Source of the DNA: Thalassospira sp. MCCC 1A03138
Lineage (GTDB): Bacteria; Pseudomonadota; Alphaproteobacteria; Rhodospirillales; Thalassospiraceae
Length of the DNA stretch: 64,000 nucleotides
Reading direction: 5' to 3'
Assembly: GCF_002115785.1 (NCBI RefSeq)
Contig: NZ_JFJY01000007.1
Location: 124,001-188,000 of the forward strand
Every line of letters begins with the position of its first letter. Within the stretch, counting starts at the first letter, position 1. Shown piece by piece: positions 1 to 64,000 of this stretch. The notes under the pieces are model-generated. The model made no database searches. It saw nothing but the letters and a program-made list of their open reading frames with translations, and was not told where the DNA came from. Made by a program: the position numbers and the translations under genes.

Positions 1-722
1 ATGATATCGGCGCGAACGCGCGGGCGTTCGATATCGACCTGTACCGATTCCGCGACCCGCGCATAGGGGCCGTTGGTCATCAGAAGGATACGGTCGGCAA
101 GCAGGATCGCCTCGTCCACATCATGGGTGATCATGAAAACGGTCTGATCCGACCCGGCCCAGATACGGATCAGCTCATCCTGAATGCTGCCCCGTGTCAG
201 GGCATCAAGTGCCCCAAACGGTTCATCCAGCAACAGCAGTTCCGGCTGAATGGCAAAGGCCCGTGCAATCGAAACGCGCTGCCGCATGCCACCTGATAAC
301 TGCGATGGTTTGCGAAGCTCCGCCCCGCCGGTAAGCCCCACCATTTCCAGATATTTGACCGAATGATCATGGACCTGCTTCTTGGTCCAGTTGCGATGGC
401 GCGCCTGCACGGCAAAGGTCACGTTTTTAAGCGCGGACAACCACGGCAACAGGGAATAGTTCTGAAACACGATACCGCGATCAAGACTTGGCCCCGATAC
501 TTCCTTGCCATTCATGATCACCGCCCCGTCGGTCGGCTCGTCCAGCCCGGCAAGGATATTAAGGATCGTCGATTTGCCGCAGCCCGAATGACCGATGATG
601 CAGACAAATTCGCCCTTTTCGATGCCAAGATTGACATTTTCAAATACGGTTAACGGATCGGAGCCCTTGGGGCCGGGGAACCGCTTGCTTAGCCCCTGTA
701 CGCTCAGGAAGGGTGTTGGCAT
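1..722 (-). CDS. Nitrate/cyanate-type ABC transporter ATP-binding protein (NrtC/NrtD/TauB-like), C-terminus cut by window edge
   Basis: This is the ATPase subunit of the importer whose permease and binding protein are encoded just upstream. The protein starts MPTPFLSVQG. It has a Walker A motif GHSGCGKS at about residues 44-51, a Q-loop in VFQNYSLLPW, the signature LSGGMRQR, Walker B LLLLDEP and the switch histidine in MITHD. It groups by eye with the NrtCD/SsuB/TauB ATPases. The ATG at 722 lies 12 bases past the permease stop and follows an AAGGAAAAG-like ribosome site. About 240 residues are visible and the end is off the left edge. The substrate cannot be fixed from this subunit alone. Confidence 0.9.
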   Translation of the reverse strand, partial: MPTPFLSVQGLSKRFPGPKGSDPLTVFENVNLGIEKGEFVCIIGHSGCGKSTILNILAGLDEPTDGAVIMNGKEVSGPSLDRGIVFQNYSLLPWLSALKNVTFAVQARHRNWTKKQVHDHSVKYLEMVGLTGGAELRKPSQLSGGMRQRVSIARAFAIQPELLLLDEPFGALDALTRGSIQDELIRIWAGSDQTVFMITHDVDEAILLADRILLMTNGPYARVAESVQVDIERPRVRADI

Positions 723-733
723 GGTGCTTTTCC

Positions 734-1564
734 TTATTCCTGGTACTGCACAAGACGGGCGCAATAGGCGAACGCCGTATCAAGAAGCATGCCGACAAGG
801 CCGATCATCAGGATCGAAAAGATCACACTGGTCAGATCCAGATTGTTCCATTCGTTCCAGACGTAATAGCCAATGCCGGTACCGCCCACGAGCATCTCGG
901 CGGCCACAATCACCAGCCACGCAATCCCGATGGAAATACGCATCCCCGTCAGGATGGTCGGTGCCGCCGCCGGCAGGATGACGATCCACGCGGTTTTAAG
1001 CGTGCCAAGTTCATGGGTACGCGCGACATTGACCCAATCCTTGCGCACACCGGCAACGCCAAAGGCCGTATTGATCAGCATCGGCCAGATCGAACAGATA
1101 AAGATCACGAAAATCGCCGATGCCTGGCTGTCCTGAATGACAAACAGCGCAAGCGGCATCCACGCCAATGGCGAAATCGGGCGAAGGATCTGGATGAACG
1201 GATCAAGCGCGCGATACATCAATGGCGACATGCCAATCAGGAACCCGGCCGGAATGGCAATTGCGGCGGCCAGGAAATAGCCCGACAGCACGCGATAAAG
1301 CGAATAACCGATCTGAATGCCAATCCCCTTGTCGTTGGGACCGGCATCATAGAAAGGGTTGGAAAGTTCTTCCCACGCCTTGACGAACACCGCAGATGGC
1401 GGCGGCACGGCGGCCTTTGGCTCTGCCCCGCCCATCAGGATTTCATATTCCGTCAGTTCACTGCCCAGTTTCTGCTGGGGGCTGGCGGCCTCCCATATTC
1501 CAAGAAGAACCGCCAGCAAAACAGCAGACAACAGCAGCGCCCTGGCATTCAGGGATGCGATCAT
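734..1564 (-). CDS. nrtB: Nitrate/cyanate/bicarbonate-type ABC transporter permease (NrtB-like)
   Basis: This is the inner-membrane permease of the NrtABC-type importer, 276 residues. An N-terminal hydrophobic segment is followed by a soluble stretch, then several membrane segments of the BPD_transp_1 fold. The cytoplasmic EAA-like loop is around residues 170-200 (VARTHELGTLKTAWIVILP, ending in a GMRISIGIAW stretch typical of NrtB/CmpB/TauC). The gene starts one base after the stop of the binding-protein gene, so the two are translationally coupled. The family includes nitrate, nitrite, cyanate and bicarbonate importers. The sequence does not decide among them. Confidence 0.9.
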   Translation of the reverse strand: MIASLNARALLLSAVLLAVLLGIWEAASPQQKLGSELTEYEILMGGAEPKAAVPPPSAVFVKAWEELSNPFYDAGPNDKGIGIQIGYSLYRVLSGYFLAAAIAIPAGFLIGMSPLMYRALDPFIQILRPISPLAWMPLALFVIQDSQASAIFVIFICSIWPMLINTAFGVAGVRKDWVNVARTHELGTLKTAWIVILPAAAPTILTGMRISIGIAWLVIVAAEMLVGGTGIGYYVWNEWNNLDLTSVIFSILMIGLVGMLLDTAFAYCARLVQYQE

Positions 1565-1565
1565 A

Positions 1566-3035
1566 TCAGCTTACCCCTTTGCCAATCGGGAAGCTGTTGA
1601 CATAGGCCTCGGGCTGATCGGGATCGAACTCTTTGCCCATGATCGTGTATTTCTGATAGGTGCTGTCTGGTGCTTCGTAACCAAGGTCTTTCATGATCTT
1701 GGCGCAATCGGCCGCGACATAGACTTCTTCGGCGATTTTCTTGTAATCGACATCGCCGTCGATATAGCCCCAGCGCTTCATCTGCGTCAGAATCCATACA
1801 CCCATCGAATGCCATGGGAACGGATCGAAATCGATGCGATCCGGCACGTTTTTGACCTCGCCCAGACCATCGGCATACCGCCCGGTCAGGACCTGTTCGA
1901 TGACCGGCACCGGCTGGTTCAGATAGTTGGTCGGCGCGATTGCTGCCGAAATTTCCTTGCGGTTCTCCGGCTTGGATGCGTATTGCGTCGCATCGACAAT
2001 CGATTTCAGAAGCGCGCCATAGGTATTGGGCATTTCATCGGCAAATGCCTTGGAACAGGCAAATGCACAGCACGGATGACCTTCCCAGATATCCTTGGTC
2101 AGGGTGTGGATGAAGCCGATTTTTTCCCAGACGGCACGCTGGTTGAACGGATCAGGCGACAGATAACCATCAAGGTTACCGGCACGCAGGTTGGCGACCA
2201 TTTCGGGCGGCGGAACGACACGGATCTGGATGTCTTTATCCGGGTCAAGGCCATGTTCGGCGACGTAGTAACGCAGCAGGAAGTTGTGCATCGAATATTC
2301 GAACGGCACACCGAACTTGAAGCCCTTCCACTGTTTCGGATCGCGTTTATCAAGATGGTCGTTATGCAGGACAATCGCCTGCCCGTTGATGTTTTCAACT
2401 GCCGGCATCAGGAACGGGGTCGCGGTCGAACCCGCCCCCATGGTGATGGCAAGCGGCATCGGGGTGAGCATATGCGACGCGTCATATTCATTGTTCAATG
2501 ACTTGTCGCGTGCGACCGCCCAGCCCGCGGTTTTGATCACATCGACATCAAGGCCGTATTTCTCATAAAAGCCCATCGGCTGGGCCATGATGATCGGGGT
2601 GGCGCAGGTGATCGGAACAAAGCCGATATTAAGCTTGGTCTTTTCCGGCGTGCCCAGATCATCAAGGATCGCCGCCTTGACCTTATCCAGCGGCAGGACG
2701 GACGCCAGTGCCGCCATCATCGTGCCGCTGCCAACCATTTTGGCAAAGGAACGACGTGAAATCTCGTTATGCCCGAAGACAGAGCGGACCACCGCACTTT
2801 CAATCGCGCGATCCAGCATTTCCTCGCTGCTGGCAAGCTTGCCAGACGACGAAGCAACGCCATCCACAGCCATATCGCTATGGGCGGGCATCGATGCCAG
2901 ATCGTATGTGTCTTCGTGATGGTCATGACCGGCATGGTGATGTTTACCGGTTGCGCAAGCCTCGCAGCCGCACGATTTGCTATGCCGCAGATCGCTTTCG
3001 CCACTGAATGGATCGCCCAGACTTTTGATAGACAT
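1566..3035 (-). CDS. nrtA: NrtA/CmpA-type periplasmic substrate-binding protein with Tat signal and metal-binding-like N-terminal extension
   Basis: This is the substrate-binding protein of the importer, 489 residues from the ATG at 3035, which follows an AGGGGGTG ribosome site. Longer in-frame upstream readings run through the promoter and were rejected. A twin-arginine motif SRRSFAKM is at residues 93-100 with a hydrophobic stretch to about 116. About 92 residues precede it, including CGCEAC and a HHHAGHDHHED cluster at roughly residues 22-42. The mature part (IGFVPITCATPIIMAQPMGFYEKYGLDV and on) is typical of the NrtA/CmpA/CynA family. An internal binding-pocket signature such as HPCCAF is visible. 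Expression is probably from the sigma-54 promoter at 3098-3114. Confidence 0.9.
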   Translation of the reverse strand: MSIKSLGDPFSGESDLRHSKSCGCEACATGKHHHAGHDHHEDTYDLASMPAHSDMAVDGVASSSGKLASSEEMLDRAIESAVVRSVFGHNEISRRSFAKMVGSGTMMAALASVLPLDKVKAAILDDLGTPEKTKLNIGFVPITCATPIIMAQPMGFYEKYGLDVDVIKTAGWAVARDKSLNNEYDASHMLTPMPLAITMGAGSTATPFLMPAVENINGQAIVLHNDHLDKRDPKQWKGFKFGVPFEYSMHNFLLRYYVAEHGLDPDKDIQIRVVPPPEMVANLRAGNLDGYLSPDPFNQRAVWEKIGFIHTLTKDIWEGHPCCAFACSKAFADEMPNTYGALLKSIVDATQYASKPENRKEISAAIAPTNYLNQPVPVIEQVLTGRYADGLGEVKNVPDRIDFDPFPWHSMGVWILTQMKRWGYIDGDVDYKKIAEEVYVAADCAKIMKDLGYEAPDSTYQKYTIMGKEFDPDQPEAYVNSFPIGKGVS

Positions 3036-3097
3036 GTGGTCACCCCCTGTTTTGTTTACGCCGCCCGTCAGGCGACACCGATATTCGGGGTGATAAC

Positions 3098-3114
3098 AGC
3101 AACCGGCGTGCCAG
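3098..3114 (-). promoter_or_regulatory. Sigma-54 (-24/-12) promoter of the nrtABC-type operon
   Basis: Read on the minus strand, the sequence is CTGGCAC-GCCGG-TTGCT. It has the invariant GG and GC dinucleotides at the correct spacing and matches the RpoN consensus TGGCAC-N5-TTGCW. It lies about 65 bases upstream of the nrtA ATG at 3035, which leaves a leader of roughly 50 bases. An enhancer-binding protein of the sigma-54-activating class is encoded divergently. The match and placement are seen directly. Activity is inferred. Confidence 0.85.
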
Positions 3115-3183
3115 ATTTGTGCGGCGCGAAAAACTCTAGGGAAAGACTGGACTTTGGCCCGAAACAGGCGCAATCTCGGGTCA

Positions 3184-3236
3184 TACGAAATTTCGTAATT
3201 TACGATATTTCGTAACCATATTTACGAAATATCGTA
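3184..3236. promoter_or_regulatory. Three palindromic activator-binding sites (candidate upstream activating sequence)
   Basis: Three 14-bp palindromes with consensus TACGAWATWTCGTA occur at 3184-3197 (TACGAAATTTCGTA), 3201-3214 (TACGATATTTCGTA) and 3223-3236 (TACGAAATATCGTA). Their start-to-start spacings are 17 and 22 bp. They sit about 70-140 bp upstream of the -24/-12 promoter, the usual place for sites of a sigma-54 activator. The third ends 11 bp before the activator's own start codon, so autoregulation is also likely. The repeats are seen directly and their role is inferred from position. Confidence 0.8.
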
Positions 3237-3247
3237 GGCCAATCACG

Positions 3248-5191
3248 ATGGATCAGATTGCAAACCCGCCACCCCCAACGGTTTCGGATGCCCTGTATCA
3301 ACAGGCGCTTGCATCGCATATTCATCCGACATTGCTGGTGCATCCGCAAAGTGATCGCATCGTGTTTGCCAATCAGGCGGCGGCGAATTTGCTGGGCCGC
3401 AGCATTTCCGATCTGAAATCCACCGCCATGAGCAGCCTGCACAAGGGACAGGTTCCAAGCCTTGTGGTGTTCAGCCAGGCCGCCCTTTATCACGGCTTTG
3501 CCTGGACGCGGGGCCTTAACCTGATGCATTCCGATGGCACCGAAATCCAGCTTGAACACGAGGCCCGCGCCCTGCACTGGGAGGGCGAGGATTACCTGAT
3601 CATCATCCTGTGTGACCTTGATGCCCGCCACCGCCGCGACGTCGATGCCGAGGCCGATAATTACCTGCGCGAAGGCATTGCCGAATGGCGGCGGGCCGAA
3701 CGGTTTTTCCGTGAAATCGAACGCGAAAACCAGTTGATACTGGGGGCGGCGGGCGAAGGCATTTACGGGGTCAACAGCGACGGCATCACCACCTTCGTCA
3801 ATCCGGCTGCCGAACGGATGCTTGGCTGGACGGCCGAGGAACTGGTGGGCAAGGAAATCCATTCGATCATCCACCATTCGCATATCAATGGCGATCCCTA
3901 CCACGCCGAACATTGCCCGATTTACAATGCCTTCCGCGAAGGCATCGTTCGGCGCGTTGATGACGAGGTTTTCTGGCGCAGCGACGGCAAACCGATCCGG
4001 GTTGAATATACCTCCACCCCGATCCGCGATCATGGGCTGGTGATCGGGGCTGTGATCGTGTTTCGCGATATCACCGAACGTAAAATTGCCGAGGAAAAGC
4101 TGCATGCGGCGCTTGCCGAGGTCGACCGCCTGCGCGAAAGGCTGGAACTTGAAAACGCCTATCTTCAGGAAGAAATCCTCTCGACCAACAACCACCACGA
4201 AATCATCGGCCAGTCCGAGGCGATCAATAGTGCGCTCAAACAGATTGATCTGGTCGCCCCGACCGATGCCAACGTCCTGATCACCGGGGAATCGGGCACC
4301 GGCAAGGAACTGATTGCGCGCGCCATCCATCAGGCAAGCCACCGGCGCGACCGTGTTCTGGTGCGCGTGAACTGTGCCGCCATCCCCCATGAACTGTTCG
4401 AAAGCGAGTTTTTCGGCCATGTCCGCGGTGCCTTTACCGGGGCCGTGCGCGACCGGGTTGGCCGGTTTGAACTGGCCGATGGCGGAACGCTATTTCTGGA
4501 CGAGGTCGGTGAAATCCCGCTGGAACTGCAGGGCAAGCTTTTGCGCGTTCTGCAGGATCAGAAATTCGAACGCATCGGCGAGGAACGCACCCGCGAGGTC
4601 AATGTAAGGTTACTGGCCGCCACCAACCGCGATCTCAAGGAAGAAGTCCGGCTCGGCCGCTTCCGCGAAGATCTGTATTTCCGCCTCAATGTGTTCCCCA
4701 TCAAATGCCGGCCCCTTCGCGAACGGCCTGACGATATCCCGCCCCTGGCGACACATTTCCTGCGCAATATCTGCCAGCGGCTGAACATTCCGCAACTGAC
4801 CCTGACCAACGGGCAGGTCAGAAGCCTGATGAAATATGACTGGCCGGGCAATGCGCGCGAACTTGAAAACATCATCGAACGCGCCGCCATTCTGGCCCGC
4901 GACGGCAAACTGAATTTTGACCTGCCCGAACCCAACCGCCGCGAAACAGATCATGGCAATGCCAACCCAGCGCGTGATCAGGCAAGCCCCCAATCGGCAA
5001 TCCTGACCGAAGATGACCGGCGCAAACACGAATATGACAATATCATCCGCGCCCTTGAAGCCACACGCGGCCGGATTTTCGGCCCCGATGGCGCGGCGGC
5101 CCTTTTGAATGTAAAGCCGACAACACTGGCATCGCGGATCAAAAAACTTCGGATTGACCGGCGTGATTTCACGCCATCGGGCCAGCAATAA
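3248..5191 (+). CDS. PAS-domain sigma-54-dependent transcriptional activator
   Basis: This is a bacterial enhancer-binding protein of 647 residues, divergent from the nrtABC-type operon. The N-terminal PAS-like region spans about residues 20-125. A second PAS domain follows at about 160-285, ending in the usual FRDITERK junction. A short coiled coil at about 285-312 precedes the AAA+ domain, with Walker A GESGTGKE at 347-354, the sigma-54 contact loop GAFTGA at 394-399 and Walker B LFLDEVGE at 415-422. A Fis-type helix-turn-helix closes the protein (AALLNVKPTTLASRIKKL). There is no receiver domain, so the signal is probably sensed by the PAS modules. It probably activates the transporter promoter at 3098-3114 through the sites at 3184-3236. 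Confidence 0.92.
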   Translation: MDQIANPPPPTVSDALYQQALASHIHPTLLVHPQSDRIVFANQAAANLLGRSISDLKSTAMSSLHKGQVPSLVVFSQAALYHGFAWTRGLNLMHSDGTEIQLEHEARALHWEGEDYLIIILCDLDARHRRDVDAEADNYLREGIAEWRRAERFFREIERENQLILGAAGEGIYGVNSDGITTFVNPAAERMLGWTAEELVGKEIHSIIHHSHINGDPYHAEHCPIYNAFREGIVRRVDDEVFWRSDGKPIRVEYTSTPIRDHGLVIGAVIVFRDITERKIAEEKLHAALAEVDRLRERLELENAYLQEEILSTNNHHEIIGQSEAINSALKQIDLVAPTDANVLITGESGTGKELIARAIHQASHRRDRVLVRVNCAAIPHELFESEFFGHVRGAFTGAVRDRVGRFELADGGTLFLDEVGEIPLELQGKLLRVLQDQKFERIGEERTREVNVRLLAATNRDLKEEVRLGRFREDLYFRLNVFPIKCRPLRERPDDIPPLATHFLRNICQRLNIPQLTLTNGQVRSLMKYDWPGNARELENIIERAAILARDGKLNFDLPEPNRRETDHGNANPARDQASPQSAILTEDDRRKHEYDNIIRALEATRGRIFGPDGAAALLNVKPTTLASRIKKLRIDRRDFTPSGQQ

Positions 5192-5318
5192 GAACCAGCC
5201 ATCGGAAATCGCAAAGATTTTTCGATCTGCGACCTTGCCCCCGCCCGCAGTTTGACGCAGCATGTCGCCCCGCCCGGCACATCACATCCGCAAGGGCGGC
5301 ACAAAGGAGTAGTCCGGT

Positions 5319-5513
5319 ATGGCTGGATTTTTACAGATTGGCGTTCTGATCGCGATGGCCGCGGTCGCGGTTATTCTGGTGCTTGGCATCATCACCATGG
5401 CACGCGGCAAGGATGCCAGGAAATCCAACAAGCTGATGCAGCTTCGCGTGCTGGTACAGGGGATTGCCCTACTGCTTCTGGTCATCCTGTCCTTCATGGC
5501 GCTGGGCAAATAG
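5319..5513 (+). CDS. HIG1-type twin-transmembrane small protein
   Basis: A 64-residue protein with two membrane segments (about residues 4-25 and 42-61) joined by a basic loop RGKDARKSNKLMQLRV. This pattern is typical of the bacterial twin-transmembrane/HIG1_N family. The RxxRxxxQ-type spacing of mitochondrial HIG1 proteins is echoed in QLRVLVQ. An AAGGAG ribosome site lies shortly upstream of the ATG. In alphaproteobacteria this family is often found beside a PduO-type adenosyltransferase and etfBA, as here. The family is linked to respiratory supercomplexes in mitochondria. The role in this organism is not established. Confidence 0.85.
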   Translation: MAGFLQIGVLIAMAAVAVILVLGIITMARGKDARKSNKLMQLRVLVQGIALLLLVILSFMALGK

Positions 5514-5565
5514 GCCCGCCGATGATCCACCCCGAAAGTCACGCATCAGGACAACGGAATTCACG

Positions 5566-6138
5566 ATGGTTCAACTGACCCGCATCTACACCAAATCCGG
5601 CGACAAGGGTAAAACCGCCCTTGGCAATGGCACCCGCGTTGCCAAAAACGATATTCGCGTTGCGGCCTATGGCACGGTGGACGAAACCAATGCGGTGATC
5701 GGCGTTGCCCGCCTGCATGCGAGTGGTGATGTCGATGATATGCTCGCCCGCATCCAGAACGACCTTTTTGATCTTGGTGCCGATCTGTGCACGCCCGGTG
5801 ATGGCAGCGACGATAACCCGGAACGCCCGGCCCTTCGCATTACGCCCACGCAGACCGAGCGGCTGGAAAGCGAAATCGATGCGATCAATGCCGGTCTTGA
5901 TCCGCTGAAATCGTTTGTCCTGCCCGGTGGCAGCGCCCTTTCGGCACAGCTTCATGTCGCGCGCACCGTATCGCGCCGCGCGGAACGACTGATTGTGGAG
6001 CTCTCGGGAATCGAGGCGATCAACCCCGAAGCGGTGCGTTACATCAACCGCCTGTCGGACCATATGTTCGTTCTGGCCCGCCATGCCAATAATGGCGGCA
6101 AGGACGATATCCTGTGGCAACCCGGCCTGACCCGCTAG
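5566..6138 (+). CDS. Cob(I)yrinic acid a,c-diamide adenosyltransferase, PduO type
   Basis: This enzyme adenosylates cob(I)alamin with ATP to make adenosylcobalamin. It has 190 residues, the usual length. The N-terminal ATP-binding motif TKSGDKGKTALGNG is at about residues 7-20, followed by VDETNAVIG. The family signature near the C-terminal half is RTVSRRAER, whose arginines contact ATP. The start chosen is the ATG at 5566 because family members begin MVxLTRIYTKxGD. A longer in-frame reading would overlap the gene before it. The cofactor supplies methylmalonyl-CoA mutase-type enzymes, which are not in this window. Confidence 0.92.
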   Translation: MVQLTRIYTKSGDKGKTALGNGTRVAKNDIRVAAYGTVDETNAVIGVARLHASGDVDDMLARIQNDLFDLGADLCTPGDGSDDNPERPALRITPTQTERLESEIDAINAGLDPLKSFVLPGGSALSAQLHVARTVSRRAERLIVELSGIEAINPEAVRYINRLSDHMFVLARHANNGGKDDILWQPGLTR

Positions 6139-6227
6139 GCAAATATTCGAACAAACCCCTGTCTTTTCAGGGTTCGGTTGCGTATCAAGGCAGCCCGAGA
6201 CTTCAGAATTTCAGTAAAGAAGTTGTC

Positions 6228-6252
6228 GTTAACGTTAACCTCTTTACGTAAA
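6228..6252. promoter_or_regulatory. Palindromes upstream of the etf promoter (candidate operator)
   Basis: Two palindromes sit just upstream of the -35 box: GTTAACGTTAAC at 6228-6239 and TTTACGTAAA at 6243-6252. The second directly abuts the -35 region of the promoter at 6253-6281. This is a suitable place for a repressor or activator of fatty-acid catabolism genes, but no regulator is encoded nearby and I cannot name one. Confidence 0.45.
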
Positions 6253-6281
6253 TTGACAAGCCCCGTAGCACCCCCTATTGT
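6253..6281 (+). promoter_or_regulatory. Sigma-70-type promoter of etfBA
   Basis: A -35 box TTGACA (6253-6258), a 17-bp spacer and a -10 box TATTGT (6276-6281) lie about 100 bases before the etfB start at 6381. The spacing is ideal and the -35 is a perfect match to consensus. Confidence 0.7.
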
Positions 6282-6380
6282 GCATCGCGGGGAAAACAGT
6301 AACATCGGGCCCCACTGCGGACTGCCCCGGCAGAACGCAACAAGCCCATAGCTTCGACAACAAAAACGAACAGGTCTGTC

Positions 6381-7130
6381 ATGAAGGTTCTTGTCGCCGT
6401 TAAGCGCGTTGTGGATTACAACGTCAAGATCCGTGTCAAACAGGACCAGTCTGGCGTTGAATTGAACAACGTCAAAATGTCCATGAACCCGTTTGACGAA
6501 ATCGCCGTTGAAGAGGCCGTCCGCCTCAAGGAAGCCGGCACCGCGACCGAAGTGGTCGCTGTATCGCTGGGTGTGAAACAGTGTCAGGAAACACTGCGTA
6601 CCGCCCTTGCCATGGGTGCCGATCGCGGCATTCTGGTCGAAACCGACGACGAACTGCAACCGCTTGCCGTTGCCAAACTTCTCAAGGAAGTCGTTGCCAA
6701 GGAAAGCCCGGATCTCGTGATCCTCGGCAAACAGGCAATTGATGACGACGCCAACCAGACCGGTCAGATGCTGGCCGCCCTTCTGGATTGGCCGCAGGGC
6801 ACGTTCGCGTCCAAGGTCGCCGTTGCCGATGGCAAGCTTGACGTCACCCGCGAAGTCGATGGTGGCCTTGAAACCATCAAGATCGATCTTCCGGCCATCG
6901 TCACCACCGACCTTCGCCTGAACGAGCCGCGCTATGCGTCGCTTCCCAACATCATGAAAGCCAAGAAAAAGCCGCTTGATACGCTAAGCCCGGCTGATCT
7001 TGGTGTCGACACCGCGCCGCGCCTGAAAACCCTGAAAGTGACGGAACCGCCGGCACGTCAGGCAGGTGTAAAAGTTGCCAGCGTCGCCGAGCTTGTCGAC
7101 AAGCTTCGCAACGAAGCCAAAGTGATTTAA
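6381..7130 (+). CDS. etfB: Electron transfer flavoprotein beta subunit
   Basis: This is the beta subunit of the soluble electron-transfer flavoprotein. ETF takes electrons from acyl-CoA dehydrogenases and passes them to ETF:ubiquinone oxidoreductase. The protein has 249 residues, the standard length. It begins [19 protein letters not shown] and has the family signature [25 protein letters not shown] near residues 175-205, plus AMP-binding segments such as GKQAIDDD. It is followed after 15 bases by etfA. Confidence 0.96.
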
Positions 7131-7145
7131 GCGGGGGCCGATCAA

Positions 7146-8081
7146 ATGAGCATTCTTGTTATTGCCGAACACGACAATACCGAACTGAAGGGCGCAACGC
7201 TTAACACCGTTGCCGCCGCACAGAAAATCGGTGGCGACATCACCATTCTGGTCGCTGGCGAAAACTGCCGTGCGGTCGCCGATGCGGCCGCAAAGGTGGC
7301 GGGCGTTTCCAAGGTTCTGGTTGCCGATAACGCGGCCTATGGCCATTTCCTGGCTGAAAACCTCGCCGGTCTCGTCAATGAACTGGCCGGTGATTACAGC
7401 CACGTTCTGGTGGCCGCTTCGACCACGGGCAAAAACTTCATGCCCCGCGTTGCAGCATTGAAAGACGTCGCGCAGATTTCCGACATCACCGATGTCGAAA
7501 GTGCCGATACCTTCGTCCGTCCGATCTATGCCGGTAACGCGATGGCAACCGTTCAGTCGTCAGACAGCCTGAAACTGATCACCGTCCGTACCACGGGCTT
7601 TGATCCGGTCGCGGCCGAAGGCGGTTCTGCATCGATCGAAGATATCGCAACTGCGAAAGATGCCGGAAAATCCGCTTTTGTCAGTCAGGAACTGACCGAG
7701 TCGGAACGTCCGGAACTGACCGCAGCCAGTGTTGTCATCTCTGGCGGTCGCGGCATGGGCTCGGGCGAGAACTTCCACCTGATCGAACCGATTGCCGATA
7801 AACTCGGCGCTGCCATTGGTGCTTCGCGCGCCGCCGTCGATGCGGGATACGCCCCGAACGACTGGCAGGTCGGCCAGACCGGCAAAGTTGTTGCACCGCA
7901 GCTATACATTGCGGTAGGCATTTCAGGTGCGATACAGCACCTTGCCGGCATGAAGGACAGTAAGGTCATTGTTGCGATCAACAAGGACGAAGAAGCACCG
8001 ATCTTCTCGGTTGCCGATTACGGTCTTGTCGCGGACCTGTTCGAGGCCCTTCCCGCACTGGCGAGCGAACTCGACAAATAA
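7146..8081 (+). CDS. etfA: Electron transfer flavoprotein alpha subunit
   Basis: The alpha subunit, 311 residues, carries the FAD-binding C-terminal domain. The family signature [11 protein letters not shown] at about residues 201-211 and the FAD-domain motif [17 protein letters not shown] at about 258-274 are clear. The ribosome site is AGCGGGGG, about 9 bases before the ATG. It is cotranscribed with etfB. An inverted repeat with a T-rich tail after the stop may separate it from the dehydrogenase gene downstream. Confidence 0.96.
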
Positions 8082-8096
8082 TCAGATCCCATCTAG

Positions 8097-8136
8097 GGTC
8101 AGAACAATCTAAAGAACGTTGTTCTGACCTTGTTTT
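8097..8136 (+). terminator. Inverted repeat between etfA and the dehydrogenase gene (terminator or attenuator)
   Basis: A perfect 11-bp stem GGTCAGAACAA / TTGTTCTGACC (arms 8097-8107 and 8119-8129) with an 11-base loop is followed by TTGTTTT. It lies in the short gap between etfA and the 3-hydroxybutyryl-CoA dehydrogenase gene. It probably sets their ratio by partial termination or protects the etf mRNA end. Confidence 0.6.
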
Positions 8137-8162
8137 GACCCTTGGGGATGAGTGGGGAACAA

Positions 8163-9050
8163 ATGGCTTCGCTTGAAGATATCAAGACCATTGGCGTAAT
8201 CGGCGCCGGTCAGATGGGCAACGGGATTGCTCATGTGATTGCACTTGCCGACTACGACGTCCGACTGCTTGACGTATCGGCAGAGGCGCTCGACAAGGCG
8301 CTTGGCCTGATTGGCAAGAACATGGATCGTCAGGTCAAGAAAGACCTGATCACCGAAGAACAGAAAGAAGCGGCCCTCGCCCGGATTACCACGGGTACGG
8401 AATACAGCTTCCTGTCTGATTGCGATCTCGTGATCGAGGCCGCAACCGAAAACGAAGAGACCAAGAAACAGATTTTCAAGGCTCTGTGTCCGGTTCTGGG
8501 CCCCGAGGCCATCATTGCGACCAACACCTCGTCCATTTCGGTGACGCGTCTGGCTTCCTATACCGACCGCCCGTCGAAATTCATGGGCATGCACTTCATG
8601 AATCCGGTGCCGCTGATGAAGCTGGTCGAACTGATCCGCGGCATTGCCACGGACGAGCCGACCTATCGCACCATTCATGAACTGACCAAGAAACTGGGCA
8701 AAGACACGGCAAGTGCCGAAGATTTCCCGGCTTTCATCGTGAACCGTATTCTGCTGCCGATGATCAACGAAGCGATCTATACGCTTTACGAAGGTGTCGG
8801 CAATGTCCGGTCCATCGACGATGCCATGCGCCTTGGCGCAAACCATCCGATGGGTCCGCTGCAACTGGCCGATTTCATTGGTCTGGATACCTGCCTGTCG
8901 ATCATGCATGTCCTGCATGATGGTCTGGCCGATACCAAATATCGTCCCTGCCCGCTTCTGGTCAAATATGTCGAAGCCGGCTGGCTTGGCCGCAAGGTCG
9001 GCCGCGGCTTCTATGACTATAGCGGCGACGAGCCGGTTCCGACCCGCTGA
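8163..9050 (+). CDS. hbd: 3-hydroxybutyryl-CoA dehydrogenase
   Basis: This is an NAD(P)-dependent oxidation step between 3-hydroxybutyryl-CoA and acetoacetyl-CoA, serving beta-oxidation or polyhydroxybutyrate metabolism. From the ATG at 8163 it has 295 residues, close to the usual 280-290. The Rossmann motif IGVIGAGQMGNGIA starts at about residue 9. Further features are the catalytic-histidine region MGMHFMNPVPLMKLVE and the C-terminal domain NRILLPMINEA. The shorter start is preferred because GGGGAA lies 4-9 bases before it. A start 21 bases upstream is possible. Confidence 0.93.
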   Translation: MASLEDIKTIGVIGAGQMGNGIAHVIALADYDVRLLDVSAEALDKALGLIGKNMDRQVKKDLITEEQKEAALARITTGTEYSFLSDCDLVIEAATENEETKKQIFKALCPVLGPEAIIATNTSSISVTRLASYTDRPSKFMGMHFMNPVPLMKLVELIRGIATDEPTYRTIHELTKKLGKDTASAEDFPAFIVNRILLPMINEAIYTLYEGVGNVRSIDDAMRLGANHPMGPLQLADFIGLDTCLSIMHVLHDGLADTKYRPCPLLVKYVEAGWLGRKVGRGFYDYSGDEPVPTR

Positions 9051-9071
9051 TCATCGCCGGATCAAAAATTC

Positions 9072-9104
9072 AAAAGGCCACTGCATCGCTGCGGTGGCCT
9101 TTTT
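9072..9104 (+). terminator. Rho-independent terminator of the etf-hbd region
   Basis: AAAAGGCCACTGC, a short loop, and GCGGTGGCCTTTTT form a strong stem (with one G-T pair) ending in a T-run, 21 bases after the hbd stop. Confidence 0.85.
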
Positions 9105-9109
9105 GCATT

Positions 9110-9121
9110 GGGGTATACCCC
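9110..9121. repeat. 12-bp perfect palindrome upstream of xylB
   Basis: GGGGTATACCCC stands alone between the hbd terminator and xylB, 128 bp before the xylB start. It could be an operator half of xylB regulation. No regulator gene is adjacent and the assignment is a guess from position. Confidence 0.35.
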
Positions 9122-9248
9122 CGTCTTCATGATTTAACCGACGTGCAAAGCTTTTGATCTTTCGATCAGAAATTGCCCTGCTATGATGACGGCCAAGGAA
9201 CCAAGACCAAAAAAAGAGTCCAGGTCAGGACCCAGGAGGCCGTCCCAC

Positions 9249-10715
9249 ATGTTTCTCGGAATAGATGTCGGTACATCTGCCGTTAAAGCGCTTCTGATGG
9301 ATGAACATTCGCTCACCGTCGCCGAAACCGATGTGCCCCTGACGCTGAGCAACCCCAAACCATTCTGGAGCGAACAGCACCCCGATGACTGGTGGGCTGC
9401 GACGTGCACGGCGATGGATCAGTTGAAATCATCCAATCCCGCCGCCCTTGCCGCGGTTCGCGCGATTGGCCTGTCTGGCCAGATGCACGGGGCGGTGATC
9501 CTTGATGCGAATGACAAGCCACTCCGCCCGGCAATCCTGTGGAATGACGGCCGGGCGAAGGCCGAATGCGATGAATTGCAGGCCGCCCTGCCCGATCTGC
9601 CATCGCGTGCCGGTGTGGTCGCCATGCCGGGCATGACCGCGCCCAAACTGATGTGGCTGCGCAAACACGAACCCGAAATCTTTGCCCAAATCAAAACCGT
9701 CCTGCTGCCCAAGGATTACATCCGTTTCTGCCTGACCGGCGAAAAGGTCACCGAAATGTCGGATGCCGCCGGAACGCTCTGGCTTGATGAAGAAAGCCGA
9801 AGCTGGAATTTTGATGCCATTGCCGCAACCGGCATGGATATCGCCCAACTACCCCGCCTTGTCGAAGGAAGCGACCCCACCGGCCATCTGCGCGGTGAAC
9901 TGGCGACGCGCTGGGACATGAAGCCGACCGTGATTGTTGCCGGTGGCGGCGGGGATGCCGCGACCGGTGGCATCGGTGTCGGCGCGGTCAGCCACGGTGA
10001 CGGGTTCATTTCGCTTGGCACATCGTCACAGATTTTCGTCGCATCCGACCGTTATCGCCCGAAACCCCACGAACTTCTGCACAGCTTCGCCCATGCCGTG
10101 CCGCAGCACTGGTTTCAGATGGCGGTGTTGCTGAACGGGGCAAGCTGCCTTTTGTGGGCGGCAAACCTGTTGGGTGAAAAGGATATCGGCGCATTGCTGC
10201 AACGGACCGAAGCCGGGCACAAGGCCCCCTCGGATATTGTGTTCCTGCCCTACCTTAATGGCGAACGAACCCCGCATAACGATCCCTATGCGCGCGGCGT
10301 GTTCTTTGGCCTTGGCAGTGACACATCGCGTGAAACAATGGTCCAGTCGGTACTCGAAGGTGTCGGTTTTGCCCTTCTGGACGGGCAGTCGCGCCTGCAT
10401 GCCGCCGGAACGCATTGTGAATTGCCCGGCGTCATTGGCGGCGGTGCGCGCAGCCGATACTGGATTCAGTTGATATCGGACATCATGGGCTGTCCGCTTG
10501 CCCGATACGAAGGGGCGGCCAAGGGCCCGGCATTTGGCGCGGCCCGTTTGGGGCGGCTGGCACTCGATAACGAAACGGTCGAGGATGTCTGCCAGAAACC
10601 GGCCATTCAGGAAGTGATCGAACCCGATATGAACAGATACGCGGCCTATCAACCGCGATTTGCCAAATTCAAACGCATCTATTCCGCGCTGCGTGAAGAA
10701 TTCCAGCCCGCCTGA
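9249..10715 (+). CDS. xylB: Xylulokinase (FGGY carbohydrate kinase)
   Basis: It phosphorylates D-xylulose to xylulose 5-phosphate with ATP. The protein has 488 residues from the ATG at 9249; E. coli XylB has 484. The start is decided by a perfect AGGAGG at 9234-9239. The longer reading beginning at 9183 has no such site and adds a basic non-homologous tail. The N-terminal phosphate loop GIDVGTSAVKALLMD, the substrate region GLSGQMHG with WNDGR, and the C-terminal ATP region VIGGGARSRYWIQLISDI are all present. No xylose isomerase or transporter lies nearby, so the physiological pentulose is uncertain. Confidence 0.9.
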   Translation: MFLGIDVGTSAVKALLMDEHSLTVAETDVPLTLSNPKPFWSEQHPDDWWAATCTAMDQLKSSNPAALAAVRAIGLSGQMHGAVILDANDKPLRPAILWNDGRAKAECDELQAALPDLPSRAGVVAMPGMTAPKLMWLRKHEPEIFAQIKTVLLPKDYIRFCLTGEKVTEMSDAAGTLWLDEESRSWNFDAIAATGMDIAQLPRLVEGSDPTGHLRGELATRWDMKPTVIVAGGGGDAATGGIGVGAVSHGDGFISLGTSSQIFVASDRYRPKPHELLHSFAHAVPQHWFQMAVLLNGASCLLWAANLLGEKDIGALLQRTEAGHKAPSDIVFLPYLNGERTPHNDPYARGVFFGLGSDTSRETMVQSVLEGVGFALLDGQSRLHAAGTHCELPGVIGGGARSRYWIQLISDIMGCPLARYEGAAKGPAFGAARLGRLALDNETVEDVCQKPAIQEVIEPDMNRYAAYQPRFAKFKRIYSALREEFQPA

Positions 10716-10763
10716 TGACGGATACCTTTTGCATCACCTAACCGACCTTTCAGCGGCGTGATG

Positions 10764-10779
10764 CATTTCACCTGAAATG
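10764..10779. promoter_or_regulatory. Inverted repeat upstream of rbsK (candidate operator)
   Basis: CATTTCA-CC-TGAAATG is a perfect 7-2-7 inverted repeat 80-95 bp before the ribokinase start. It has the size and symmetry of a dimeric repressor site, for example of the LacI class. No such regulator is encoded in this window. Confidence 0.4.
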
Positions 10780-10858
10780 TTGCATTCGGGTTCTTTAAAC
10801 ACCTGAAAAGATGCCAATATCAGTAAAAGGTATTAGAAATCCATCAATCGGATAGTCC

Positions 10859-11788
10859 ATGACCATTGCCATCGTCGGAAGTTCCAATATCGATTTTGCC
10901 GCCCGCGTTGCCCATTTGCCCAAACCCGGCCAAACCGTATTGGCCAAGGATTACATCACAGGACCGGGGGGAAAGGGATGCAATCAGGCAATTGCAGTGG
11001 CCCGTCTCGGGCAGAAACCTGTTTTCATTTCGAAAATCGGCAATGATGTTCTGGGACGCAGCCTGATCGATACCCTGAACGCCGAAGGCTTTGACACCAA
11101 CCAGCTGATCCAGTCGACCGACGCCCAGACCGGAACCGCCCTGATATCCATCGACGATGCCGGGGAAAACATCATCACCGTGGCCGGTGGGGCCAACATG
11201 ACCATGAGCCGCGCCGACATCCGCGAAAAACAGGTGTTTCTGGAACATTGCAATTATCTGCTGGTGCAGCTCGAATGCCCGGTTGTTGCCATTGCCTGCG
11301 CAATGAAATACGCCCGCGAAGCTGGCGCAACCATCATCCTTGATCCGGCACCGGTGCCCGACCGGGTTGTTCTGCGCGATCTGATGGAACTGACCGACAT
11401 CGTCACCCCGAATACCAGCGAATGTTTCGCCATGACCGGCATTCACCCCGATAGTGATGAAACCGCCCACGCGGCCGCATCAAAACTGCACGAAATGGGC
11501 GCACGTATCGTGGTGATCAAAATGGGATCAAGGGGCGCATTTTATTCCGACGGGGATCAGTCAGGTAGGGTCGAACCCTTTGACGTTGCCGCCATTGATA
11601 CGGTTGCCGCGGGGGATTGCTTTAACGGCGGGCTGGCCGTTGCCCTGCATGACGGGCAACCGTTACGGGACGCCGTCCGGTTTGCCTGCGCAACCGGGGC
11701 ACTGGCGACCACGCGCTATGGCGCGGCCGATGCTGCCCCGTCCCTGAATCAGGTTTTATCTCTTCTCGAAGAAAATCCTGGCATCTGA
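10859..11788 (+). CDS. rbsK: Ribokinase (PfkB family)
   Basis: It phosphorylates D-ribose at O5 using ATP. The protein has 309 residues, the usual size. The PfkB signature 1 region GPGGKGCNQAIAVARLG is at about residues 38-54. The C-terminal motif is DTVAAGDCFNGGL, where DTTGAGD is usual; the catalytic aspartate is kept, and the G-to-A substitution in the anion hole is unusual but conservative. No rbs transporter genes are adjacent. It follows xylB by 143 bp, with its own candidate operator, so the two kinases may be separate units. Confidence 0.88.
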   Translation: MTIAIVGSSNIDFAARVAHLPKPGQTVLAKDYITGPGGKGCNQAIAVARLGQKPVFISKIGNDVLGRSLIDTLNAEGFDTNQLIQSTDAQTGTALISIDDAGENIITVAGGANMTMSRADIREKQVFLEHCNYLLVQLECPVVAIACAMKYAREAGATIILDPAPVPDRVVLRDLMELTDIVTPNTSECFAMTGIHPDSDETAHAAASKLHEMGARIVVIKMGSRGAFYSDGDQSGRVEPFDVAAIDTVAAGDCFNGGLAVALHDGQPLRDAVRFACATGALATTRYGAADAAPSLNQVLSLLEENPGI

Positions 11789-11794
11789 TCCCGA

Positions 11795-12355
11795 TCAGGA
11801 CGCGGCATCAATCAGGCTGTTGAAATAATCGATAACCCCGTCGGCATCCCATTTGGCCGTGCCTTCCAGTTTGCCGATAACCTGCCCGTTGGCGTCAATC
11901 ACGAAACTGGTCGGAAGGCCGCGCGCGCCAAAGGCCCGTGCGGTTGCCCCACGCGGATCAAGCACGACATCAAGATTGCCGATTCCGTTTTCATCAAAGA
12001 ATTCCTGCACGATTTCCGCCCCACCACGATCCTGACTAAGCGCCAGAACACGGAACGGCTTGCCCTCCATCTCAGACGCCAGACGATCAAGATCGGGCAT
12101 TTCCTCGATGCAGGGCGCGCACCATGTCGCCCAAAGATTGACCAGAATAACCTTTCCTTTCAGGTCTTTAAGGTCACTTTCGCTGCCATCTTTTTCGATG
12201 AAAACCGCCTTTTCCGGCAGGCTTGTGCTATCAGGTGCGGTGTCCATTTTCGAAAGTTCTTGCGGCAATTGCGTATCTGCAAAGGCAGGGCTTGCATAAA
12301 TGGCCGATATGGCGACAATCACGCCCAGTTTTACGTAACGAAGCAGTGCCTTCAC
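11795..12355 (-). CDS. TlpA/ResA-type thiol:disulfide oxidoreductase, exported
   Basis: A periplasmic thioredoxin-fold reductase of 186 residues. The start is a GTG at 12355, preferred because AAGGTGAG precedes it closely. A GTG nine bases further out is the alternative. An N-terminal signal or anchor segment (residues about 8-26, ending ASPAFA) is followed by the thioredoxin fold, with active site WATWCAPC and the cis-proline region GLPTSFVID. The gene is convergent with rbsK and divergent from argH, whose start is only 32 bp away. Such proteins reduce apocytochrome c or other periplasmic thiols. The partner here is unknown. Confidence 0.88.
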
Positions 12356-12387
12356 AATACTCACCTTTCCAACTCTTGCGGATCACA

Positions 12388-13803
12388 ATGACCGATCAAA
12401 ACGCCACCGACCAGAAAAATGCCAACGCCCTGTGGGGAGGCCGCTTTGAAGCGGGCCCGTCCGCCATCATGGAAGAAATCAATGCTTCCATCGGCTTTGA
12501 CAAACGCCTGTACGCCCAGGACATTCAGGGTTCAAAAGCCCATTGTGCCATGCTGGTCAAGCAGAAGATCATCCCCGCAGAAGATGGCGAGAAAATAGTC
12601 GCGGGTCTAGACCAGATCCTTCAAGAAATCGAGAGCGGCCAGTTTACCTTCTCCGCCGCCCTTGAAGACATCCACATGAATGTCGAAAGCCGCCTGCGTG
12701 ATCTGATCGGGCCTGCCGCCGGTCGCCTGCATACCGCGCGCTCCCGCAATGACCAGGTCGCGACCGATTTCAAACTCTGGGTGCGCGACGTGGCACTGGC
12801 CGATCTTGAAGCCGGGCTCAAGGGCCTTCAGGAAGCACTGGTTGAACAGGCCGGCACACATGCCGAGACCATCATGCCGGGCTTTACCCACCTTCAGGCC
12901 GCCCAGCCGGTCACCTTTGGCCATCATCTTCTGGCCTATGTCGAAATGTTTGGCCGGGATCGTGGCCGCGTTGCCGATTGCCGCACGCGTGCTAATGAAA
13001 ACCCGCTGGGTTCGGCGGCCCTTGCCGGGACGCCCTATCCGATTGACCGCCATATGACGGCATCGTCGCTCGGCTTTGATCGCCCGACCGCGAATTCGCT
13101 GGATGCGGTTTCGGATCGTGACTTTGCGCTGGAATATCTGAACGCGGCCTCGATCACCGCCATGCACCTGTCGCGCCTGGCCGAGGAAATGGTCATCTGG
13201 TGTTCGGCACAGTTCCGCTTTGTCGGCATGTCGGACAAGTTCTCCACCGGCTCCTCGATCATGCCGCAGAAACGCAATCCCGATGCCGCTGAACTGATCC
13301 GTTCCAAGATCGGCCGTATCGTTGGCTGCTACAATTCCCTGATGCTCTCGATGAAGGGTCTGCCGCTGGCCTATTCCAAGGACATGCAGGAAGACAAGGA
13401 ACCGGTATTCGAGGCCCACGACCATCTGGGTCTTTGTGTCGCCGCCATGACCGGCATGATTGCCGACATGAAGGTTCACAAGGACAACATGCGTGCGGCT
13501 GCCGGTGCGGGTTACACCACCGCAACCGATCTGGCCGACTGGCTGGTTGCCGAACTTGGCATGCCGTTCCGCGACGCCCATCACGTGGTCGGTGCCACCG
13601 TGAAACTGGCCGAGGGCAAGGGGTGTGATCTCGATCAGCTTTCGCTCGAAGACCTTCAGGGGATCGAACCCAAAATCACCAAGGCCGTTTACGATGTCCT
13701 GACCGTCGAGGCATCGGTCAGTGCCCGTCAAAGCTTTGGTGGCACCGCCCCGGTCCGGGTGAAGGAACAGGTCGCGGCGGCAAAGGAAAGGTTCCTGAAA
13801 TGA
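12388..13803 (+). CDS. argH: Argininosuccinate lyase
   Basis: This enzyme catalyses the last step of arginine synthesis, splitting argininosuccinate into arginine and fumarate. It has 471 residues from the ATG at 12388. Family members start shortly before the LWGGRF motif, so the longer reading through the divergent gene's start region is rejected. The fumarase/aspartase-superfamily signature [12 protein letters not shown] is at about residues 288-299 and its serine is the catalytic acid. [16 protein letters not shown] is also conserved. The stop overlaps the start of the next gene (ATGA), so translation is coupled to lptM and lysA. Confidence 0.97.
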
Positions 13804-13946
13804 GCAACCCGATCTTTAAACGCAGCACAGTGATCGTACTGGCGGTGATGCTGGGCCTGTCTGTTGCCGCCTGCGGCAAAAAAGGCCCGCTTGAACCACC
13901 GACCGACGAAGGCCGCAACTATCCACGGACATATCCGGCACAATGA
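13800..13946 (+). CDS. lptM: Small LptM (YifL)-type lipoprotein
   Basis: A 48-residue lipoprotein, too short for most gene finders. Residues 1-20 form a signal peptide and the lipobox LSVAAC places the lipidated cysteine at residue 25. The mature peptide starts [10 protein letters not shown], the hallmark of LptM/YifL, which helps mature the LPS translocon LptDE in E. coli. It overlaps argH by four bases (ATGA) and lysA by four (ATGA), forming a tight argH-lptM-lysA operon. The same argument from context and motif supports the call, although the C-terminal half is not conserved. Confidence 0.88.
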
Positions 13947-15208
13947 ACCATTTTGAATATATCGATGGCGTCCTTCACGCAGAAGGCGTTTCCATCCCCG
14001 AGCTTGCCGAAAAAGTCGGCACGCCGTTCTATTGCTATTCCACCGCCACCCTTGAACGTCATTACAAGGTGTATGCCAGTGCATTTGACGGGCTTGATGC
14101 GACGGTTTGCTATGCGATCAAGGCAAACTCCAATCAGGCTGTCCTGAAAACACTCGCCAAACTGGGTGCCGGTGCCGACGTGGTTTCGGTTGGTGAAATG
14201 CGCCGTGCCTTGCGTGCCGGTGTTGCCCCGGGCAAAGTCATCTTTTCCGGCGTTGGCAAGGCCGATGCTGAAATGCGCGAAGCCCTTGATGCCGACATCG
14301 CCCAGATCAATGTCGAAAGCATCCCGGAACTCGAAGAACTCAACCGGGTTGCCATCGACATGGGCAAAAAGGCCCGGATCGCGATCCGCATCAACCCGCA
14401 TGTCGATGCCAAAACCCACGAAAAAATCGCCACCGGCAAGGCCGAAAACAAATTCGGCATCGACTGGACCCGCGCGATCGAGGTTTACCGCATGGCCGCC
14501 GCCATGGACGGGATCGAAGTCACCGGCATTGCCATGCATATCGGATCGCAGCTAACCGATCTTGCCCCCTTCCGGGAGGCCTTCACCCGTCTTGCCGGTC
14601 TGGTCGAAAAACTTCGCGCCGAAGGCATCAATATCCGCAATCTTGATCTTGGTGGCGGGCTTGGCATTGCCTATCAGGGCGAAACACCGCCCCTGCCCGA
14701 TGCCTATGGCCAAATGGTGCGCGAAACCGTCGGTCACCTTGGCTGTCACATCACGCTTGAACCGGGCCGCCTGATTGCGGGCAATGCCGGTGTGATGATT
14801 TCGCGCGTCATGTATATCAAGGACGGCGAAGCCAAACGCTTTGTCATTCTCGATGCCGCGATGAACGACCTGATCCGGCCAACGCTTTACAGCGCCTATC
14901 ACGAAATCATCCCCGTCGATGAACAGACTGAAGGCGACAAACAGGCCACCGTCGATATCGTCGGACCGGTCTGCGAAACCGGCGACACCTTTGGCAAGGA
15001 CCGCAAACTGCCCGATGACCTCAAACCGGGTGATCTGGTCGCGGTCATGTCGGCAGGTGCCTATGGTGCGGTGATGTCATCGACCTACAACACCCGTGCC
15101 CTGACGCCGGAAGTTCTGGTCAAGGGCGACGACTTCGCCGTCGTCCGCCCGCGTCAGTCGATTGACGAGCTGATCGGTCTGGACCGTATCCCCGACTGGC
15201 TCGACTGA
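13943..15208 (+). CDS. lysA: Diaminopimelate decarboxylase
   Basis: A PLP-dependent decarboxylase making L-lysine from meso-diaminopimelate. It has 421 residues. The PLP lysine lies in CYAIKANSNQAVLK at about residue 60. The glycine-rich phosphate-binding motif LDLGGGLGIAY is at about residue 235 and the substrate-binding EPGRLIAGNAG follows. The C-terminal catalytic cysteine region is GPVCETGDTFGKDR. It ends a three-gene operon with argH and lptM and is followed by a strong terminator. Confidence 0.97.
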   Translation: MNHFEYIDGVLHAEGVSIPELAEKVGTPFYCYSTATLERHYKVYASAFDGLDATVCYAIKANSNQAVLKTLAKLGAGADVVSVGEMRRALRAGVAPGKVIFSGVGKADAEMREALDADIAQINVESIPELEELNRVAIDMGKKARIAIRINPHVDAKTHEKIATGKAENKFGIDWTRAIEVYRMAAAMDGIEVTGIAMHIGSQLTDLAPFREAFTRLAGLVEKLRAEGINIRNLDLGGGLGIAYQGETPPLPDAYGQMVRETVGHLGCHITLEPGRLIAGNAGVMISRVMYIKDGEAKRFVILDAAMNDLIRPTLYSAYHEIIPVDEQTEGDKQATVDIVGPVCETGDTFGKDRKLPDDLKPGDLVAVMSAGAYGAVMSSTYNTRALTPEVLVKGDDFAVVRPRQSIDELIGLDRIPDWLD

Positions 15209-15248
15209 TCCGGACCGGCAGAACCCGGAAAAACCCGGAAAAACTTTG

Positions 15249-15286
15249 CAAGGCGGCCTTTCAACACGAAAGGCCGCCTTTTGCAT
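15249..15286 (+). terminator. Rho-independent terminator of argH-lptM-lysA
   Basis: A 12-bp perfect stem AAGGCGGCCTTT / AAAGGCCGCCTT (15251-15262 and 15270-15281) with a seven-base loop is followed by a short T-run, 40 bases after the lysA stop. Confidence 0.88.
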
Positions 15287-15403
15287 ATCCCCGTCGTGCC
15301 CGGCAGGTTTCATCGGCCCCTGACACCCCAAGGGTATCGTTGATCGTATCAGCACTTTCGGCCCATGCCTTTCGATCTCCCGGATGCAGGTCAATGCCCT
15401 GCC

Positions 15404-15715
15404 CGGACAAACCTCGGGCCCTCGTCAGACTCACCCTCTGACGCCCCACAACCTCGCTGGCCGCCCCGGCCCCATCCGGCACGGCCACAACCATCGACAC
15501 CGGACAAACTTCGGGCCTCCAGTAACCTCGCCAACTGACGCCCCACGGACCACCCACCGGCTCGTTGCCTGCTCCGACCACGGCAACAACCTGCCACCCC
15601 GACGTTCAGACACACCTCGGGCATCCGCCATTTTCACCAGCAGACGGATTTCGGGCGTACTGCCCCCAACCTGTCCACCACCGGCGGGCCACAAATCACT
15701 GCTGCCGCTGCTGCC
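15404..15715. repeat. Degenerate tandem repeat, about 100-bp unit, three copies
   Basis: Three unit starts are visible at 15404 (CGGACAAACCTCGGGCC), 15501 (CGGACAAACTTCGGGCC) and 15607 (CAGACACACCTCGGGC), giving periods of 97 and 106. Units 1 and 2 also share CTGACGCCCCAC about 35 bases in. In unit 1 this part forms a hairpin CGTCAGA-N7-TCTGACG, and unit 2 keeps only a shorter CAGT/ACTG stem. The end of unit 3 is approximate. Confidence 0.6.
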
Positions 15716-15933
15716 ATTTCTGCCACTTTCGGCAAATTCGGGGTCGCTTCCCCGATAAGACGCACCTCTCCCGTCATGACAAATAAGGGTGTTCGAAACC
15801 TGTTAGAACCGGCTCGGAACACCGCCGTAATGGCTCCGCCATCCGCCGATGAGCATCCTGCGGATTGCCCCGCGACCCTGCCTCAATCTTTGTTCCTGCA
15901 TCCTGATCACCTCTTTGATCCGGCCCCAAACGC

Positions 15934-16028
15934 AAAAACCCGCGAGGCTCAGGGCCTTGCGGGTTTCGGTCCGGGTGCATTTCTCCCCTTGACTTTTCTC
16001 TTATGCCATAATTAAAAGAACAAATCAA
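15934..16028 (-). ncRNA. Candidate small RNA or attenuated leader transcript
   Basis: On the minus strand there is TTGATT (16023-16028), a 17-bp spacer and CATAAG (16000-16005). About 35 bases on comes a 13-bp hairpin (arms 15936-15948 and 15954-15966) with a five-base loop, followed directly by a run of five T. This has the shape of a short transcript of about 60 bases ending at a Rho-independent terminator. An AGGGGAG followed by an ATG at 15980 lies inside it, so it could instead be a leader peptide with an attenuator. Nothing convincing is encoded downstream. No known RNA family is recognised. Confidence 0.4.
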
Positions 16029-16226
16029 GAACTTTTTGAAAAAACTTTATATACCGCCAAAAGCTGCCCCATCACGGACCGCCTTTTATTTTGGCTCGGT
16101 CGCGATCCTGACTTGACCCGCCCCGCCAAAGCCCCAAACTTAGATTAAGGTCTGAAATCTGTTCATAGGACCACGCTGGCGTCACATGTCCCCGACACGG
16201 GGCGATTGCAGGGGCCGAAATTCGAT

Positions 16227-18647
16227 ATGTCGATCATACCACCCAATCCCCGACTGGAACGTCATCTGCGCCTGGCGCGGATGATCATGTCGTGGGAACG
16301 GGTATGGCCCCGGCTGATCCCGACTTTGACAATCCTGATGCTGATTGCCGGTCTGACCCTGACCGGCACGTTTGAAATGCTGCCCGCGACCGGGCATATC
16401 ATTTTGCTGTCGATCCTCTCGGTTGCTGGTCTTGTCGCCATCATCCTGCCGTGGCGGCACTTCACATGGCCCAATCGCCGTGCTGTCCTGCAAAGGATGG
16501 AACAGGAAAACGGGCTTGAAAACAACCCACTGCAAAGCCTTGAAGACCATATCGAAGACAGTGACGATCCGCTGACCAGCTATCTGTGGCAAAAACAATT
16601 GCAACGCCACGAAGCGATGCTGAACCATCTGCATCTGCCGCGTCCGGTGCCGTCCCTTGCCAGGGTGGATCGATACGGGTTGGTCATCTTGCCCGTATTG
16701 CTTCTGAGCGTTGGGCTGTTTGCGGGCCATGACCGCATGAGCGAGCGGTTTTACAAGGCATTCAGTCCCCTGCAACGGCTGGGTACCGCCGATTTCAGCA
16801 CCACATTGTGGGTGACCCCACCGGCCTATACCGGACAAATCCCGCGCGTCCTGCGGTTTGAACAGGTTAAAGGCGCGCAAAAGCAGGATGATGGCGGCTC
16901 TGACGCATCGCGCGTCATTGATGTCGACGTGCCTGTCGGATCGACACTGGCCGGCAGCATCGGCAGCGTCTGGCAACCGACCCTGCATACGCCCACCGGC
17001 GAACGTGACATATCCGAAAGCAGCGACAACAGCTATGTCCTCTCGACCGCACTTGATCAGGCTGGACCATGGCGCATTTCGGTCTGGGGCACGGATCGGC
17101 TGACCCTTAATGTCAATCTGGTTGCCGATAAACCACCCGCCCTTTCATTCGTAAGCCCGCCTTCGATTACCCGGCGCGAACATATCCGGCTGGATTACGT
17201 CGCGACCGATGATTATGGCATGAAAAATCTTGAACTGGTTATCACACCCGCAACCGACGGCATTGGTCGGGAACAGTTTGGCACCATCGATAATATCCGT
17301 ATCGATCTGTCTGGTGGCGACACCCCGGGGGGGGAGGCCGCCATGCCAACACGGATCGAAGGACCACGTTTCATTGATCTGGTATCCCATCCATGGGCGG
17401 GGCTCCCGGTTAACCTGCAACTGGTATCAAAAGACAATGCCGGACAGGACGGTGAAAGCGACATACGTTCGATTATCCTGCCCGAACGCGAATTCACCCA
17501 TCCCGTCGCCAAAAAACTGATCACGATCCGCCGCGGATTGCTGCGCTATCCCGACAAGGCCCTTGAAATGCGCAACGCCCTTTTGCCTGTCATTTATGCC
17601 CCGCAGGCATTCAACGGCCATATCGGCATTTTTCTGGCACTTTCCGTGACCGAGGCACGGCTTTCGGCGCATCTGCGTGACCGCGCGGTCCATCAGGACG
17701 TGGCAGGCCTGCTTTGGCACATCGCCGAAGAGATCGAACGCGGCAGCTATGGCATGGCCGAACGCAATCTGATGGAGGCCGAGGAACGGCTGCTGGATGC
17801 CCTTGCCAACCCGGACGTGACCGAAGCCGAAATCGCCGATCTGATCGAAAACTATCGCCGCGCCCTTAACGAATATATGGCCGCCCTCGCCCGCGAGGCA
17901 CCGCAGAATCAGCAAAGCCAGCAACAGGGCCCCGCCGCCATCCTTGAACAGCAGGACCTGTCACGTATCGTCGATCAGATCGAAGCACTCATGCAGGCTG
18001 GTGCGCGTGATCAGGCGCGCGCCCTGATCGACCGCCTGCGCGAACTGGTCGAAAACATGCAGATCACATCGGGCGACGGCGGGGCCGATATCACATCCAC
18101 CTTGCGCGAAATGCTTGATGGCATTCGCGATCTTGCCCGCCGCCAGCAGGACCTGATGAACCAGGGTGACAATCCGTCAAGCCCCGGCGGCAATGGCAAC
18201 CGCGCCCAGCAGCAGCAAAATCTTGCCGGGGACGCACAGAACCTGACCAATAATTCCGGCTTTGGCCAGTTTGGCAATCTCAGCGGCATTGAAACCGCAA
18301 TAGAAGCCATGCAACGCGCCGCAGAGGCCCTTGACCACAACCGTGCCCACGAAGCCCTGCAACAGCAGGGACAGGCCATGGAAGCCCTGCAACAGGGCAT
18401 TGGCGAGTTAAGCCGTGCTCTTGAAGGTTTAAGCCAGATGATGCCGATGCTTGATGAACTTCAGGGGTCGGGCAATCGTGATCCGCTTGGTCGGCCGGTG
18501 GGCGGCGATGGCACCACCGTCATCCCCGAAGTCGACACCCTTGAACGGGCATGGCGCATTCTTCAGGAACTCCGCCGTCGTTCCGGCGACCCGGACCGCC
18601 CGGTGATCGAACAGGAATATATTGATCGCTTGCTGAAACGGTTCTAA
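16227..18647 (+). CDS. DUF4175 (TIGR02302) family membrane-anchored protein
   Basis: A large envelope protein of 806 residues of unknown function that is widespread in alphaproteobacteria. Membrane segments lie at about residues 30-50 and 55-75, with a further one near residue 150 (VILPVLLLSVGLFAG). The middle part is predicted to be extracytoplasmic and beta-rich. The last 250 residues are helical and Gln/Asn-rich, with repeated QQQ, REL and EALQ stretches resembling long coiled coil. The ATG at 16227 is preferred over a TTG 21 bases upstream because AGGGG lies before it. It is alone in its transcription unit and ends at a bidirectional terminator. Confidence 0.82.
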   Translation: MSIIPPNPRLERHLRLARMIMSWERVWPRLIPTLTILMLIAGLTLTGTFEMLPATGHIILLSILSVAGLVAIILPWRHFTWPNRRAVLQRMEQENGLENNPLQSLEDHIEDSDDPLTSYLWQKQLQRHEAMLNHLHLPRPVPSLARVDRYGLVILPVLLLSVGLFAGHDRMSERFYKAFSPLQRLGTADFSTTLWVTPPAYTGQIPRVLRFEQVKGAQKQDDGGSDASRVIDVDVPVGSTLAGSIGSVWQPTLHTPTGERDISESSDNSYVLSTALDQAGPWRISVWGTDRLTLNVNLVADKPPALSFVSPPSITRREHIRLDYVATDDYGMKNLELVITPATDGIGREQFGTIDNIRIDLSGGDTPGGEAAMPTRIEGPRFIDLVSHPWAGLPVNLQLVSKDNAGQDGESDIRSIILPEREFTHPVAKKLITIRRGLLRYPDKALEMRNALLPVIYAPQAFNGHIGIFLALSVTEARLSAHLRDRAVHQDVAGLLWHIAEEIERGSYGMAERNLMEAEERLLDALANPDVTEAEIADLIENYRRALNEYMAALAREAPQNQQSQQQGPAAILEQQDLSRIVDQIEALMQAGARDQARALIDRLRELVENMQITSGDGGADITSTLREMLDGIRDLARRQQDLMNQGDNPSSPGGNGNRAQQQQNLAGDAQNLTNNSGFGQFGNLSGIETAIEAMQRAAEALDHNRAHEALQQQGQAMEALQQGIGELSRALEGLSQMMPMLDELQGSGNRDPLGRPVGGDGTTVIPEVDTLERAWRILQELRRRSGDPDRPVIEQEYIDRLLKRF

Positions 18648-18674
18648 AGGCCGGCCCAAAGGACGAATAAAACA

Positions 18675-18702
18675 AAAGGGCAGCGACGGATCGCTGCCCT
18701 TT
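18675..18702. terminator. Bidirectional terminator between convergent genes
   Basis: A 12-bp stem AAAGGGCAGCGA / TCGCTGCCCTTT with a four-base loop sits between the convergent DUF4175 and zinc-ribbon genes. It has A-rich sequence on the left and T-rich sequence on the right, so it can serve both. Confidence 0.8.
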
Positions 18703-18723
18703 GTCATTTTCAGATCAAACCGG

Positions 18724-19539
18724 TCAGGGTTCAACCGCCTCGCGCGGGTCAAGGAATGTGACCTGCAAACGGGTTGCTGTCGGGTTCGGACGGCGGATTT
18801 TGGTTTCGACCGTCATGGTTTCGCCAACCGGCAGCATCTGGGCTTCCATCGGCATGTCCGCCCCGCCCTGCACCGCACTTTCGTCATAGATCAGCGGCAC
18901 TTTTTTGCGCTGAACCACACGATCCAGCGGATCGAGAAGCTCAATCAACAAATAGGGCAACGCCCGGTCGATCTCATCGATATTGACGATCTCGGCGCGA
19001 ACGACAAGAACGTCAACACCGTCTTCTTCTTCGCGAGTCGGCGGCAATTCACGAATATCAAGGCCTTCGCCAACATGAGGGACGTCAAGCCCGACCATGT
19101 CATAGACCTTCGCAATCGGCGGCCACAGATTGATCAGGATATCTTTGGCAAAATATCCGCCCGCACCAATCCCGCCAAGGATCAGGAAGAACAGGATCCA
19201 GCCAATCACACCCTTTTTCGATTTCGCAGGCGGTTTCGGATTGTTGCGAATCAGCTGCTGTGGGATGGGGGGCGGATCGGGAATTTTGTCCGCGTCCTCG
19301 AAACCGGGATCAACCTGACCTGGCATCTGATCGGCATTGAAATCGGCACCAAGCGCGCCATCCTGATCGAAAGGCGGCGGCAGCTTGTTTTCCTGTGCTG
19401 GCGACGGGGTTTTCATTCCCGGCGGGTCCTGATGCCAGCTATTGCCGCAGTTTTTGCAGCGTACGGTTCTGCCCTTTGGGCCGATCGCCTCTGTTTTCAC
19501 AGAGTATTTTTTTGAACAATCTGGGCAAGTAATGATCAT
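18724..19539 (-). CDS. MJ0042-type zinc-ribbon membrane protein with DUF3426-like C-terminus
   Basis: A 271-residue protein. The N-terminal zinc ribbon CPDC-(N21)-CKNC spans residues 5-32. It is followed by a proline-rich linker, one membrane segment (about residues 138-158, GVIGWILFFLILGGIGAGG) and an extracytoplasmic domain ending in VTFLDPREA. The zinc ribbon plus membrane anchor is the pattern of the MJ0042 finger/DUF3426 proteins found near ftsEX in many alphaproteobacteria. The gene is divergent from ftsE here, consistent with that context. The function is unknown; a regulatory or assembly role at the membrane is a guess. Confidence 0.82.
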   Translation of the reverse strand: MIITCPDCSKKYSVKTEAIGPKGRTVRCKNCGNSWHQDPPGMKTPSPAQENKLPPPFDQDGALGADFNADQMPGQVDPGFEDADKIPDPPPIPQQLIRNNPKPPAKSKKGVIGWILFFLILGGIGAGGYFAKDILINLWPPIAKVYDMVGLDVPHVGEGLDIRELPPTREEEDGVDVLVVRAEIVNIDEIDRALPYLLIELLDPLDRVVQRKKVPLIYDESAVQGGADMPMEAQMLPVGETMTVETKIRRPNPTATRLQVTFLDPREAVEP

Positions 19540-19905
19540 TGCAAACCTGGCATCTCGATGTCAGCGGCATGAAACCCGGGGCACGGCCATAACCTGAGTG
19601 ATTTCCGGCGATCCCCCGAATTCGCCGGTGTAGGGCAGAACCTACACTATATGTAAATAGCGGCGATTTAACAGACTGTTAAGCACAGATAACTGAAGCT
19701 GCCCCAATTTGGATGGCACAGCATTGCATATATGGTGCTTAGATGACATCCGAAGAACTGTTTAAGTCGTCATATTTTCGGCCAATCTATAATGATACCC
19801 ACTTTGGGATCAGCCAGATCGGACTTTTGCAATTGTTCAACCGGCCCCATCATTATCATGTTATGTCGGGTCTGATACGTCGTGCTGCGATATGGAGCGC
19901 AAGTT
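19540..19905. promoter_or_regulatory. Divergent intergenic region between the zinc-ribbon gene and ftsE, with two palindromes
   Basis: Two inverted repeats lie here: GTGTAGG-N6-CCTACAC at 19628-19647 and TTAACAG-A-CTGTTAA at 19668-19682. A TATAAT at 19788-19793 is a candidate -10 for ftsE, but no good -35 stands at the right spacing. The 56-codon frame from 19743 that runs into ftsE has no ribosome site and is not called. Confidence 0.5.
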
Positions 19906-20583
19906 TTGACTGAAGTCGTAAGTTTCAGGAATGTGGGTGTCCGCTATGAATCCGGGCCGGAGATTCTGCGCGATCTGAACTTTACCCTGCATCGTGGCAG
20001 CTTCCATTTCCTGACCGGGGCTTCTGGTGCGGGCAAATCGACATTGATGCGCCTGCTCTATCTTGCCCTGCGCCAGACACGCGGCGAGATCAATATTTTC
20101 GGACGCGACAATATCCGCATTCCGCGCGACGAACTGCCCGCCATCCGCCGCAAGATCGGCGTGGTGTTTCAGGACTTCCGCCTGATCAATCACCTGACGA
20201 CTTTTGAAAATGTCGCCCTGCCGCTACGCGTCGCCGGGGTCGAGGATTTGCAAATCCGCAAAAATGTGACCGAACTTCTCGAATGGGTCGGCCTTGGTGA
20301 TCAGATCAACGCGGTTCCATCGCGGCTTTCCGGCGGGCAGCAGCAACGCGTTGCCATCGCGCGCGCGGTTATCGGCCGCCCGGCTCTGCTTCTGGCTGAC
20401 GAGCCAACCGGCAACGTTGATGACCGGATCGCCATGCGGCTGTTATATCTTTTTGAAGAACTGAACAAACTTGGCACCACGGTGCTGATCGCCACCCATA
20501 ACCGGCAACTTGTGCGTCGCTTTGGCCATAATCAATGGCTGCTTGAGGCCGGCACACTGCACGACATCACGCATAGCGCGTAA
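19906..20583 (+). CDS. ftsE: Cell division ATP-binding protein FtsE
   Basis: The ATPase of the FtsEX complex, which couples the divisome to peptidoglycan hydrolases. It has 225 residues from a TTG at 19906, chosen because GGAG lies eight bases before it and the product then begins at the conserved [10 protein letters not shown]. The GTG at 19882 would add eight residues. Walker [10 protein letters not shown] is at about residues 37-45. The Q-loop VVFQDFRL (the FtsE-specific form), the signature [14 protein letters not shown] and Walker [11 protein letters not shown] are all intact. ftsX follows after 47 bases. Confidence 0.95.
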
Positions 20584-20630
20584 CCGACCAAACCGACGGC
20601 AACTGGCTCAGACAGGACCCAAAATCGATC

Positions 20631-21533
20631 ATGGCTTTTCGTTCGCAACCGTCACATCTGCCACTTGATAGCGACTCATCGACGCGCTTTTTGCCAAGCA
20701 TCGTCGCATTGATGGTGGCCTTGCTGACGTTTTCGATTGTTGGCCTTGCGGCCCTGCATGACAGTGTCGGCAAATGGTCCGGTCAGATCGAAGGCAGCCT
20801 TTCGATACAGGTGCCCCCGACCGGCATGGCGGATCGCGAACCCGAAGAACGCGAACAGGCTTTGCAGGCTACCGTTGACGATATTATCGAACAGCTCGCC
20901 GACATGCCCGGCATCTCCCGGATCGAGGAACTCAGCCCCGAAACCATGTCGGCCCTTCTTGAGCCGTGGCTTGGCCCCGATGAAATCGTCAGCGAATTAC
21001 CGATCCCGCGCATTATCGAAATCACCCCGGAAACCGGGTTTAATTTCGATATGCTTGAACGCCGTCTGGGTGAAATCGCCCCCGAAGCCGTTCTGGACGA
21101 TCATCGCATCTGGATAGAACGGATTGCCGATGTTGCCTTTTCGGTGGAACTGGCATTGATGGCGTTAATCGTCGTGCTGTTTGGGGCAACGATGCTGTCG
21201 GTTGTTTTTGCCACACGTTCGGGTCTTTCAATCCATCGGACGATCATTGAATTGCTGCATCTGATCGGAGCACAGGATTCCTATATCGCGGGCCAGTTTG
21301 CCCGCCATAACCTGCGGCTGGCATTTTTCGGGGCATTGATCGGCCTTCTGATCGCCCTGCCGGTTTCAGGTGTGATCGCGTGGCTTGGCATGCGGGCGGG
21401 ATGGCCAATCCCGACACTGGTTTTCAGCCCGCTTTTCATCGGCATCATCATCGCCATTCCGTTCGTGGTCGCCGGTGTCGCACAGATGACGGCCAAAAGA
21501 ACTGTGCTGCGTGTCTTGCGCAGAATGTTGTAA
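20631..21533 (+). CDS. ftsX: Cell division protein FtsX
   Basis: The membrane partner of FtsE, 300 residues, the usual length. The first membrane segment is at about residues 24-46. A periplasmic domain of about 125 residues contains the acidic stretch REPEEREQALQATVDDI. Three C-terminal membrane segments follow, with the FtsX-type loop between. The periplasmic part binds hydrolase activators in other species. The ATG at 20631 has no strong ribosome site, so coupling to ftsE is likely. Confidence 0.93.
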   Translation: MAFRSQPSHLPLDSDSSTRFLPSIVALMVALLTFSIVGLAALHDSVGKWSGQIEGSLSIQVPPTGMADREPEEREQALQATVDDIIEQLADMPGISRIEELSPETMSALLEPWLGPDEIVSELPIPRIIEITPETGFNFDMLERRLGEIAPEAVLDDHRIWIERIADVAFSVELALMALIVVLFGATMLSVVFATRSGLSIHRTIIELLHLIGAQDSYIAGQFARHNLRLAFFGALIGLLIALPVSGVIAWLGMRAGWPIPTLVFSPLFIGIIIAIPFVVAGVAQMTAKRTVLRVLRRML

Positions 21534-21593
21534 CCTGCCTCACTCCTCCGTATAGTCGGCCTGCAGCGTCGTGATCATTTACTGTTTCGGATC

Positions 21594-22379
21594 ATGACCT
21601 TGTCCCAAAAGGAGAGCCCCGTCGCATGCCAGCGTCCCGTCAGGCCCAATCATATGAATAGACCGCCCCTTTCCGTTCAGCACCGACGACGATTTCGCCG
21701 GTTCCGGTTTTTGCTATCGACCCTGATCCTGCTGGGGCTGGTCTGGGCGGGTGGCTTTATCTGGTATGTCGACATCATTCCAACCGCGGTTGATGAACCT
21801 GATCGCAAGACTGACGCCATCGTTGTTCTAACCGGTGGCAGTGAACGGCTTTCGGAAGGGCGCCGTCTTCTGACCCGCCAACTTGCCAGAAAGCTGTTTA
21901 TTTCCGGCGTCTATCGCGGGGTTGAAGTCGACGAGCTTCTATCGGCGGGTAAAGCCGATCCCCGGCTGGTTTCATGCTGTGTGGTTCTGGGTCATGTTGC
22001 GGAAAACACCCGCGGCAATGCGCAGGAAACGGCGGTTTGGGTGTATGACGAAGGCTATAAAAGCCTGCGCATCGTCACGGCAAACTATCACATGCCGAGG
22101 TCGCTTCTGGAATTTCGCAGCCTGATGCCCGATGTAGAAATCATCGCCCACCCGGTGTTCCCCGATAACGTCAAGGTCGACAGCTGGTGGCGATGGCCGG
22201 GAAGCGCCAGCCTGATCGCAAGCGAATATAACAAATTCCTGTTTGCCAGCCTCAGGAACTATATCCTGCGGCTGCTGCCAGACGGTGATCGCGCCAACCT
22301 GCATGGCCCCGCCCCGACACCAGAACCCTCCAGACAGGATTATTCCGCATCAAATCGCCCGGCGCAGAAATCGGGTTGA
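21594..22379 (+). CDS. YdcF/SanA-type DUF218 membrane protein
   Basis: A 261-residue protein with one N-terminal membrane segment (about residues 40-62) and a DUF218 domain. Family signatures are AIVVLTGGSERLSEGRRLL, ENTRGNAQETAVW and RIVTANYHMPRSLLEF. DUF218 proteins act in cell-envelope processes such as the SanA barrier function and ElyC peptidoglycan assembly. The placement between ftsEX and plsC fits. The ATG at 21654 is an alternative start; neither has a strong ribosome site. Confidence 0.88.
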   Translation: MTLSQKESPVACQRPVRPNHMNRPPLSVQHRRRFRRFRFLLSTLILLGLVWAGGFIWYVDIIPTAVDEPDRKTDAIVVLTGGSERLSEGRRLLTRQLARKLFISGVYRGVEVDELLSAGKADPRLVSCCVVLGHVAENTRGNAQETAVWVYDEGYKSLRIVTANYHMPRSLLEFRSLMPDVEIIAHPVFPDNVKVDSWWRWPGSASLIASEYNKFLFASLRNYILRLLPDGDRANLHGPAPTPEPSRQDYSASNRPAQKSG

Positions 22380-22451
22380 AGATACAGCGTTTCACTCGTG
22401 TCGTATAACTGTTACAAACCCTTTGACTAAGTGTTTGAAGGATCTGTCTGC

Positions 22452-23303
22452 ATGAGAGCCCTGCGCGCGTTTTTGTTTAACGTGTTGTTTTTCGCCGGTA
22501 CAACAGCACTTTGCATTTGTATGGTTCCCCTGATGCCGTTTGGTCGCAAGGCCAATCAGCTTGTTGGACATATGTGGTGTCATTTGACGCAAGGCGCGTT
22601 GGCCATCTCTGTTGGCATGTATAAACGTATTCGCGGCCTTGAAAACCTGCCGAAAGGCCCCTGTATTCTGGTTGCCAAGCATCAGTCTGCTTGGGAAACC
22701 CTGACCTTTCACACGGTCGTGCCTGACCCGGCCTATATCCTGAAAAAGGAACTGACCCGCATTCCGTTGATGGGACAGTTCCTGTTGTTTTCCGGGCAGA
22801 TTGCGGTCGACAGATCGGCTGGATCATCCGCCCTGAAAGACATGATCAAGGGTGCCGAACGTGCGCTTGAGGACGGCAGGCAGATCGTAATCTTCCCCGA
22901 AGGAACCCGCACACCGCCCGGTTCGGATCGGCCGTATCATCCCGGTATTTATGCGCTGTATAAGGCCTTCCCCAATACGCCGGTCATTCCGGTTGCCATC
23001 AATTCCGGCATGTTCTGGGGACGTCACAGTTTCATGAAATACGGTGGCGAGGTCACCATGGAATTCCTGCCCGCGATTGAGCCGGATCTGGATCGCAAAA
23101 CATTTATGAAAACGATCAAGGGCAGGATTGATAACCGCACCCGCGAACTTGAACGCGAAGCGCAAACCGAATTCAATCTACCGACCCTGACATCACGTGA
23201 CGTCGAGATCGAGGAAGCCCGCGAAAAGGCCGAAGCCGAACAGCAGGAAGCCAAAACCGCAATTCCGATGAAATCCATCGACAGGGAAAAAACGCCGTCC
23301 TGA
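22452..23303 (+). CDS. plsC: 1-acyl-sn-glycerol-3-phosphate acyltransferase
   Basis: It acylates lysophosphatidate to phosphatidate at the inner membrane. It has 283 residues from the ATG at 22452, chosen for the AAGGA nine bases before it; the longer GTG reading lacks a site. The N-terminal membrane segment spans residues 6-28. Catalytic motif I is HQSAWE (the HxxxxD/E form) and motif III is FPEGTRTPPGS. The Arg-rich/acidic tail EEAREKAEAEQQEAK is variable and has no known function. A bidirectional terminator follows. Confidence 0.92.
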   Translation: MRALRAFLFNVLFFAGTTALCICMVPLMPFGRKANQLVGHMWCHLTQGALAISVGMYKRIRGLENLPKGPCILVAKHQSAWETLTFHTVVPDPAYILKKELTRIPLMGQFLLFSGQIAVDRSAGSSALKDMIKGAERALEDGRQIVIFPEGTRTPPGSDRPYHPGIYALYKAFPNTPVIPVAINSGMFWGRHSFMKYGGEVTMEFLPAIEPDLDRKTFMKTIKGRIDNRTRELEREAQTEFNLPTLTSRDVEIEEAREKAEAEQQEAKTAIPMKSIDREKTPS

Positions 23304-23325
23304 TCAGACGGATCGTTCGAACACC

Positions 23326-23355
23326 AAAAAGGCCGGAGTTTTATCCGGCCTTTTT
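23326..23355. terminator. Bidirectional terminator after plsC and the EamA gene
   Basis: AAAAAGGCCGGA, a six-base loop and TCCGGCCTTTTT form a perfect 12-bp stem with A-run and T-run on either side. It serves the convergent plsC (+) and EamA (-) genes. Confidence 0.88.
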
Positions 23356-23382
23356 CAATTCCATCCATTCAATTATCGGCTG

Positions 23383-24318
23383 CTATGCCTTTCGGCGTGT
23401 TGCCTGCCAGATACCAAAGGCAATCAATGCGATCCCGCCCAGATGGTAAAGGTGCAATTCCTCACCCAGAAAGATGATGGCAAGGACACTGGCGAAAACC
23501 GGCATCAGATACAGGAACACACCGGCATTCGCCGGGCCGACAACAGCAACGCCCTTGTTCCAGAACAGATACCCCAAAAAGGCTGGTCCTGCCCCGATAT
23601 AGAAAATCTTCAGCATATCGGGCCATGCCGGATCAAGATGGGTAAAGAACGGTTCACCGCGCACAGCCACCGACCAGATATAAAGCGGCGTCAGGAACAC
23701 CAACCCGATCAGCGCCGAAACAAACACGAGGCTTAGCGGATGGATCCCCTTGGGGGCACGTTTCAAAAGCATCGAGTACGCCGCCCAGACCATTGCTGAA
23801 ATCATCGCAAACAGATCGCCCGAGACAAAATTCATCTCGGCAAATACCGAGAAATCACCTTTGGCAATAATCACCGCCGTACCGACACCGGCAATCAGCA
23901 CACCGGCCCACTGGCCAAGCTTGGGTTTATCAGCAGTCAGGAAAGCTGCGAACAACAGAACCCAGACCGGGGTGGTCGCATTCAGAAGCCCGGTATTGAC
24001 CGCGGTCGTGTTGTAGGCGGCCAGATAAATGACAATCGAAAACATGAAAACGCCGGTTGTTCCGATCAGGAACATCGACATTTTATGATCCGCCATCAGC
24101 CTCAGATCGCGTTTAAGGTGCGGAATACAAACCGGAAACAGCAATACGGCAGCCACAACCCAACGCCAGAACGCCAGCGCCTCAAGCGGCACCGTGGCAT
24201 TCACCCCGCGTGCAACGACATGGTTTGACCCCCACATCATCGCGCAGGCAACCAGCATCAGATAGGCGGCCATCAATGGGGCATTGGCACCTTTGGACGT
24301 TGTGGTGTCGTCCGACAT
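23383..24318 (-). CDS. EamA-family (DMT) transporter
   Basis: A ten-helix drug/metabolite exporter of 311 residues made of two repeated EamA halves. The first half starts LMLVACAMMWGSNHVVARG and the second begins near FVSGDLFAMISAMVWAAYSML. Its start overlaps the stop of the ChaC-like gene by one base (TGATG), so it is translated from the same message. The substrate is unknown. Glutathione catabolism by the upstream gene suggests, but does not show, export of amino-acid products. Confidence 0.88.
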   Translation of the reverse strand: MSDDTTTSKGANAPLMAAYLMLVACAMMWGSNHVVARGVNATVPLEALAFWRWVVAAVLLFPVCIPHLKRDLRLMADHKMSMFLIGTTGVFMFSIVIYLAAYNTTAVNTGLLNATTPVWVLLFAAFLTADKPKLGQWAGVLIAGVGTAVIIAKGDFSVFAEMNFVSGDLFAMISAMVWAAYSMLLKRAPKGIHPLSLVFVSALIGLVFLTPLYIWSVAVRGEPFFTHLDPAWPDMLKIFYIGAGPAFLGYLFWNKGVAVVGPANAGVFLYLMPVFASVLAIIFLGEELHLYHLGGIALIAFGIWQATRRKA

Positions 24319-24878
24319 CAGATTCCGGCTCCCATATTGATTTCACCGTATTCGCGGCGCACCAGATCCATCAGATCGTGCAACGGCGGGTCGACAATTC
24401 CCATCTCGTCAAGATGGTAGACCGTATTTTCAAGATATTCCAAGTTCGGACCAATATTGCCATGTGCCGCAACAATGATTTCAACCGCCGTTCGCACCGG
24501 CAGGTTTCCTGCGAACTGTTCATGCGTTGGATCGGCGACATAGGTGTGCGCGATGACCGTGCGTCCGTCGGCAAGCTCGACCTCGACATCGGCGGGAATA
24601 TAGGTGTTGGTCACCAGTTCGCGTTCATCAAGATAGGCCTTGACCAACGGCCAGTTGTCCGGCGCGATCCGAAACGCGTTCCCGACACACTCCCCGCCAA
24701 CATTCAGCCCCAGAACCAGCCCCGGATTTTCCGGTGTGCCGCGATAATGGTGGGAATAGATGCAAAAGGACCGGTGATAACCGCGCAGCGTCGCGCGTGC
24801 CCGTTCTTCAAATTCGAAGCCCGGACGCCACAGCAGCGATCCATATCCAAATACCCATCTTTCCTGGGGCTCAGTCAA
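24318..24878 (-). CDS. chaC: ChaC-type gamma-glutamylcyclotransferase
   Basis: A 186-residue protein with the nucleotide-like motif FGYGSLLWRPGF at about residues 9-20 and the catalytic-glutamate context YLDERELV. These mark the ChaC family, which splits glutathione to 5-oxoproline and Cys-Gly. It overlaps the EamA gene downstream by one base. The specificity for glutathione is a family assignment, not shown here. Confidence 0.86.
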   Translation of the reverse strand: MTEPQERWVFGYGSLLWRPGFEFEERARATLRGYHRSFCIYSHHYRGTPENPGLVLGLNVGGECVGNAFRIAPDNWPLVKAYLDERELVTNTYIPADVEVELADGRTVIAHTYVADPTHEQFAGNLPVRTAVEIIVAAHGNIGPNLEYLENTVYHLDEMGIVDPPLHDLMDLVRREYGEINMGAGI

Positions 24879-24921
24879 AATTTCCTCCGGTCATGCTGGT
24901 ATTTTATGTCCGGTTCTGAAC

Positions 24922-25803
24922 CTAGCGTTTCACCATTACCAATGCCACCCCGAGTGCCGCAACCGCAAATCCGGCAAAGCCGAGTAGGCCCAGATGTTCA
25001 TCAAAAAGCAGCCAGGCAAAGAAGGCAGCCGTGGGTGGGACAAGGTAAAACATGCTTGCAACCCTTGTTGCCTCGCCCTGCTTGATCAAAACCATCAGAA
25101 GCATGATCGCCCCGATTGACAACACCAGAACCAGCCACGCCATCGCAAGAATGAAGTTCATGCTCCATTCGATCACCAAGGGTTCCTTGATCAGGGCAAC
25201 CACCCCGACAAAGGCCGCCGCGGCGATATACTGGATAACCGTACCGCTCATCAGGTCCATGCCCGTGCAGAACCGTTTCTGATAAAGCGTCCCGGCCGTC
25301 ATGCCAAACAGCGCCATGATGGCAAGCCCGATGCCAAAGGCCGTAATACCGATCCCGTCACCGATTTTGGGCACCAGCACCAACGCCACACCGATCAGGC
25401 CAAGAACAAGCCCTGCCCACTGGCGTCCACTGACACGTTCCCCAAGAAGGGCACCGACGACCGATGCGGTCACGACCGGCTGCAATCCGACGATCAAGGC
25501 CGCCAAGCCCGACGGAAGCCCCGTATCAATTGCCCAGAAAACACCGCCCAGATAAATCCCGTGGACAAGAACACCGGTCGTGCTGATATGGGCAACCTGC
25601 TGCCAGCTTTTGGGCCATTTGGCACCTAGCAACGAAATCACCGGCACCATCAGAACAATCACAATGGCGAAACGGGCAAATAGAAAAGTAAATGGGTCGG
25701 CATAGGGAAGTCCGAACTTTGCGCCAACAAAGCCCGTGCTCCAGAGGAACACAAACACGAACGGCATAATCCGTGCAAAAGCCGGATGATCGGTGGCAGG
25801 CAT
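24922..25803 (-). CDS. EamA-family (DMT) transporter
   Basis: A second ten-helix exporter, 293 residues from the ATG at 25803. The longer frame upstream is Arg-rich and has no homologous look, and GGGGAAC precedes the ATG. Both EamA halves are present (FVFLWSTGFVGAKFG at the N-terminus, IGLAIMALFGMTAGTLYQKRF at the middle). It is in the same direction as the ChaC-EamA pair but separated by 43 bases. The substrate is unknown. Confidence 0.86.
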   Translation of the reverse strand: MPATDHPAFARIMPFVFVFLWSTGFVGAKFGLPYADPFTFLFARFAIVIVLMVPVISLLGAKWPKSWQQVAHISTTGVLVHGIYLGGVFWAIDTGLPSGLAALIVGLQPVVTASVVGALLGERVSGRQWAGLVLGLIGVALVLVPKIGDGIGITAFGIGLAIMALFGMTAGTLYQKRFCTGMDLMSGTVIQYIAAAAFVGVVALIKEPLVIEWSMNFILAMAWLVLVLSIGAIMLLMVLIKQGEATRVASMFYLVPPTAAFFAWLLFDEHLGLLGFAGFAVAALGVALVMVKR

Positions 25804-25892
25804 GACGTTCCCCTTTTTCCGGCGAAAGATGCTGTTTGGGGCGCATCTTTCCACCCGACGACGGCCTGCCATTTGCAAACCGTGAAAATTGA

Positions 25893-26858
25893 TTATTTAT
25901 CGGTCTTGTTTTTGCCCTTGGCGTCGCTTTGGCGGTCCTCACCTTCGGCCGAGAAATTGGTGAAATACTGCCCGGCATCGACAATACCACGGCGGATTTC
26001 ACGCGTACGGCTGAACAGGTCGAACAGTTTTTCGCCCTCGCCCCAGCGGATCGCGCGTTGCAACGCCATCAAATCTTCCTGAAAACGGCCAAGAACCTCA
26101 AGGACCGCTTCGCGGTTATTCAAAAACACGTCGCGCCACATCGTCGGGTCGGATGCGGCAATACGGGTGAAATCACGGAAACCCGATGCGGAAAACTTGA
26201 TGACTTCCTGACGCAGTGCATCTTCAAGATCGGTTGCCGTCCCGACGATGGTATAGGCGATCAGATGCGGCAGATGCGATGTGATGCCAAGAATGCGATC
26301 ATGATGATCTGCATCCATGCATTCGACTTTCATGCCACATGCTTCCCAAAGGGCCTGCACGCGTGCGGTCGCACTTTCCTTTTCACCGGGAACCGGGGTC
26401 AGGATGCACCACCGGCCTTCGAACAGTTCGGGAAAACCGGAATCCGGTCCGGAATGTTCGGTCCCGGCCAAAGGATGACCCGGCACGAACGAGACGCCTT
26501 CGTCAAGATGCGGGGCGATGTCGCGAATGACCGCCTGTTTGACCGACCCGACGTCGGAAACAATCGCACCCTTTTTAAGTTTTCCGGCAAGCTGTGCGCC
26601 GATGGCTTCATTGGCCCCAACCGGCGCACAGATCATCACCAGATCGGCATCCTTAACCGCTTCCTTGATGTCGCAATAAGCTTCATCGGCGATACCCAGT
26701 TCAAGCACCCGGTCACGGGTGGCTTCGGAACGCACGGCACAGGTGATTTTTTTCGCCAGACCGTCGCGCAGGATACGACGGGCAAGTGACGAGCCAATCA
26801 GCCCCATGCCGATAAAGGCAACGGTATCAAAAAGCGGTTCGGATGCGGTGTTGGTCAT
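25893..26858 (-). CDS. tyrC: Prephenate/arogenate dehydrogenase (TyrC type)
   Basis: A 321-residue NAD-dependent dehydrogenase of tyrosine synthesis. The Rossmann motif VAFIGMGLIGSSLARRI starts at about residue 12. The substrate-binding segment GHPLAGTEHSGPDSG, with the catalytic histidine in the HPLAG motif, is clear. There is no chorismate mutase domain; one is encoded separately upstream in the same operon. Cyclohexadienyl specificity is the family norm next to HisC. The ATG lies one base after the hisC stop. Confidence 0.92.
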   Translation of the reverse strand: MTNTASEPLFDTVAFIGMGLIGSSLARRILRDGLAKKITCAVRSEATRDRVLELGIADEAYCDIKEAVKDADLVMICAPVGANEAIGAQLAGKLKKGAIVSDVGSVKQAVIRDIAPHLDEGVSFVPGHPLAGTEHSGPDSGFPELFEGRWCILTPVPGEKESATARVQALWEACGMKVECMDADHHDRILGITSHLPHLIAYTIVGTATDLEDALRQEVIKFSASGFRDFTRIAASDPTMWRDVFLNNREAVLEVLGRFQEDLMALQRAIRWGEGEKLFDLFSRTREIRRGIVDAGQYFTNFSAEGEDRQSDAKGKNKTDK

Positions 26859-26859
26859 T

Positions 26860-27957
26860 TTACCTGTTCACAAAGTCTTTGATCGCCTGAAGGCAGATTT
26901 CCATTTCTTCCTTCGTACCGATGGAAATACGCAACATCTGCGGCAGGCCATAGGCCCCAATTTTGCGCGGGATAACGCCCTGTGCCATCATGAAATCATT
27001 GGCAGCATCGGCGTTTTTGCCTTCTTCCTTGGGGAATTCGACCAGAACAAAGTTGCCATAGCTCGGATGGGCGATCAGACCGTCAATCGCGTTCACCTGA
27101 TCACGGAACCACGCCAGCGTTTCGGCATTGTGACGCACGCAGGCATTGACGAATTCATCATCATCCAGTGCCGCAAGACCGGCTTCCTGTGTCGGAAGTG
27201 CAACGTTAAACGGATTACGCAGGCGTTGCAGAACATCGGCAACATCAACCGGCGCATAGCACCAGCCAAGGCGAATGCCACCAAGACCATAAATCTTGGA
27301 GAAGGTGCGGGTCATGACGGTATTTTTACCGGCACGCACCAGTTCTTCACCGGCAGAATAATCTTCCTGACCGGTCATGAATTCGGCATAAGCCGCATCA
27401 ACGACCAGAACGATATCTTCGCGCAAGCCATCACGCAGGCGTTTCATTTCCGCATCATTGATGTAGGTGCCCGTCGGATTGTTCGGGTTCGCGACAAAAA
27501 CGATTTTGGTTTTTTCGGTCACAGCGGCCAGCAACGCATCAACGCTGGTGGTCATATTGGTCTCGGCCGCAGTCACCGGAACCGCACCGACACCCTTGGC
27601 CGCAATCGGATACATCAGGAAGCCATGCTGCGAATACAGTACTTCATCCCCCGGACCAGCATAGGCACGGATCAGAAGGGTGATCAACTCGTCCGAGCCG
27701 GCACCGCAGACAATCTGATCGGCTTCAATATTGTATTTTTCAGCCAGTTTGTTGCGCAGCGCCTCGCAACCACCATCGGGATATCGATGCAGCTTTTCAG
27801 CCGACTTGCGCAGGGCCTCGATGGCCTTGGGGCTTGGGCCAAGCGCGCCTTCGTTTGATGAAAGCTTGATTACGCGGGTTGCACCATCGGTGCGCGACTT
27901 GCCGCCAACATAAGGCGCAATATCAAGAATTCCGGGACGTGGGGTGGGCGCAGACAT
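26860..27957 (-). CDS. hisC: Histidinol-phosphate/aromatic aminotransferase
   Basis: A class I/II PLP aminotransferase of 365 residues. The PLP lysine lies in TRTFSKIYGLGGIRLGW. The phosphate- and substrate-binding parts LSSNEGALGPSPKAIE near the start and VCGAGSDELI are those of HisC. It sits between chorismate mutase and tyrC, so it probably also transaminates prephenate or phenylpyruvate in addition to imidazole-acetol phosphate. Confidence 0.9.
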   Translation of the reverse strand: MSAPTPRPGILDIAPYVGGKSRTDGATRVIKLSSNEGALGPSPKAIEALRKSAEKLHRYPDGGCEALRNKLAEKYNIEADQIVCGAGSDELITLLIRAYAGPGDEVLYSQHGFLMYPIAAKGVGAVPVTAAETNMTTSVDALLAAVTEKTKIVFVANPNNPTGTYINDAEMKRLRDGLREDIVLVVDAAYAEFMTGQEDYSAGEELVRAGKNTVMTRTFSKIYGLGGIRLGWCYAPVDVADVLQRLRNPFNVALPTQEAGLAALDDDEFVNACVRHNAETLAWFRDQVNAIDGLIAHPSYGNFVLVEFPKEEGKNADAANDFMMAQGVIPRKIGAYGLPQMLRISIGTKEEMEICLQAIKDFVNR

Positions 27958-28010
27958 TTCCTAGTTTCTCCCAGTGGGCAGGGCCGGTGACAATCAACCG
28001 ACCGGTATTA

Positions 28011-28904
28011 TCAACTCAGCGCGTCTTCAGGAATCGGCACGCCATAGGCACCGACAACACTGAGCCCTTCGGGATCAAGTCCCTGATCGGTCAGTGCGCG
28101 CTGAAACGCTTCGGCGCGATTACAAAAGAATCCCGGCACATCAACAAGAACAAAACGCCGATCACCACTTTCATCGGCAGAAAAGCCAAGGATTGCCGAA
28201 CCATCGATGCCATTCGCAATTTTTTTGCGCGCCGTATCCATCGAAATCTCGTTTGGCAGGCTGACGATAAACAGCGTGCGATCATCCCCGCTTTCTTCAA
28301 GCTCGATTGCCGAAAGGACAAATCCTTCGGTCTGCTCACCCCGTCCGACCGGACGCCCGCCAAATGGCAGTTTCGAGACAATGCGCACCGGGCTGTCATC
28401 GGACAGCAAAGTCCACCACGGCTGTGCTTCACCAAGTTCCGGTTTCGGGAACACACCGACCGCCGCACGGCCTTCTTCAAGGGCGTAAAATGCCTCGCGC
28501 GGGGTATCGAATTCGACGATTTCGTTGAGGCAGCCAAAATTAAGGCGCGCCAGTTCCCAGCAATCAACCCCGTCGGCATTGCGGCAAAGGGCAACCGTAT
28601 AAGGAGCTTCAAGACGCGTTCCGGCAGCGATCATTTCGCGCCAGATCTGGATCAGGGCTGTTTTCGGAAAGGCACCATCGTGACGATCAACCAGTGTACG
28701 CATGATACGGGCTTCACGTGCCGGACGATAGGGCACCTTGACCTTGCCACCGGCCGCAATCACCCGGTCCTTATAGGCCCCGACCGCCTGTACAACCTTG
28801 GTGCGCCGAATGATCAGGGATTGCAGAGCCTGATCGATATCATCGATTTCCGCCCTCAGCCCGTTCAGGTCAAGATTTGCTAAATTTTCGTCGCTTTGCG
28901 CCAT
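28011..28904 (-). CDS. Chorismate mutase with a prephenate-dehydratase-like C-terminal domain
   Basis: From the ATG at 28904 the protein has 297 residues. The TTG 18 bases upstream was rejected. Residues about 15-95 form the AroQ-class mutase domain, with LRAEIDDIDQALQSLIIRR and VPYRPAREARIMRTL. The rest resembles a prephenate dehydratase scaffold (TPREAFYALEEGRAAVGVFP) followed by an ACT-like tail (RRFVLVDVPGFF). I do not see the TRF or ESR motifs of active dehydratases, so this part may be regulatory or inactive. It heads the operon with hisC and tyrC and is divergent from metX. Confidence 0.86.
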   Translation of the reverse strand: MAQSDENLANLDLNGLRAEIDDIDQALQSLIIRRTKVVQAVGAYKDRVIAAGGKVKVPYRPAREARIMRTLVDRHDGAFPKTALIQIWREMIAAGTRLEAPYTVALCRNADGVDCWELARLNFGCLNEIVEFDTPREAFYALEEGRAAVGVFPKPELGEAQPWWTLLSDDSPVRIVSKLPFGGRPVGRGEQTEGFVLSAIELEESGDDRTLFIVSLPNEISMDTARKKIANGIDGSAILGFSADESGDRRFVLVDVPGFFCNRAEAFQRALTDQGLDPEGLSVVGAYGVPIPEDALS

Positions 28905-28968
28905 GATCCGCTCTTTTCTCAAACGGCGCCCAGTATTAGGACAGGGCAGCCGAAAAGCAAAGAAAAGA

Positions 28969-28997
28969 TTGACTAAATCCCGCTCTATTCCTAGCTA
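28969..28997 (+). promoter_or_regulatory. Candidate promoter of metXW
   Basis: TTGACT (28969-28974), a 17-bp spacer and TAGCTA (28992-28997) lie about 85 bases before the metX start. The -10 is a poor match. Confidence 0.4.
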
Positions 28998-29002
28998 GAA
29001 CA

Positions 29003-29033
29003 GGCTTGTTTCCTTCGATAGCAAGGAACAGCC
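29003..29033 (+). promoter_or_regulatory. Leader hairpin upstream of metX
   Basis: GGCT(t)G(t)TTCCTT, a seven-base loop and AAGGAACAGCC make a bulged stem of about 11 pairs in the metX leader, ending 48 bases before the ATG. It does not match the SAM-II riboswitch pattern that precedes metX or metA in other alphaproteobacteria. Confidence 0.4.
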
Positions 29034-29081
29034 AGCACTGCCTGCAAGAAAAACAACCTAATCAAAGGGAAACGGACATTC

Positions 29082-30242
29082 ATGTCGACCGCGGCCAGAA
29101 CGGATCAGCGCAGCAAACTTCCCGGCCATCACATGGTCCTTGGGGAGACCGAAAAGCTGCGCCTTGATAGCGGCATCGAATTCGGGCCGTTCACCATTGC
29201 CTATCAGACATATGGCGAACTTAACGCCGACAAAACCAACGCCATTCTGGTCTGCCATGCGCTAACCGGGGATCAGTATGTCGCCGATGAAGTCCACCCG
29301 ATCACCGGCAAGGAAGGCTGGTGGCGTGAAATCGTCGGGTCGGGCAAAATCATCGATACCAACAAATATTTCGTCATTTGTTCGAACGTGATTGGCGGTT
29401 GCCTGGGAAGTACCGGGCCCAAGGAAATCAACCCGGCTACCGGCAAGCCCTGGGGCCTTGATTTCCCGGTGATCACGATTGCCGATATGGTGCGTGCGCA
29501 GACCATGCTGATTGATGCATTGGGCATCGATACCCTGTTTGCGGTTATTGGCGGCTCGATGGGCGGCATGCAGGTTCTTGAATGGTGCAAAAGCTATTCC
29601 CATCGCGTTTTTGCCGCCGCCCCGATTGCAACCAGCTTCCGCCATTCGGCGCAAAACATCGCGTTTCACGAAGTCGGGCGTCAGGCGGTCATGGCCGATC
29701 CGGACTGGTGCGGGGGCAATTACCTGCTTGAAGGCAAAAAGCCTTCCCGCGGGTTGGCCGTGGCGCGGATGACCGCGCACATCACCTATCTGTCGCAACC
29801 GGCCCTGCATCGCAAATTCGGCCGCAAGCTTCAGAACCGTGGCGCAATTACCTATAGCTTCGATCACGATTTCCAGATCGAAAGCTATCTGCGCCATCAG
29901 GGCAAAAGCTTCGTCGACCGGTTTGACGCCAACAGCTACCTTTATATCACGCGCGCGATGGATTATTTCGATCTATCCGCCGATGCCGAAGGCCGCCTTG
30001 GCGAGGCATTTGTTGGCTGCAAAACCCGTTTCTGTGTCATTTCATTTTCCAGCGACTGGTGCTTTACCACCGCCGAAAGCCGCCAGCTTGCCCATGCACT
30101 GAATGCATCATCGTGCAATGTCAGTTGTGTCGAAATCGAAAGCGACAAGGGGCATGATGCCTTCCTGCTCGACGAGCCGGATTTCCATATGGTGTTAAGT
30201 GGCTTTATCGAAGGCGCTGCTGAAATCCGGGGATTGAAATAG
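29082..30242 (+). CDS. metX: Homoserine O-acyltransferase (MetX)
   Basis: It activates homoserine for methionine synthesis, normally with acetyl-CoA. It has 386 residues and an alpha/beta-hydrolase fold. The nucleophile serine lies in IGGSMGGMQ (residue 159). The oxyanion region is [12 protein letters not shown] and the GCLGSTGP motif is present. The catalytic His/Asp are near the end (KGHDAFLLD). metW follows after three bases. The acyl donor (acetyl or succinyl) cannot be read from the sequence by eye. Confidence 0.95.
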
Positions 30243-30245
30243 GTT

Positions 30246-30890
30246 ATGAATCACTCTTTACCAAACGCGACCGGCGTTATCCCGAATGACCGCATTCGTG
30301 TCGACCTCCAGCTGATTGCCGATATGGTCGAACCGGGTACGCGCGTGCTTGATATCGGATGCGGCGATGGTGAATTGCTGGGTTATCTGACGCGCAGCAA
30401 GGATGTTGACGGTCGCGGACTTGAACTATCCAACGAGGGGGTGCGCAATTGCGTGGCACAGGGTCTTCCGGTGATGCAGGGCGATGCGGATCGTGATCTT
30501 GGCGATTATCCCGACGGGGCGTTTGATTACGCCATCCTCAGCCAGACATTGCAGGCGACCAACCGCCCGAAACAGGTTCTGACCGAATTGCTTCGCATCG
30601 GTCAGAAAGCCATCGTTTCCTTCCCGAATTTCGGTCATTGGCGTGCGCGGTTTGATCTGATGTTCCGCGGGCGCATGCCGCAAAACCCGAACCTGCCGAT
30701 CATGTGGTACGAAACCCCGAACATCCATTTTTGTACCGTCCGGGATTTTGTCGCCCTTTGTGATGAATGCGGCTTTAAAATCGAACGGTCGATGGTGCTG
30801 AACGAAAGCGGATCGAAAGTCAGCCTGGACAGCCATTCCCGGCTGGCCAACTTCTTTGGCAATCAGGCGCTTTTCATGCTGAGCAAATAG
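30246..30890 (+). CDS. metW: Methionine biosynthesis protein MetW
   Basis: A 214-residue methyltransferase-fold protein. The SAM-binding motif VLDIGCGDGELL is at about residue 36, followed by GLELSNEGVRNCVAQGL. MetW is encoded with MetX in many proteobacteria and stimulates its activity in some. The gene starts three bases after the metX stop and is followed by a strong terminator. Confidence 0.95.
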   Translation: MNHSLPNATGVIPNDRIRVDLQLIADMVEPGTRVLDIGCGDGELLGYLTRSKDVDGRGLELSNEGVRNCVAQGLPVMQGDADRDLGDYPDGAFDYAILSQTLQATNRPKQVLTELLRIGQKAIVSFPNFGHWRARFDLMFRGRMPQNPNLPIMWYETPNIHFCTVRDFVALCDECGFKIERSMVLNESGSKVSLDSHSRLANFFGNQALFMLSK

Positions 30891-30911
30891 CACTGCCATT
30901 TTCCGGATTAA

Positions 30912-30938
30912 AAAGGCCGCAGCAAATCTGCGGCCTTT
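30912..30938 (+). terminator. Rho-independent terminator of metXW
   Basis: AAAGGCCGCAG, a five-base loop and CTGCGGCCTTT form an 11-bp stem, followed by TGTCATTTTT, 21 bases after the metW stop. Confidence 0.85.
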
Positions 30939-31008
30939 GTCATTTTTGCTGTCACATTTTCCCCCTCCCCCCGTCAGATGACGAGCATGATCACGTGATG
31001 GGGACGTT

Positions 31009-31878
31009 ATGGCAGTTTCATCGATCTACCAATTCACACGCAAGGCAGTACTGATTATTGGCATCGGGCTCTTGGCCGCCTGTTCGCAAAAGGCCGAAAC
31101 CCTGAAAATCACGGTCACCCAGTTTGGCAGCGCGACCGAGGATGCCTTTGAAGCCTATGGCACGGCACAGACCGCACAGTTTGCGCCAGCGCCAAAATCG
31201 CAAAACGCCCGGCAATCGGAATTCATCGCGAATATGGAAGCCTTCACAGGCAAGGTGACGCCATCCAATCTGCCGACCCTGCTTGATCCGGATGCGGTTA
31301 AAATCGATCCGAATGTTGCGCAACAATGGCAAAAGACACTGGCCAGCCTGCGAAACCAGTATCAGCAATTTGTCGCGATTTTCGACCAGATCGAAGCGGG
31401 ATCGGCACTTGGGGCATCGGCGGTAACGGATTCCGGTCCGATCCTTGAAAAACTGCGCAGTCAGCTTGACGCCATTACCAACGACCTGGCCAAAGACCCG
31501 CCGCAATTTCTGGTGCGCCGTGGCACACTGATTGCCGATTTGAACAAAATCCGTTCCGAACCGAACGATGATGACGATGCCAAATCACTGCGTCTGCAAA
31601 TCTGGTGGCAGGATTGGAACGCTTTGATAGCCGAAGAAAAACTGCTTCAGGCACATACACTGCGAAGTTTCATGGCGGCATCTGCGTTGGGCAGACATTT
31701 GCAAACGCAGATCGATAATTACGCCAAGCTGGATGTAAATGCCCTGATCGGGGCTGCCGAACAAGGCATAACACTGGTCGGAAAGGTGCGCAGCCTGTCC
31801 ACAACGGAACTTGTCGCCGAGGGCCGCAATCTGTTTGAGACCGCAACCGGCAGCACAATAGCCATACCGGCACAATAG
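31009..31878 (+). CDS. Uncharacterised lipoprotein
   Basis: A 289-residue protein I do not recognise. A signal peptide (residues about 11-24) ends in the lipobox LLAAC, placing a lipidated cysteine at residue 25. The mature part is mostly helical, with Gln/Asn/Ala-rich stretches and a short acidic loop (NDDDDAK) near residue 187. There are no cysteines after the lipobox and no known catalytic motif. It precedes a 96-residue helical protein by 10 bases in the same direction, so they probably form an operon. Confidence 0.78.
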   Translation: MAVSSIYQFTRKAVLIIGIGLLAACSQKAETLKITVTQFGSATEDAFEAYGTAQTAQFAPAPKSQNARQSEFIANMEAFTGKVTPSNLPTLLDPDAVKIDPNVAQQWQKTLASLRNQYQQFVAIFDQIEAGSALGASAVTDSGPILEKLRSQLDAITNDLAKDPPQFLVRRGTLIADLNKIRSEPNDDDDAKSLRLQIWWQDWNALIAEEKLLQAHTLRSFMAASALGRHLQTQIDNYAKLDVNALIGAAEQGITLVGKVRSLSTTELVAEGRNLFETATGSTIAIPAQ

Positions 31879-31888
31879 GGAGATTCCC

Positions 31889-32179
31889 ATGAACAATCTT
31901 GATGAATTGATCCGCGCGGCCAAAAACAGCTTTGTTGAAATTGACGCAGCCTATCAGGCAGCCGACATCAACGAAAAACTGGTGATGGCCGAAACGCGCA
32001 ACAAGGCCGCCGATCAGCTTATAGCGCTTCAGGCCAAGCGACTGATCCGGAATGCATCGGCAATTACCGATGCGGATATAACCGAGATGAAGAACCTTAA
32101 AGACCGGATCGACGATGCCGCCCAAATCCAAACAGCCCTGCTGCAATTTGTCGGGTTGCTGGCAAAATTTGTCGGTTAA
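31889..32179 (+). CDS. Uncharacterised small helical protein
   Basis: A 96-residue soluble protein with a GGGAG ribosome site. Nearly the whole chain is predicted to be helical with heptad-like spacing (ELIRAAKNSFVEIDAAY and ITEMKNLKDRIDDAAQIQTALLQFVGLL). There is no signal peptide. It is probably co-expressed with the lipoprotein upstream, so it may be a cytoplasmic partner, although the lipoprotein is on the other side of the membrane. Its last four bases overlap the end of the convergent moaE. Confidence 0.7.
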   Translation: MNNLDELIRAAKNSFVEIDAAYQAADINEKLVMAETRNKAADQLIALQAKRLIRNASAITDADITEMKNLKDRIDDAAQIQTALLQFVGLLAKFVG

Positions 32180-32634
32180 TCAGTGTTCCAGCGATCGGCA
32201 TCGGCATCGTCCGATGCCTTCGCTGTGACCCAGTGATCGCCTTTGGGGGTCTGTTCGCGTTTCCAGAAGGGCGCACGGGTTTTAAGGAAATCCATGATGA
32301 AGTCGCAGGCTTCGAACGCGGCGCGACGATGGGCCGACAACGTGATCACCAAGACAATCCGTTCACCGGGTAACATACGCCCGAACCGATGCACAATCCG
32401 CACATCATCAAGCGGCCAGCGTCTGGCGGCCTCGTCTGCGATATGTTCAAGTTCGCGTTCGGTCATCCCCGGATAGTGATCAAGGGTCAGAGCCGAAACC
32501 TGATCACCGCCATGAATATCACGCACCAGTCCAACGAAACTGACCGCCGCCCCGATATCGGTACGGCCATCGGTCAGGGCTGCCAGTTCGGCGCCCGGAT
32601 CAAAATCGTTTTCCTGAACGGATATGCGTGCCAT
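32176..32634 (-). CDS. moaE: Molybdopterin synthase catalytic subunit MoaE
   Basis: The large subunit of molybdopterin synthase, which inserts sulfur into precursor Z. It has 152 residues. Family motifs are FVGLVRD, LTLDHYPGMTERE, HRFGRMLPGE, AHRRAAFEACDFIMDFLKTRAPFWKRE (the last with the catalytic lysine), and a W ending. The MoaD sulfur carrier is not encoded beside it here: only 24 bases separate it from pgsA. Confidence 0.93.
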   Translation of the reverse strand: MARISVQENDFDPGAELAALTDGRTDIGAAVSFVGLVRDIHGGDQVSALTLDHYPGMTERELEHIADEAARRWPLDDVRIVHRFGRMLPGERIVLVITLSAHRRAAFEACDFIMDFLKTRAPFWKREQTPKGDHWVTAKASDDADADRWNTD

Positions 32635-32658
32635 GCGGAACCTTATCCTATGCAGCCC

Positions 32659-33210
32659 TTAATCAAGATGCTTCAGCCCGGTGCGAAGATAGATATACCC
32701 GGTCTGAACCGTCACCAGCCCGGCAATCCATAACAGAATATCACCTATCAGTATCGACGGGATCATGTCCGGCGACGCATCGCCAACCAGAAGAAACCCG
32801 ATGGCAAGGATTTGTGCCGTGGTTTTCCATTTCGCAAGCACTGTCACCGGCAGCGGTACTTTCAGTTCGGCCAGATGTTCGCGCAGGCCCGACACCATGA
32901 TTTCCCGGCACATGATGATCACTGCCGGCAAAACAGCCAGACCGGAAATACGTTCAAACGCCACCATCATCATCAGGGCGGCGGCAACCAAAAGCTTGTC
33001 CGCGATGGGATCAAGGAACCGGCCAAGCGGCGAAACCACATTCATGCTACGCGCAAGGTAGCCATCAAAAAAGTCCGTCACCCCTGCAAAGGCAAACAGC
33101 ACAAACCCGATCCAGTTACCAACCGGTCCGTTGATATAGAAGGACGCGACCAATGCCGGAATCACGATGATGCGCGACAATGTCAGCAGATTGGGAATCT
33201 GGTTTTTCAT
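32659..33210 (-). CDS. pgsA: CDP-diacylglycerol--glycerol-3-phosphate 3-phosphatidyltransferase
   Basis: The committed step of phosphatidylglycerol synthesis. It has 183 residues from the ATG at 33210, the usual length. The longer reading upstream is not conserved. The CDP-alcohol phosphotransferase motif reads DG-YL-AR-N8-G-N3-D-N3-D (within FFDGYLARSMNVVSPLG and RFLDPIADK). Four or five membrane segments follow the pattern of PgsA. Confidence 0.93.
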   Translation of the reverse strand: MKNQIPNLLTLSRIIVIPALVASFYINGPVGNWIGFVLFAFAGVTDFFDGYLARSMNVVSPLGRFLDPIADKLLVAAALMMMVAFERISGLAVLPAVIIMCREIMVSGLREHLAELKVPLPVTVLAKWKTTAQILAIGFLLVGDASPDMIPSILIGDILLWIAGLVTVQTGYIYLRTGLKHLD

Positions 33211-33309
33211 GAGGGGCCTGTTTGCGGGTATGTGCGGCAGCAATAAAATTTCGGATGACCTGTTATGAGCCAAACCGCACAATTATTAAAGTCTTGAATA
33301 TATGACAAC

Positions 33310-33352
33310 AAGGGCGATGTTTCAGATGTCAAACAACCGAAACATCGCCCTT
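33310..33352 (-). terminator. Long-stem terminator of the uracil permease gene
   Basis: AAGGGCGATGTTTC and GAAACATCGCCCTT form a perfect 14-bp stem with a 15-base loop, 15 bases past the permease stop. The T-run on the minus side is interrupted (TTGTTG). Confidence 0.65.
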
Positions 33353-33366
33353 GCGTTTCAAACGCC

Positions 33367-34662
33367 TCAGTCCGCGGGGGCCTCGGATGATTTGCGACCA
33401 ATGCTGAGCAACTGGTAGAGAATGATTGCCGCAAGCGTCGCCGTGCCGATCCCGCCAATCGCGAAACCGCCAAATTTCACCGTGAAGTCGCCGCCCCCGA
33501 AAATAAGGGTGATGCCAACGGTGAAAAGATTGCGCGGATCGGAAAAATCGACCCGGTTATCCACCCAAAGGCGCACCATCGCCGCTGCGATAAGTCCAAA
33601 TACCGCAACACCAAGCCCGCCCAGAACCGGTGCCGGGATGGTATGGAGCAACGCCCCGAATTTCGGCGAAAAGCCCAGCAGGATTGCAATGACAGCCGCA
33701 ATCACAAAGATCAGGGTCGAAAAGACGCGAGTGACGGCCATGACACCCATGTTTTCAACATAGGTGGTCACCCCCGTACCGCCGCCCGACCCGGCAAGCA
33801 TGGTTGCCAGACCATCGCCGACAAAGCCACGGCCGATATAGCGATCCATATTCTGTTTGGTCATGCCGCCAATCGCTTTGATATGACCGAGGTTCTCCGC
33901 CACCAGAATGAAGGCGACAGGTGCGATCATGACCATCGCCGAATTTTCAAACCGTGGCGCGACAAACGCTGGCATCCCAAACCATGCGGCTTGCGACAAT
34001 TCGGAGAAATCAATCACGGGCATCAGGCCCAAACCATTGCCAAGAACCAGCACCAACACATAACCGGCCAGAATTCCAATCAGAATCGATACACGACGCA
34101 CAGAAACCGGCGCATAGACAGAAACCATCGCCACCGACAGCAATGTCAGAAGAGCCACCAGCATATGCATGTTATCGCCCGTGATGCCATTGATCCCGAC
34201 CGGCGCCAGATTAAGCCCAATCGCTGCGCCAACCGCACCGGTGACCGCAGGCGGCATCAGTTTTTCCACCCAGCCAGTCCCGGTCGCCATCACAATCAAA
34301 CCGATCACGGCATAAAGCGCACCAGCAGCGATGATCCCGCCAAGGGCCCCACCAATATCCGGGTTTGGTCCCGATCCAGCATAACCGGTGGCGGCAATCA
34401 CCACGGCGATAAAGGCAAAGGACGAGCCCAGATAACTCGGTACACGGCCCGCCGTGCAGATGAAGAAGATCAGGGTGCCGATACCGGAAAACAGGATCGC
34501 CAGATTGGGATCAAACCCCATCAGAAGCGGGCCAAGAATGGTTGCCCCCGACATGGCAACAAGGTGCTGCAAGCCCATCGGGAACATCGCGCCCCACGGC
34601 AGACGTTCATCAGGCATGACAGTAGAAGACCGGGTCAGAGACCAGGAAGGAAAGTATCGCAT
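33367..34662 (-). CDS. uraA: NCS2-family uracil/pyrimidine permease (UraA/RutG-like)
   Basis: A 431-residue symporter with 14 membrane segments expected. Family motifs include QHLVAMSGATILGPLLMGFDPN near the N-terminus, VAENLGHIKAIGG (NCS2 signature) and IPAPVLGGLGVAVFGLIAA. AAGGAAACC precedes the ATG at 34662; residue 16 (MPDERLPWG) is an alternative start. UraA/RutG-type uracil transport is the family inference. Confidence 0.88.
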   Translation of the reverse strand: MRYFPSWSLTRSSTVMPDERLPWGAMFPMGLQHLVAMSGATILGPLLMGFDPNLAILFSGIGTLIFFICTAGRVPSYLGSSFAFIAVVIAATGYAGSGPNPDIGGALGGIIAAGALYAVIGLIVMATGTGWVEKLMPPAVTGAVGAAIGLNLAPVGINGITGDNMHMLVALLTLLSVAMVSVYAPVSVRRVSILIGILAGYVLVLVLGNGLGLMPVIDFSELSQAAWFGMPAFVAPRFENSAMVMIAPVAFILVAENLGHIKAIGGMTKQNMDRYIGRGFVGDGLATMLAGSGGGTGVTTYVENMGVMAVTRVFSTLIFVIAAVIAILLGFSPKFGALLHTIPAPVLGGLGVAVFGLIAAAMVRLWVDNRVDFSDPRNLFTVGITLIFGGGDFTVKFGGFAIGGIGTATLAAIILYQLLSIGRKSSEAPAD

Positions 34663-34687
34663 CGGTTTCCTTAAGCTGACTTTTAGA

Positions 34688-34703
34688 CGTTACCCCAGTA
34701 ACG
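34688..34703. promoter_or_regulatory. Palindrome in the uracil permease leader
   Basis: CGTTAC-CCCA-GTAACG is a 6-4-6 inverted repeat 26-41 bp upstream of the permease ATG, placed to act on initiation or translation. I cannot name a regulator. Confidence 0.4.
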
Positions 34704-34792
34704 CACTCTGCCCGATCAGCATGGCGCGTTATCAAACCGCGTCGGGTATCGCGCCCTGACCGGCAAAAAGCAAGATGCCTGCCACAGGTTTT

Positions 34793-36712
34793 TTATTCCG
34801 TGTCATGGAAATGATCATAAATCTTGCGCGCAAGGGCGGCACTTATGCCGTCTACCGCCTCAAGATCGGCCAATCCAGCATCGGCGACGCCGCGGGCGGA
34901 GCCGAAATGATGCAGCAGCGCCTTTTTTCGTGCCCCGCCAACACCGGGCACGTTGTCCAGAACGCTTTTACCAATCTGCTTGGATCGTTTGGCGCGATGC
35001 GTGCCAATCGCCCAGCGATGGGCTTCATCGCGCAAACGCTGGATGAAATATAAAACCGGGTCCTGCATATCAAGGCGCACGGGCGGTTTTCCGGGGATAT
35101 GCAGCACTTCCTTGCCCGCATTTCGATCAACACCCTTGGCAACGCCGACAAGCATCACGTCTTCGATCCCTAGGTCTTCTAGCACTTCGCGGGCAACGCC
35201 AAGCTGCCCCAAGCCACCATCGATCAGGCAAAGGTCCGGCCATGTTCCGTTTTCGCGGTCCGGGTCTTCTTTTTGCGCACGGGCAAAGCGGCGGGTCAGC
35301 ACTTCGCGCATCATGGCAAAGTCATCACCCGGCGCGATGTCGCCCTTGATGTTGAATTTGCGATAGGCACTTTTCATGAAACCTTCTGGCCCGGCGACAA
35401 TCATGCCACCGACCATATTGGTGCCCTGAATGTGGCTGTTATCATAAACCTCGATGCGTTCCGGCGTGCTATCCAGTTCGAGTTTATCAGCCAGATCTTC
35501 CAGCAATTTCCGTTGCGAAGCACTTTCGGCCATGCGCCGCCCCAGCGCATCCTTTGCATTGGTCAACGCATGTTCAACAAGCTTGCGCCGACCGCCACGC
35601 TTGGGTACCTGCAGGGTGATCTTGCGGTTATTGTTGATCGACAATGCGGTTTCGACCAGTTCCTGACCTTCGATCTCATGCGATAGCAGCACCTGTTTCG
35701 GGGCCGGTTTATCGGCATAAAACTGCCCGACAAAGGCCGACAGGATTTCGGGAATTTCCGCCCCCTGCTCATGTCGCGGGAAATAGGATCGGTTGCCATA
35801 GTTCGAACCAGACCGAAAGAAGAAGACCTGAACACAGCTTTGTCCGCCCTCGTGATGCAGGGCAATCACATCGGCCTCTTCTACGCCTTCCAGATTAATG
35901 TCCTGATGCGACCTGATCTGACTAAGCGCACGGATACGGTCGCGATACATCGCCGCCTGCTCGAAATCCATCCGCTCAGACGCGGCAAGCATGTCGGCTT
36001 CAAGCTGTTTAAGGATTTTCTGGCTGCGTCCGGTCAGGAAGTCACGGCAGATATCTACAAGCCCGTCATATTCGGCCTTGGCAACCCGATCCACACACGG
36101 CGCTGAGCATCGCTTGATTTGATATAGCAGACAAGGACGCGACCGGTTGGAAAATACAGTATCGGTGCAGGACCGCAGCAAAAAGGCACGCTGCAAATGG
36201 TTGATCGTGTTGTTCACCGCCCAGGCGGACGCAAACGGACCAAAGCAACTGCCATCCTTGGCCCGTGCCCCGCGATGTTTGACGATGCGCGGATAATCAT
36301 GATCCTCGGTGATCAGGATATAGGGGAAACTTTTGTCATCGCGCAGAAGGATATTGTAACGCGGTTTAAGCTTCTTGATCAGGTTGGATTCAAGAAGAAG
36401 CGCCTCGGCTTCGGTGTGGGTGGTGATGATTTCCATCCGCACCGTCTGCGCGACCATACGGGCAATCCGTATCGGCAACTGCATCAGACGGGTATAAGCC
36501 ACCACGCGCTTTTTAAGGTTCTTGGCCTTGCCGACATAAAGAACCCGGTCCTTGTCATCAATCATGCGATAGACACCGGCCGATCCCGGCATGGTTTTCA
36601 GGGCATTTTTGATGGCCTCGACACCGCGCGCAGCCCCCCCGTCATAATCATCGCCTTCAAGCGACAATCCGATTTCCCGAGCGGGGTTTTCGGAGGGGGT
36701 TTCAGGCTTCAT
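34793..36712 (-). CDS. uvrC: UvrABC excinuclease subunit C
   Basis: The nuclease subunit that makes both incisions in nucleotide excision repair. It has 639 residues. The GIY-YIG domain is at about residues 45-125 (GVYRMIDDKDRVLYVGKAKNL). The cysteine cluster SRPCLLYQIKRCSAPC, the UvrB-binding UVR motif (DFEQAAMYRDRI), the RNase H-like endonuclease domain (IEVYDNSHIQG, LCLIDGGLGQL) and the C-terminal double helix-hairpin-helix (NVPGVGGARKKALLHHFGS) are all present. GGAG lies seven bases before the ATG. Confidence 0.97.
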   Translation of the reverse strand: MKPETPSENPAREIGLSLEGDDYDGGAARGVEAIKNALKTMPGSAGVYRMIDDKDRVLYVGKAKNLKKRVVAYTRLMQLPIRIARMVAQTVRMEIITTHTEAEALLLESNLIKKLKPRYNILLRDDKSFPYILITEDHDYPRIVKHRGARAKDGSCFGPFASAWAVNNTINHLQRAFLLRSCTDTVFSNRSRPCLLYQIKRCSAPCVDRVAKAEYDGLVDICRDFLTGRSQKILKQLEADMLAASERMDFEQAAMYRDRIRALSQIRSHQDINLEGVEEADVIALHHEGGQSCVQVFFFRSGSNYGNRSYFPRHEQGAEIPEILSAFVGQFYADKPAPKQVLLSHEIEGQELVETALSINNNRKITLQVPKRGGRRKLVEHALTNAKDALGRRMAESASQRKLLEDLADKLELDSTPERIEVYDNSHIQGTNMVGGMIVAGPEGFMKSAYRKFNIKGDIAPGDDFAMMREVLTRRFARAQKEDPDRENGTWPDLCLIDGGLGQLGVAREVLEDLGIEDVMLVGVAKGVDRNAGKEVLHIPGKPPVRLDMQDPVLYFIQRLRDEAHRWAIGTHRAKRSKQIGKSVLDNVPGVGGARKKALLHHFGSARGVADAGLADLEAVDGISAALARKIYDHFHDTE

Positions 36713-37151
36713 CAGGCGTCTCCGGCAGATTTATTAAAAATCAAAAGTTGTGATGGCTGTCACTTCTCAAAGTGGCTTCCGACAATACCCAAAAAGATTA
36801 ACGTCGCAACATCACTTCACAGAATCGCAACCCAAAAAAGATGTCCACCAAGGCTGTGGATAAGTTTGTGGGTAATAGGGGGGCTCTTTGCTGCACCCCT
36901 TGAGAGTCTTAACGTTCTATGAAGTGCACATTTATTGAGCAAACAGTCTAAGTTATTGTTTTTAAACACAAAAAATACTGTCAACCTGAAAACATTCGGT
37001 AATACAGGAGTCAAAAAAGAATATTTTCCTTTGATTCCATGCCCCCAGATGCTTGTGCATAAGGGAGACAGCGATTCGGCCTAGAGGAATCACAGAGTCC
37101 CCGTCCAAAACCGTTAACAAAAGTAAATTTTAAGCAGATTTACGGATGGGA
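36713..37151. other. AT-rich intergenic region with DnaA-box-like sites
   Basis: About 440 bases without a gene, markedly richer in A and T than the flanks. A perfect DnaA box TGTGGATAA lies at 36855-36863, TGTGGGTAA (one mismatch) at 36867-36875 and TGTGCATAA (one mismatch) at 37054-37062. The uvrC promoter must also lie here. No tRNA is seen. Confidence 0.65.
36855..37062 (+). promoter_or_regulatory. Cluster of three DnaA-box-like sequences
   Basis: Two adjacent boxes are on the same strand, 12 bp apart (TGTGGATAA at 36855, TGTGGGTAA at 36867), and a third with one mismatch is at 37054. Between them lies an A/T-rich stretch around 36945-37030. This resembles a DnaA-binding regulatory or titration region. 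Whether it is an origin is unknown: it is not beside dnaA, hemE or gidA. Confidence 0.45.
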
Positions 37152-37577
37152 TCAGCGCGCGATATTAAAGCGCTCTATTTCCACTCCGACCGCGGCAACG
37201 TCGTCAAAGACATCAAGCTTTTCAACCCGGACGTTTACCTTGCGTACCCGACGATCCGCCAGGCACATATCGGCCAGTTTTTCCCCAAGGGTTTCCACAA
37301 GGTTCACATGACCGTCGCGGCAAATTTCCCGCGTGCCGGTCACCAGATCCTCGTAGCTTAAAACAGTGGCAATATCGTCATTCTGGACACCCTCGCCTTC
37401 CAGAACGGCAAGGTCCAGATTGATCCGCACCCGCTGCGGAGCATGTTTTTCATGGTCATATACGCCAATGGATGTCTCGACAACCATGTCACGCACGAAG
37501 ACACGACGCAAACTGCCGGCATGATCTGCATAGGGCAGTGTCGTAATGTTATCGTCCTGCTTAAGGCCTGCGGTCAT
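37152..37577 (-). CDS. folB: Dihydroneopterin aldolase
   Basis: This folate-pathway enzyme converts dihydroneopterin to 6-hydroxymethyl-dihydropterin. It has 141 residues from the ATG at 37577, which has GGAAG eight bases before it; the longer frame upstream overlaps the SDR gene. Family features are VVETSIGVYDHEK near the N-terminus and VEKLDVFDDVAAVGVEIER near the end, although the substrate glutamate and tyrosine positions were not checked by alignment. It is encoded just downstream of a pteridine-reductase-like SDR. Confidence 0.88.
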   Translation of the reverse strand: MTAGLKQDDNITTLPYADHAGSLRRVFVRDMVVETSIGVYDHEKHAPQRVRINLDLAVLEGEGVQNDDIATVLSYEDLVTGTREICRDGHVNLVETLGEKLADMCLADRRVRKVNVRVEKLDVFDDVAAVGVEIERFNIAR

Positions 37578-37639
37578 GGTCTGGTCTTCCTTGTGCTGCG
37601 CTTGGTGCGGCCAGATGTCCGGAACCCAAGCCCGACGCA

Positions 37640-38410
37640 TCATTCTTCTGGCATATTCTGTTCGCCACTGGGCGCCCAATTGAGGTGCTGCCCGCCGTCA
37701 AGCGCTAACATTTGCCCGGTGATGGCTGGCGCGGCAAGGAAAAATCGTACCGCGTCGCAAATCTCTTGCGGGTTTGTCCCAATTTTCAGGGGCGTCTGAT
37801 CGCATTGCTGATCGAAAACTTCCTGCGTTTGCCGGACACTAGGCAGTGCCGGGCCGGGACCAATCGCATTGACCCGGATGTGCGGCGCTAATGCCAGTGC
37901 CAGTGTCTGGGTCAGCGTCCAAAGACCGGCCTTGGACAAGGTATAAGTCATGAAATGCGGTGTCAGATTCCAGACACGCTGATCAATCAGGTTGATGATG
38001 ACGCCCTTTTGCCCGGTGGGCAGCCGTTTGGCGAAATCCTGCGACAACACAAACGGTGCGCGCAGATTGGCTTCCATATGATAGTCCCAGCCCTCACGCG
38101 TGGCGGTGCTGATATCATCATATTCAAAGGTGGATGCATTATTGATCAGCACACCAATCGGGCCAAGTGCCGCCGTTGCTTCGCGTACTACACGGCTGGT
38201 GTCTTCTTCCTTGCCAAGATCAGCCGAAATAACACAGGCGCGGCGACCAAGGGACCGGATTTCCTCGGCAAGCTGTTCCGCATCCCTGCGCGAGGAATGG
38301 CAATGAAGGGCAACATCATAACCCTGTGTCGCCAGATCAAGCGATAAAGCCCGTCCGATACGCTTGGCAGCCCCGGTTACAAGAGCCGTTTTAGGCATTT
38401 TCCCTGTCAT
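37640..38410 (-). CDS. Pteridine-reductase-like short-chain dehydrogenase (FolM-like)
   Basis: A 256-residue SDR. The cofactor motif TGAAKRIGRAL has the Arg typical of NADPH-dependent pteridine reductases. Other features are NNASTFEYDD and the catalytic YTLSK. A long C-terminal segment follows the conserved VNAIGPGPALPS. The neighbouring folB supports a role in dihydrofolate or dihydrobiopterin reduction, as with FolM. The ATG at 38398 is an equally good start. Confidence 0.85.
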   Translation of the reverse strand: MTGKMPKTALVTGAAKRIGRALSLDLATQGYDVALHCHSSRRDAEQLAEEIRSLGRRACVISADLGKEEDTSRVVREATAALGPIGVLINNASTFEYDDISTATREGWDYHMEANLRAPFVLSQDFAKRLPTGQKGVIINLIDQRVWNLTPHFMTYTLSKAGLWTLTQTLALALAPHIRVNAIGPGPALPSVRQTQEVFDQQCDQTPLKIGTNPQEICDAVRFFLAAPAITGQMLALDGGQHLNWAPSGEQNMPEE

Positions 38411-38570
38411 CTGGTTTCCATCCCGTTCATCAAGGTGCGCCTCTTTCCCGGGGAAGGCAGCCCCCCTTAAATATCGGCCGCCGTCATTTATGTTTGGTCA
38501 TTCCGGAACTTACAATCAAACCCGCCAGCCGGTCCATCACCGCATTTACCGTTTCAGGCATGAAGATCAA

Positions 38571-39572
38571 TCATGCCGTAACCAGACTCGCGACATATCC
38601 AAGATAGGCAAGAACAAAGACAATCCCCGTAATCCGCGACACGCCGCGCAGGAAATAGCCGACAACCAGCAAAAGAATAGTCACCGCCAACATGATCCAC
38701 AGATCGGATTGCAGTATCTGATCAGGCACCGCAATCGGCGCAATCAGCGATACACCACCGATGATCACCAGCAGGTTCAAAAGATTGGAACCAACAACAT
38801 TGCCAAGTGCAACGTCGGAATGCCCGCGGAACGCGGCAACAATCGATGCCGCCAGTTCAGGAAGCGATGTTCCGAATGCGACAAGGGTCAAGCCAATGAC
38901 GGCTTCGGACACACCGAACTGACGCGCGACAGAAACACCACCATCCACCAGCAGATCCGCCCCATAGGTCAAGGCGACAATCCCGATAACCGTAGCAACA
39001 ATCGGCTTGAGCCAACCGCTTGGTACTTCGCCGACTTCGTCGACTTCTTCCTCATGCAGGTGGCTGGCATCACCCGGGCTTTTTTTGTCATGCTGATAGG
39101 TAAAGTACCAGATCGCTGCCAGAACCAGCAGCATCACCGCCCCAGCCCAGCGTTCGACAACGCCAAACATGCAAAGCCCGATGAACAGAACGGTCCCCAG
39201 CAGCATGGTGCCGCCATCGCGCACAACCATGGTCCGCGATGCCGTAATCGGTTTTAGAACCGCTGTTGCGCCGAGGATCAAAAGAATATTGGCAATGTTG
39301 GAGCCCACCACGTTCCCCATCGCGATGTCGCCCGACCCGGCAAGCGCCGCATTCAGCGACACGACAAATTCGGGGGCCGACGTCCCCGCGGCAACCACGG
39401 TCAAACCAACAATGATCTTGGAAACCCCCATCAACAGCGCCAGACCGACAGCACCGCGAACAATGAACTCACCACCGGCAGTCAAAAGCACAAGACCACC
39501 GATAATCTGCAAATAGGGGATGAACTGTTCCAATTCCGGCCTGCTCGTTTGGGGAAATTTCTGATTTTTCAT
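38571..39572 (-). CDS. Calcium/sodium antiporter (CaCA family, YrbG-like)
   Basis: A 333-residue exchanger with two homologous halves. The first alpha repeat is VAAGTSAPEF with GNVVGSN. The second is VAFGTSLPEL with GNVVGSN again. The central cytoplasmic loop has an acidic and His-rich stretch (HLHEEEVDEVGE). Ten membrane segments are expected. The substrate assignment is that of the family. Confidence 0.9.
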   Translation of the reverse strand: MKNQKFPQTSRPELEQFIPYLQIIGGLVLLTAGGEFIVRGAVGLALLMGVSKIIVGLTVVAAGTSAPEFVVSLNAALAGSGDIAMGNVVGSNIANILLILGATAVLKPITASRTMVVRDGGTMLLGTVLFIGLCMFGVVERWAGAVMLLVLAAIWYFTYQHDKKSPGDASHLHEEEVDEVGEVPSGWLKPIVATVIGIVALTYGADLLVDGGVSVARQFGVSEAVIGLTLVAFGTSLPELAASIVAAFRGHSDVALGNVVGSNLLNLLVIIGGVSLIAPIAVPDQILQSDLWIMLAVTILLLVVGYFLRGVSRITGIVFVLAYLGYVASLVTA

Positions 39573-39849
39573 GCCCTTTTATGGGCCAGCGGAACATGGC
39601 ACTGCGAACGCAGAATAGCAAGCTGCGTCGTCCCGTCGTAATACCATTCGTCACATCGGTGTGATGCGGTTCCCACACTGGCACGCATGCCGAAAGCAAT
39701 CGTCGCGGGCGCATACTCTTAAGACGTGTCATCCATCACAGATGCCCTCTCATACGCGAAATTTCCATAGAAATCATAGGGGTATTTCCGCTATCCTGAT
39801 GTGAACGACTTCCTTTACACGCCTATCTGCGCCGGACGCATAATCCATC

Positions 39850-41610
39850 ATGTCACACAGCGTTCTTTTCGAGCTGTTCCTTGTCCTGACCGCCGCGGTG
39901 ATTGCCGTCCCGCTGGCACAGAAATTACGTGCGAACTCGATCATCGGTTTCCTGATCGGCGGCTTTTGCATCGGCCCTTTCGGTTTTGGCCTGATCAGTG
40001 ACCGCGAAGACATTTCCACCGTCGCCGAGCTTGGCATTGTCTTTCTGCTGTTCATGATCGGTCTTGAATTGTCGCGAGAACGCTTGCGCGTGATTGGGGG
40101 CCGGTTCGCGACCCTTGGCTTCCTGCAGATCGGCGTCACGATGGCCGTGATGTTCGGTGTATTGCTGCTGATCAATTACGATATGCCTGCCTCCATCGTT
40201 ATTGCCGGGGCACTTGCCCTGTCATCAACGGCGATCATCCTTAAACAGCTTTCTGATGAACGGCAGTTGCACACACGTTTCGGTCGTGCAGCCCTTGCCA
40301 TCCTGCTGTTGCAGGACGTTGCGGTTGGTCCCTTCCTGATCATGGTGCAGGCCGCTGGCAAGGCCGGGACCGAAACCAGCCCATGGATCAGCGCGTTAAG
40401 TGGGGTCGGCGCTGTTGCCGTCCTGCTGCTGGCCGGTCGTTATCTGCTGCCACGATTGTTTCGTTACATTGCGTCCCTTAAAAATCCCGAACTTTTTGCA
40501 ATCGGGACCCTGTTTGTCGTTCTGGCTGCCAGCACATTGACCGAAGCCGCGGGCCTTTCAATGGCGCTTGGTGCCTTTATCGCCGGGGTAATGTTGGCCG
40601 AGACCGAATTCCGCCATCAGATCGAAGCCGACATTTCGCCATTTCGCGGTGTTTTCCTGTCGCTGTTCTTCATGTCTGTGGGAATGTCGGTCAATGCCAA
40701 TGTGGTCATCGGTCAGGCCGGAACGATCATTTTGTGGCTGATCGGGCTTCTGGTCATAAAGGCAGCGGTTCTTTTCGGATTGTCCCTGTTGATCGGCTTT
40801 AACCGGGCATCGTCAATCCGGGTCGCCATGAGCCTGGCCGCCGGTGGTGAATTCGCCTTCGTCATGCTTGCACTGGCATCGCAGAACGGGGCGGTTCCGA
40901 TTGACATCGCCGTGATGCTGATCCCGGTGGTTGCGATTTCGATGGGTCTGACGCCGACTTTGATTTCGCTCGGCCATCGCATCGAACAGAAGCTTCATCC
41001 CAAGGAAACCGATCAGCTCAGCGAAATTTCGGATGAAACCGACGGCATTCAGAAACATGTTCTGGTGATTGGTTGCGGGCGCGTCGGCCGGGTTCTGGCC
41101 CGTCTGCTGCGCACCAAGGAAATCCCGTTTATCGTTCTGGAATCCGATGCCCAACAGGTTTCGCGTGGCCGAGCCGAAGGCCTGCCGGTTTATTTTGCCG
41201 ATGGGTCCCGACCGGAAACATTTCGTGCCGCCCATACCGAACAGGCCCATATTGCCGCCGTTGCCATGGGCAACCCGCACGCAACGGAAAAGACCGTCGC
41301 CTTGCTGCGACAGCATTATCCGCATCTGAAAATCTTTGCCCGTGCCCAGGACATCACCCATATCGGTCCCCTGTCACGCAGTGGTGCCGATGCGGCCATC
41401 CCCGAGGTACTTGAAACCGGTTTACGCCTGTCCGATCACGTTCTGGCGGCCTGCGATATCCCGCAGGAAGATATCGATATCGAAATAGCCAAGTTCCGGC
41501 GTGCCGATATGCTGCTGATGAACGAACTTGCCCCGCGCACCGCGCGCCAAAAAACCGAAGACCAGGCACAAAAAACTGCCAAACCGGAAAAATCCAGGAA
41601 AAGCAACTGA
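39850..41610 (+). CDS. Monovalent cation:proton antiporter-2 (Kef-type) with RCK domain
   Basis: A 586-residue CPA2 transporter. The membrane part of about 385 residues has LGIVFLLFMIGLELS, the Kef signature ALALSSTAIILKQLSD and LGAFIAGVMLAETEF. A TrkA-N (RCK) domain follows from about residue 399 (HVLVIGCGRVGRVLARLL). The ending is a Lys-rich tail. E. coli KefB/KefC are glutathione-gated, but no KefG/KefF-type partner gene lies beside it, so gating is open. A terminator follows the stop. Confidence 0.9.
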   Translation: MSHSVLFELFLVLTAAVIAVPLAQKLRANSIIGFLIGGFCIGPFGFGLISDREDISTVAELGIVFLLFMIGLELSRERLRVIGGRFATLGFLQIGVTMAVMFGVLLLINYDMPASIVIAGALALSSTAIILKQLSDERQLHTRFGRAALAILLLQDVAVGPFLIMVQAAGKAGTETSPWISALSGVGAVAVLLLAGRYLLPRLFRYIASLKNPELFAIGTLFVVLAASTLTEAAGLSMALGAFIAGVMLAETEFRHQIEADISPFRGVFLSLFFMSVGMSVNANVVIGQAGTIILWLIGLLVIKAAVLFGLSLLIGFNRASSIRVAMSLAAGGEFAFVMLALASQNGAVPIDIAVMLIPVVAISMGLTPTLISLGHRIEQKLHPKETDQLSEISDETDGIQKHVLVIGCGRVGRVLARLLRTKEIPFIVLESDAQQVSRGRAEGLPVYFADGSRPETFRAAHTEQAHIAAVAMGNPHATEKTVALLRQHYPHLKIFARAQDITHIGPLSRSGADAAIPEVLETGLRLSDHVLAACDIPQEDIDIEIAKFRRADMLLMNELAPRTARQKTEDQAQKTAKPEKSRKSN

Positions 41611-41615
41611 AACAC

Positions 41616-41646
41616 AAAGACCCCCATCACAATAATGGGGGTCTTT
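41616..41646. terminator. Terminator between the Kef-type gene and phoB
   Basis: AAAGACCCCCAT, a seven-base loop and ATGGGGGTCTTT form a perfect 12-bp stem between convergent genes; it can serve both. Confidence 0.85.
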
Positions 41647-41672
41647 CGTTTCGTCTTCCGGAATAACCGCAA

Positions 41673-42368
41673 TCAGGCGGCTTCGACATCCAGTGCATAA
41701 CCCGCGGCACGAACCGTGCGGATCACATCGCGCGTTCCCTTGACGTCATTCAATGCCTTGCGCAGACGACGAATGTGAACATCAACCGTGCGGGTTTCGA
41801 CATAGATATTCGGCCCCCAAACCGCATTCAGAAGCTGCTCGCGCGAGAAAACCCGCCCCGGATGTTCCAGGAAATAACGCAGCAGACGGAATTCGGTTGG
41901 GCCAAGATGGATAGCCTTGCCGTTACGACTGACACGATGGGCGGCCAGATCCATTTCGATATCAGAATAGATCAACTGCCCTTGTGGTTGCGCCGGACCG
42001 GATCGACGCAGAAGTGCGCGAATACGGGCCAGCAATTCACCAATCGCAAACGGCTTGGTCACATAATCATCGGCCCCGGTATCAAGGCCGCGGATGCGGT
42101 CGCCTTCTTCGCCACGCGCCGTAACCATGATCACCGGCAAATCGCGGCTTTCAGGCTTCCGGCGGATCTGGCGGCAAACCTCGATCCCTGACATCACCGG
42201 CAGCATCCAGTCCAGAAGGACCAGATCGACATGGGTTTCGGCCAGAATTTTCAACGCTTCGTCACCGTCCCCGGCTTCGACAACCTGCATCCCCTCGCGT
42301 TCGAGGTTGTAGCGCAACATGGTTACGATTGCAGCTTCGTCCTCGACGATAAGAACCGTTGGGTCCAT
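41673..42368 (-). CDS. phoB: Phosphate regulon response regulator PhoB
   Basis: An OmpR-type response regulator of 231 residues, the length of E. coli PhoB. The receiver begins TVLIVEDEAAIVTML, with the phosphoacceptor aspartate in LVLLDWMLP and the conserved lysine in DDYVTKPF. The winged-helix domain ends DVHIRRLRKALN. The ATG at 42368 follows GGAG by nine bases; a GTG seven codons upstream overlaps the phoU stop and is an alternative. The sensor PhoR is not in the window. Confidence 0.95.
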   Translation of the reverse strand: MDPTVLIVEDEAAIVTMLRYNLEREGMQVVEAGDGDEALKILAETHVDLVLLDWMLPVMSGIEVCRQIRRKPESRDLPVIMVTARGEEGDRIRGLDTGADDYVTKPFAIGELLARIRALLRRSGPAQPQGQLIYSDIEMDLAAHRVSRNGKAIHLGPTEFRLLRYFLEHPGRVFSREQLLNAVWGPNIYVETRTVDVHIRRLRKALNDVKGTRDVIRTVRAAGYALDVEAA

Positions 42369-42385
42369 CTTCCTATGCTCCAGTG

Positions 42386-43108
42386 TCACTCATTCGGTTC
42401 TACGACGGCAAAGTTCGCCGCGTCATTTTTTGGCCGAGTATCCATCGGCAGGTCTTCGCCCTTGATCCGGTAATAGATCGTTTCGGCGATATTAGTCGCA
42501 TGATCGCCAATACGTTCGATATTCTTGGCGATAAACAGCAGATGGGTCGATGCCGTGATGTTACGCGGATCTTCCATCATATAGGTCAGCAGTTCACGGA
42601 ACAGGGAGTTGTACATATCGTCAACTTCCTGATCGCGCGCCCAGACACGCTGTGCCTTTTCCGCATCGCCTTCGATATAGGCGTCCAGAACGTCCTTGAT
42701 GATTTCCTGACACAGCTTGGCCATGTTCGGAATCACCTGAACCGGGCGGATAGGCGGCACCTGGTTCAGAACCTGTGCGCGCTTGGCAATGTTTTTCGCC
42801 AGATCGCCGATACGTTCCAGATCATTGGAAAGTTTAAGCGCGGTCACCACCTGACGCAGGTCATCTGCCATCGGCTGACGCAGGGCCAGCAGACGCACGG
42901 CAAAATCCTGCACTTCCTGTTCCAGCGTATCAATACGGTGATCGGAAAGAATGACCTTCTCGGCCAGTTCCGAATCCCGTTTGACGATCGCACGGATCGC
43001 AGAAATCAGTTGGCTTTCGGCAAGCCCGCCCATCTGCGAGATGATGTTGTTCAGACGGGTCAGTTCTTCGTCAAACGAACTGACGATATGATGTTTCTCA
43101 TCGGCCAT
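42386..43108 (-). CDS. phoU: Phosphate transport regulator PhoU
   Basis: A 240-residue all-helical protein of two PhoU repeats. The metal-binding motifs (EKVILSDHRIDTLEQEVQ in repeat one and EVDDMYNSLFREL in repeat two) are present. In E. coli PhoU mediates signal between the Pst transporter and PhoR. The gene lies between pstB and phoB and is transcribed with both. Confidence 0.95.
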   Translation of the reverse strand: MADEKHHIVSSFDEELTRLNNIISQMGGLAESQLISAIRAIVKRDSELAEKVILSDHRIDTLEQEVQDFAVRLLALRQPMADDLRQVVTALKLSNDLERIGDLAKNIAKRAQVLNQVPPIRPVQVIPNMAKLCQEIIKDVLDAYIEGDAEKAQRVWARDQEVDDMYNSLFRELLTYMMEDPRNITASTHLLFIAKNIERIGDHATNIAETIYYRIKGEDLPMDTRPKNDAANFAVVEPNE

Positions 43109-43129
43109 CTAAAATACTCCTGCCCGGAC

Positions 43130-43933
43130 TTAACCGAAGCGACCCGTGATGTATCCCTTGGTGCGTTCGTCCTTGGGATTGGTGAAAATCTGATCGGTTT
43201 CGCCCACTTCAACCAGCTTGCCGAGGTGGAAGAACGCCGTGCGCTGCGACACGCGGGCCGCCTGCTGCATGGAGTGCGTCACGATCACAATGGTGTAGTT
43301 CGAACGAAGCTCGTCGATCAGTTCCTCGACCTTTGCGGTTGCAATCGGGTCAAGTGCCGAACACGGTTCATCCATCAGGATGACTTCGGGGCTGACGGCA
43401 ACCGCCCGCGCAATGCAAAGGCGCTGCTGCTGACCACCCGAAAGACCGGTTGCCGGTTCCGGCAGACGGTCTTTGACTTCTTTCAGTAGACCCGCCCGTT
43501 CAAGCGAGGTCATGACGATTTCATCGAGTTCGTCTCGCGAATTCACCAGACCATGAATACGCGGGCCATAGGCCACGTTGTCATAAATCGACTTCGGGAA
43601 CGGGTTCGGTTTCTGGAACACCATGCCAATGCGCGCGCGCAACTGAACAACGTCGATTGCCTTGTCATAGATATCACGGTCGTCAAGCGTTACCTTGCCC
43701 TTGATAGTGACACCGTCAATCGTGTCATTCATGCGGTTCATGCACCGCAGAAAGGTTGATTTGCCACAGCCCGACGGGCCGATAAGTGCTGTGACCTGAC
43801 GTTCGACAATGTCAAGATTGACATCAAAAAGCGCCTGGTTGTCGCCGTAAAAAAGATTGAGGTCACGGGCCGTCATTTTCGGGCTAGTGACTGACGGCTC
43901 TGCCGTCATTGCGCTTTGAGTTACAACAGCCAT
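43130..43933 (-). CDS. pstB: Phosphate ABC transporter ATP-binding protein
   Basis: The ATPase of the high-affinity phosphate importer, 267 residues from the ATG at 43933 (GGAAG seven bases upstream). Walker A is GPSGCGKST, the Q-loop region [12 protein letters not shown] is characteristic of PstB, the signature is [14 protein letters not shown] and Walker B is [11 protein letters not shown]. It starts one base after the pstA stop. Confidence 0.96.
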
Positions 43934-43934
43934 T

Positions 43935-45284
43935 TTACCACTTCCGTTCAAATTTCTTGCGCAGATACACGGCCAATCCGTTCATCAGGATCAGGAAACC
44001 CAGCAAGACCATGATGGCCGCCGAAGTCTTCTCGACAAAGGCACGTTCCGGACTATCCGCCCACAGATAAATCTGCACCGGCAGAACTGTCGCCGGATCA
44101 AGTGCCCCGCCCGGGATATCAACAATAAACGCCACCATACCGATCATCAGAAGCGGTGCGGTTTCCCCAAGAGCCTGCGCCATGCCGATGATGGTTCCGG
44201 TCAGAATACCGGGCATCGCGAGCGGCAACACGTGATGGGTCACCGTCTGAACCGGCGACGCCCCAAGGCCAAGGGCAGCCTGCCGGATCGACGGCGGCAC
44301 GGCCTTGATCGCTGCACGTGATGCGATGATGATGGTCGGCAATGTCATGAGGGCCAGCGTCAGACCACCAACAACCGGGGCCGACCGCGGCAGGTGCATG
44401 ACATTAAGGTAAACCTCAAGCCCTAGAAGACCGAACACGATCGACGGCACAGCCGCAAGATTGTTGATGTTGACTTCGACAATCGTCGTGAACCGGTTTC
44501 GCGGTGCAAATTCTTCCAGATAGATCGCCGCCAGAACACCAATCGGAAACGACAGTATCAGTGTCACAACCAGCGTATAGAAAGACCCGACCGCAGCCCC
44601 CCAAATCCCGGCCAATTCCGGTTCGCGGGAATCACCATTGGTAAAGAACCGCGTATGGAACTGCTTTTCAACCGATCCTTGGGAGACCAGTGTATTGTAC
44701 CAACCAACTTCCTGATCGTTCAGGCGACGGTCGCCTTCATCTGTGTTTGCACTGATATAACCTTTGTTGAGCATATCAAAGTCGTCACCGGAAATCAGCC
44801 AGACCTTCCGGGTCTGTCCGATCAGAGACGGATTTTCAAGCACCCTCTCACGCAAATCATAAGATGCCCCACCCGAAACAATGTCATAGAGATCACGCCG
44901 TTCGCTACGTCCACTCACTTCCGGGAACTGTTTGCTCAGTGCATCCCTGATCAGACCATCAAAATTGGCCCTGCCAATAATTGCCGGGTCACCTGTTCCG
45001 TCCGGATCGATCTTGGCCGGGTCGAAAAAGATTTCCATCTGAACATAGGTCTGGAAAAAGGCGCTATAACCTTTCGAAATGATCGAATAACCAAGCACAA
45101 CCAGCGCCAGAAGCGCGATTGCAATTGCGCTTAAGCCGTAAATCTTGAACCTGCGTTCCGCTGCGTAACGTTTTTTAATATTACGTGCCAATTTCGGGCT
45201 GTCCCAGTCAACCGGCGTGTGCAGATTGCCAGAGATCACTTTTGCGGCGGCTCTGTCTTCCATAAGCGATGCCATATCAGTCAT
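43935..45284 (-). CDS. pstA: Phosphate ABC transporter permease PstA
   Basis: A permease of 449 residues, longer than the 296 of E. coli. The N-terminal 200 residues include a membrane segment (about residues 55-75) and a long periplasmic insert, as is common in alphaproteobacterial PstA. The C-terminal half has the core permease with [17 protein letters not shown] and the EAA-like loop [20 protein letters not shown]. The start overlaps the end of pstC by eight bases. Confidence 0.93.
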
Positions 45285-46656
45285 ATTTCTCGCGATACTT
45301 CTGAACAACCTTAAGGGCAAACACGTTCAGACCCAAGGTGATAAGGAAAAGAAGCAGACCCAGTGCAAATGCCGACAGGGTTTTGGCACTGTCAAATTCC
45401 TGGTCACCGACCAGAAGTGTTACGATCTGCACGGTAACAGTGGTCACAGCCTGCAACGGGTTTACAGTCATGTTGGCGGCAAGTCCGGCAGCCATCACAA
45501 CGATCATGGTTTCACCAATAGCACGCGACACCGCCAACAATACCGCACCAACAATACCGGGCAGAGCTGCGGGGAAAATCACATGCCGAATGGTTTCAGA
45601 CTTTGTTGCACCAAGGCCATATGATCCGTCACGCAACGACTTCGGCACCTGTGACATGACATCATCAGACAGCGATGACACGAACGGAATGATCATGACC
45701 CCCATGACCAGCCCTGCAGCCAGCGCACTTTCGGAACTGACATCAAGTCCAAGCACGGCACCATTGTCGCGCAAGAACGGAGCAACTGTCAGGGCAGCGA
45801 AGAAGCCGTAAACAACCGTCGGAACGCCGGCCAGAATTTCAAGTGCAGGTTTGGCAACCGCCCGGAATTTCGGCGATGCATATTCGCCCATATAGATGGC
45901 AGAGAACAAACCGACCGGCACCGCCACAAACATTGCAATCAGCGTAATCAGCAATGTTCCAACAAAAAGCGGGATTGCGCCAAATGCACCGTCGGACGCC
46001 ACCTGATCTGCACGGATGGCCGTCTGCGGGCTCCATTCCAGACCGAACAGGAAGTCCAGCGGGCTGACCTTGCCAAAGAAATGCAGCGCTTCAAACAATA
46101 GCGAGAAAACAATGCCGACCGTCGACAGGATGGCAATCGCTGAACACACGATCATGATATAGCGAAACAACCGTTCGACATTGTTTCGCGCGCGCATTTC
46201 CGAAGAAATCCGGCGGTAAGACAGAGCCAAGCCCACCAGGGCAACAGACACCATCACAACAATAAGAGCAGCATTTGCGATGGTGTTAAGATTGGCAAGC
46301 CGATGGCCGGCCTCTACAATCTCGGGAGAAACGGTAAGATGTTCCCCGCCTCCGGCAGCAATTTGCGAGATGCTGTTAAGCGCCAAAGATAACAGCCCGG
46401 AATTGGACGTCACTTCTTCGGGAAGATCGGCAACGATCATTGTCTGAATGATCGTCCCTTCAAACATCATCCAAACCAGCAAAAGGCCCAAAGCCGGCAG
46501 GCCGCACCACAACGCCGTATACATCCCGTAATGCGCAGGCAGCGAATGAAGATTGCTGTATCGACCGTTCGACAGGGCTACCGCGCGCTGTCGACCGAAA
46601 TAAAATGACACGGCACATAGGAGTGCCACAGCAAGCAGCAAATAGGTCAGGGACAT
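45277..46656 (-). CDS. pstC: Phosphate ABC transporter permease PstC
   Basis: A permease of 459 residues from the ATG at 46656, again longer than the E. coli form because of an N-terminal membrane segment and insert (about residues 1-150). The core has FLFGLEWSPQ, IYMGEYASPKFR and the EAA-like loop GSYGLGATKSETIRHVIFP. A TTG at 46677 in frame would add seven residues and has no ribosome site. Confidence 0.93.
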   Translation of the reverse strand: MSLTYLLLAVALLCAVSFYFGRQRAVALSNGRYSNLHSLPAHYGMYTALWCGLPALGLLLVWMMFEGTIIQTMIVADLPEEVTSNSGLLSLALNSISQIAAGGGEHLTVSPEIVEAGHRLANLNTIANAALIVVMVSVALVGLALSYRRISSEMRARNNVERLFRYIMIVCSAIAILSTVGIVFSLLFEALHFFGKVSPLDFLFGLEWSPQTAIRADQVASDGAFGAIPLFVGTLLITLIAMFVAVPVGLFSAIYMGEYASPKFRAVAKPALEILAGVPTVVYGFFAALTVAPFLRDNGAVLGLDVSSESALAAGLVMGVMIIPFVSSLSDDVMSQVPKSLRDGSYGLGATKSETIRHVIFPAALPGIVGAVLLAVSRAIGETMIVVMAAGLAANMTVNPLQAVTTVTVQIVTLLVGDQEFDSAKTLSAFALGLLLFLITLGLNVFALKVVQKYREKYD

Positions 46657-46750
46657 TGCGATTAATCCATTTGCCAAAGAATGACCAAAAAACTTGGTGC
46701 GCGTTTAAGGCAGGTCCAAGAATAAATCAATTAAAGCCTGAAAACAAAGA

Positions 46751-46780
46751 AACCGGTGGCAGAAAAGGCTGCCACCGGTT
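46751..46780 (-). terminator. Hairpin between pstS and pstC (attenuating terminator)
   Basis: AACCGGTGGCAG, a six-base loop and CTGCCACCGGTT make a perfect 12-bp stem, 11 bases after the pstS stop. On the minus strand it is followed by TTTCTTTGTTTTC. It probably lets more binding protein than membrane subunits be made, as in other pst operons. Confidence 0.8.
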
Positions 46781-46791
46781 GAAAGATCGCG

Positions 46792-47820
46792 TTACATGCT
46801 CAGCGGAGCAAGGTTCAGCGCAGCATTACGGACTGCTTCACGCTCGGCCGCATCCATCGGAATGAGACCACGGTCAGCAAGGTAACCTTCGTCACCAAAT
46901 GCTTTGTCGGAGGTGAATTCGGTCAGATATTCTTTGATACCCGGAATGGTACCAACATGGGCGTTCTTGACATAGAAGTACAGCGAACGCGAAACCGGGT
47001 AATCACCAGCCGAGATGGCTTCGAAGGTCGGCTCAACACCTGCAATCAGGGAACCCTGAAGTTTGTCGCCGTTCTGATCAAGGAACGAGAAGCCGAAGAT
47101 ACCAAACGCATCATGGTTTGCTTCGAGTTTCTGAACGATCAGGTTGTCGTTTTCACCGGCTTCAACATAGGCACCGTCTTCACGAACGCCTTTGCAAACC
47201 GCACCGTGCTGATCTTTGTTGTCTTTGATTGCCTTAATGGCTTCGAAGGAGTCACAGGCTTCTTCAAGTACCAGCTCGGTGAAAGCGTCACGGGTACCGG
47301 AGGTCGGGGGCGGGCCGAGAACTTCGATTTTAACGTCCGGCAGGCTCGGGTCGATTTCGGCCCAGGTGCTGTACGGGTTATCGATCAGCGACTTGCCGTC
47401 TTTCGAAGGGACGGTTTTGGCCAGCGCCAGGAAGATCTGTTCTTTGGTCAGGTCAAGACGCGGAGCATCCTTGGAGTTCGACAGAACGATACCGTCGTAA
47501 CCGACTTTGACTTCGGTGATTTCGCTGATGCCGTTTTTGGCACAGGTTTCAACTTCGGACTTCTTGATGCGACGCGAAGCATTGGTAATGTCCGGATGCT
47601 GTTCGCCAACACCGGCGCAGAACAGCTTCAGACCACCGCCGGAACCGGTCGATTCAATAACCGGTGTCTTGAACGAGGTGGTTTTACCGAATTCTTCAGC
47701 AACCGCAGTTGCGAACGGGAAAACGGTGGACGAACCAACGATACGAATCTGGTCGCGTGCCTGAGCCGCGCCAACAAAGGCAACGCTCATCAGCGCCGCA
47801 ACAGCAAGAGTCTTCTTCAT
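46792..47820 (-). CDS. pstS: Phosphate-binding protein PstS
   Basis: The periplasmic phosphate receptor, 342 residues from the ATG at 47820. A signal peptide (MKKTLAVAALMSVAFVGAAQA, predicted cleavage after AQA) is followed by QIRIVGSSTVFPFATAVAEEF, which has the conserved SSTV phosphate-binding part. STGSGGGLKLFCAGVG and PPTSGTRDAFTE contribute the other ligands. The longer frame upstream of the ATG lies in the promoter and is rejected. Confidence 0.96.
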   Translation of the reverse strand: MKKTLAVAALMSVAFVGAAQARDQIRIVGSSTVFPFATAVAEEFGKTTSFKTPVIESTGSGGGLKLFCAGVGEQHPDITNASRRIKKSEVETCAKNGISEITEVKVGYDGIVLSNSKDAPRLDLTKEQIFLALAKTVPSKDGKSLIDNPYSTWAEIDPSLPDVKIEVLGPPPTSGTRDAFTELVLEEACDSFEAIKAIKDNKDQHGAVCKGVREDGAYVEAGENDNLIVQKLEANHDAFGIFGFSFLDQNGDKLQGSLIAGVEPTFEAISAGDYPVSRSLYFYVKNAHVGTIPGIKEYLTEFTSDKAFGDEGYLADRGLIPMDAAEREAVRNAALNLAPLSM

Positions 47821-47914
47821 GGTAAATTCCCCAGTAATTGTTCCAAACCGGAACGGTGCAACGATCTGCGAGGCGGACTCTAACGCTGGGTGCTTACGGT
47901 ATTGCGTCACTTTT

Positions 47915-47932
47915 GTTAACGTTATGTGACAA
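47915..47932 (-). promoter_or_regulatory. Candidate Pho box upstream of pstS
   Basis: On the minus strand TTGTCAC-ATAA-CGTTAAC reads as two seven-base PhoB half-sites separated by four. The first half-site is a good match to CTGTCAT and the second is weak. It lies about 95 bp before the pstS start. Confidence 0.5.
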
Positions 47933-48049
47933 CGCATCGGACATGAAAAAGACCTCGGAAAAACCTTTATTTATCAAAGATTTTCCTGAAACAGATCCGG
48001 GCCGAAATCAAAACTGAAACCGGCATTTTTCCTGTTTCCAGCCGCAGGT

Positions 48050-48078
48050 TTGACAGCCTTCGTTCCATAAACTGTAAC
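48050..48078 (+). promoter_or_regulatory. Sigma-70-type promoter for the small helical protein gene
   Basis: TTGACA (48050-48055), a 17-bp spacer and TGTAAC (48073-48078). The -35 is perfect and the -10 is partial. It lies about 168 bp before the start at 48246. Confidence 0.55.
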
Positions 48079-48245
48079 ATTGCCCTGAAACATCACACGG
48101 ACTGGATAGACGACCGCACGGCAGCAGATCGTTAACTGTTTTCGCTTTCCCTGCCTTTACAAAGGCCCCCGAAAACACGAAGCTTGTTCATAAGATATCA
48201 ATCCGTTGGGGAAGTAGCGCAGAACCGCGCAAAAGGGAGACGACC

Positions 48246-48536
48246 ATGAGCACTTCGCTCGACGAGATTCAGGAACTGATCCAGAAGCTTTCCGCTGAAC
48301 TGGGCGACATGTCCGAGGCCGCATCACGCCACATCAATGACCTGCATGTCGCGGTCAACAACATTGCGTCTCATGTCCTTGCCACGGAAGCCGTCATTGC
48401 GGTGATGGCAACAAAGGTCGATGTCAGCGAAGCCGAAGTTCAGAACTGGATTCGTGAAAAGACCGCTGCTTTTGCCGAAGACAGCAGCGAAGGCTCTGCC
48501 GCCGAAAGTATCGCCACCAGCCTGCTTGCGAAATAA
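48246..48536 (+). CDS. Uncharacterised small helical protein
   Basis: A 96-residue soluble acidic protein I do not recognise. AAGGGAG lies eight bases before the ATG. The first 60 residues are predicted to be helical (LDEIQELIQKLSAELGDM and DLHVAVNNIASHVLATEAVIAVMATK), and the tail is low-complexity (EDSSEGSAAESIATSLL). No signal peptide or cysteines are present. It sits alone between the pst operon and glcF, with a strong terminator after it, which supports a real gene. Confidence 0.75.
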   Translation: MSTSLDEIQELIQKLSAELGDMSEAASRHINDLHVAVNNIASHVLATEAVIAVMATKVDVSEAEVQNWIREKTAAFAEDSSEGSAAESIATSLLAK

Positions 48537-48569
48537 GCGGTTTCGCAAGCACTCTCCGCCAGATTGCAT

Positions 48570-48603
48570 AAAAGCCCGCACGACGCCACGTCGGCGGGCT
48601 TTT
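48570..48603 (+). terminator. Rho-independent terminator of the small helical protein gene
   Basis: AAAAGCCCG...CGGGCTTTT plus an inner CGACG-CCA-CGTCG stem makes a long hairpin with one bulge ending in TTTT. It could also serve the convergent glcF. Confidence 0.85.
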
Positions 48604-48627
48604 GTATTTAGACGTCCAAACCGTTGT

Positions 48628-49947
48628 CTAGGCGATCTTTTCAGCATAGTATGGCAAAAGCTTTTCGGGGGTCGGCCCCCCTGCTGCCCAGTCAAGCAAT
48701 TGCACCGTATGCACAACTTTCAACGCATCGGTTTCAAGCTGCACCATGCAGCCGATATTGCCCGTCGCAACCAGATCCGGTGCCGTGTTTCTGATATTGC
48801 CAAGTTTGCGGTCGCGCAGTTTGCCAGCGATTTCAGGCTGCAACAGATTGTAAACCCCCGCCGACCCACAGCATAAATGCCCCTCGGCAATTTCAAGCAC
48901 CTCGTACCCGGCCTTTTTCAAAAGGTCGCGCGGTTCACGAATGATCTTCTGACCATGCTGCATCGAACATGCCGAATGATAGGCAACCCGCGCCCCGCCA
49001 TGAGTCGCCCCGGCAAAACGATCCGCCGGGACATCAATCCCTGCCAGATATTCGGTCACATCACAGGCAAGGTCGGAAATTTTGGCCGCTTTCGCCGCGT
49101 AATTCCGATCATGGCGCAACATGTGCCCGTAATCCTTGACCGTTGTGCCACATCCCGATGCCGTAATGACAATTGCATCAAGTCCCTCGCCCGCAAGTTC
49201 GCAGCTCCAGGCATCAATGTTGGCTTTGGCCTGCTGATGGGACTGCGCTTCCTTGCCCATATGATGGACAAGCGACCCGCAACAACCCGCCCCTTTGGCC
49301 ACCACAATCTCAATGCCAAGGCGTGTCAGCAAACGCACGGTTGCTTCGTTGATCTCGGTCTCAAGCACCTGCTGCGCGCAACCGGTCAGGATGGCGACCC
49401 GGCCTTTACGTTGACCAATGGCCGGGATCACCTGCGGCTTATCAACCCAGCTTGGCGGCGGCATATGCCGTGCCCCCATCTTCACCATACCCTTCAACCG
49501 CCCGGGTAAAAGGCCCGCGAATGGCGATGCCAGCTTCGCCCCGATCAGCGAAAGTCTGAACAGTGTCGGGTTGGGCACAACAATAGATAAAATCCGACGT
49601 AACCATTTATCGGCAAATGGCCTGTCATAGGTTTCTTCGATATGGGCACGCGCGTTATCAATCAGATGCATGTAATCGACACCCGACGGGCATGTCGTGG
49701 TGCAAGACAGGCATGACAGGCACCGGTCCAGATGCTTGACCACCTTATCCGTTGCCGGTTTATCGTTTTCCAGCATGTCCTTGATCAGGTAAATCCGCCC
49801 GCGCGGACTATCAAGTTCATCGCCCAGCGTGACAAAAGTAGGGCATGTCGCGGTACAGAACCCGCAATGCACACATTTGCGCAGGATCTGTTCACTTTCG
49901 GCAATTGCAGGGTGGGCAAGCTGGGCGGCGGTAAAGTTCGTTTGCAT
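48628..49947 (-). CDS. glcF: Glycolate oxidase iron-sulfur subunit
   Basis: The electron-transfer subunit of the membrane-bound glycolate oxidase GlcDEF. It has 439 residues. Two 4Fe-4S motifs, CVHCGFCTATCPTF and CLSCLSCTTTCPSG, fall in the first 90 residues. Two CCG domains follow (GAGCCGSLVHHMG and GHLCCGSAGVYNLLQ). Its ATG shares a base with the glcE stop (TAATG), so it is translationally coupled. Confidence 0.95.
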   Translation of the reverse strand: MQTNFTAAQLAHPAIAESEQILRKCVHCGFCTATCPTFVTLGDELDSPRGRIYLIKDMLENDKPATDKVVKHLDRCLSCLSCTTTCPSGVDYMHLIDNARAHIEETYDRPFADKWLRRILSIVVPNPTLFRLSLIGAKLASPFAGLLPGRLKGMVKMGARHMPPPSWVDKPQVIPAIGQRKGRVAILTGCAQQVLETEINEATVRLLTRLGIEIVVAKGAGCCGSLVHHMGKEAQSHQQAKANIDAWSCELAGEGLDAIVITASGCGTTVKDYGHMLRHDRNYAAKAAKISDLACDVTEYLAGIDVPADRFAGATHGGARVAYHSACSMQHGQKIIREPRDLLKKAGYEVLEIAEGHLCCGSAGVYNLLQPEIAGKLRDRKLGNIRNTAPDLVATGNIGCMVQLETDALKVVHTVQLLDWAAGGPTPEKLLPYYAEKIA

Positions 49948-51188
49948 TACGCATCCCCCTGCTTGGTAATCATTTGGCCAATACGCCCTGGATTAAGGAT
50001 GCCTTCAGGGTCAAAATTCTCGCGGATTCTCGCATTGATCCGCGCCAAAGCCGCGTCCTCGGCATGGAAAACCAGCACCTGATTTCTAATATCTTCGGGC
50101 GCGCGCACCAGAACCGCCCGCGCATCGTAGGACACGGCAATGTCGCGCACTTTATCGGCCATCGCATCACCCCCCGCCAGTTGCAGCCAGATTTGCGCCC
50201 CGGCCCAATCCATCATGACCTTCCCGCCGGTTTCGTCGGCCAGTTTCGCAGCAATCGCACCGCCAGATGCCGGTGGCCCGGAAACACACCATAGCAATCC
50301 GATCCCCCCTGCAAACGGGGTGACATCGGCCACCGCCTGCCAGAACGCGTTGCTGTTGCCGCTATGAAGTTCTTCGCTGGCACCTATATCGGCCAGAAGC
50401 TTGCGCAATGCCTCGCACCGCCAGGCAACCGAGGGAGCCGGTCCCTCAACGCGCAGCGCGACAATCCCGGCCCCGATGCCGATTGCGATATCCACGCCAA
50501 GCATTCCAACCTGTTCCCGTGCGATCCATGCGGCGGCAGAAACTTCATTTTCGCTGCCCATGGCACGCGTCATCGCACGCCCGGCACTTTCTATATCGTC
50601 ACAGGCGATCAGAACGGTTCGGGTTTTCTCGTCGCGCGGCATAACTTTCATGGTGATGGTATGCATCACGCCAAGCGTGCCAAACGATCCCGCCATCAAT
50701 TTTGAAAGATCAAAACCCGTCACATTCTTCATTACCCGCCCGCCGGATTTAAAATCCTCGGCCCGGCCGCTAATGGCTTCAAACCCCAAAAGATGATCGC
50801 GTGCCGCACCGACCTTGATCCGGCGCGGTCCTGAAAGATTGGACGCAATCAGCCCGCCAATCGTTCCGGCATGATCAGAAACCCCATCGGCCAGCAATCC
50901 CGGGAAATTTCCGGGCTCAAAATGGAACTGCTGGTTTTTATCGCTCAGCAATGCGTGGATTTCGGCAAGGGACGTTCCGGCACGTACCGACAACACCAGT
51001 TCTTCGGGTTCATAAAACATAACCCCGGTCAATTTCGACAGGTTCAGAACATGGTCGGCGGCAACCGAATGTCCGTATGTTTTCTTGCTGCCCGATCCGA
51101 TGATTTCTAGCGGGTTCTTCGAACCAAGTGCCCAACTGACAGCCTCGCGCAATTGCTCGGGCGTGGTGGGGGATATGACTTCCGTCAT
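49947..51188 (-). CDS. glcE: Glycolate oxidase FAD-binding subunit GlcE
   Basis: A 413-residue FAD-binding PCMH-type subunit. The flavin-binding region includes PLEIIGSGSKKTYGH at the N-terminus and ADGVSDHAGTIGGLIASNLSGPRR. It is shorter than GlcD, as in E. coli. It lies between glcD and glcF, 90 bases after glcD. Confidence 0.93.
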   Translation of the reverse strand: MTEVISPTTPEQLREAVSWALGSKNPLEIIGSGSKKTYGHSVAADHVLNLSKLTGVMFYEPEELVLSVRAGTSLAEIHALLSDKNQQFHFEPGNFPGLLADGVSDHAGTIGGLIASNLSGPRRIKVGAARDHLLGFEAISGRAEDFKSGGRVMKNVTGFDLSKLMAGSFGTLGVMHTITMKVMPRDEKTRTVLIACDDIESAGRAMTRAMGSENEVSAAAWIAREQVGMLGVDIAIGIGAGIVALRVEGPAPSVAWRCEALRKLLADIGASEELHSGNSNAFWQAVADVTPFAGGIGLLWCVSGPPASGGAIAAKLADETGGKVMMDWAGAQIWLQLAGGDAMADKVRDIAVSYDARAVLVRAPEDIRNQVLVFHAEDAALARINARIRENFDPEGILNPGRIGQMITKQGDA

Positions 51189-51278
51189 GACGGTTTCTCT
51201 CTTCCTCTCCTGATCCTTGCCGATCAGTTGGTGGGAACCGATGGCAGGATTATTTTTATTCTCGTTTTTCGACCCGGC

Positions 51279-52772
51279 TCAGAAACGCGGGATATCCGGG
51301 AACTTGTCGGCGACTTCACGCGCATGCAGGGTTTTAAGTTCCCCGCAGCCATGCAAGGTCGGGAAAACCTTGCCGGGATTCAGCAATTCGTCTTCGTCAA
51401 ACGCCAGTTTCAGGCGTTCCTGATGTTTCATGTCATCTTCGGTAAACATTTCAGGCATCAGATCGCGTTTTTCGACGCCAATCCCGTGCTCGCCGGACAA
51501 AACCCCGCCGACCTCGACACATAGTTTCAGGATATCGGCACCGAATGCTTCGGCCCGTTCCAGTTCGCCGGGCTGATTGGCATCAAACATGATCAGCGGA
51601 TGCAGATTGCCGTCGCCTGCATGAAAAACATTGGCAACCCGCAACCCGTGGCGTTGCGACAAAACCTGCATGCCGGTCAGGACTTCGGCCAGACGTCGGC
51701 GCGGAATGGTGCCATCCATACAGATATAATCGGGTGAAATACGGCCAATCGCCGGAAAGGCATTCTTGCGCCCCGACCAGAATAGCAGTCTTTCATCCTC
51801 GCTTTCGGAAATACGCGAATAAACCGCACCGCATTCCCTGGCAATCGCACCGACACGTTCAATCAGATAATCGACCTCGACCTTTGGTCCATCGAGTTCA
51901 ACAAGCAGCAACGCCTCGACATCAAGCGGATAACCCGCATGGACGAAATCCTCGGTCGCCTTGATGGCCGGGGCATCCATCATTTCAAGTCCGCCCGGGA
52001 TGATCCCGTCGGCAATGATCCGGGCAACGCAATTGCCGCCTTCTTCGCTGCTGTTAAAGCCAAGCAGAAGCGCGCGCGCCGTTTCCGGCTTGCGCAGGAT
52101 GCGTACCGTGACTTCGGTAACGATACCCAGCAACCCTTCGGACCCGGTGATAACGCCCAAAAGGTCATAGCCCGACTGATCCGGCCCCTTGCCCCCGACA
52201 CGAAGGATTTCACCTTCGATCGTGACCATTTCAACACCAAGGACATTATTGGTGGTCAGTCCGTATTTCAGGGAATGCACACCGCCCGAATTTTCGGCGA
52301 TATTGCCACCAATCGAACAGGCGATCTGGCTGGACGGGTCCGGGGCGTAATAGAACCCCTTATGTTCGACCGCACGCGTGATGCCAAGATTGGTCACACC
52401 GGGCTGCACAACGACGGCCCGGTTATCCCAATCGATATCCAGAACGCGGTTGAATTTCATCATGCTGATCGTGATCGCATCCGCCATCGGTAGCGCCCCG
52501 CCCGAAAGGCCGGTGCCCGCCCCCCGCGGGACGACACGAACTTTATGGGTATGACAATATTTCAGGATGGCCGCGACCTGCCCGGCATTTTCGGGCAGGA
52601 CCACGATCATCGGAAGCTGGCGATAGGCCATCAACCCATCGCATTCATAGGGCCTGAGCTGATCCTCATCGACGATAACCCCGCCTTCGTTCGGAACGAT
52701 GTCCCGCATGGCGGCGATGATATCCTTGCGACGCGCAAGGGTCGATTGATCCGGCTCAGGCATCCTAAGCAT
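51279..52772 (-). CDS. glcD: Glycolate oxidase subunit GlcD
   Basis: The larger flavoprotein subunit, 497 residues. The PCMH flavin domain has VVPRGAGTGLSGGALP and PDPSSQIACSIGGNIAENSGG. The C-terminal FAD-linked oxidase domain ends with VCLSGEHGIG-type sequence (VGGVLSGEHGIGVEKRDLM) and NVFHAGDGNLHPLIMFD, typical of GlcD and D-lactate dehydrogenases. It starts seven bases after the upstream pyruvate carboxylase gene ends on the minus strand. D-lactate use is an alternative specificity. Confidence 0.93.
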   Translation of the reverse strand: MLRMPEPDQSTLARRKDIIAAMRDIVPNEGGVIVDEDQLRPYECDGLMAYRQLPMIVVLPENAGQVAAILKYCHTHKVRVVPRGAGTGLSGGALPMADAITISMMKFNRVLDIDWDNRAVVVQPGVTNLGITRAVEHKGFYYAPDPSSQIACSIGGNIAENSGGVHSLKYGLTTNNVLGVEMVTIEGEILRVGGKGPDQSGYDLLGVITGSEGLLGIVTEVTVRILRKPETARALLLGFNSSEEGGNCVARIIADGIIPGGLEMMDAPAIKATEDFVHAGYPLDVEALLLVELDGPKVEVDYLIERVGAIARECGAVYSRISESEDERLLFWSGRKNAFPAIGRISPDYICMDGTIPRRRLAEVLTGMQVLSQRHGLRVANVFHAGDGNLHPLIMFDANQPGELERAEAFGADILKLCVEVGGVLSGEHGIGVEKRDLMPEMFTEDDMKHQERLKLAFDEDELLNPGKVFPTLHGCGELKTLHAREVADKFPDIPRF

Positions 52773-52779
52773 GCGAAGT

Positions 52780-55700
52780 TTACTCCCTTAATTCGATCAG
52801 CAGATCCTTGCTGTCGACCTGTGTACCGGCGGGGGCATGGATGGTTGCCACGACCCCGTCCCTTTCCGCATGAACCGCGGTTTCCATTTTCATCGCCTCA
52901 AGCGAGCACATCACATCGCCCGCCTTGACCTTCTGGCCTTCGGCAACATGGACCTCGACGACAAGGCCTGGCATCGGGGCAGCGATATGAAGCTGGTTGC
53001 CATCCTCGGCCTTTGGCTTGACCTTGCCCGTGGCGGCCAATGTCTTGTCGGCAACCTTGACTGTTCGGGGCTGACCGTTCAGTTCAAAGAACACGGTCCG
53101 ATTGCCTTCCTCGTCCCCACCTTCGGATGTTGCAAGATAGCGGATAACAAGCGTCTTGCCCTTTTCCAGATCGACGGAAATTTCGTCATTCTGGCTCATG
53201 CCATAGAAGAAGATCGGGGTCGGCAGGATCGAAACATCGGCATTGTGGCTGCGATGTTCGGCATAATCGAGGAACACCTTGGGATACATCACATAGGATG
53301 CGACCTCAGCATCACTGATGCTGCGATGGGTTTTCTTTTCGATTTCCTTGCGGGTTGCCTCGAAATCAATCGGCGGCATAGATTTGCCCGGACGATCCGA
53401 AAGCGCCTCGGCCCCCTTCAATACCTTGCGCTGAAGGGCGGGGGGGAAGCCGCCAACCGGCTGACCGATTTCACCGCGGAAGAACGAAATGACGCTATCG
53501 GGGAATGCGATGTCCTTTTTCGGGTCCAGCACATCCTTTTCGGTAATGCCCGATGTCACCATCGTCAGCGCCATGTCACCGACAACCTTCGAGCTTGGCG
53601 TCACCTTGACGACATCACCAAACATCTTGTTGACCGCGGCATAGGCTTTGGACACTTCCGGCCAGCGTTCCTCGATGCCAAGCGACCGCGCCTGCTGACG
53701 CAGGTTGGTATATTGGCCGCCCGGCATTTCATGGACATAGACATCCGATGTGCCACTGCGGATATCGCTCTCAAATCCGGCATAATACCGTCGGACCTGC
53801 TCCCAATAGGTCGAAACTTCTTTAAGCGCCTCGGTATTCAGCCCCGGATCACGGGGCTGCCCGATATAGTTATTGGCAATCGAACCAAGGTTTGGTTGCG
53901 ATGTCAGGCCCGACATCGAATCCATCGCCGCATCGACCGCATCCACCCCGGCATCAATCGCGGCAATCACGGTTGCTGCCGAAATGCCGCTGGTATCGTG
54001 GGTATGGAAATGGATCGGGATATTGACCGTATCCTTCAACGCCTTGATCAGGGTTGTTGCCGCCGCCGGGCGCAGAACACCCGCCATATCCTTAAGCCCC
54101 AGGATATGCGCACCGGATGCCTCAAGCTCCCGGGCCATTTTGACATAATAATCAAGGTTATATTTCGGGCGTTTCTCGTCAAAGATATCGCCCGTATAGC
54201 AAATGGTCGCCTCGCACAGCTTGTCGGTTTTCAAAACCGCATCCATGGCGACTTTCATGTTTTCGACCCAGTTCAGGGAATCGAAGACACGGAAAACATC
54301 CATGCCGTGTTCTGCTGCCTGCTTGACGAAATATTCGACCGCATTGTCGGGATAGTTGGTGTAACCGACCGCGTTCGATGCCCGCAAAAGCATCTGGGTC
54401 AGGATATTGGGAACGCGTTCGCGCAGCTTGACCAGACGATCCCACGGATCTTCCTTAAGGAACCGCATCGCGACGTCAAATGTCGCCCCGCCCCAACATT
54501 CCAGCGAAAACAGTTCCGGCAGCCCATGCGCATAATAAGGCGCGATTTCGAGCATATCGAAGGTCCGCATCCGGGTCGCCAGCAGTGACTGATGGGCATC
54601 ACGCATAGTGGTATCGGTGATCAATACCCGTTTCTGATCCTTCATCCAGCGTGAAAAGCCCTCGGCCCCCAACTGGTCAAGCTTCTGCTTGGTGCCCGGC
54701 CGGATTTCGCCCAGATCAATCGATTTCGGCATGACCGGCGCATGCAGGTTGGTCGGCACCACCCGGCCTTCGACTTCCGGATTGCCATTCACCGTGACTT
54801 CACCGATGAAGCGCAGCAACCGGGTTGCACGGTCGCGGCGGCGTACGAACTTGAACAGTTCGGGCGTTTCATCAATGAACCGCGTGGTATATTCACCGGC
54901 CCGGAATTTCGGGTGATTGATCAGGTTTTCAAGGAACGCCAGATTGGTCGCAACACCACGGATACGGAATTCACGAAGGGCGCGGTCCATACGGTCTACC
55001 GCTTCACGCGGGGTGCTGCCCCATGCCGTGACCTTTTCCAGCATACTGTCATAAAACGGTGTGATCACCGCCCCGGAATAGGCCGTGCCGCCATCCAGAC
55101 GAATACCAAAACCATTGGCGCCACGATAAACCTTGATGATCCCGTAATCGGGGACAAAGCTGTTTTCGGGGTTTTCGGTCGTGATGCGGCACTGAAGCGC
55201 ATGATCACGCAGCTTGATCTTGTCCTGCCACGGAATGCCGGTTTCCGACGGGAAGCCGATCCGCCCCCCCTGCGCAACAAGGATTTGCGCCTTCACAAGG
55301 TCAAATCCGGTCACGCATTCCGTCACGGTATGTTCGACCTGAATGCGGGGATTGACCTCGATAAAGTAAAACTTGGATGTATCGACATCCATCAGGAATT
55401 CGACGGTACCCGCATTGACGTAATTTGCGGCCTTGCCCAGACGAAGCGCTGCTTCGCAAAGTTCTTTGCGCTGATCTTCGTTAAGGTAGGGGGCAGGTGC
55501 CCGCTCAACGACTTTCTGGTTGCGACGCTGAACCGAACAGTCACGTTCAAACAGATGCACCAGCGTACCATGCGTATCGCCCAGAAGCTGGACTTCGACA
55601 TGGCGGGCACGACGGATCAGCTTTTCGAAATAAACCTCGTCATTGCCAAATGCGGCTTCTGCTTCGCGCTTGGCGGCCAGAACCTGTTTGGAAAGGTCCT

Positions 55701-56247
55701 TGGAATTCTCGATGACGCGCATCCCGCGACCACCACCGCCCCAGCTGGCTTTCAGCATGATCGGATAACCGACCTGATCAGCAATGCGGGCCACTTCATC
55801 CATATCATCGGGCAATGCGCCTGATGCCGGCATCACCGGCACACCCGCACTTTCCGCCAGATTGCGCGCGGCAACCTTGTTGCCCAGCGTGCGCATCACT
55901 TCAGAATCGGGACCAATGAATGTTATGCCAGCCTCGGCACAGGCATCAGCAAAATCGGGATTCTCGGACAGGAACCCATAGCCCGGGTGAATGGCATCAA
56001 CGCCAGCTTCACGGGCAACGCGCAGGATATCCTCGATATCAAGATAGGCGCGAATGGGTTTGTTGCCCTTGCCGACAGTGTAACTTTCGTCGGCCTTGAA
56101 CCTGTGCAGGGCAAAACGGTCTTCGTCGGAAAAGATGGCAACGGTGCGAATGCCAAGCTCGTTGGCGGCACGCAGAACACGAATCGCGATTTCACCGCGG
56201 TTCGCGACCAGAAGTTTACGGATACGCTTTGGTGCAGAACGCGTCAT
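52780..56247 (-). CDS. pyc: Pyruvate carboxylase
   Basis: A 1155-residue multidomain enzyme that carboxylates pyruvate to oxaloacetate (anaplerosis). From the ATG at 56247, the biotin carboxylase domain (ATP-grasp with GGGGRGMRV and EVNPRIQVEHTVTE) covers about residues 1-450. The carboxyltransferase domain (TTMRDAHQSLLATRMRT, FHTHDTSGI) covers about 535-1000. The biotin carrier domain ends the protein with EAMKMET, biotin lysine at about residue 1120. GGAG lies ten bases before the start. It is the first gene of a pyc-glcD-glcE-glcF operon. Confidence 0.96.
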   Translation of the reverse strand: MTRSAPKRIRKLLVANRGEIAIRVLRAANELGIRTVAIFSDEDRFALHRFKADESYTVGKGNKPIRAYLDIEDILRVAREAGVDAIHPGYGFLSENPDFADACAEAGITFIGPDSEVMRTLGNKVAARNLAESAGVPVMPASGALPDDMDEVARIADQVGYPIMLKASWGGGGRGMRVIENSKDLSKQVLAAKREAEAAFGNDEVYFEKLIRRARHVEVQLLGDTHGTLVHLFERDCSVQRRNQKVVERAPAPYLNEDQRKELCEAALRLGKAANYVNAGTVEFLMDVDTSKFYFIEVNPRIQVEHTVTECVTGFDLVKAQILVAQGGRIGFPSETGIPWQDKIKLRDHALQCRITTENPENSFVPDYGIIKVYRGANGFGIRLDGGTAYSGAVITPFYDSMLEKVTAWGSTPREAVDRMDRALREFRIRGVATNLAFLENLINHPKFRAGEYTTRFIDETPELFKFVRRRDRATRLLRFIGEVTVNGNPEVEGRVVPTNLHAPVMPKSIDLGEIRPGTKQKLDQLGAEGFSRWMKDQKRVLITDTTMRDAHQSLLATRMRTFDMLEIAPYYAHGLPELFSLECWGGATFDVAMRFLKEDPWDRLVKLRERVPNILTQMLLRASNAVGYTNYPDNAVEYFVKQAAEHGMDVFRVFDSLNWVENMKVAMDAVLKTDKLCEATICYTGDIFDEKRPKYNLDYYVKMARELEASGAHILGLKDMAGVLRPAAATTLIKALKDTVNIPIHFHTHDTSGISAATVIAAIDAGVDAVDAAMDSMSGLTSQPNLGSIANNYIGQPRDPGLNTEALKEVSTYWEQVRRYYAGFESDIRSGTSDVYVHEMPGGQYTNLRQQARSLGIEERWPEVSKAYAAVNKMFGDVVKVTPSSKVVGDMALTMVTSGITEKDVLDPKKDIAFPDSVISFFRGEIGQPVGGFPPALQRKVLKGAEALSDRPGKSMPPIDFEATRKEIEKKTHRSISDAEVASYVMYPKVFLDYAEHRSHNADVSILPTPIFFYGMSQNDEISVDLEKGKTLVIRYLATSEGGDEEGNRTVFFELNGQPRTVKVADKTLAATGKVKPKAEDGNQLHIAAPMPGLVVEVHVAEGQKVKAGDVMCSLEAMKMETAVHAERDGVVATIHAPAGTQVDSKDLLIELRE

Positions 56248-56340
56248 GGACACCGGGCTCCTACCAGATTTGTAGGGCAGGTGCGTCCCTGTGCGCCCCT
56301 GCCGAAAACCAAGAGAAACGCCACGATATGGTCCCGGAAT

Positions 56341-56368
56341 GCGTTGCGGTGCGGGATGCCTGCAACGC
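56341..56368 (-). promoter_or_regulatory. Hairpin in the pyc leader
   Basis: GCGTTGC and GCAACGC arms (seven pairs) with a 14-base loop lie about 100 bases upstream of the pyc start in a leader of roughly 200 bases. A second GC-rich hairpin is closer to the start (GGCAGG and CCTGCC arms). No known riboswitch is recognised. Confidence 0.35.
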
Positions 56369-56461
56369 CATACCATCTGTGGCGATAAAGGATGTCTGTC
56401 ACGTTAAAACGCGTGCAGTGCATCCAGGGTTCCTGGCGCCCGGTGGGCAGGCGACGTGTCT

Positions 56462-56491
56462 GATATATGCGCAATGCGCTGCCTCTGTCAA
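56462..56491 (-). promoter_or_regulatory. Sigma-70-type promoter of the pyc-glcDEF operon
   Basis: On the minus strand TTGACA (56491-56486), an 18-bp spacer and TATATC (56467-56462); ATATAT with a 17-bp spacer is the alternative. The -35 is perfect. It starts 12 bases downstream of the palindrome at 56504-56524. Confidence 0.75.
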
Positions 56492-56503
56492 AGCATGATC
56501 TTC

Positions 56504-56524
56504 GAAATTGGTAATACCAATTTC
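56504..56524. promoter_or_regulatory. GntR/FadR-family (PdhR/GlcC/LldR-type) operator
   Basis: GAAATTGGTA-A-TACCAATTTC is a perfect 10-1-10 inverted repeat. Its core ATTGGT-NNN-ACCAAT is the consensus bound by PdhR, GlcC and LldR in E. coli. It lies directly upstream of the pyc-glcDEF promoter. The symmetry is seen; the regulator is inferred from established consensus. No GntR-type gene is in the window. Confidence 0.8.
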
Positions 56525-56681
56525 ACCTTATCGCAGCCAGTGTCTTTTCACCATGTGGAAAATCGCGTCCGCGCCTAATACAACCCAAAGGTTCCAAACC
56601 TGTGATCAGGCGCAGACTTTTGGTGCTTTTGTGATATTGTCCGGCCCGAAAAATCTTCCTGTATCCGAGACTGTTGTGCCC

Positions 56682-58085
56682 ATGCGGAAAATCAATCTTC
56701 GACTAAAGTTTTTGCTGCTGTCGATCCTGCCACTGGTTCTGGCCGCCGCGGCAATATCGTATCTGGTATTTGCACAGGCCGAACGACTGGCCGAAGCAGA
56801 AATCAGAACGTTCGAACGCAACATTCTCGAAGCCCGCAAAGAAGAGCTTAAAAGCTATCTTGAACTCGCCCTTGCTTCGATAGATCACATTTATTCGGTC
56901 GCAAGCCCGCTGGATGCCGTTTCCAAGGAACGAGTCAAAAGCATCATCGAAGATCTTTCCTATGGCGAGGATGGCTATTTCTTTATCTATGACCGCGATG
57001 GCACGGCCCTTGTCGACCCGCCACAGCCATGGCGCCTGGGGCGCACATATTGGAACCTGCGCGATTTGAACGGAAATTCCGTCATTCAGGCGCTGATTTT
57101 CAATGCCGAAAAAGGTGGTGGTTTCCTGCGCCATGTCTGGGAAAAGCCGTCAACCGGCGAACCCGCCGAGAAAATCGCCTATTCCCTGATGCTTGAAAAA
57201 TGGGGCTGGATGATCGGTACCGGGATTTATATCGATGACATTTCCGAACAGGTGAAGGAAATCGAGACGGAGGTATCATCCCATATCCGTGACACGACAA
57301 TATCGATTGTCGGCATCACCATTCTGGCGGTTTTGCTGGTCGGCATTTCGGGCACCGTCGTCACCCTTTCGGAACGCAAACTTGCTGATTCCAAGCTAAA
57401 GGAACTGACCCATCGGGTTGTTGATGTGCAGGAACAGGAACGTTTGCGGGTGTCGCGCGAACTGCATGATGGCATCAGTCAAATCCTCGTGTCCGTCAAA
57501 TATTCGGTCGAAACCGCCATCGCGCGGTTGGGACCAGAAAGGAATGCCGCGACCGAACCCATGGAAAAGGCCGCCAAGCGATTGCAGGATGCCATCCACG
57601 AAGTCCGTCGCATATCGCGCGACCTGCGTCCGGCCGTGCTTGATGATCTTGGCCTGCGCCCGGCGATTGAAAGCATGTGTAAGGAACTGGCAGACCGGTC
57701 CGACATGCAGATTGATGTCAAATCGGACAATATCGATATTGTTCTTGATATCGCGAAAAAGACGACACTGTATCGGGTCTTGCAGGAAACCCTCACCAAT
57801 ATCGAACGTCACGCCGATGCCACGCATATCAAGGTCACGATCCGCCGCGAAGGTCAAAGTGTCGTGATGAAAATCATCGATAACGGTGTCGGATTTGAAA
57901 CCAACCGGTATATTCGCAACCGTGATCCGCGTGCCGGGATCGGTCTTCGCAATATGCGCGAGCGCATGGAATTCCATGGTGGTGGCATGACCGTCAAATC
58001 CGAACCGGACGATGGAACAACCATAACTGCCTATATTCCGGTTTCGCGTGATAATGATCTACCCGTCACCGTCATCAGCGGCTAA
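56682..58085 (+). CDS. Cache-domain sensor histidine kinase, NarL/HisKA_3 type
   Basis: A 467-residue membrane sensor. Membrane segments at about residues 8-30 and 207-229 frame a periplasmic Cache domain containing DGYFFIYDRDGTALVDP, the single-Cache_2 pattern used for organic acid ligands. The HisKA_3 phosphoacceptor histidine is H262 in SRELHDGISQIL and the HATPase N-box is LQETLTNIERHA, ending with a DGTTITAYIPV. The ATG at 56682 is the best start; longer readings cross the regulatory region. It probably signals to the NarL-type regulator that follows. Confidence 0.9.
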   Translation: MRKINLRLKFLLLSILPLVLAAAAISYLVFAQAERLAEAEIRTFERNILEARKEELKSYLELALASIDHIYSVASPLDAVSKERVKSIIEDLSYGEDGYFFIYDRDGTALVDPPQPWRLGRTYWNLRDLNGNSVIQALIFNAEKGGGFLRHVWEKPSTGEPAEKIAYSLMLEKWGWMIGTGIYIDDISEQVKEIETEVSSHIRDTTISIVGITILAVLLVGISGTVVTLSERKLADSKLKELTHRVVDVQEQERLRVSRELHDGISQILVSVKYSVETAIARLGPERNAATEPMEKAAKRLQDAIHEVRRISRDLRPAVLDDLGLRPAIESMCKELADRSDMQIDVKSDNIDIVLDIAKKTTLYRVLQETLTNIERHADATHIKVTIRREGQSVVMKIIDNGVGFETNRYIRNRDPRAGIGLRNMRERMEFHGGGMTVKSEPDDGTTITAYIPVSRDNDLPVTVISG

Positions 58086-58145
58086 GGTGGCAACAGATGT
58101 TTCGGCCCAGATGTTTCAGCAATGTGACAGAGAACTGAATTGACC

Positions 58146-58817
58146 ATGAGCAGCGCAAACACCCCCTATTCGCCCAACCGCCCCATTCGTGTTTTGCTGT
58201 GCGACGACCATGCGCTGGTCATGGATGGCATTCGCTCACGCCTTGAATGCTATGATCATATCGACATTGTCGGCGAGGCCGGAAACGGCATGGAAGCGCT
58301 GTCACTGGCCGGAAATGTCAAACCCGACATCGTTCTGATGGATATCTCGATGCCGGTCATGAACGGGCTGGAAGCCGCCGAAAAATTCCGCGAAACCATG
58401 CCCGATATCAAGGTCATCATCCTGACCATGCATGAGAATCCGGAATATCTTCGTACCGCCCGACTGGCAGGTGCGCGCGGCTTTATACTGAAAGATGTAT
58501 CGTCAAACGACATGGTGCGCGCGATTGAGGCTATTGCAAATGGCGGCGAAGCTTACAGTCCGACATTTGATCGCATCAGCAACACCGAAGGCGTTCCTGA
58601 CGACGGCATGCCGCTGACCACGCGGGAACGCACCGTCTTGCGGCTTCTGGCCAAAGGTGCCAGCAACAAGCACGTTGCCCGCGAACTTGATATCAGTGTG
58701 CGTACCGTGGAAACCCATCGCCGCAACATCAAGCGCAAGCTCGACATCGACAGTTCCGCCGGTCTGGTCCGCTATGCGATTGAAAAAGGCTTGGTCACTC
58801 TGGACAACACTGCATAA
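58146..58817 (+). CDS. NarL/LuxR-type response regulator
   Basis: A 223-residue regulator from the ATG at 58146. The receiver has the acidic pair DDH at residues 20-22, the phosphoacceptor Asp66 in VLMDISMP and the lysine in GFILKDVS. The LuxR-type helix-turn-helix at about residues 155-215 includes LTTRERTVLRLLAKGASNKHVARELDISVRTVETHRRNIKRKLDI. It is 60 bases downstream of the kinase gene and is its likely partner. Confidence 0.93.
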   Translation: MSSANTPYSPNRPIRVLLCDDHALVMDGIRSRLECYDHIDIVGEAGNGMEALSLAGNVKPDIVLMDISMPVMNGLEAAEKFRETMPDIKVIILTMHENPEYLRTARLAGARGFILKDVSSNDMVRAIEAIANGGEAYSPTFDRISNTEGVPDDGMPLTTRERTVLRLLAKGASNKHVARELDISVRTVETHRRNIKRKLDIDSSAGLVRYAIEKGLVTLDNTA

Positions 58818-58983
58818 CGACACGCCCGAAAAGGTCGTACTATTGTGATGTTTTTCACCTTTTGATCGCTATTAGGTTGAATTTACAAACCAATAGGGTA
58901 GATTACTCAAAGATTTAGAGTGCTTCCATTTAACAGCCTGCGGCGACCGATTCTGCATCTGTCCCGTTCCGTCAGGGGGTTTT

Positions 58984-59700
58984 GTGAATTACTCCGCGCC
59001 GCAATCAACCATGCCAGACATGTTGCGCTGCCGCCGATGCGGCGTCCGGCAACTTGCGCTTTTCAACGATCTAACGGATGACGATTTCAAACTGGTTCAT
59101 CTGCCGATCGAGGACATGGCAATTGCTAAACGCGCGATCCTTTACAATGCCGGGGACAATGCAAACGCGCTGTTCACCTTGCGCAGCGGTCTGATCAAAT
59201 TGACGCATTATCTGGCCGATGGTTCGCAACGGGTTGTGCGCCTCGTCCGCCCCGGTGGCACAATCGGCCTTGAAGCCCTCGTCAGCGACAGCTTTGCCCA
59301 TCACGCCGAAGCCCTTCAGGACAGCGCGTTATGCCGGATTCCGGTTGCGGTTGTTGAAAAACTTGATCGCGAAAGCCCCCATTTACACAAACAGTTGCTT
59401 ACACGCTGGCATCAGGCGGTAATGGAATCAGATAACTGGTTGACCCAGATGTCGACCGGATCTGCACGGGAACGTGTTGCACGGCTGTGCCTGTATCTTT
59501 GTGATGATACCGATGACAGTTGCGTTCTGCCCGGTCGCGAAGACATGGGGGCCATGCTGGGGATCACGACCGAAACCGCCAGCCGGGTCATCGCCGAGTT
59601 TCGCCGACATGGTCATCTGAGCCTGCGCAATCGCTCTGAATTCGGGCTTGATGTCAAAGCACTTCAGGTCGTTGCCGGACTTGATCACGAAGCAGCCTGA
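58984..59700 (+). CDS. Crp/Fnr-family transcriptional regulator
   Basis: A 238-residue protein from a GTG at 58984, AGGGGG before it. The N-terminus has CRRCGVR (C16, C19), then a cyclic-nucleotide-binding fold (LFTLRSGLIKLTHYLADGSQRVVRLVRPGGTIGLEAL). The winged-helix domain has SARERVARLCLYL and ITTETASRVIAEFRRHGHL. Only two N-terminal cysteines plus C112-type positions are visible, so a 4Fe-4S cluster as in FNR (needing four) is not clear. Its ligand is unknown. It is alone, convergent with the next gene. Confidence 0.88.
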   Translation: MNYSAPQSTMPDMLRCRRCGVRQLALFNDLTDDDFKLVHLPIEDMAIAKRAILYNAGDNANALFTLRSGLIKLTHYLADGSQRVVRLVRPGGTIGLEALVSDSFAHHAEALQDSALCRIPVAVVEKLDRESPHLHKQLLTRWHQAVMESDNWLTQMSTGSARERVARLCLYLCDDTDDSCVLPGREDMGAMLGITTETASRVIAEFRRHGHLSLRNRSEFGLDVKALQVVAGLDHEAA

Positions 59701-59719
59701 CCCGATTGCACAAAACCCG

Positions 59720-60472
59720 TCAGCGCATTGCATCGGGCAATGTTGTCTGGAATGCCGAATTTGGCCCGCACGCCTTCGATAGCCGTTCATATTCATCCGG
59801 GGTATCTATCGCATGATGGTCTTCGCGCCGCAAAAGATCAATGGCGCGCAAACGGCGTTTGAAATCCTGTCCATACTGGTTCAATAAACGCCGTTGCAGG
59901 CGTTGCACCTCACCGGGGCCAACCGGTCGCATGGCAGCAAAGTCCGCCGTGATTTCGGCGACCATGGCATCAAGTTCCCGCTGGATATCCTGTTCCATAT
60001 GCTGATTGATCTGCACGTGCTGCCCTTCATGGGCATAGACCACGTCATATTCACATGTGCCACGCTCTAGCTCCGATGCGACATACACCAGATGCTTGAT
60101 CACTTCGACCTCGGGGTTAATCCGGATCGGATACAGGCAAAATGCCCCAACGCCAACCTCTACCGGCTCCAGCCGCATGTCGAACCGTGCCTGAAGCTCA
60201 TATTCGGTCAAGCCGGTCACCAGATAACGACTTCCCTGATTGGCCCGGTTGTTAAGCCAGCGCACAGACCGATGACGATCCAGCATCGGGTCCTGATTGA
60301 TGAATGACAGGCTTGCAACAGGCGCACGCGCCACCGCACAACTGTTTTGCTGTGCGGTGGCGTGATCGCTCGGCGTCACAAACAGAAACACCGCGATCAG
60401 AATGCATACTGCAACCGCGCCCCACCTGATCAATGATTTGGGTACAGCGTGTTTCGCCCTTTGATCTGCCAT
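59720..60472 (-). CDS. Uncharacterised membrane-anchored protein with an HExxH motif
   Basis: A 250-residue protein. An N-terminal membrane segment or signal anchor spans residues 14-33. The sequence VVYAHEGQHVQINQHMEQDIQ places H148-E149-x-x-H152, a zinc-protease-type motif, in a helical region. Four cysteines (residues 45, 112, 140 and one near the end) may form disulfides outside the cytoplasm. The fold is that of putative periplasmic metalloproteases (DUF922-like), which is a tentative match by motif only. Confidence 0.7.
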   Translation of the reverse strand: MADQRAKHAVPKSLIRWGAVAVCILIAVFLFVTPSDHATAQQNSCAVARAPVASLSFINQDPMLDRHRSVRWLNNRANQGSRYLVTGLTEYELQARFDMRLEPVEVGVGAFCLYPIRINPEVEVIKHLVYVASELERGTCEYDVVYAHEGQHVQINQHMEQDIQRELDAMVAEITADFAAMRPVGPGEVQRLQRRLLNQYGQDFKRRLRAIDLLRREDHHAIDTPDEYERLSKACGPNSAFQTTLPDAMR

Positions 60473-60518
60473 ATAAAAGATACGTTAATTCGGTCTGACC
60501 GGTTTGATCAATCCGTCC

Positions 60519-60878
60519 CTAACTGTGTTTGACATGGGCAGCGCAATCAACGCAAAGCGGTGTGGTCGGATCAAATTCCAGACGCTTCTTTTCAATTTCT
60601 TCGCCGCAGTTATGGCAGAAACCGTAATCGGGATGCTCCATCCGGGCCAGCGTCTTTTCAATGCGATCAAGTTCGGCAGCACGGCGGCGTTCCTGTTCCA
60701 GATGCATCTGCTGATCCTGAAGCGCATCCATCCGCGACAGGCGGCCGACGGCCTGCTGATCAAGTTCGACCGGCTTTCGATAATCTTCCGAATGGTTTGA
60801 ATGGGCACTGATATCCGCGCGCCGGTCTTCAAGACGCTGACGCAAGAATGCAATGTCAATATCTCTACGATCAGACAT
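60519..60878 (-). CDS. TraR/DksA-type zinc-finger protein
   Basis: A 119-residue protein. The C-terminal four-cysteine zinc finger is CHNC-(N17)-CVDC, with C88, C91, C109 and C112. The preceding helical part (LSRMDALQDQQMHLEQERRRAAELDRI) is like the coiled-coil arm of DksA, but without the DxxDxA tip motif that acts in the RNA polymerase secondary channel. GAGGG lies seven bases before the ATG. DksA-like binding to RNA polymerase is inferred from the family only. Confidence 0.85.
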   Translation of the reverse strand: MSDRRDIDIAFLRQRLEDRRADISAHSNHSEDYRKPVELDQQAVGRLSRMDALQDQQMHLEQERRRAAELDRIEKTLARMEHPDYGFCHNCGEEIEKKRLEFDPTTPLCVDCAAHVKHS

Positions 60879-60945
60879 TCTGTTCCCTCACCGATTTGTT
60901 GCCGCCATAAAATACATATGGGTAGCGACCGGTGCTTTTCGCCAA

Positions 60946-60973
60946 GGGGGCGTCAAGAATTTGTTCCGCCCCC
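60946..60973 (-). terminator. GC-rich hairpin between the 404-residue protein gene and the DksA-like gene
   Basis: GGGGGCG and CGCCCCC form a seven-pair stem with a 14-base loop, 16 bases past the stop of the 404-residue gene on the minus strand. It lacks a T-run, so it may not be a full terminator. Confidence 0.4.
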
Positions 60974-60988
60974 TGCATTCAGCCTTGC

Positions 60989-62203
60989 CTAGCTACAGTT
61001 TCCGCAGGCATCCACCAGCTTCTCCATCGCGGCCTCGGCCTCATCATCATCGAGCTTTTCGGCCTTCATCTTTTTCTGGATCTTGCAGCAAAGTGCCGGA
61101 CCATCGGCAAAGGCATGATCGATCCAGAACGGAATATCGGTGCCGAAATATCCAATCTGATCCAGGAACGACACACCGTAATAATAGGCTGCCCCGACTG
61201 AATTATAGAAAGTCGGATCATCAATAAACCCGCCATCCGGCGTCATGGATTTGGTCAGGCACCAGTCAAGGATCGTGGAAATGTCGGCTGATGCGGATTT
61301 CTGACTGCCGCTATCGACTTCATCCCAGCCAAGATCAAAAATTTTGGCAACGTCATAATTGTTGTGATTGTTAAAATCACCATTGTGCTTCCAGCCAAAC
61401 GGATAGGCATCATCACGGATTGCAAGTGTTGTATTGAAGATGGCCGGCCAAAGCCCGACCTTGCCATGCTGATAGGAAATATTGTGGAATGTCAGGCTAA
61501 GGTCCGGACTTTTCAGAATATCGCCCGCGTCTGTTTCAAACCAGCCGCCCCAATATCCCGATTGCGCATCCTGCCAGTCATCCAACCAGCTTTTATAAGC
61601 CGCGATGTAATCATCGCTCAGATCAAAGCCTTTGACGTATTTGCGGAAATAATCGCGAATTTCGCTTTTGAAACACATTTCCGACAAGGCGGCACTGACC
61701 GCACCCAGCGCATCGCGGCGATCAAGCCCGTCGGCAAAAATCCGTGATGTTTTCTGACTGTTCAGCCAGGCGACCAGATCGGCAGGCTGGGCAATCGGCG
61801 CCAAAAATGTCAGCGGATAATCCGGTGCAATCCCCTCGTCTGCCAAGGCATTGATAGCATCAATCATCGCATCGACCTTCAGGAACCACTGGTCATAGCA
61901 AGGGCCCCACGAACCATCACTTGCCACCTGTTCCTCGGCCCAGTCCTGATCCTTGTTTTTCAGCGATTTTTCAAACTGGGCGATCTTCTTTTCCAGCCCA
62001 TCCCAGTCAGCGGTATAAAGCAGCAACCACTTGCACTCGATCATATACTGATCGGACGCGGCCATGCTGTTGCCGGCCTGCTGGGCCGCAATCAGTTTTT
62101 CTTCCAGCGGGGCAAGCTTGTCGGCATAGGCACCTTTTCTATCGGAATAGTCCGGATCAAAAGCACTGAACTGCTGCTCGATCAAGGAATTGAAATCTGT
62201 CAC
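60989..62203 (-). CDS. Uncharacterised 404-residue cytoplasmic protein
   Basis: I do not recognise this protein. There is no signal peptide or membrane segment. The N-terminal third is helical and charged. The centre has aromatic- and Gly-rich segments (SGYWGGWFETDAGDIL, GKVGLWPAIFNTTLAIRDDAYPFGW, DFNNHNNYDVAKIFDLGW, TPDGGFIDDPTFYNSVGAAYYYG) that recur with helix-loop-helix spacing, which suggests an alpha/alpha toroid fold such as glycoside hydrolase or terpenoid cyclase types. No catalytic acid can be assigned. The C-terminus carries Cys pairs (CC and CGNCS). The function is unknown. Confidence 0.72.
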   Translation of the reverse strand: MTDFNSLIEQQFSAFDPDYSDRKGAYADKLAPLEEKLIAAQQAGNSMAASDQYMIECKWLLLYTADWDGLEKKIAQFEKSLKNKDQDWAEEQVASDGSWGPCYDQWFLKVDAMIDAINALADEGIAPDYPLTFLAPIAQPADLVAWLNSQKTSRIFADGLDRRDALGAVSAALSEMCFKSEIRDYFRKYVKGFDLSDDYIAAYKSWLDDWQDAQSGYWGGWFETDAGDILKSPDLSLTFHNISYQHGKVGLWPAIFNTTLAIRDDAYPFGWKHNGDFNNHNNYDVAKIFDLGWDEVDSGSQKSASADISTILDWCLTKSMTPDGGFIDDPTFYNSVGAAYYYGVSFLDQIGYFGTDIPFWIDHAFADGPALCCKIQKKMKAEKLDDDEAEAAMEKLVDACGNCS

Positions 62204-62294
62204 GCTGGCCCCCTGTCATCGGTGTGTTCGACGACTTAAAACAGGTGCCGCCCGAAATGCAAAGTGAAACAGAAACAAAGATCAGAAACGACCA

Positions 62295-62573
62295 TCAGTT
62301 CTGGGCCAGCCAATTTCTGATCACACGCAATGCCTGTCCAGGATCGGTATCGACAATCCGGTTTGCAATATTGGCCTTGCGACGATCAATTTTCCCATCG
62401 ATACCGGCCACAGAAAAACTGTCAGCATCAGAATCATGTGCGCGTTCATCCGGACGATAGCGGTCCGGCGACGATCCCGACTCATAACGCGGGATCGTTG
62501 CCAACGGCTTCGGCCCGGCCAGATAGCCAGGATCATAAGAAGCCTGCCCGAATGATGCAGATTTGTTTTCCAT
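62295..62573 (-). CDS. Uncharacterised small protein
   Basis: From the ATG at 62573 the product has 92 residues; GGAGAG lies about 11 bases upstream. The first 60 residues are disordered and rich in Ser, Asp, Pro and Tyr. The last 32 (DRRKANIANRIVDTDPGQALRVIRNWLAQN) form a likely helix pair resembling the tail of flagellar FliG/FliF-type proteins, but too weakly to name it. It is in the same direction as the 404-residue gene. Confidence 0.6.
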   Translation of the reverse strand: MENKSASFGQASYDPGYLAGPKPLATIPRYESGSSPDRYRPDERAHDSDADSFSVAGIDGKIDRRKANIANRIVDTDPGQALRVIRNWLAQN

Positions 62574-63085
62574 GCCGAAATTGTCTCTCCGATCAGCTCT
62601 TTCTGGCAAGAAAAATCACAGGGGGCGTCCTTGCCATCAAATGACCCACAAAGCGTTCCAACACGAAATTTATTATCGAAATCTTATATTGTGATAACAA
62701 CCACATTGGATTGTGTTAAACTTTAGTCGAAGCCACCATTGATCGACACAAAAACCAATTCCTGTCCAAATGGTCGGAAAAGCCGCACGGATCGTCGTAG
62801 AACGCGCTCGCCTCAGTGGAACAAGTCCCCGTTAATCGCATTATTCTGCGCGGTCCGAATGAAAATTTGGCGGACCGGTATGTTGTTTATAGATACAAAA
62901 AGATGCACATAGGAAAATTATCCGCCTGTACGTTGTAAACAAATAACAGCTCGCGCATCTTTAGAAGATCAGGGGAAAACCGGCTTTCAGAACTTTACCC
63001 GGCATTGGCTTTAGGATATTCACCACCTAAGAGTAGGGATACAGATACTTTTCGATAAGTATAAAAAATTCAGGGGAAGCCCGAA
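62574..63085. other. Intergenic region upstream of the solute-binding protein gene
   Basis: About 510 bases. It has an inverted repeat CGGTCCG-N13-CGGACCG at 62851-62877 and a 6-6-6 repeat ATACTT-N6-AAGTAT at 63045-63062, the latter in the leader just before the ribosome site. It is A/T-rich around 62660-62730. No promoter boxes of good quality and no gene are seen. Confidence 0.5.
63045..63062. promoter_or_regulatory. Inverted repeat in the solute-binding protein leader
   Basis: ATACTT-TTCGAT-AAGTAT, followed by an A-rich stretch, ends 23 bases before the start codon. It may be an operator or an mRNA hairpin. Confidence 0.4.
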
Positions 63086-64000
63086 GTGTACAGGGTAGTG
63101 GGTTGCTTTATATCGCTGGCATTCTTGCTGGCCGTGGCTTTGACCGCGGCGCAGCGCAATGCATATGCTGCTGAGTTCGGCGAAGCGCCGATGCTTGCCG
63201 ACATGGTGGCAAACGGCAAATTATCCCCGGCTTCGGAACGCCTGCCCAAGACCCCGATGATTGTCACCCCCAATGACAAGCTTGGCCAATATGGCGGCAC
63301 ATGGATGATGGCGCAGAATGCGGAACGTGATCATGCCCTTCTGATCCGGACGATCGGCTATGAACCGCTTTTACGCTGGACCCCGCAATGGACAGATACC
63401 GTTCCCAACGTTGCCCTTTCGATGCAGGCCAACAGCGATGCCACGGAATTTGTATTCCGGTTGCGCCCGGGAATGCGCTGGTCGGATGGCGCGCCTTTTA
63501 CCGCCGAAGATATCTTATTCTGGTATGATGACATTCTGCGCAACCCGGCCTTTGGCAATGTGACGCCTGAATGGCTCACCGCGGGTGGAAATCCGGTACA
63601 CATTGAAAAGGTCGACGAAACCACCGTCGCGTTCCGCTTCGACACCCCCTATGGGCTGTTTCCGACCTTCCTTGCCCGTCCCGAAGGTGTCGAACCGGTC
63701 AGCTACCCTGCTCATTTCCTGCGTCCTCTGCTTCCGAAATACAACAAACAGGCTGATGCCGATGCGCAACAGCTTGGCTTCAGGGGCTGGAAGGATCGCT
63801 TCCTTTCCGTATTCGGGACGCCGGGTACCATCGATGATCCCAGCCGCTGGATGAATCCTCAGGTGCCGACCCTGAACGCTTGGGTCCTGTCCGGAACTTA
63901 TGGCAAAGACGATCCGCTGGTCGCAGTCCGCAACCCGTTTTACTGGAAAATCGATCCGGGCGGTCGACAGCTACCCTATATCGACAGGGTTTCCTTTGAT
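63086..64000 (+). CDS. Family-5 extracellular solute-binding protein (peptide/oligosaccharide ABC importer), C-terminus cut by window edge
   Basis: Visible part 305 residues from a GTG at 63086 that follows AGGGGAAG. A signal peptide (residues about 4-28, ending AYAA) is followed by VTPNDKLGQYGGTWMMAQNAERDHALLIRTIGYEPLLRW and the SBP_bac_5 core (FRLRPGMRWSDGAPFTAEDILFWYDDI). The GQYGGTW start is typical of the family-5 subgroup linked in alphaproteobacteria to alpha-galactoside, peptide or oligosaccharide uptake. The substrate is unknown. The permease and ATPase genes are probably beyond the right edge. Confidence 0.88.
   Translation, partial: MYRVVGCFISLAFLLAVALTAAQRNAYAAEFGEAPMLADMVANGKLSPASERLPKTPMIVTPNDKLGQYGGTWMMAQNAERDHALLIRTIGYEPLLRWTPQWTDTVPNVALSMQANSDATEFVFRLRPGMRWSDGAPFTAEDILFWYDDILRNPAFGNVTPEWLTAGGNPVHIEKVDETTVAFRFDTPYGLFPTFLARPEGVEPVSYPAHFLRPLLPKYNKQADADAQQLGFRGWKDRFLSVFGTPGTIDDPSRWMNPQVPTLNAWVLSGTYGKDDPLVAVRNPFYWKIDPGGRQLPYIDRVSFD

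Follow-up and report, generated by a model that had tools for sequence, protein, structure and literature searches.

The stretch between 3098 and 3236 of the window (the whole 64-kb stretch of Thalassospira DNA that was analyzed) raised the question of which protein occupies three perfect palindromes lying between a transporter operon and a divergent activator gene, and which of the two flanking transcription units the palindromes serve. We conclude that the three-site array very probably scaffolds the activator, CynF, for sigma-54-dependent activation of cynABDS on cyanate. A reading made from the sequence alone had labeled the first transporter gene nrtA, part of a nitrate/cyanate-type importer, and NrtA is the best match of its product among solved structures; the gene proved to be cynA of the cyanate system CynABD with cyanase. 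The cyanase is the single PF02560 match in the whole genome and, because cynABD and then cyanase make up the divergent run, the activator was assigned to the CynF type. Its ATG at 3248 is the earliest ATG, GTG or TTG start of the frame, its Pfam matches follow the order PAS-PAS-AAA+-Fis (a PAS/AAA+/Fis activator in the sequence-only reading), and the protein is 99% identical to those of Thalassospira xianhensis and T. lucentensis. Pseudomonas pseudoalcaligenes CECT5344 has the same gene order, cynF and divergently cynA-cynB-cynD-cynS, and we read region 3098-3236 as the control region common to cynF and cynABDS (Table 1).

Table 1 Features of the cynF-cynABDS control region and its genes, in window coordinates unless stated otherwise
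Feature	Position	Strand	Description
Sigma-54 (-24/-12) promoter of cynABDS	3114-3098	minus	CTGGCAC-GCCGG-TTGCT, 0 mismatches to consensus
Operator site 1	3184-3197	no strand	TACGAAATTTCGTA, 0 mismatches; center ~-104 from predicted cynA start
Operator site 2	3201-3214	no strand	TACGATATTTCGTA, 0 mismatches; ~-121 from predicted cynA start
Operator site 3	3223-3236	no strand	TACGAAATATCGTA, 0 mismatches; ~-143 from predicted cynA start
cynF	3248-5191	+	two PAS, AAA+ (GAFTGA), Fis-type HTH; PF00158 and HTH_8 above cut-off
cynA	1566-3035	minus	PF13379, NrtA/CmpA-type periplasmic binding protein; cyanase in same gene run
cynB (permease)	734-1564	minus	nitrate-type family, TIGR01183 above cut-off
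cynD (ATPase)	1-722	minus	nitrate-type family, TIGR01184 just above cut-off; runs past left window edge
cynS (cyanase)	contig C31:123316-123774 (= L085:13317-13775), outside window	after cynD	PF02560, E 5.3e-35

The three copies of the palindrome TACGAWATWTCGTA at 3184, 3201 and 3223 were recovered as first read, with centers 17 and then 22 bp apart and all three within 53 bp. There was no further perfect copy in the 4.56 Mb genome (33 contigs), and the next best match in window or genome carried 2 mismatches, with none at fewer. When up to 3 mismatches were allowed, 9 matches (3 perfect, 6 weaker) were found in the window against 4.0 expected, an excess of weak look-alikes that would fit a chance or non-regulatory repeat. 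The probability that the repeats are of this kind is nevertheless negligible, given three perfect copies in so short a stretch, unique in the genome, and an array whose presence and spacing are conserved across genera. No IHF-like match was found in the window, while 25 of 78 loci had one against 5.5 expected from simple shuffles; this search used an IHF consensus with 1 mismatch allowed, and its result was not used as evidence. A sigma-70 promoter for cynF, as predicted in Pseudomonas (PMC6627978), was not found at 3030-3330.

Conservation was scored with an array model derived from the window alone, consisting of triplets of TACGA-N4-TCGTA with allowed center distances of 15-19 and then 19-25 bp, and a locus passed when its score lay above those of all 100 dinucleotide shuffles of its upstream region. 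The pooled input of 128 loci was reduced to 110 distinct loci by dropping 13 duplicates, 2 that were too short and 3 without an activator. The array exceeded all shuffles in 105 of these 110, which include many close relatives, above all Bradyrhizobium, and are not 110 independent cases. This comparison of orthologous intergenic regions, which the sequence-only reading had proposed, thus came out in favor of the palindromes. Center spacings in the 105 arrays were 17/21 (50 loci), 17/22 (37), 17/23 (10) and 18/22 (8), and the letters of the 630 half-sites (T 0.58, A 0.91, C 0.93, G 0.97, A 0.92) gave the operator consensus tACGA-N4-TCGTa. In the first locus set, made up of the best 80 of at least 590 CynF candidates, 75 of the 78 loci with enough upstream sequence exceeded all 100 dinucleotide shuffles.

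CynF was present in 19 of 385 genomes of an alphaproteobacterial sample, called by the gap between matches at E <= 1.5e-73 and PAS-only matches at E >= 5.9e-56 (in one of the 19, G327, the match begins only at residue 114). The genes cynA, cynB and cynS lay nearby in all 18 CynF loci of this sample other than that of the window, and 15 of the 18 carried the array as judged against mononucleotide shuffles. A phylum-wide sample held CynF in 19 of 398 genomes, and by the same mononucleotide test the array was found in 14 of 14 further loci, although L126, L120, L122 and L123 from this sample were later found to duplicate earlier loci. Five of the 110 distinct loci failed the array test. Three of them (L079, L099 and L100) combine altered recognition helices with degenerate sites at the array position, L099 failing by 2 of 100 shuffles and L100 by 1; L081 has two palindromes 23 bp apart in place of a triplet, and L101 has no array and a CynF match that begins only at residue 113. 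L083 failed once, with 3 of 100 shuffles scoring as high, and passed under another region definition.

Palindromes of such size fit many dimeric regulators, and site 3 is placed as a repressor site would be, next to the start of cynF, so the array could be read as the operator of a separate regulator, for example a dimeric cynF repressor or a global nitrogen regulator, with CynF binding elsewhere. We regard this as improbable. The array accompanies CynF or NitA genes, and the exact pair ACGAN4TCGTN5ACGAN4TCGT occurred in 4 of the 385 alphaproteobacterial genomes, once each, always just upstream of CynF and nowhere else, with no match to the reversed pattern in the same 385 genomes. The array also keeps its place beside the activator whichever gene comes first on the divergent side (cynA, cynS, an FNT transporter gene or nitB), and a global regulator would need sites elsewhere, whereas the genome has only the three perfect copies. 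Finally, the third operator base varies with the recognition helix of CynF itself. This helix was placed at about residues 624-633 of the window CynF in an AlphaFold model (mean pLDDT 77.8, pTM 0.39). In the 80 loci without Tyr 628, half-site position 3 was C in 474 of 480 half-sites, while of the 84 half-sites in the 14 loci with Tyr 628, 60 had C and 20 had T, a count that takes in chance sites of L101, which has no real array. The two loci combining Gln 625 with Tyr 628 had T in 11 of 12 half-sites, and TATGA also prevails among the half-sites that accompany NitA in Acinetobacter, where the recognition helix contains NPTTLIS. There were exceptions in both directions, three loci with T lacking Tyr or Gln and three with Tyr lacking T. 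On well supported branches the comparison came down to 2 pairs, of which 1.8 on average were concordant (sign test p 0.5). These sequence comparisons support a shift of operator bases with the CynF recognition helix; because the changes arose independently only a few times and the paired test did not reach significance, the covariation supports direct binding by CynF and does not prove it.

The -24/-12 promoter that the sequence-only reading had placed between transporter and activator points at the transporter genes, divergent from the activator. By the usual -12 rule, the predicted cynABDS transcript start lies near 3087, 52 bases ahead of the divergent-gene ATG at 3035. Exact matches to TGGCACN5TTGC numbered 3 in the 64-kb window against 0.14 expected from base composition. 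Allowing up to 2 mismatches gave 111 matches against 88.7 expected, and for this reason the motif by itself is weak evidence. The evidence for a sigma-54 promoter is its conserved position, not the motif alone: a -24/-12 site directed toward the structural genes was present in 102 of the 105 array-bearing loci (12 of 14.5 points or more on the scale used here), and in the other three (L069, L074 and L102) the site fell below this limit. RpoN is encoded in the Thalassospira genome. Sigma-54 control of the transporter, as first proposed, is supported by these results.

The distance from site 1 to the -24/-12 site in the 102 loci was 66, 76-81, 87-94, 99-103, 111 or 121-122 bp, with no locus between these ranges, so that the distances step by ~11 bp. 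A quick tree of 97 CynF proteins, for which the HTH was left out, requires at least 9 changes of distance class. This suggests that insertions and deletions between array and promoter persist mainly as whole helical turns. The ~11 bp periodicity was spotted post hoc, and its p of ~0.01 comes from a simulation on hand-picked class positions; a lineage-level phasing simulation repeats values and was not relied on. Distances gathered later fell mostly on the same ~11 bp steps, 94 and 99 being borderline values.

The spacing bears on a further reading, in which the array serves cynF autoregulation only and the activation of cynABDS comes from CynF in solution or from another activator, such as NtrC. 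Some enhancer-binding proteins act without a strict need for an enhancer, and the array adjoins the activator gene in the loci examined. In Pseudomonas, cynABDS is induced by cyanate and repressed by ammonium, for which the authors propose the Ntr system (PMC6627978). Against this, steps of ~11 bp between array and promoter are expected if the array serves the structural-gene promoter, and a cynF mutant of P. pseudoalcaligenes CECT5344 had no cyanase activity, CynF being essential for cynABDS expression (PMC6627978). We consider activation that bypasses the array highly improbable.

In the mechanism that we favor, with the array acting on cynABDS, CynF dimers would bind directly to the three palindromes, whose centers lie 17-18 and then 21-23 bp apart, and the array would scaffold a CynF AAA+ ring, presumably a hexamer by analogy with NorR, ~100-145 bp ahead of the sigma-54-dependent start point. 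Cyanate would switch the ring on, probably through the cytoplasmic PAS domains, and the active ring would reach sigma-54 RNA polymerase by a DNA loop and turn on cynABDS. With only 11 bp between the end of site 3 and the cynF ATG, occupancy of the array should at the same time hinder cynF transcription, and CynF would thereby repress itself. In 15 Bradyrhizobium loci, site 3 directly precedes an in-frame ATG. The arrangement of site and start codon suggests that autoregulation is likelier to be repression than activation.

A sigma-54-like TGGCA-N6-TTG was observed 2-4 bp past site 3, toward cynF, in seven gammaproteobacterial loci (L070, L073, L075, L077, L078, L080 and L084), where a sigma-54 promoter may lie on either side of the array, the two facing away from each other; no second sigma-54 site toward cynF was present in the window. 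A TGGCA following site 3 in the 15 Bradyrhizobium loci and L063 was rejected as a promoter, since its letters belong to the adjoining ATG. Nothing in this analysis supports the suggestion of the sequence-only reading that the oxidation state of the substrate is sensed; in Pseudomonas, the inducer described is cyanate (PMC6627978). A sensing site specific for cyanate was considered in PAS2, as His205, His209 and Cys223 were invariant in 81 of 81 CynF rows, and was dropped when all 13 of the other PAS proteins inspected, a subset of 22 PAS-only matches, proved to have the same residues.

The closest genetically studied system is cynFABDS of CECT5344, which resembles the window in its divergent regulator, cynABDS order, Fis-type sigma-54 activator and a sigma-54 site predicted before cynA (PMC6627978). 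P. mendocina, a close relative whose genes are 97-98% identical to those of CECT5344 (PMC6627978), carries the three-site array (L073), and its CynF, taken as a stand-in for the CECT5344 protein, is 55% identical to the window CynF. The main text of PMC6627978, Figure S1 apart, gave no match to 'palindrom' or 'intergenic', so the operator is not described there. A 2025 survey of alpha- and gammaproteobacteria lists cyanate lyase among the genes over-represented downstream of sigma-54 promoters (PMC12316311). The arrangement of the array has a counterpart in NorR-norVW, where three tandem inverted repeats next to a divergent regulator precede a sigma-54 promoter, are essential for activation and scaffold a higher oligomer; the NorR sites predicted for P. 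stutzeri hmp, at -192, -173 and -148, have a spacing similar to that of the window (PMC2941729, PMC1274295). NorR differs in sensing NO with a GAF domain and in its core GT-N7-AC, whereas the window CynF has two PAS domains and the operator tACGA-N4-TCGTa; PAS and no GAF domain was among the sensory Pfam matches of the window activator, which scored 378 bits with the NorR equivalog model, below the cut-off of 476.

The array also accompanies activators that face other structural genes. NitA is, like the window CynF, a PAS/AAA+/Fis protein (49-55% identical over the best segment) with the same kind of array, spaced 18/22 in NitA loci and 17/22 in the window; it is divergent from nitBCD and controls nitrilase genes (PMC11049912), whereas the neighbors in the window are cyn genes. 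The nit1C cyanide-assimilation clusters under NitA made up 4 of the 110 loci (L128, L142, L144 and L147), the array lying between the CynF relative and the nit1C genes in L128 and in the three Acinetobacter plasmid loci, which were selected by NitA match and of which L142 has a duplicate, L143. The nit1C nitrilase was found in 4 of 369 genomes, with activator and array beside it in one (L128). The stretches from the other three (L139-L141) held no CynF/NitA-type gene, which could lie further off, and a general link between nit1C and the array was rejected on this count. The Acinetobacter plasmids that carry nit1C, a NitA-type activator and the array (L142, L143, L144 and L147) were typed as mobilizable.

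Among the first set of 80 loci, the best of at least 590, nine had a divergent cyanase with neither cynA nor cynB found in the stretch. Five loci (L126, a duplicate of L078, together with L127, L130, L131 and L132) pair cyanase with a relative of the formate/nitrite transporter family (PF01226 tested on L131 only) next to a CynF-type activator and the array, and neither CynA nor CynB was found in their stretches. That FNT proteins carry cyanate is an existing hypothesis (PMC10753782), to which these loci add regulatory context.

Sigma-54 control and the role of the activator are already known in kind; what appears new is the operator, together with its breadth and the fact that CynF and NitA share it. 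The sequence-only reading had proposed a new operator for this PAS-activator type, and of this the conserved operator stands, the activator itself being already known as the CynF type. No earlier description of the operator was found in the literature searched, which mostly excludes subscription journals and leaves Figure S1 of PMC6627978 apart; the only passage on palindromes in a paper that mentions cynF as well concerns GntR regulators (PMC5333837). CynF was known genetically, with no DNA target in that literature, and the array offers a testable one. A defined operator makes cyanate regulons predictable from sequence, is of use in cyanate biosensor design and opens cross-talk between cyanate and cyanide assimilation to test, and the natural ~11 bp distance series is a ready set for the DNA-looping rules of sigma-54 activators. 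A wider reading, held tentatively and with a slight lean against it, is that CynF and NitA form one family with a single three-site enhancer code, by which cyanate and cyanide assimilation in alpha- and gammaproteobacteria would share a DNA address, with one-face ~11 bp steps, cross-activation and a helix specificity code. If this is true, each activator could drive the operon of the other in bacteria with both clusters, coupling the pathways, and from helix variants at residues 623-628 the DNA specificity of Fis-type HTH domains could be read as a code.

Some further features of the cyn clusters were observed. At E 1e-55, CynF was not matched in two genomes of the window's genus (G267 and G705), so the genus may carry the cyanate genes only in some of its members. 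In a Bosea plasmid cyn cluster, a gene for an NTF2-family protein separates the binding-protein gene from that of the permease (L146:1954-2439). The window CynA and its relatives have a long N-terminal stretch ahead of a twin-arginine motif, 57-126 residues in 20 rows when counted from the most upstream ATG, so that some are over-long. This stretch often contains His and a Cys-x-Cys motif, with a His-rich run in the window CynA, and judging from these residues it possibly binds metal.
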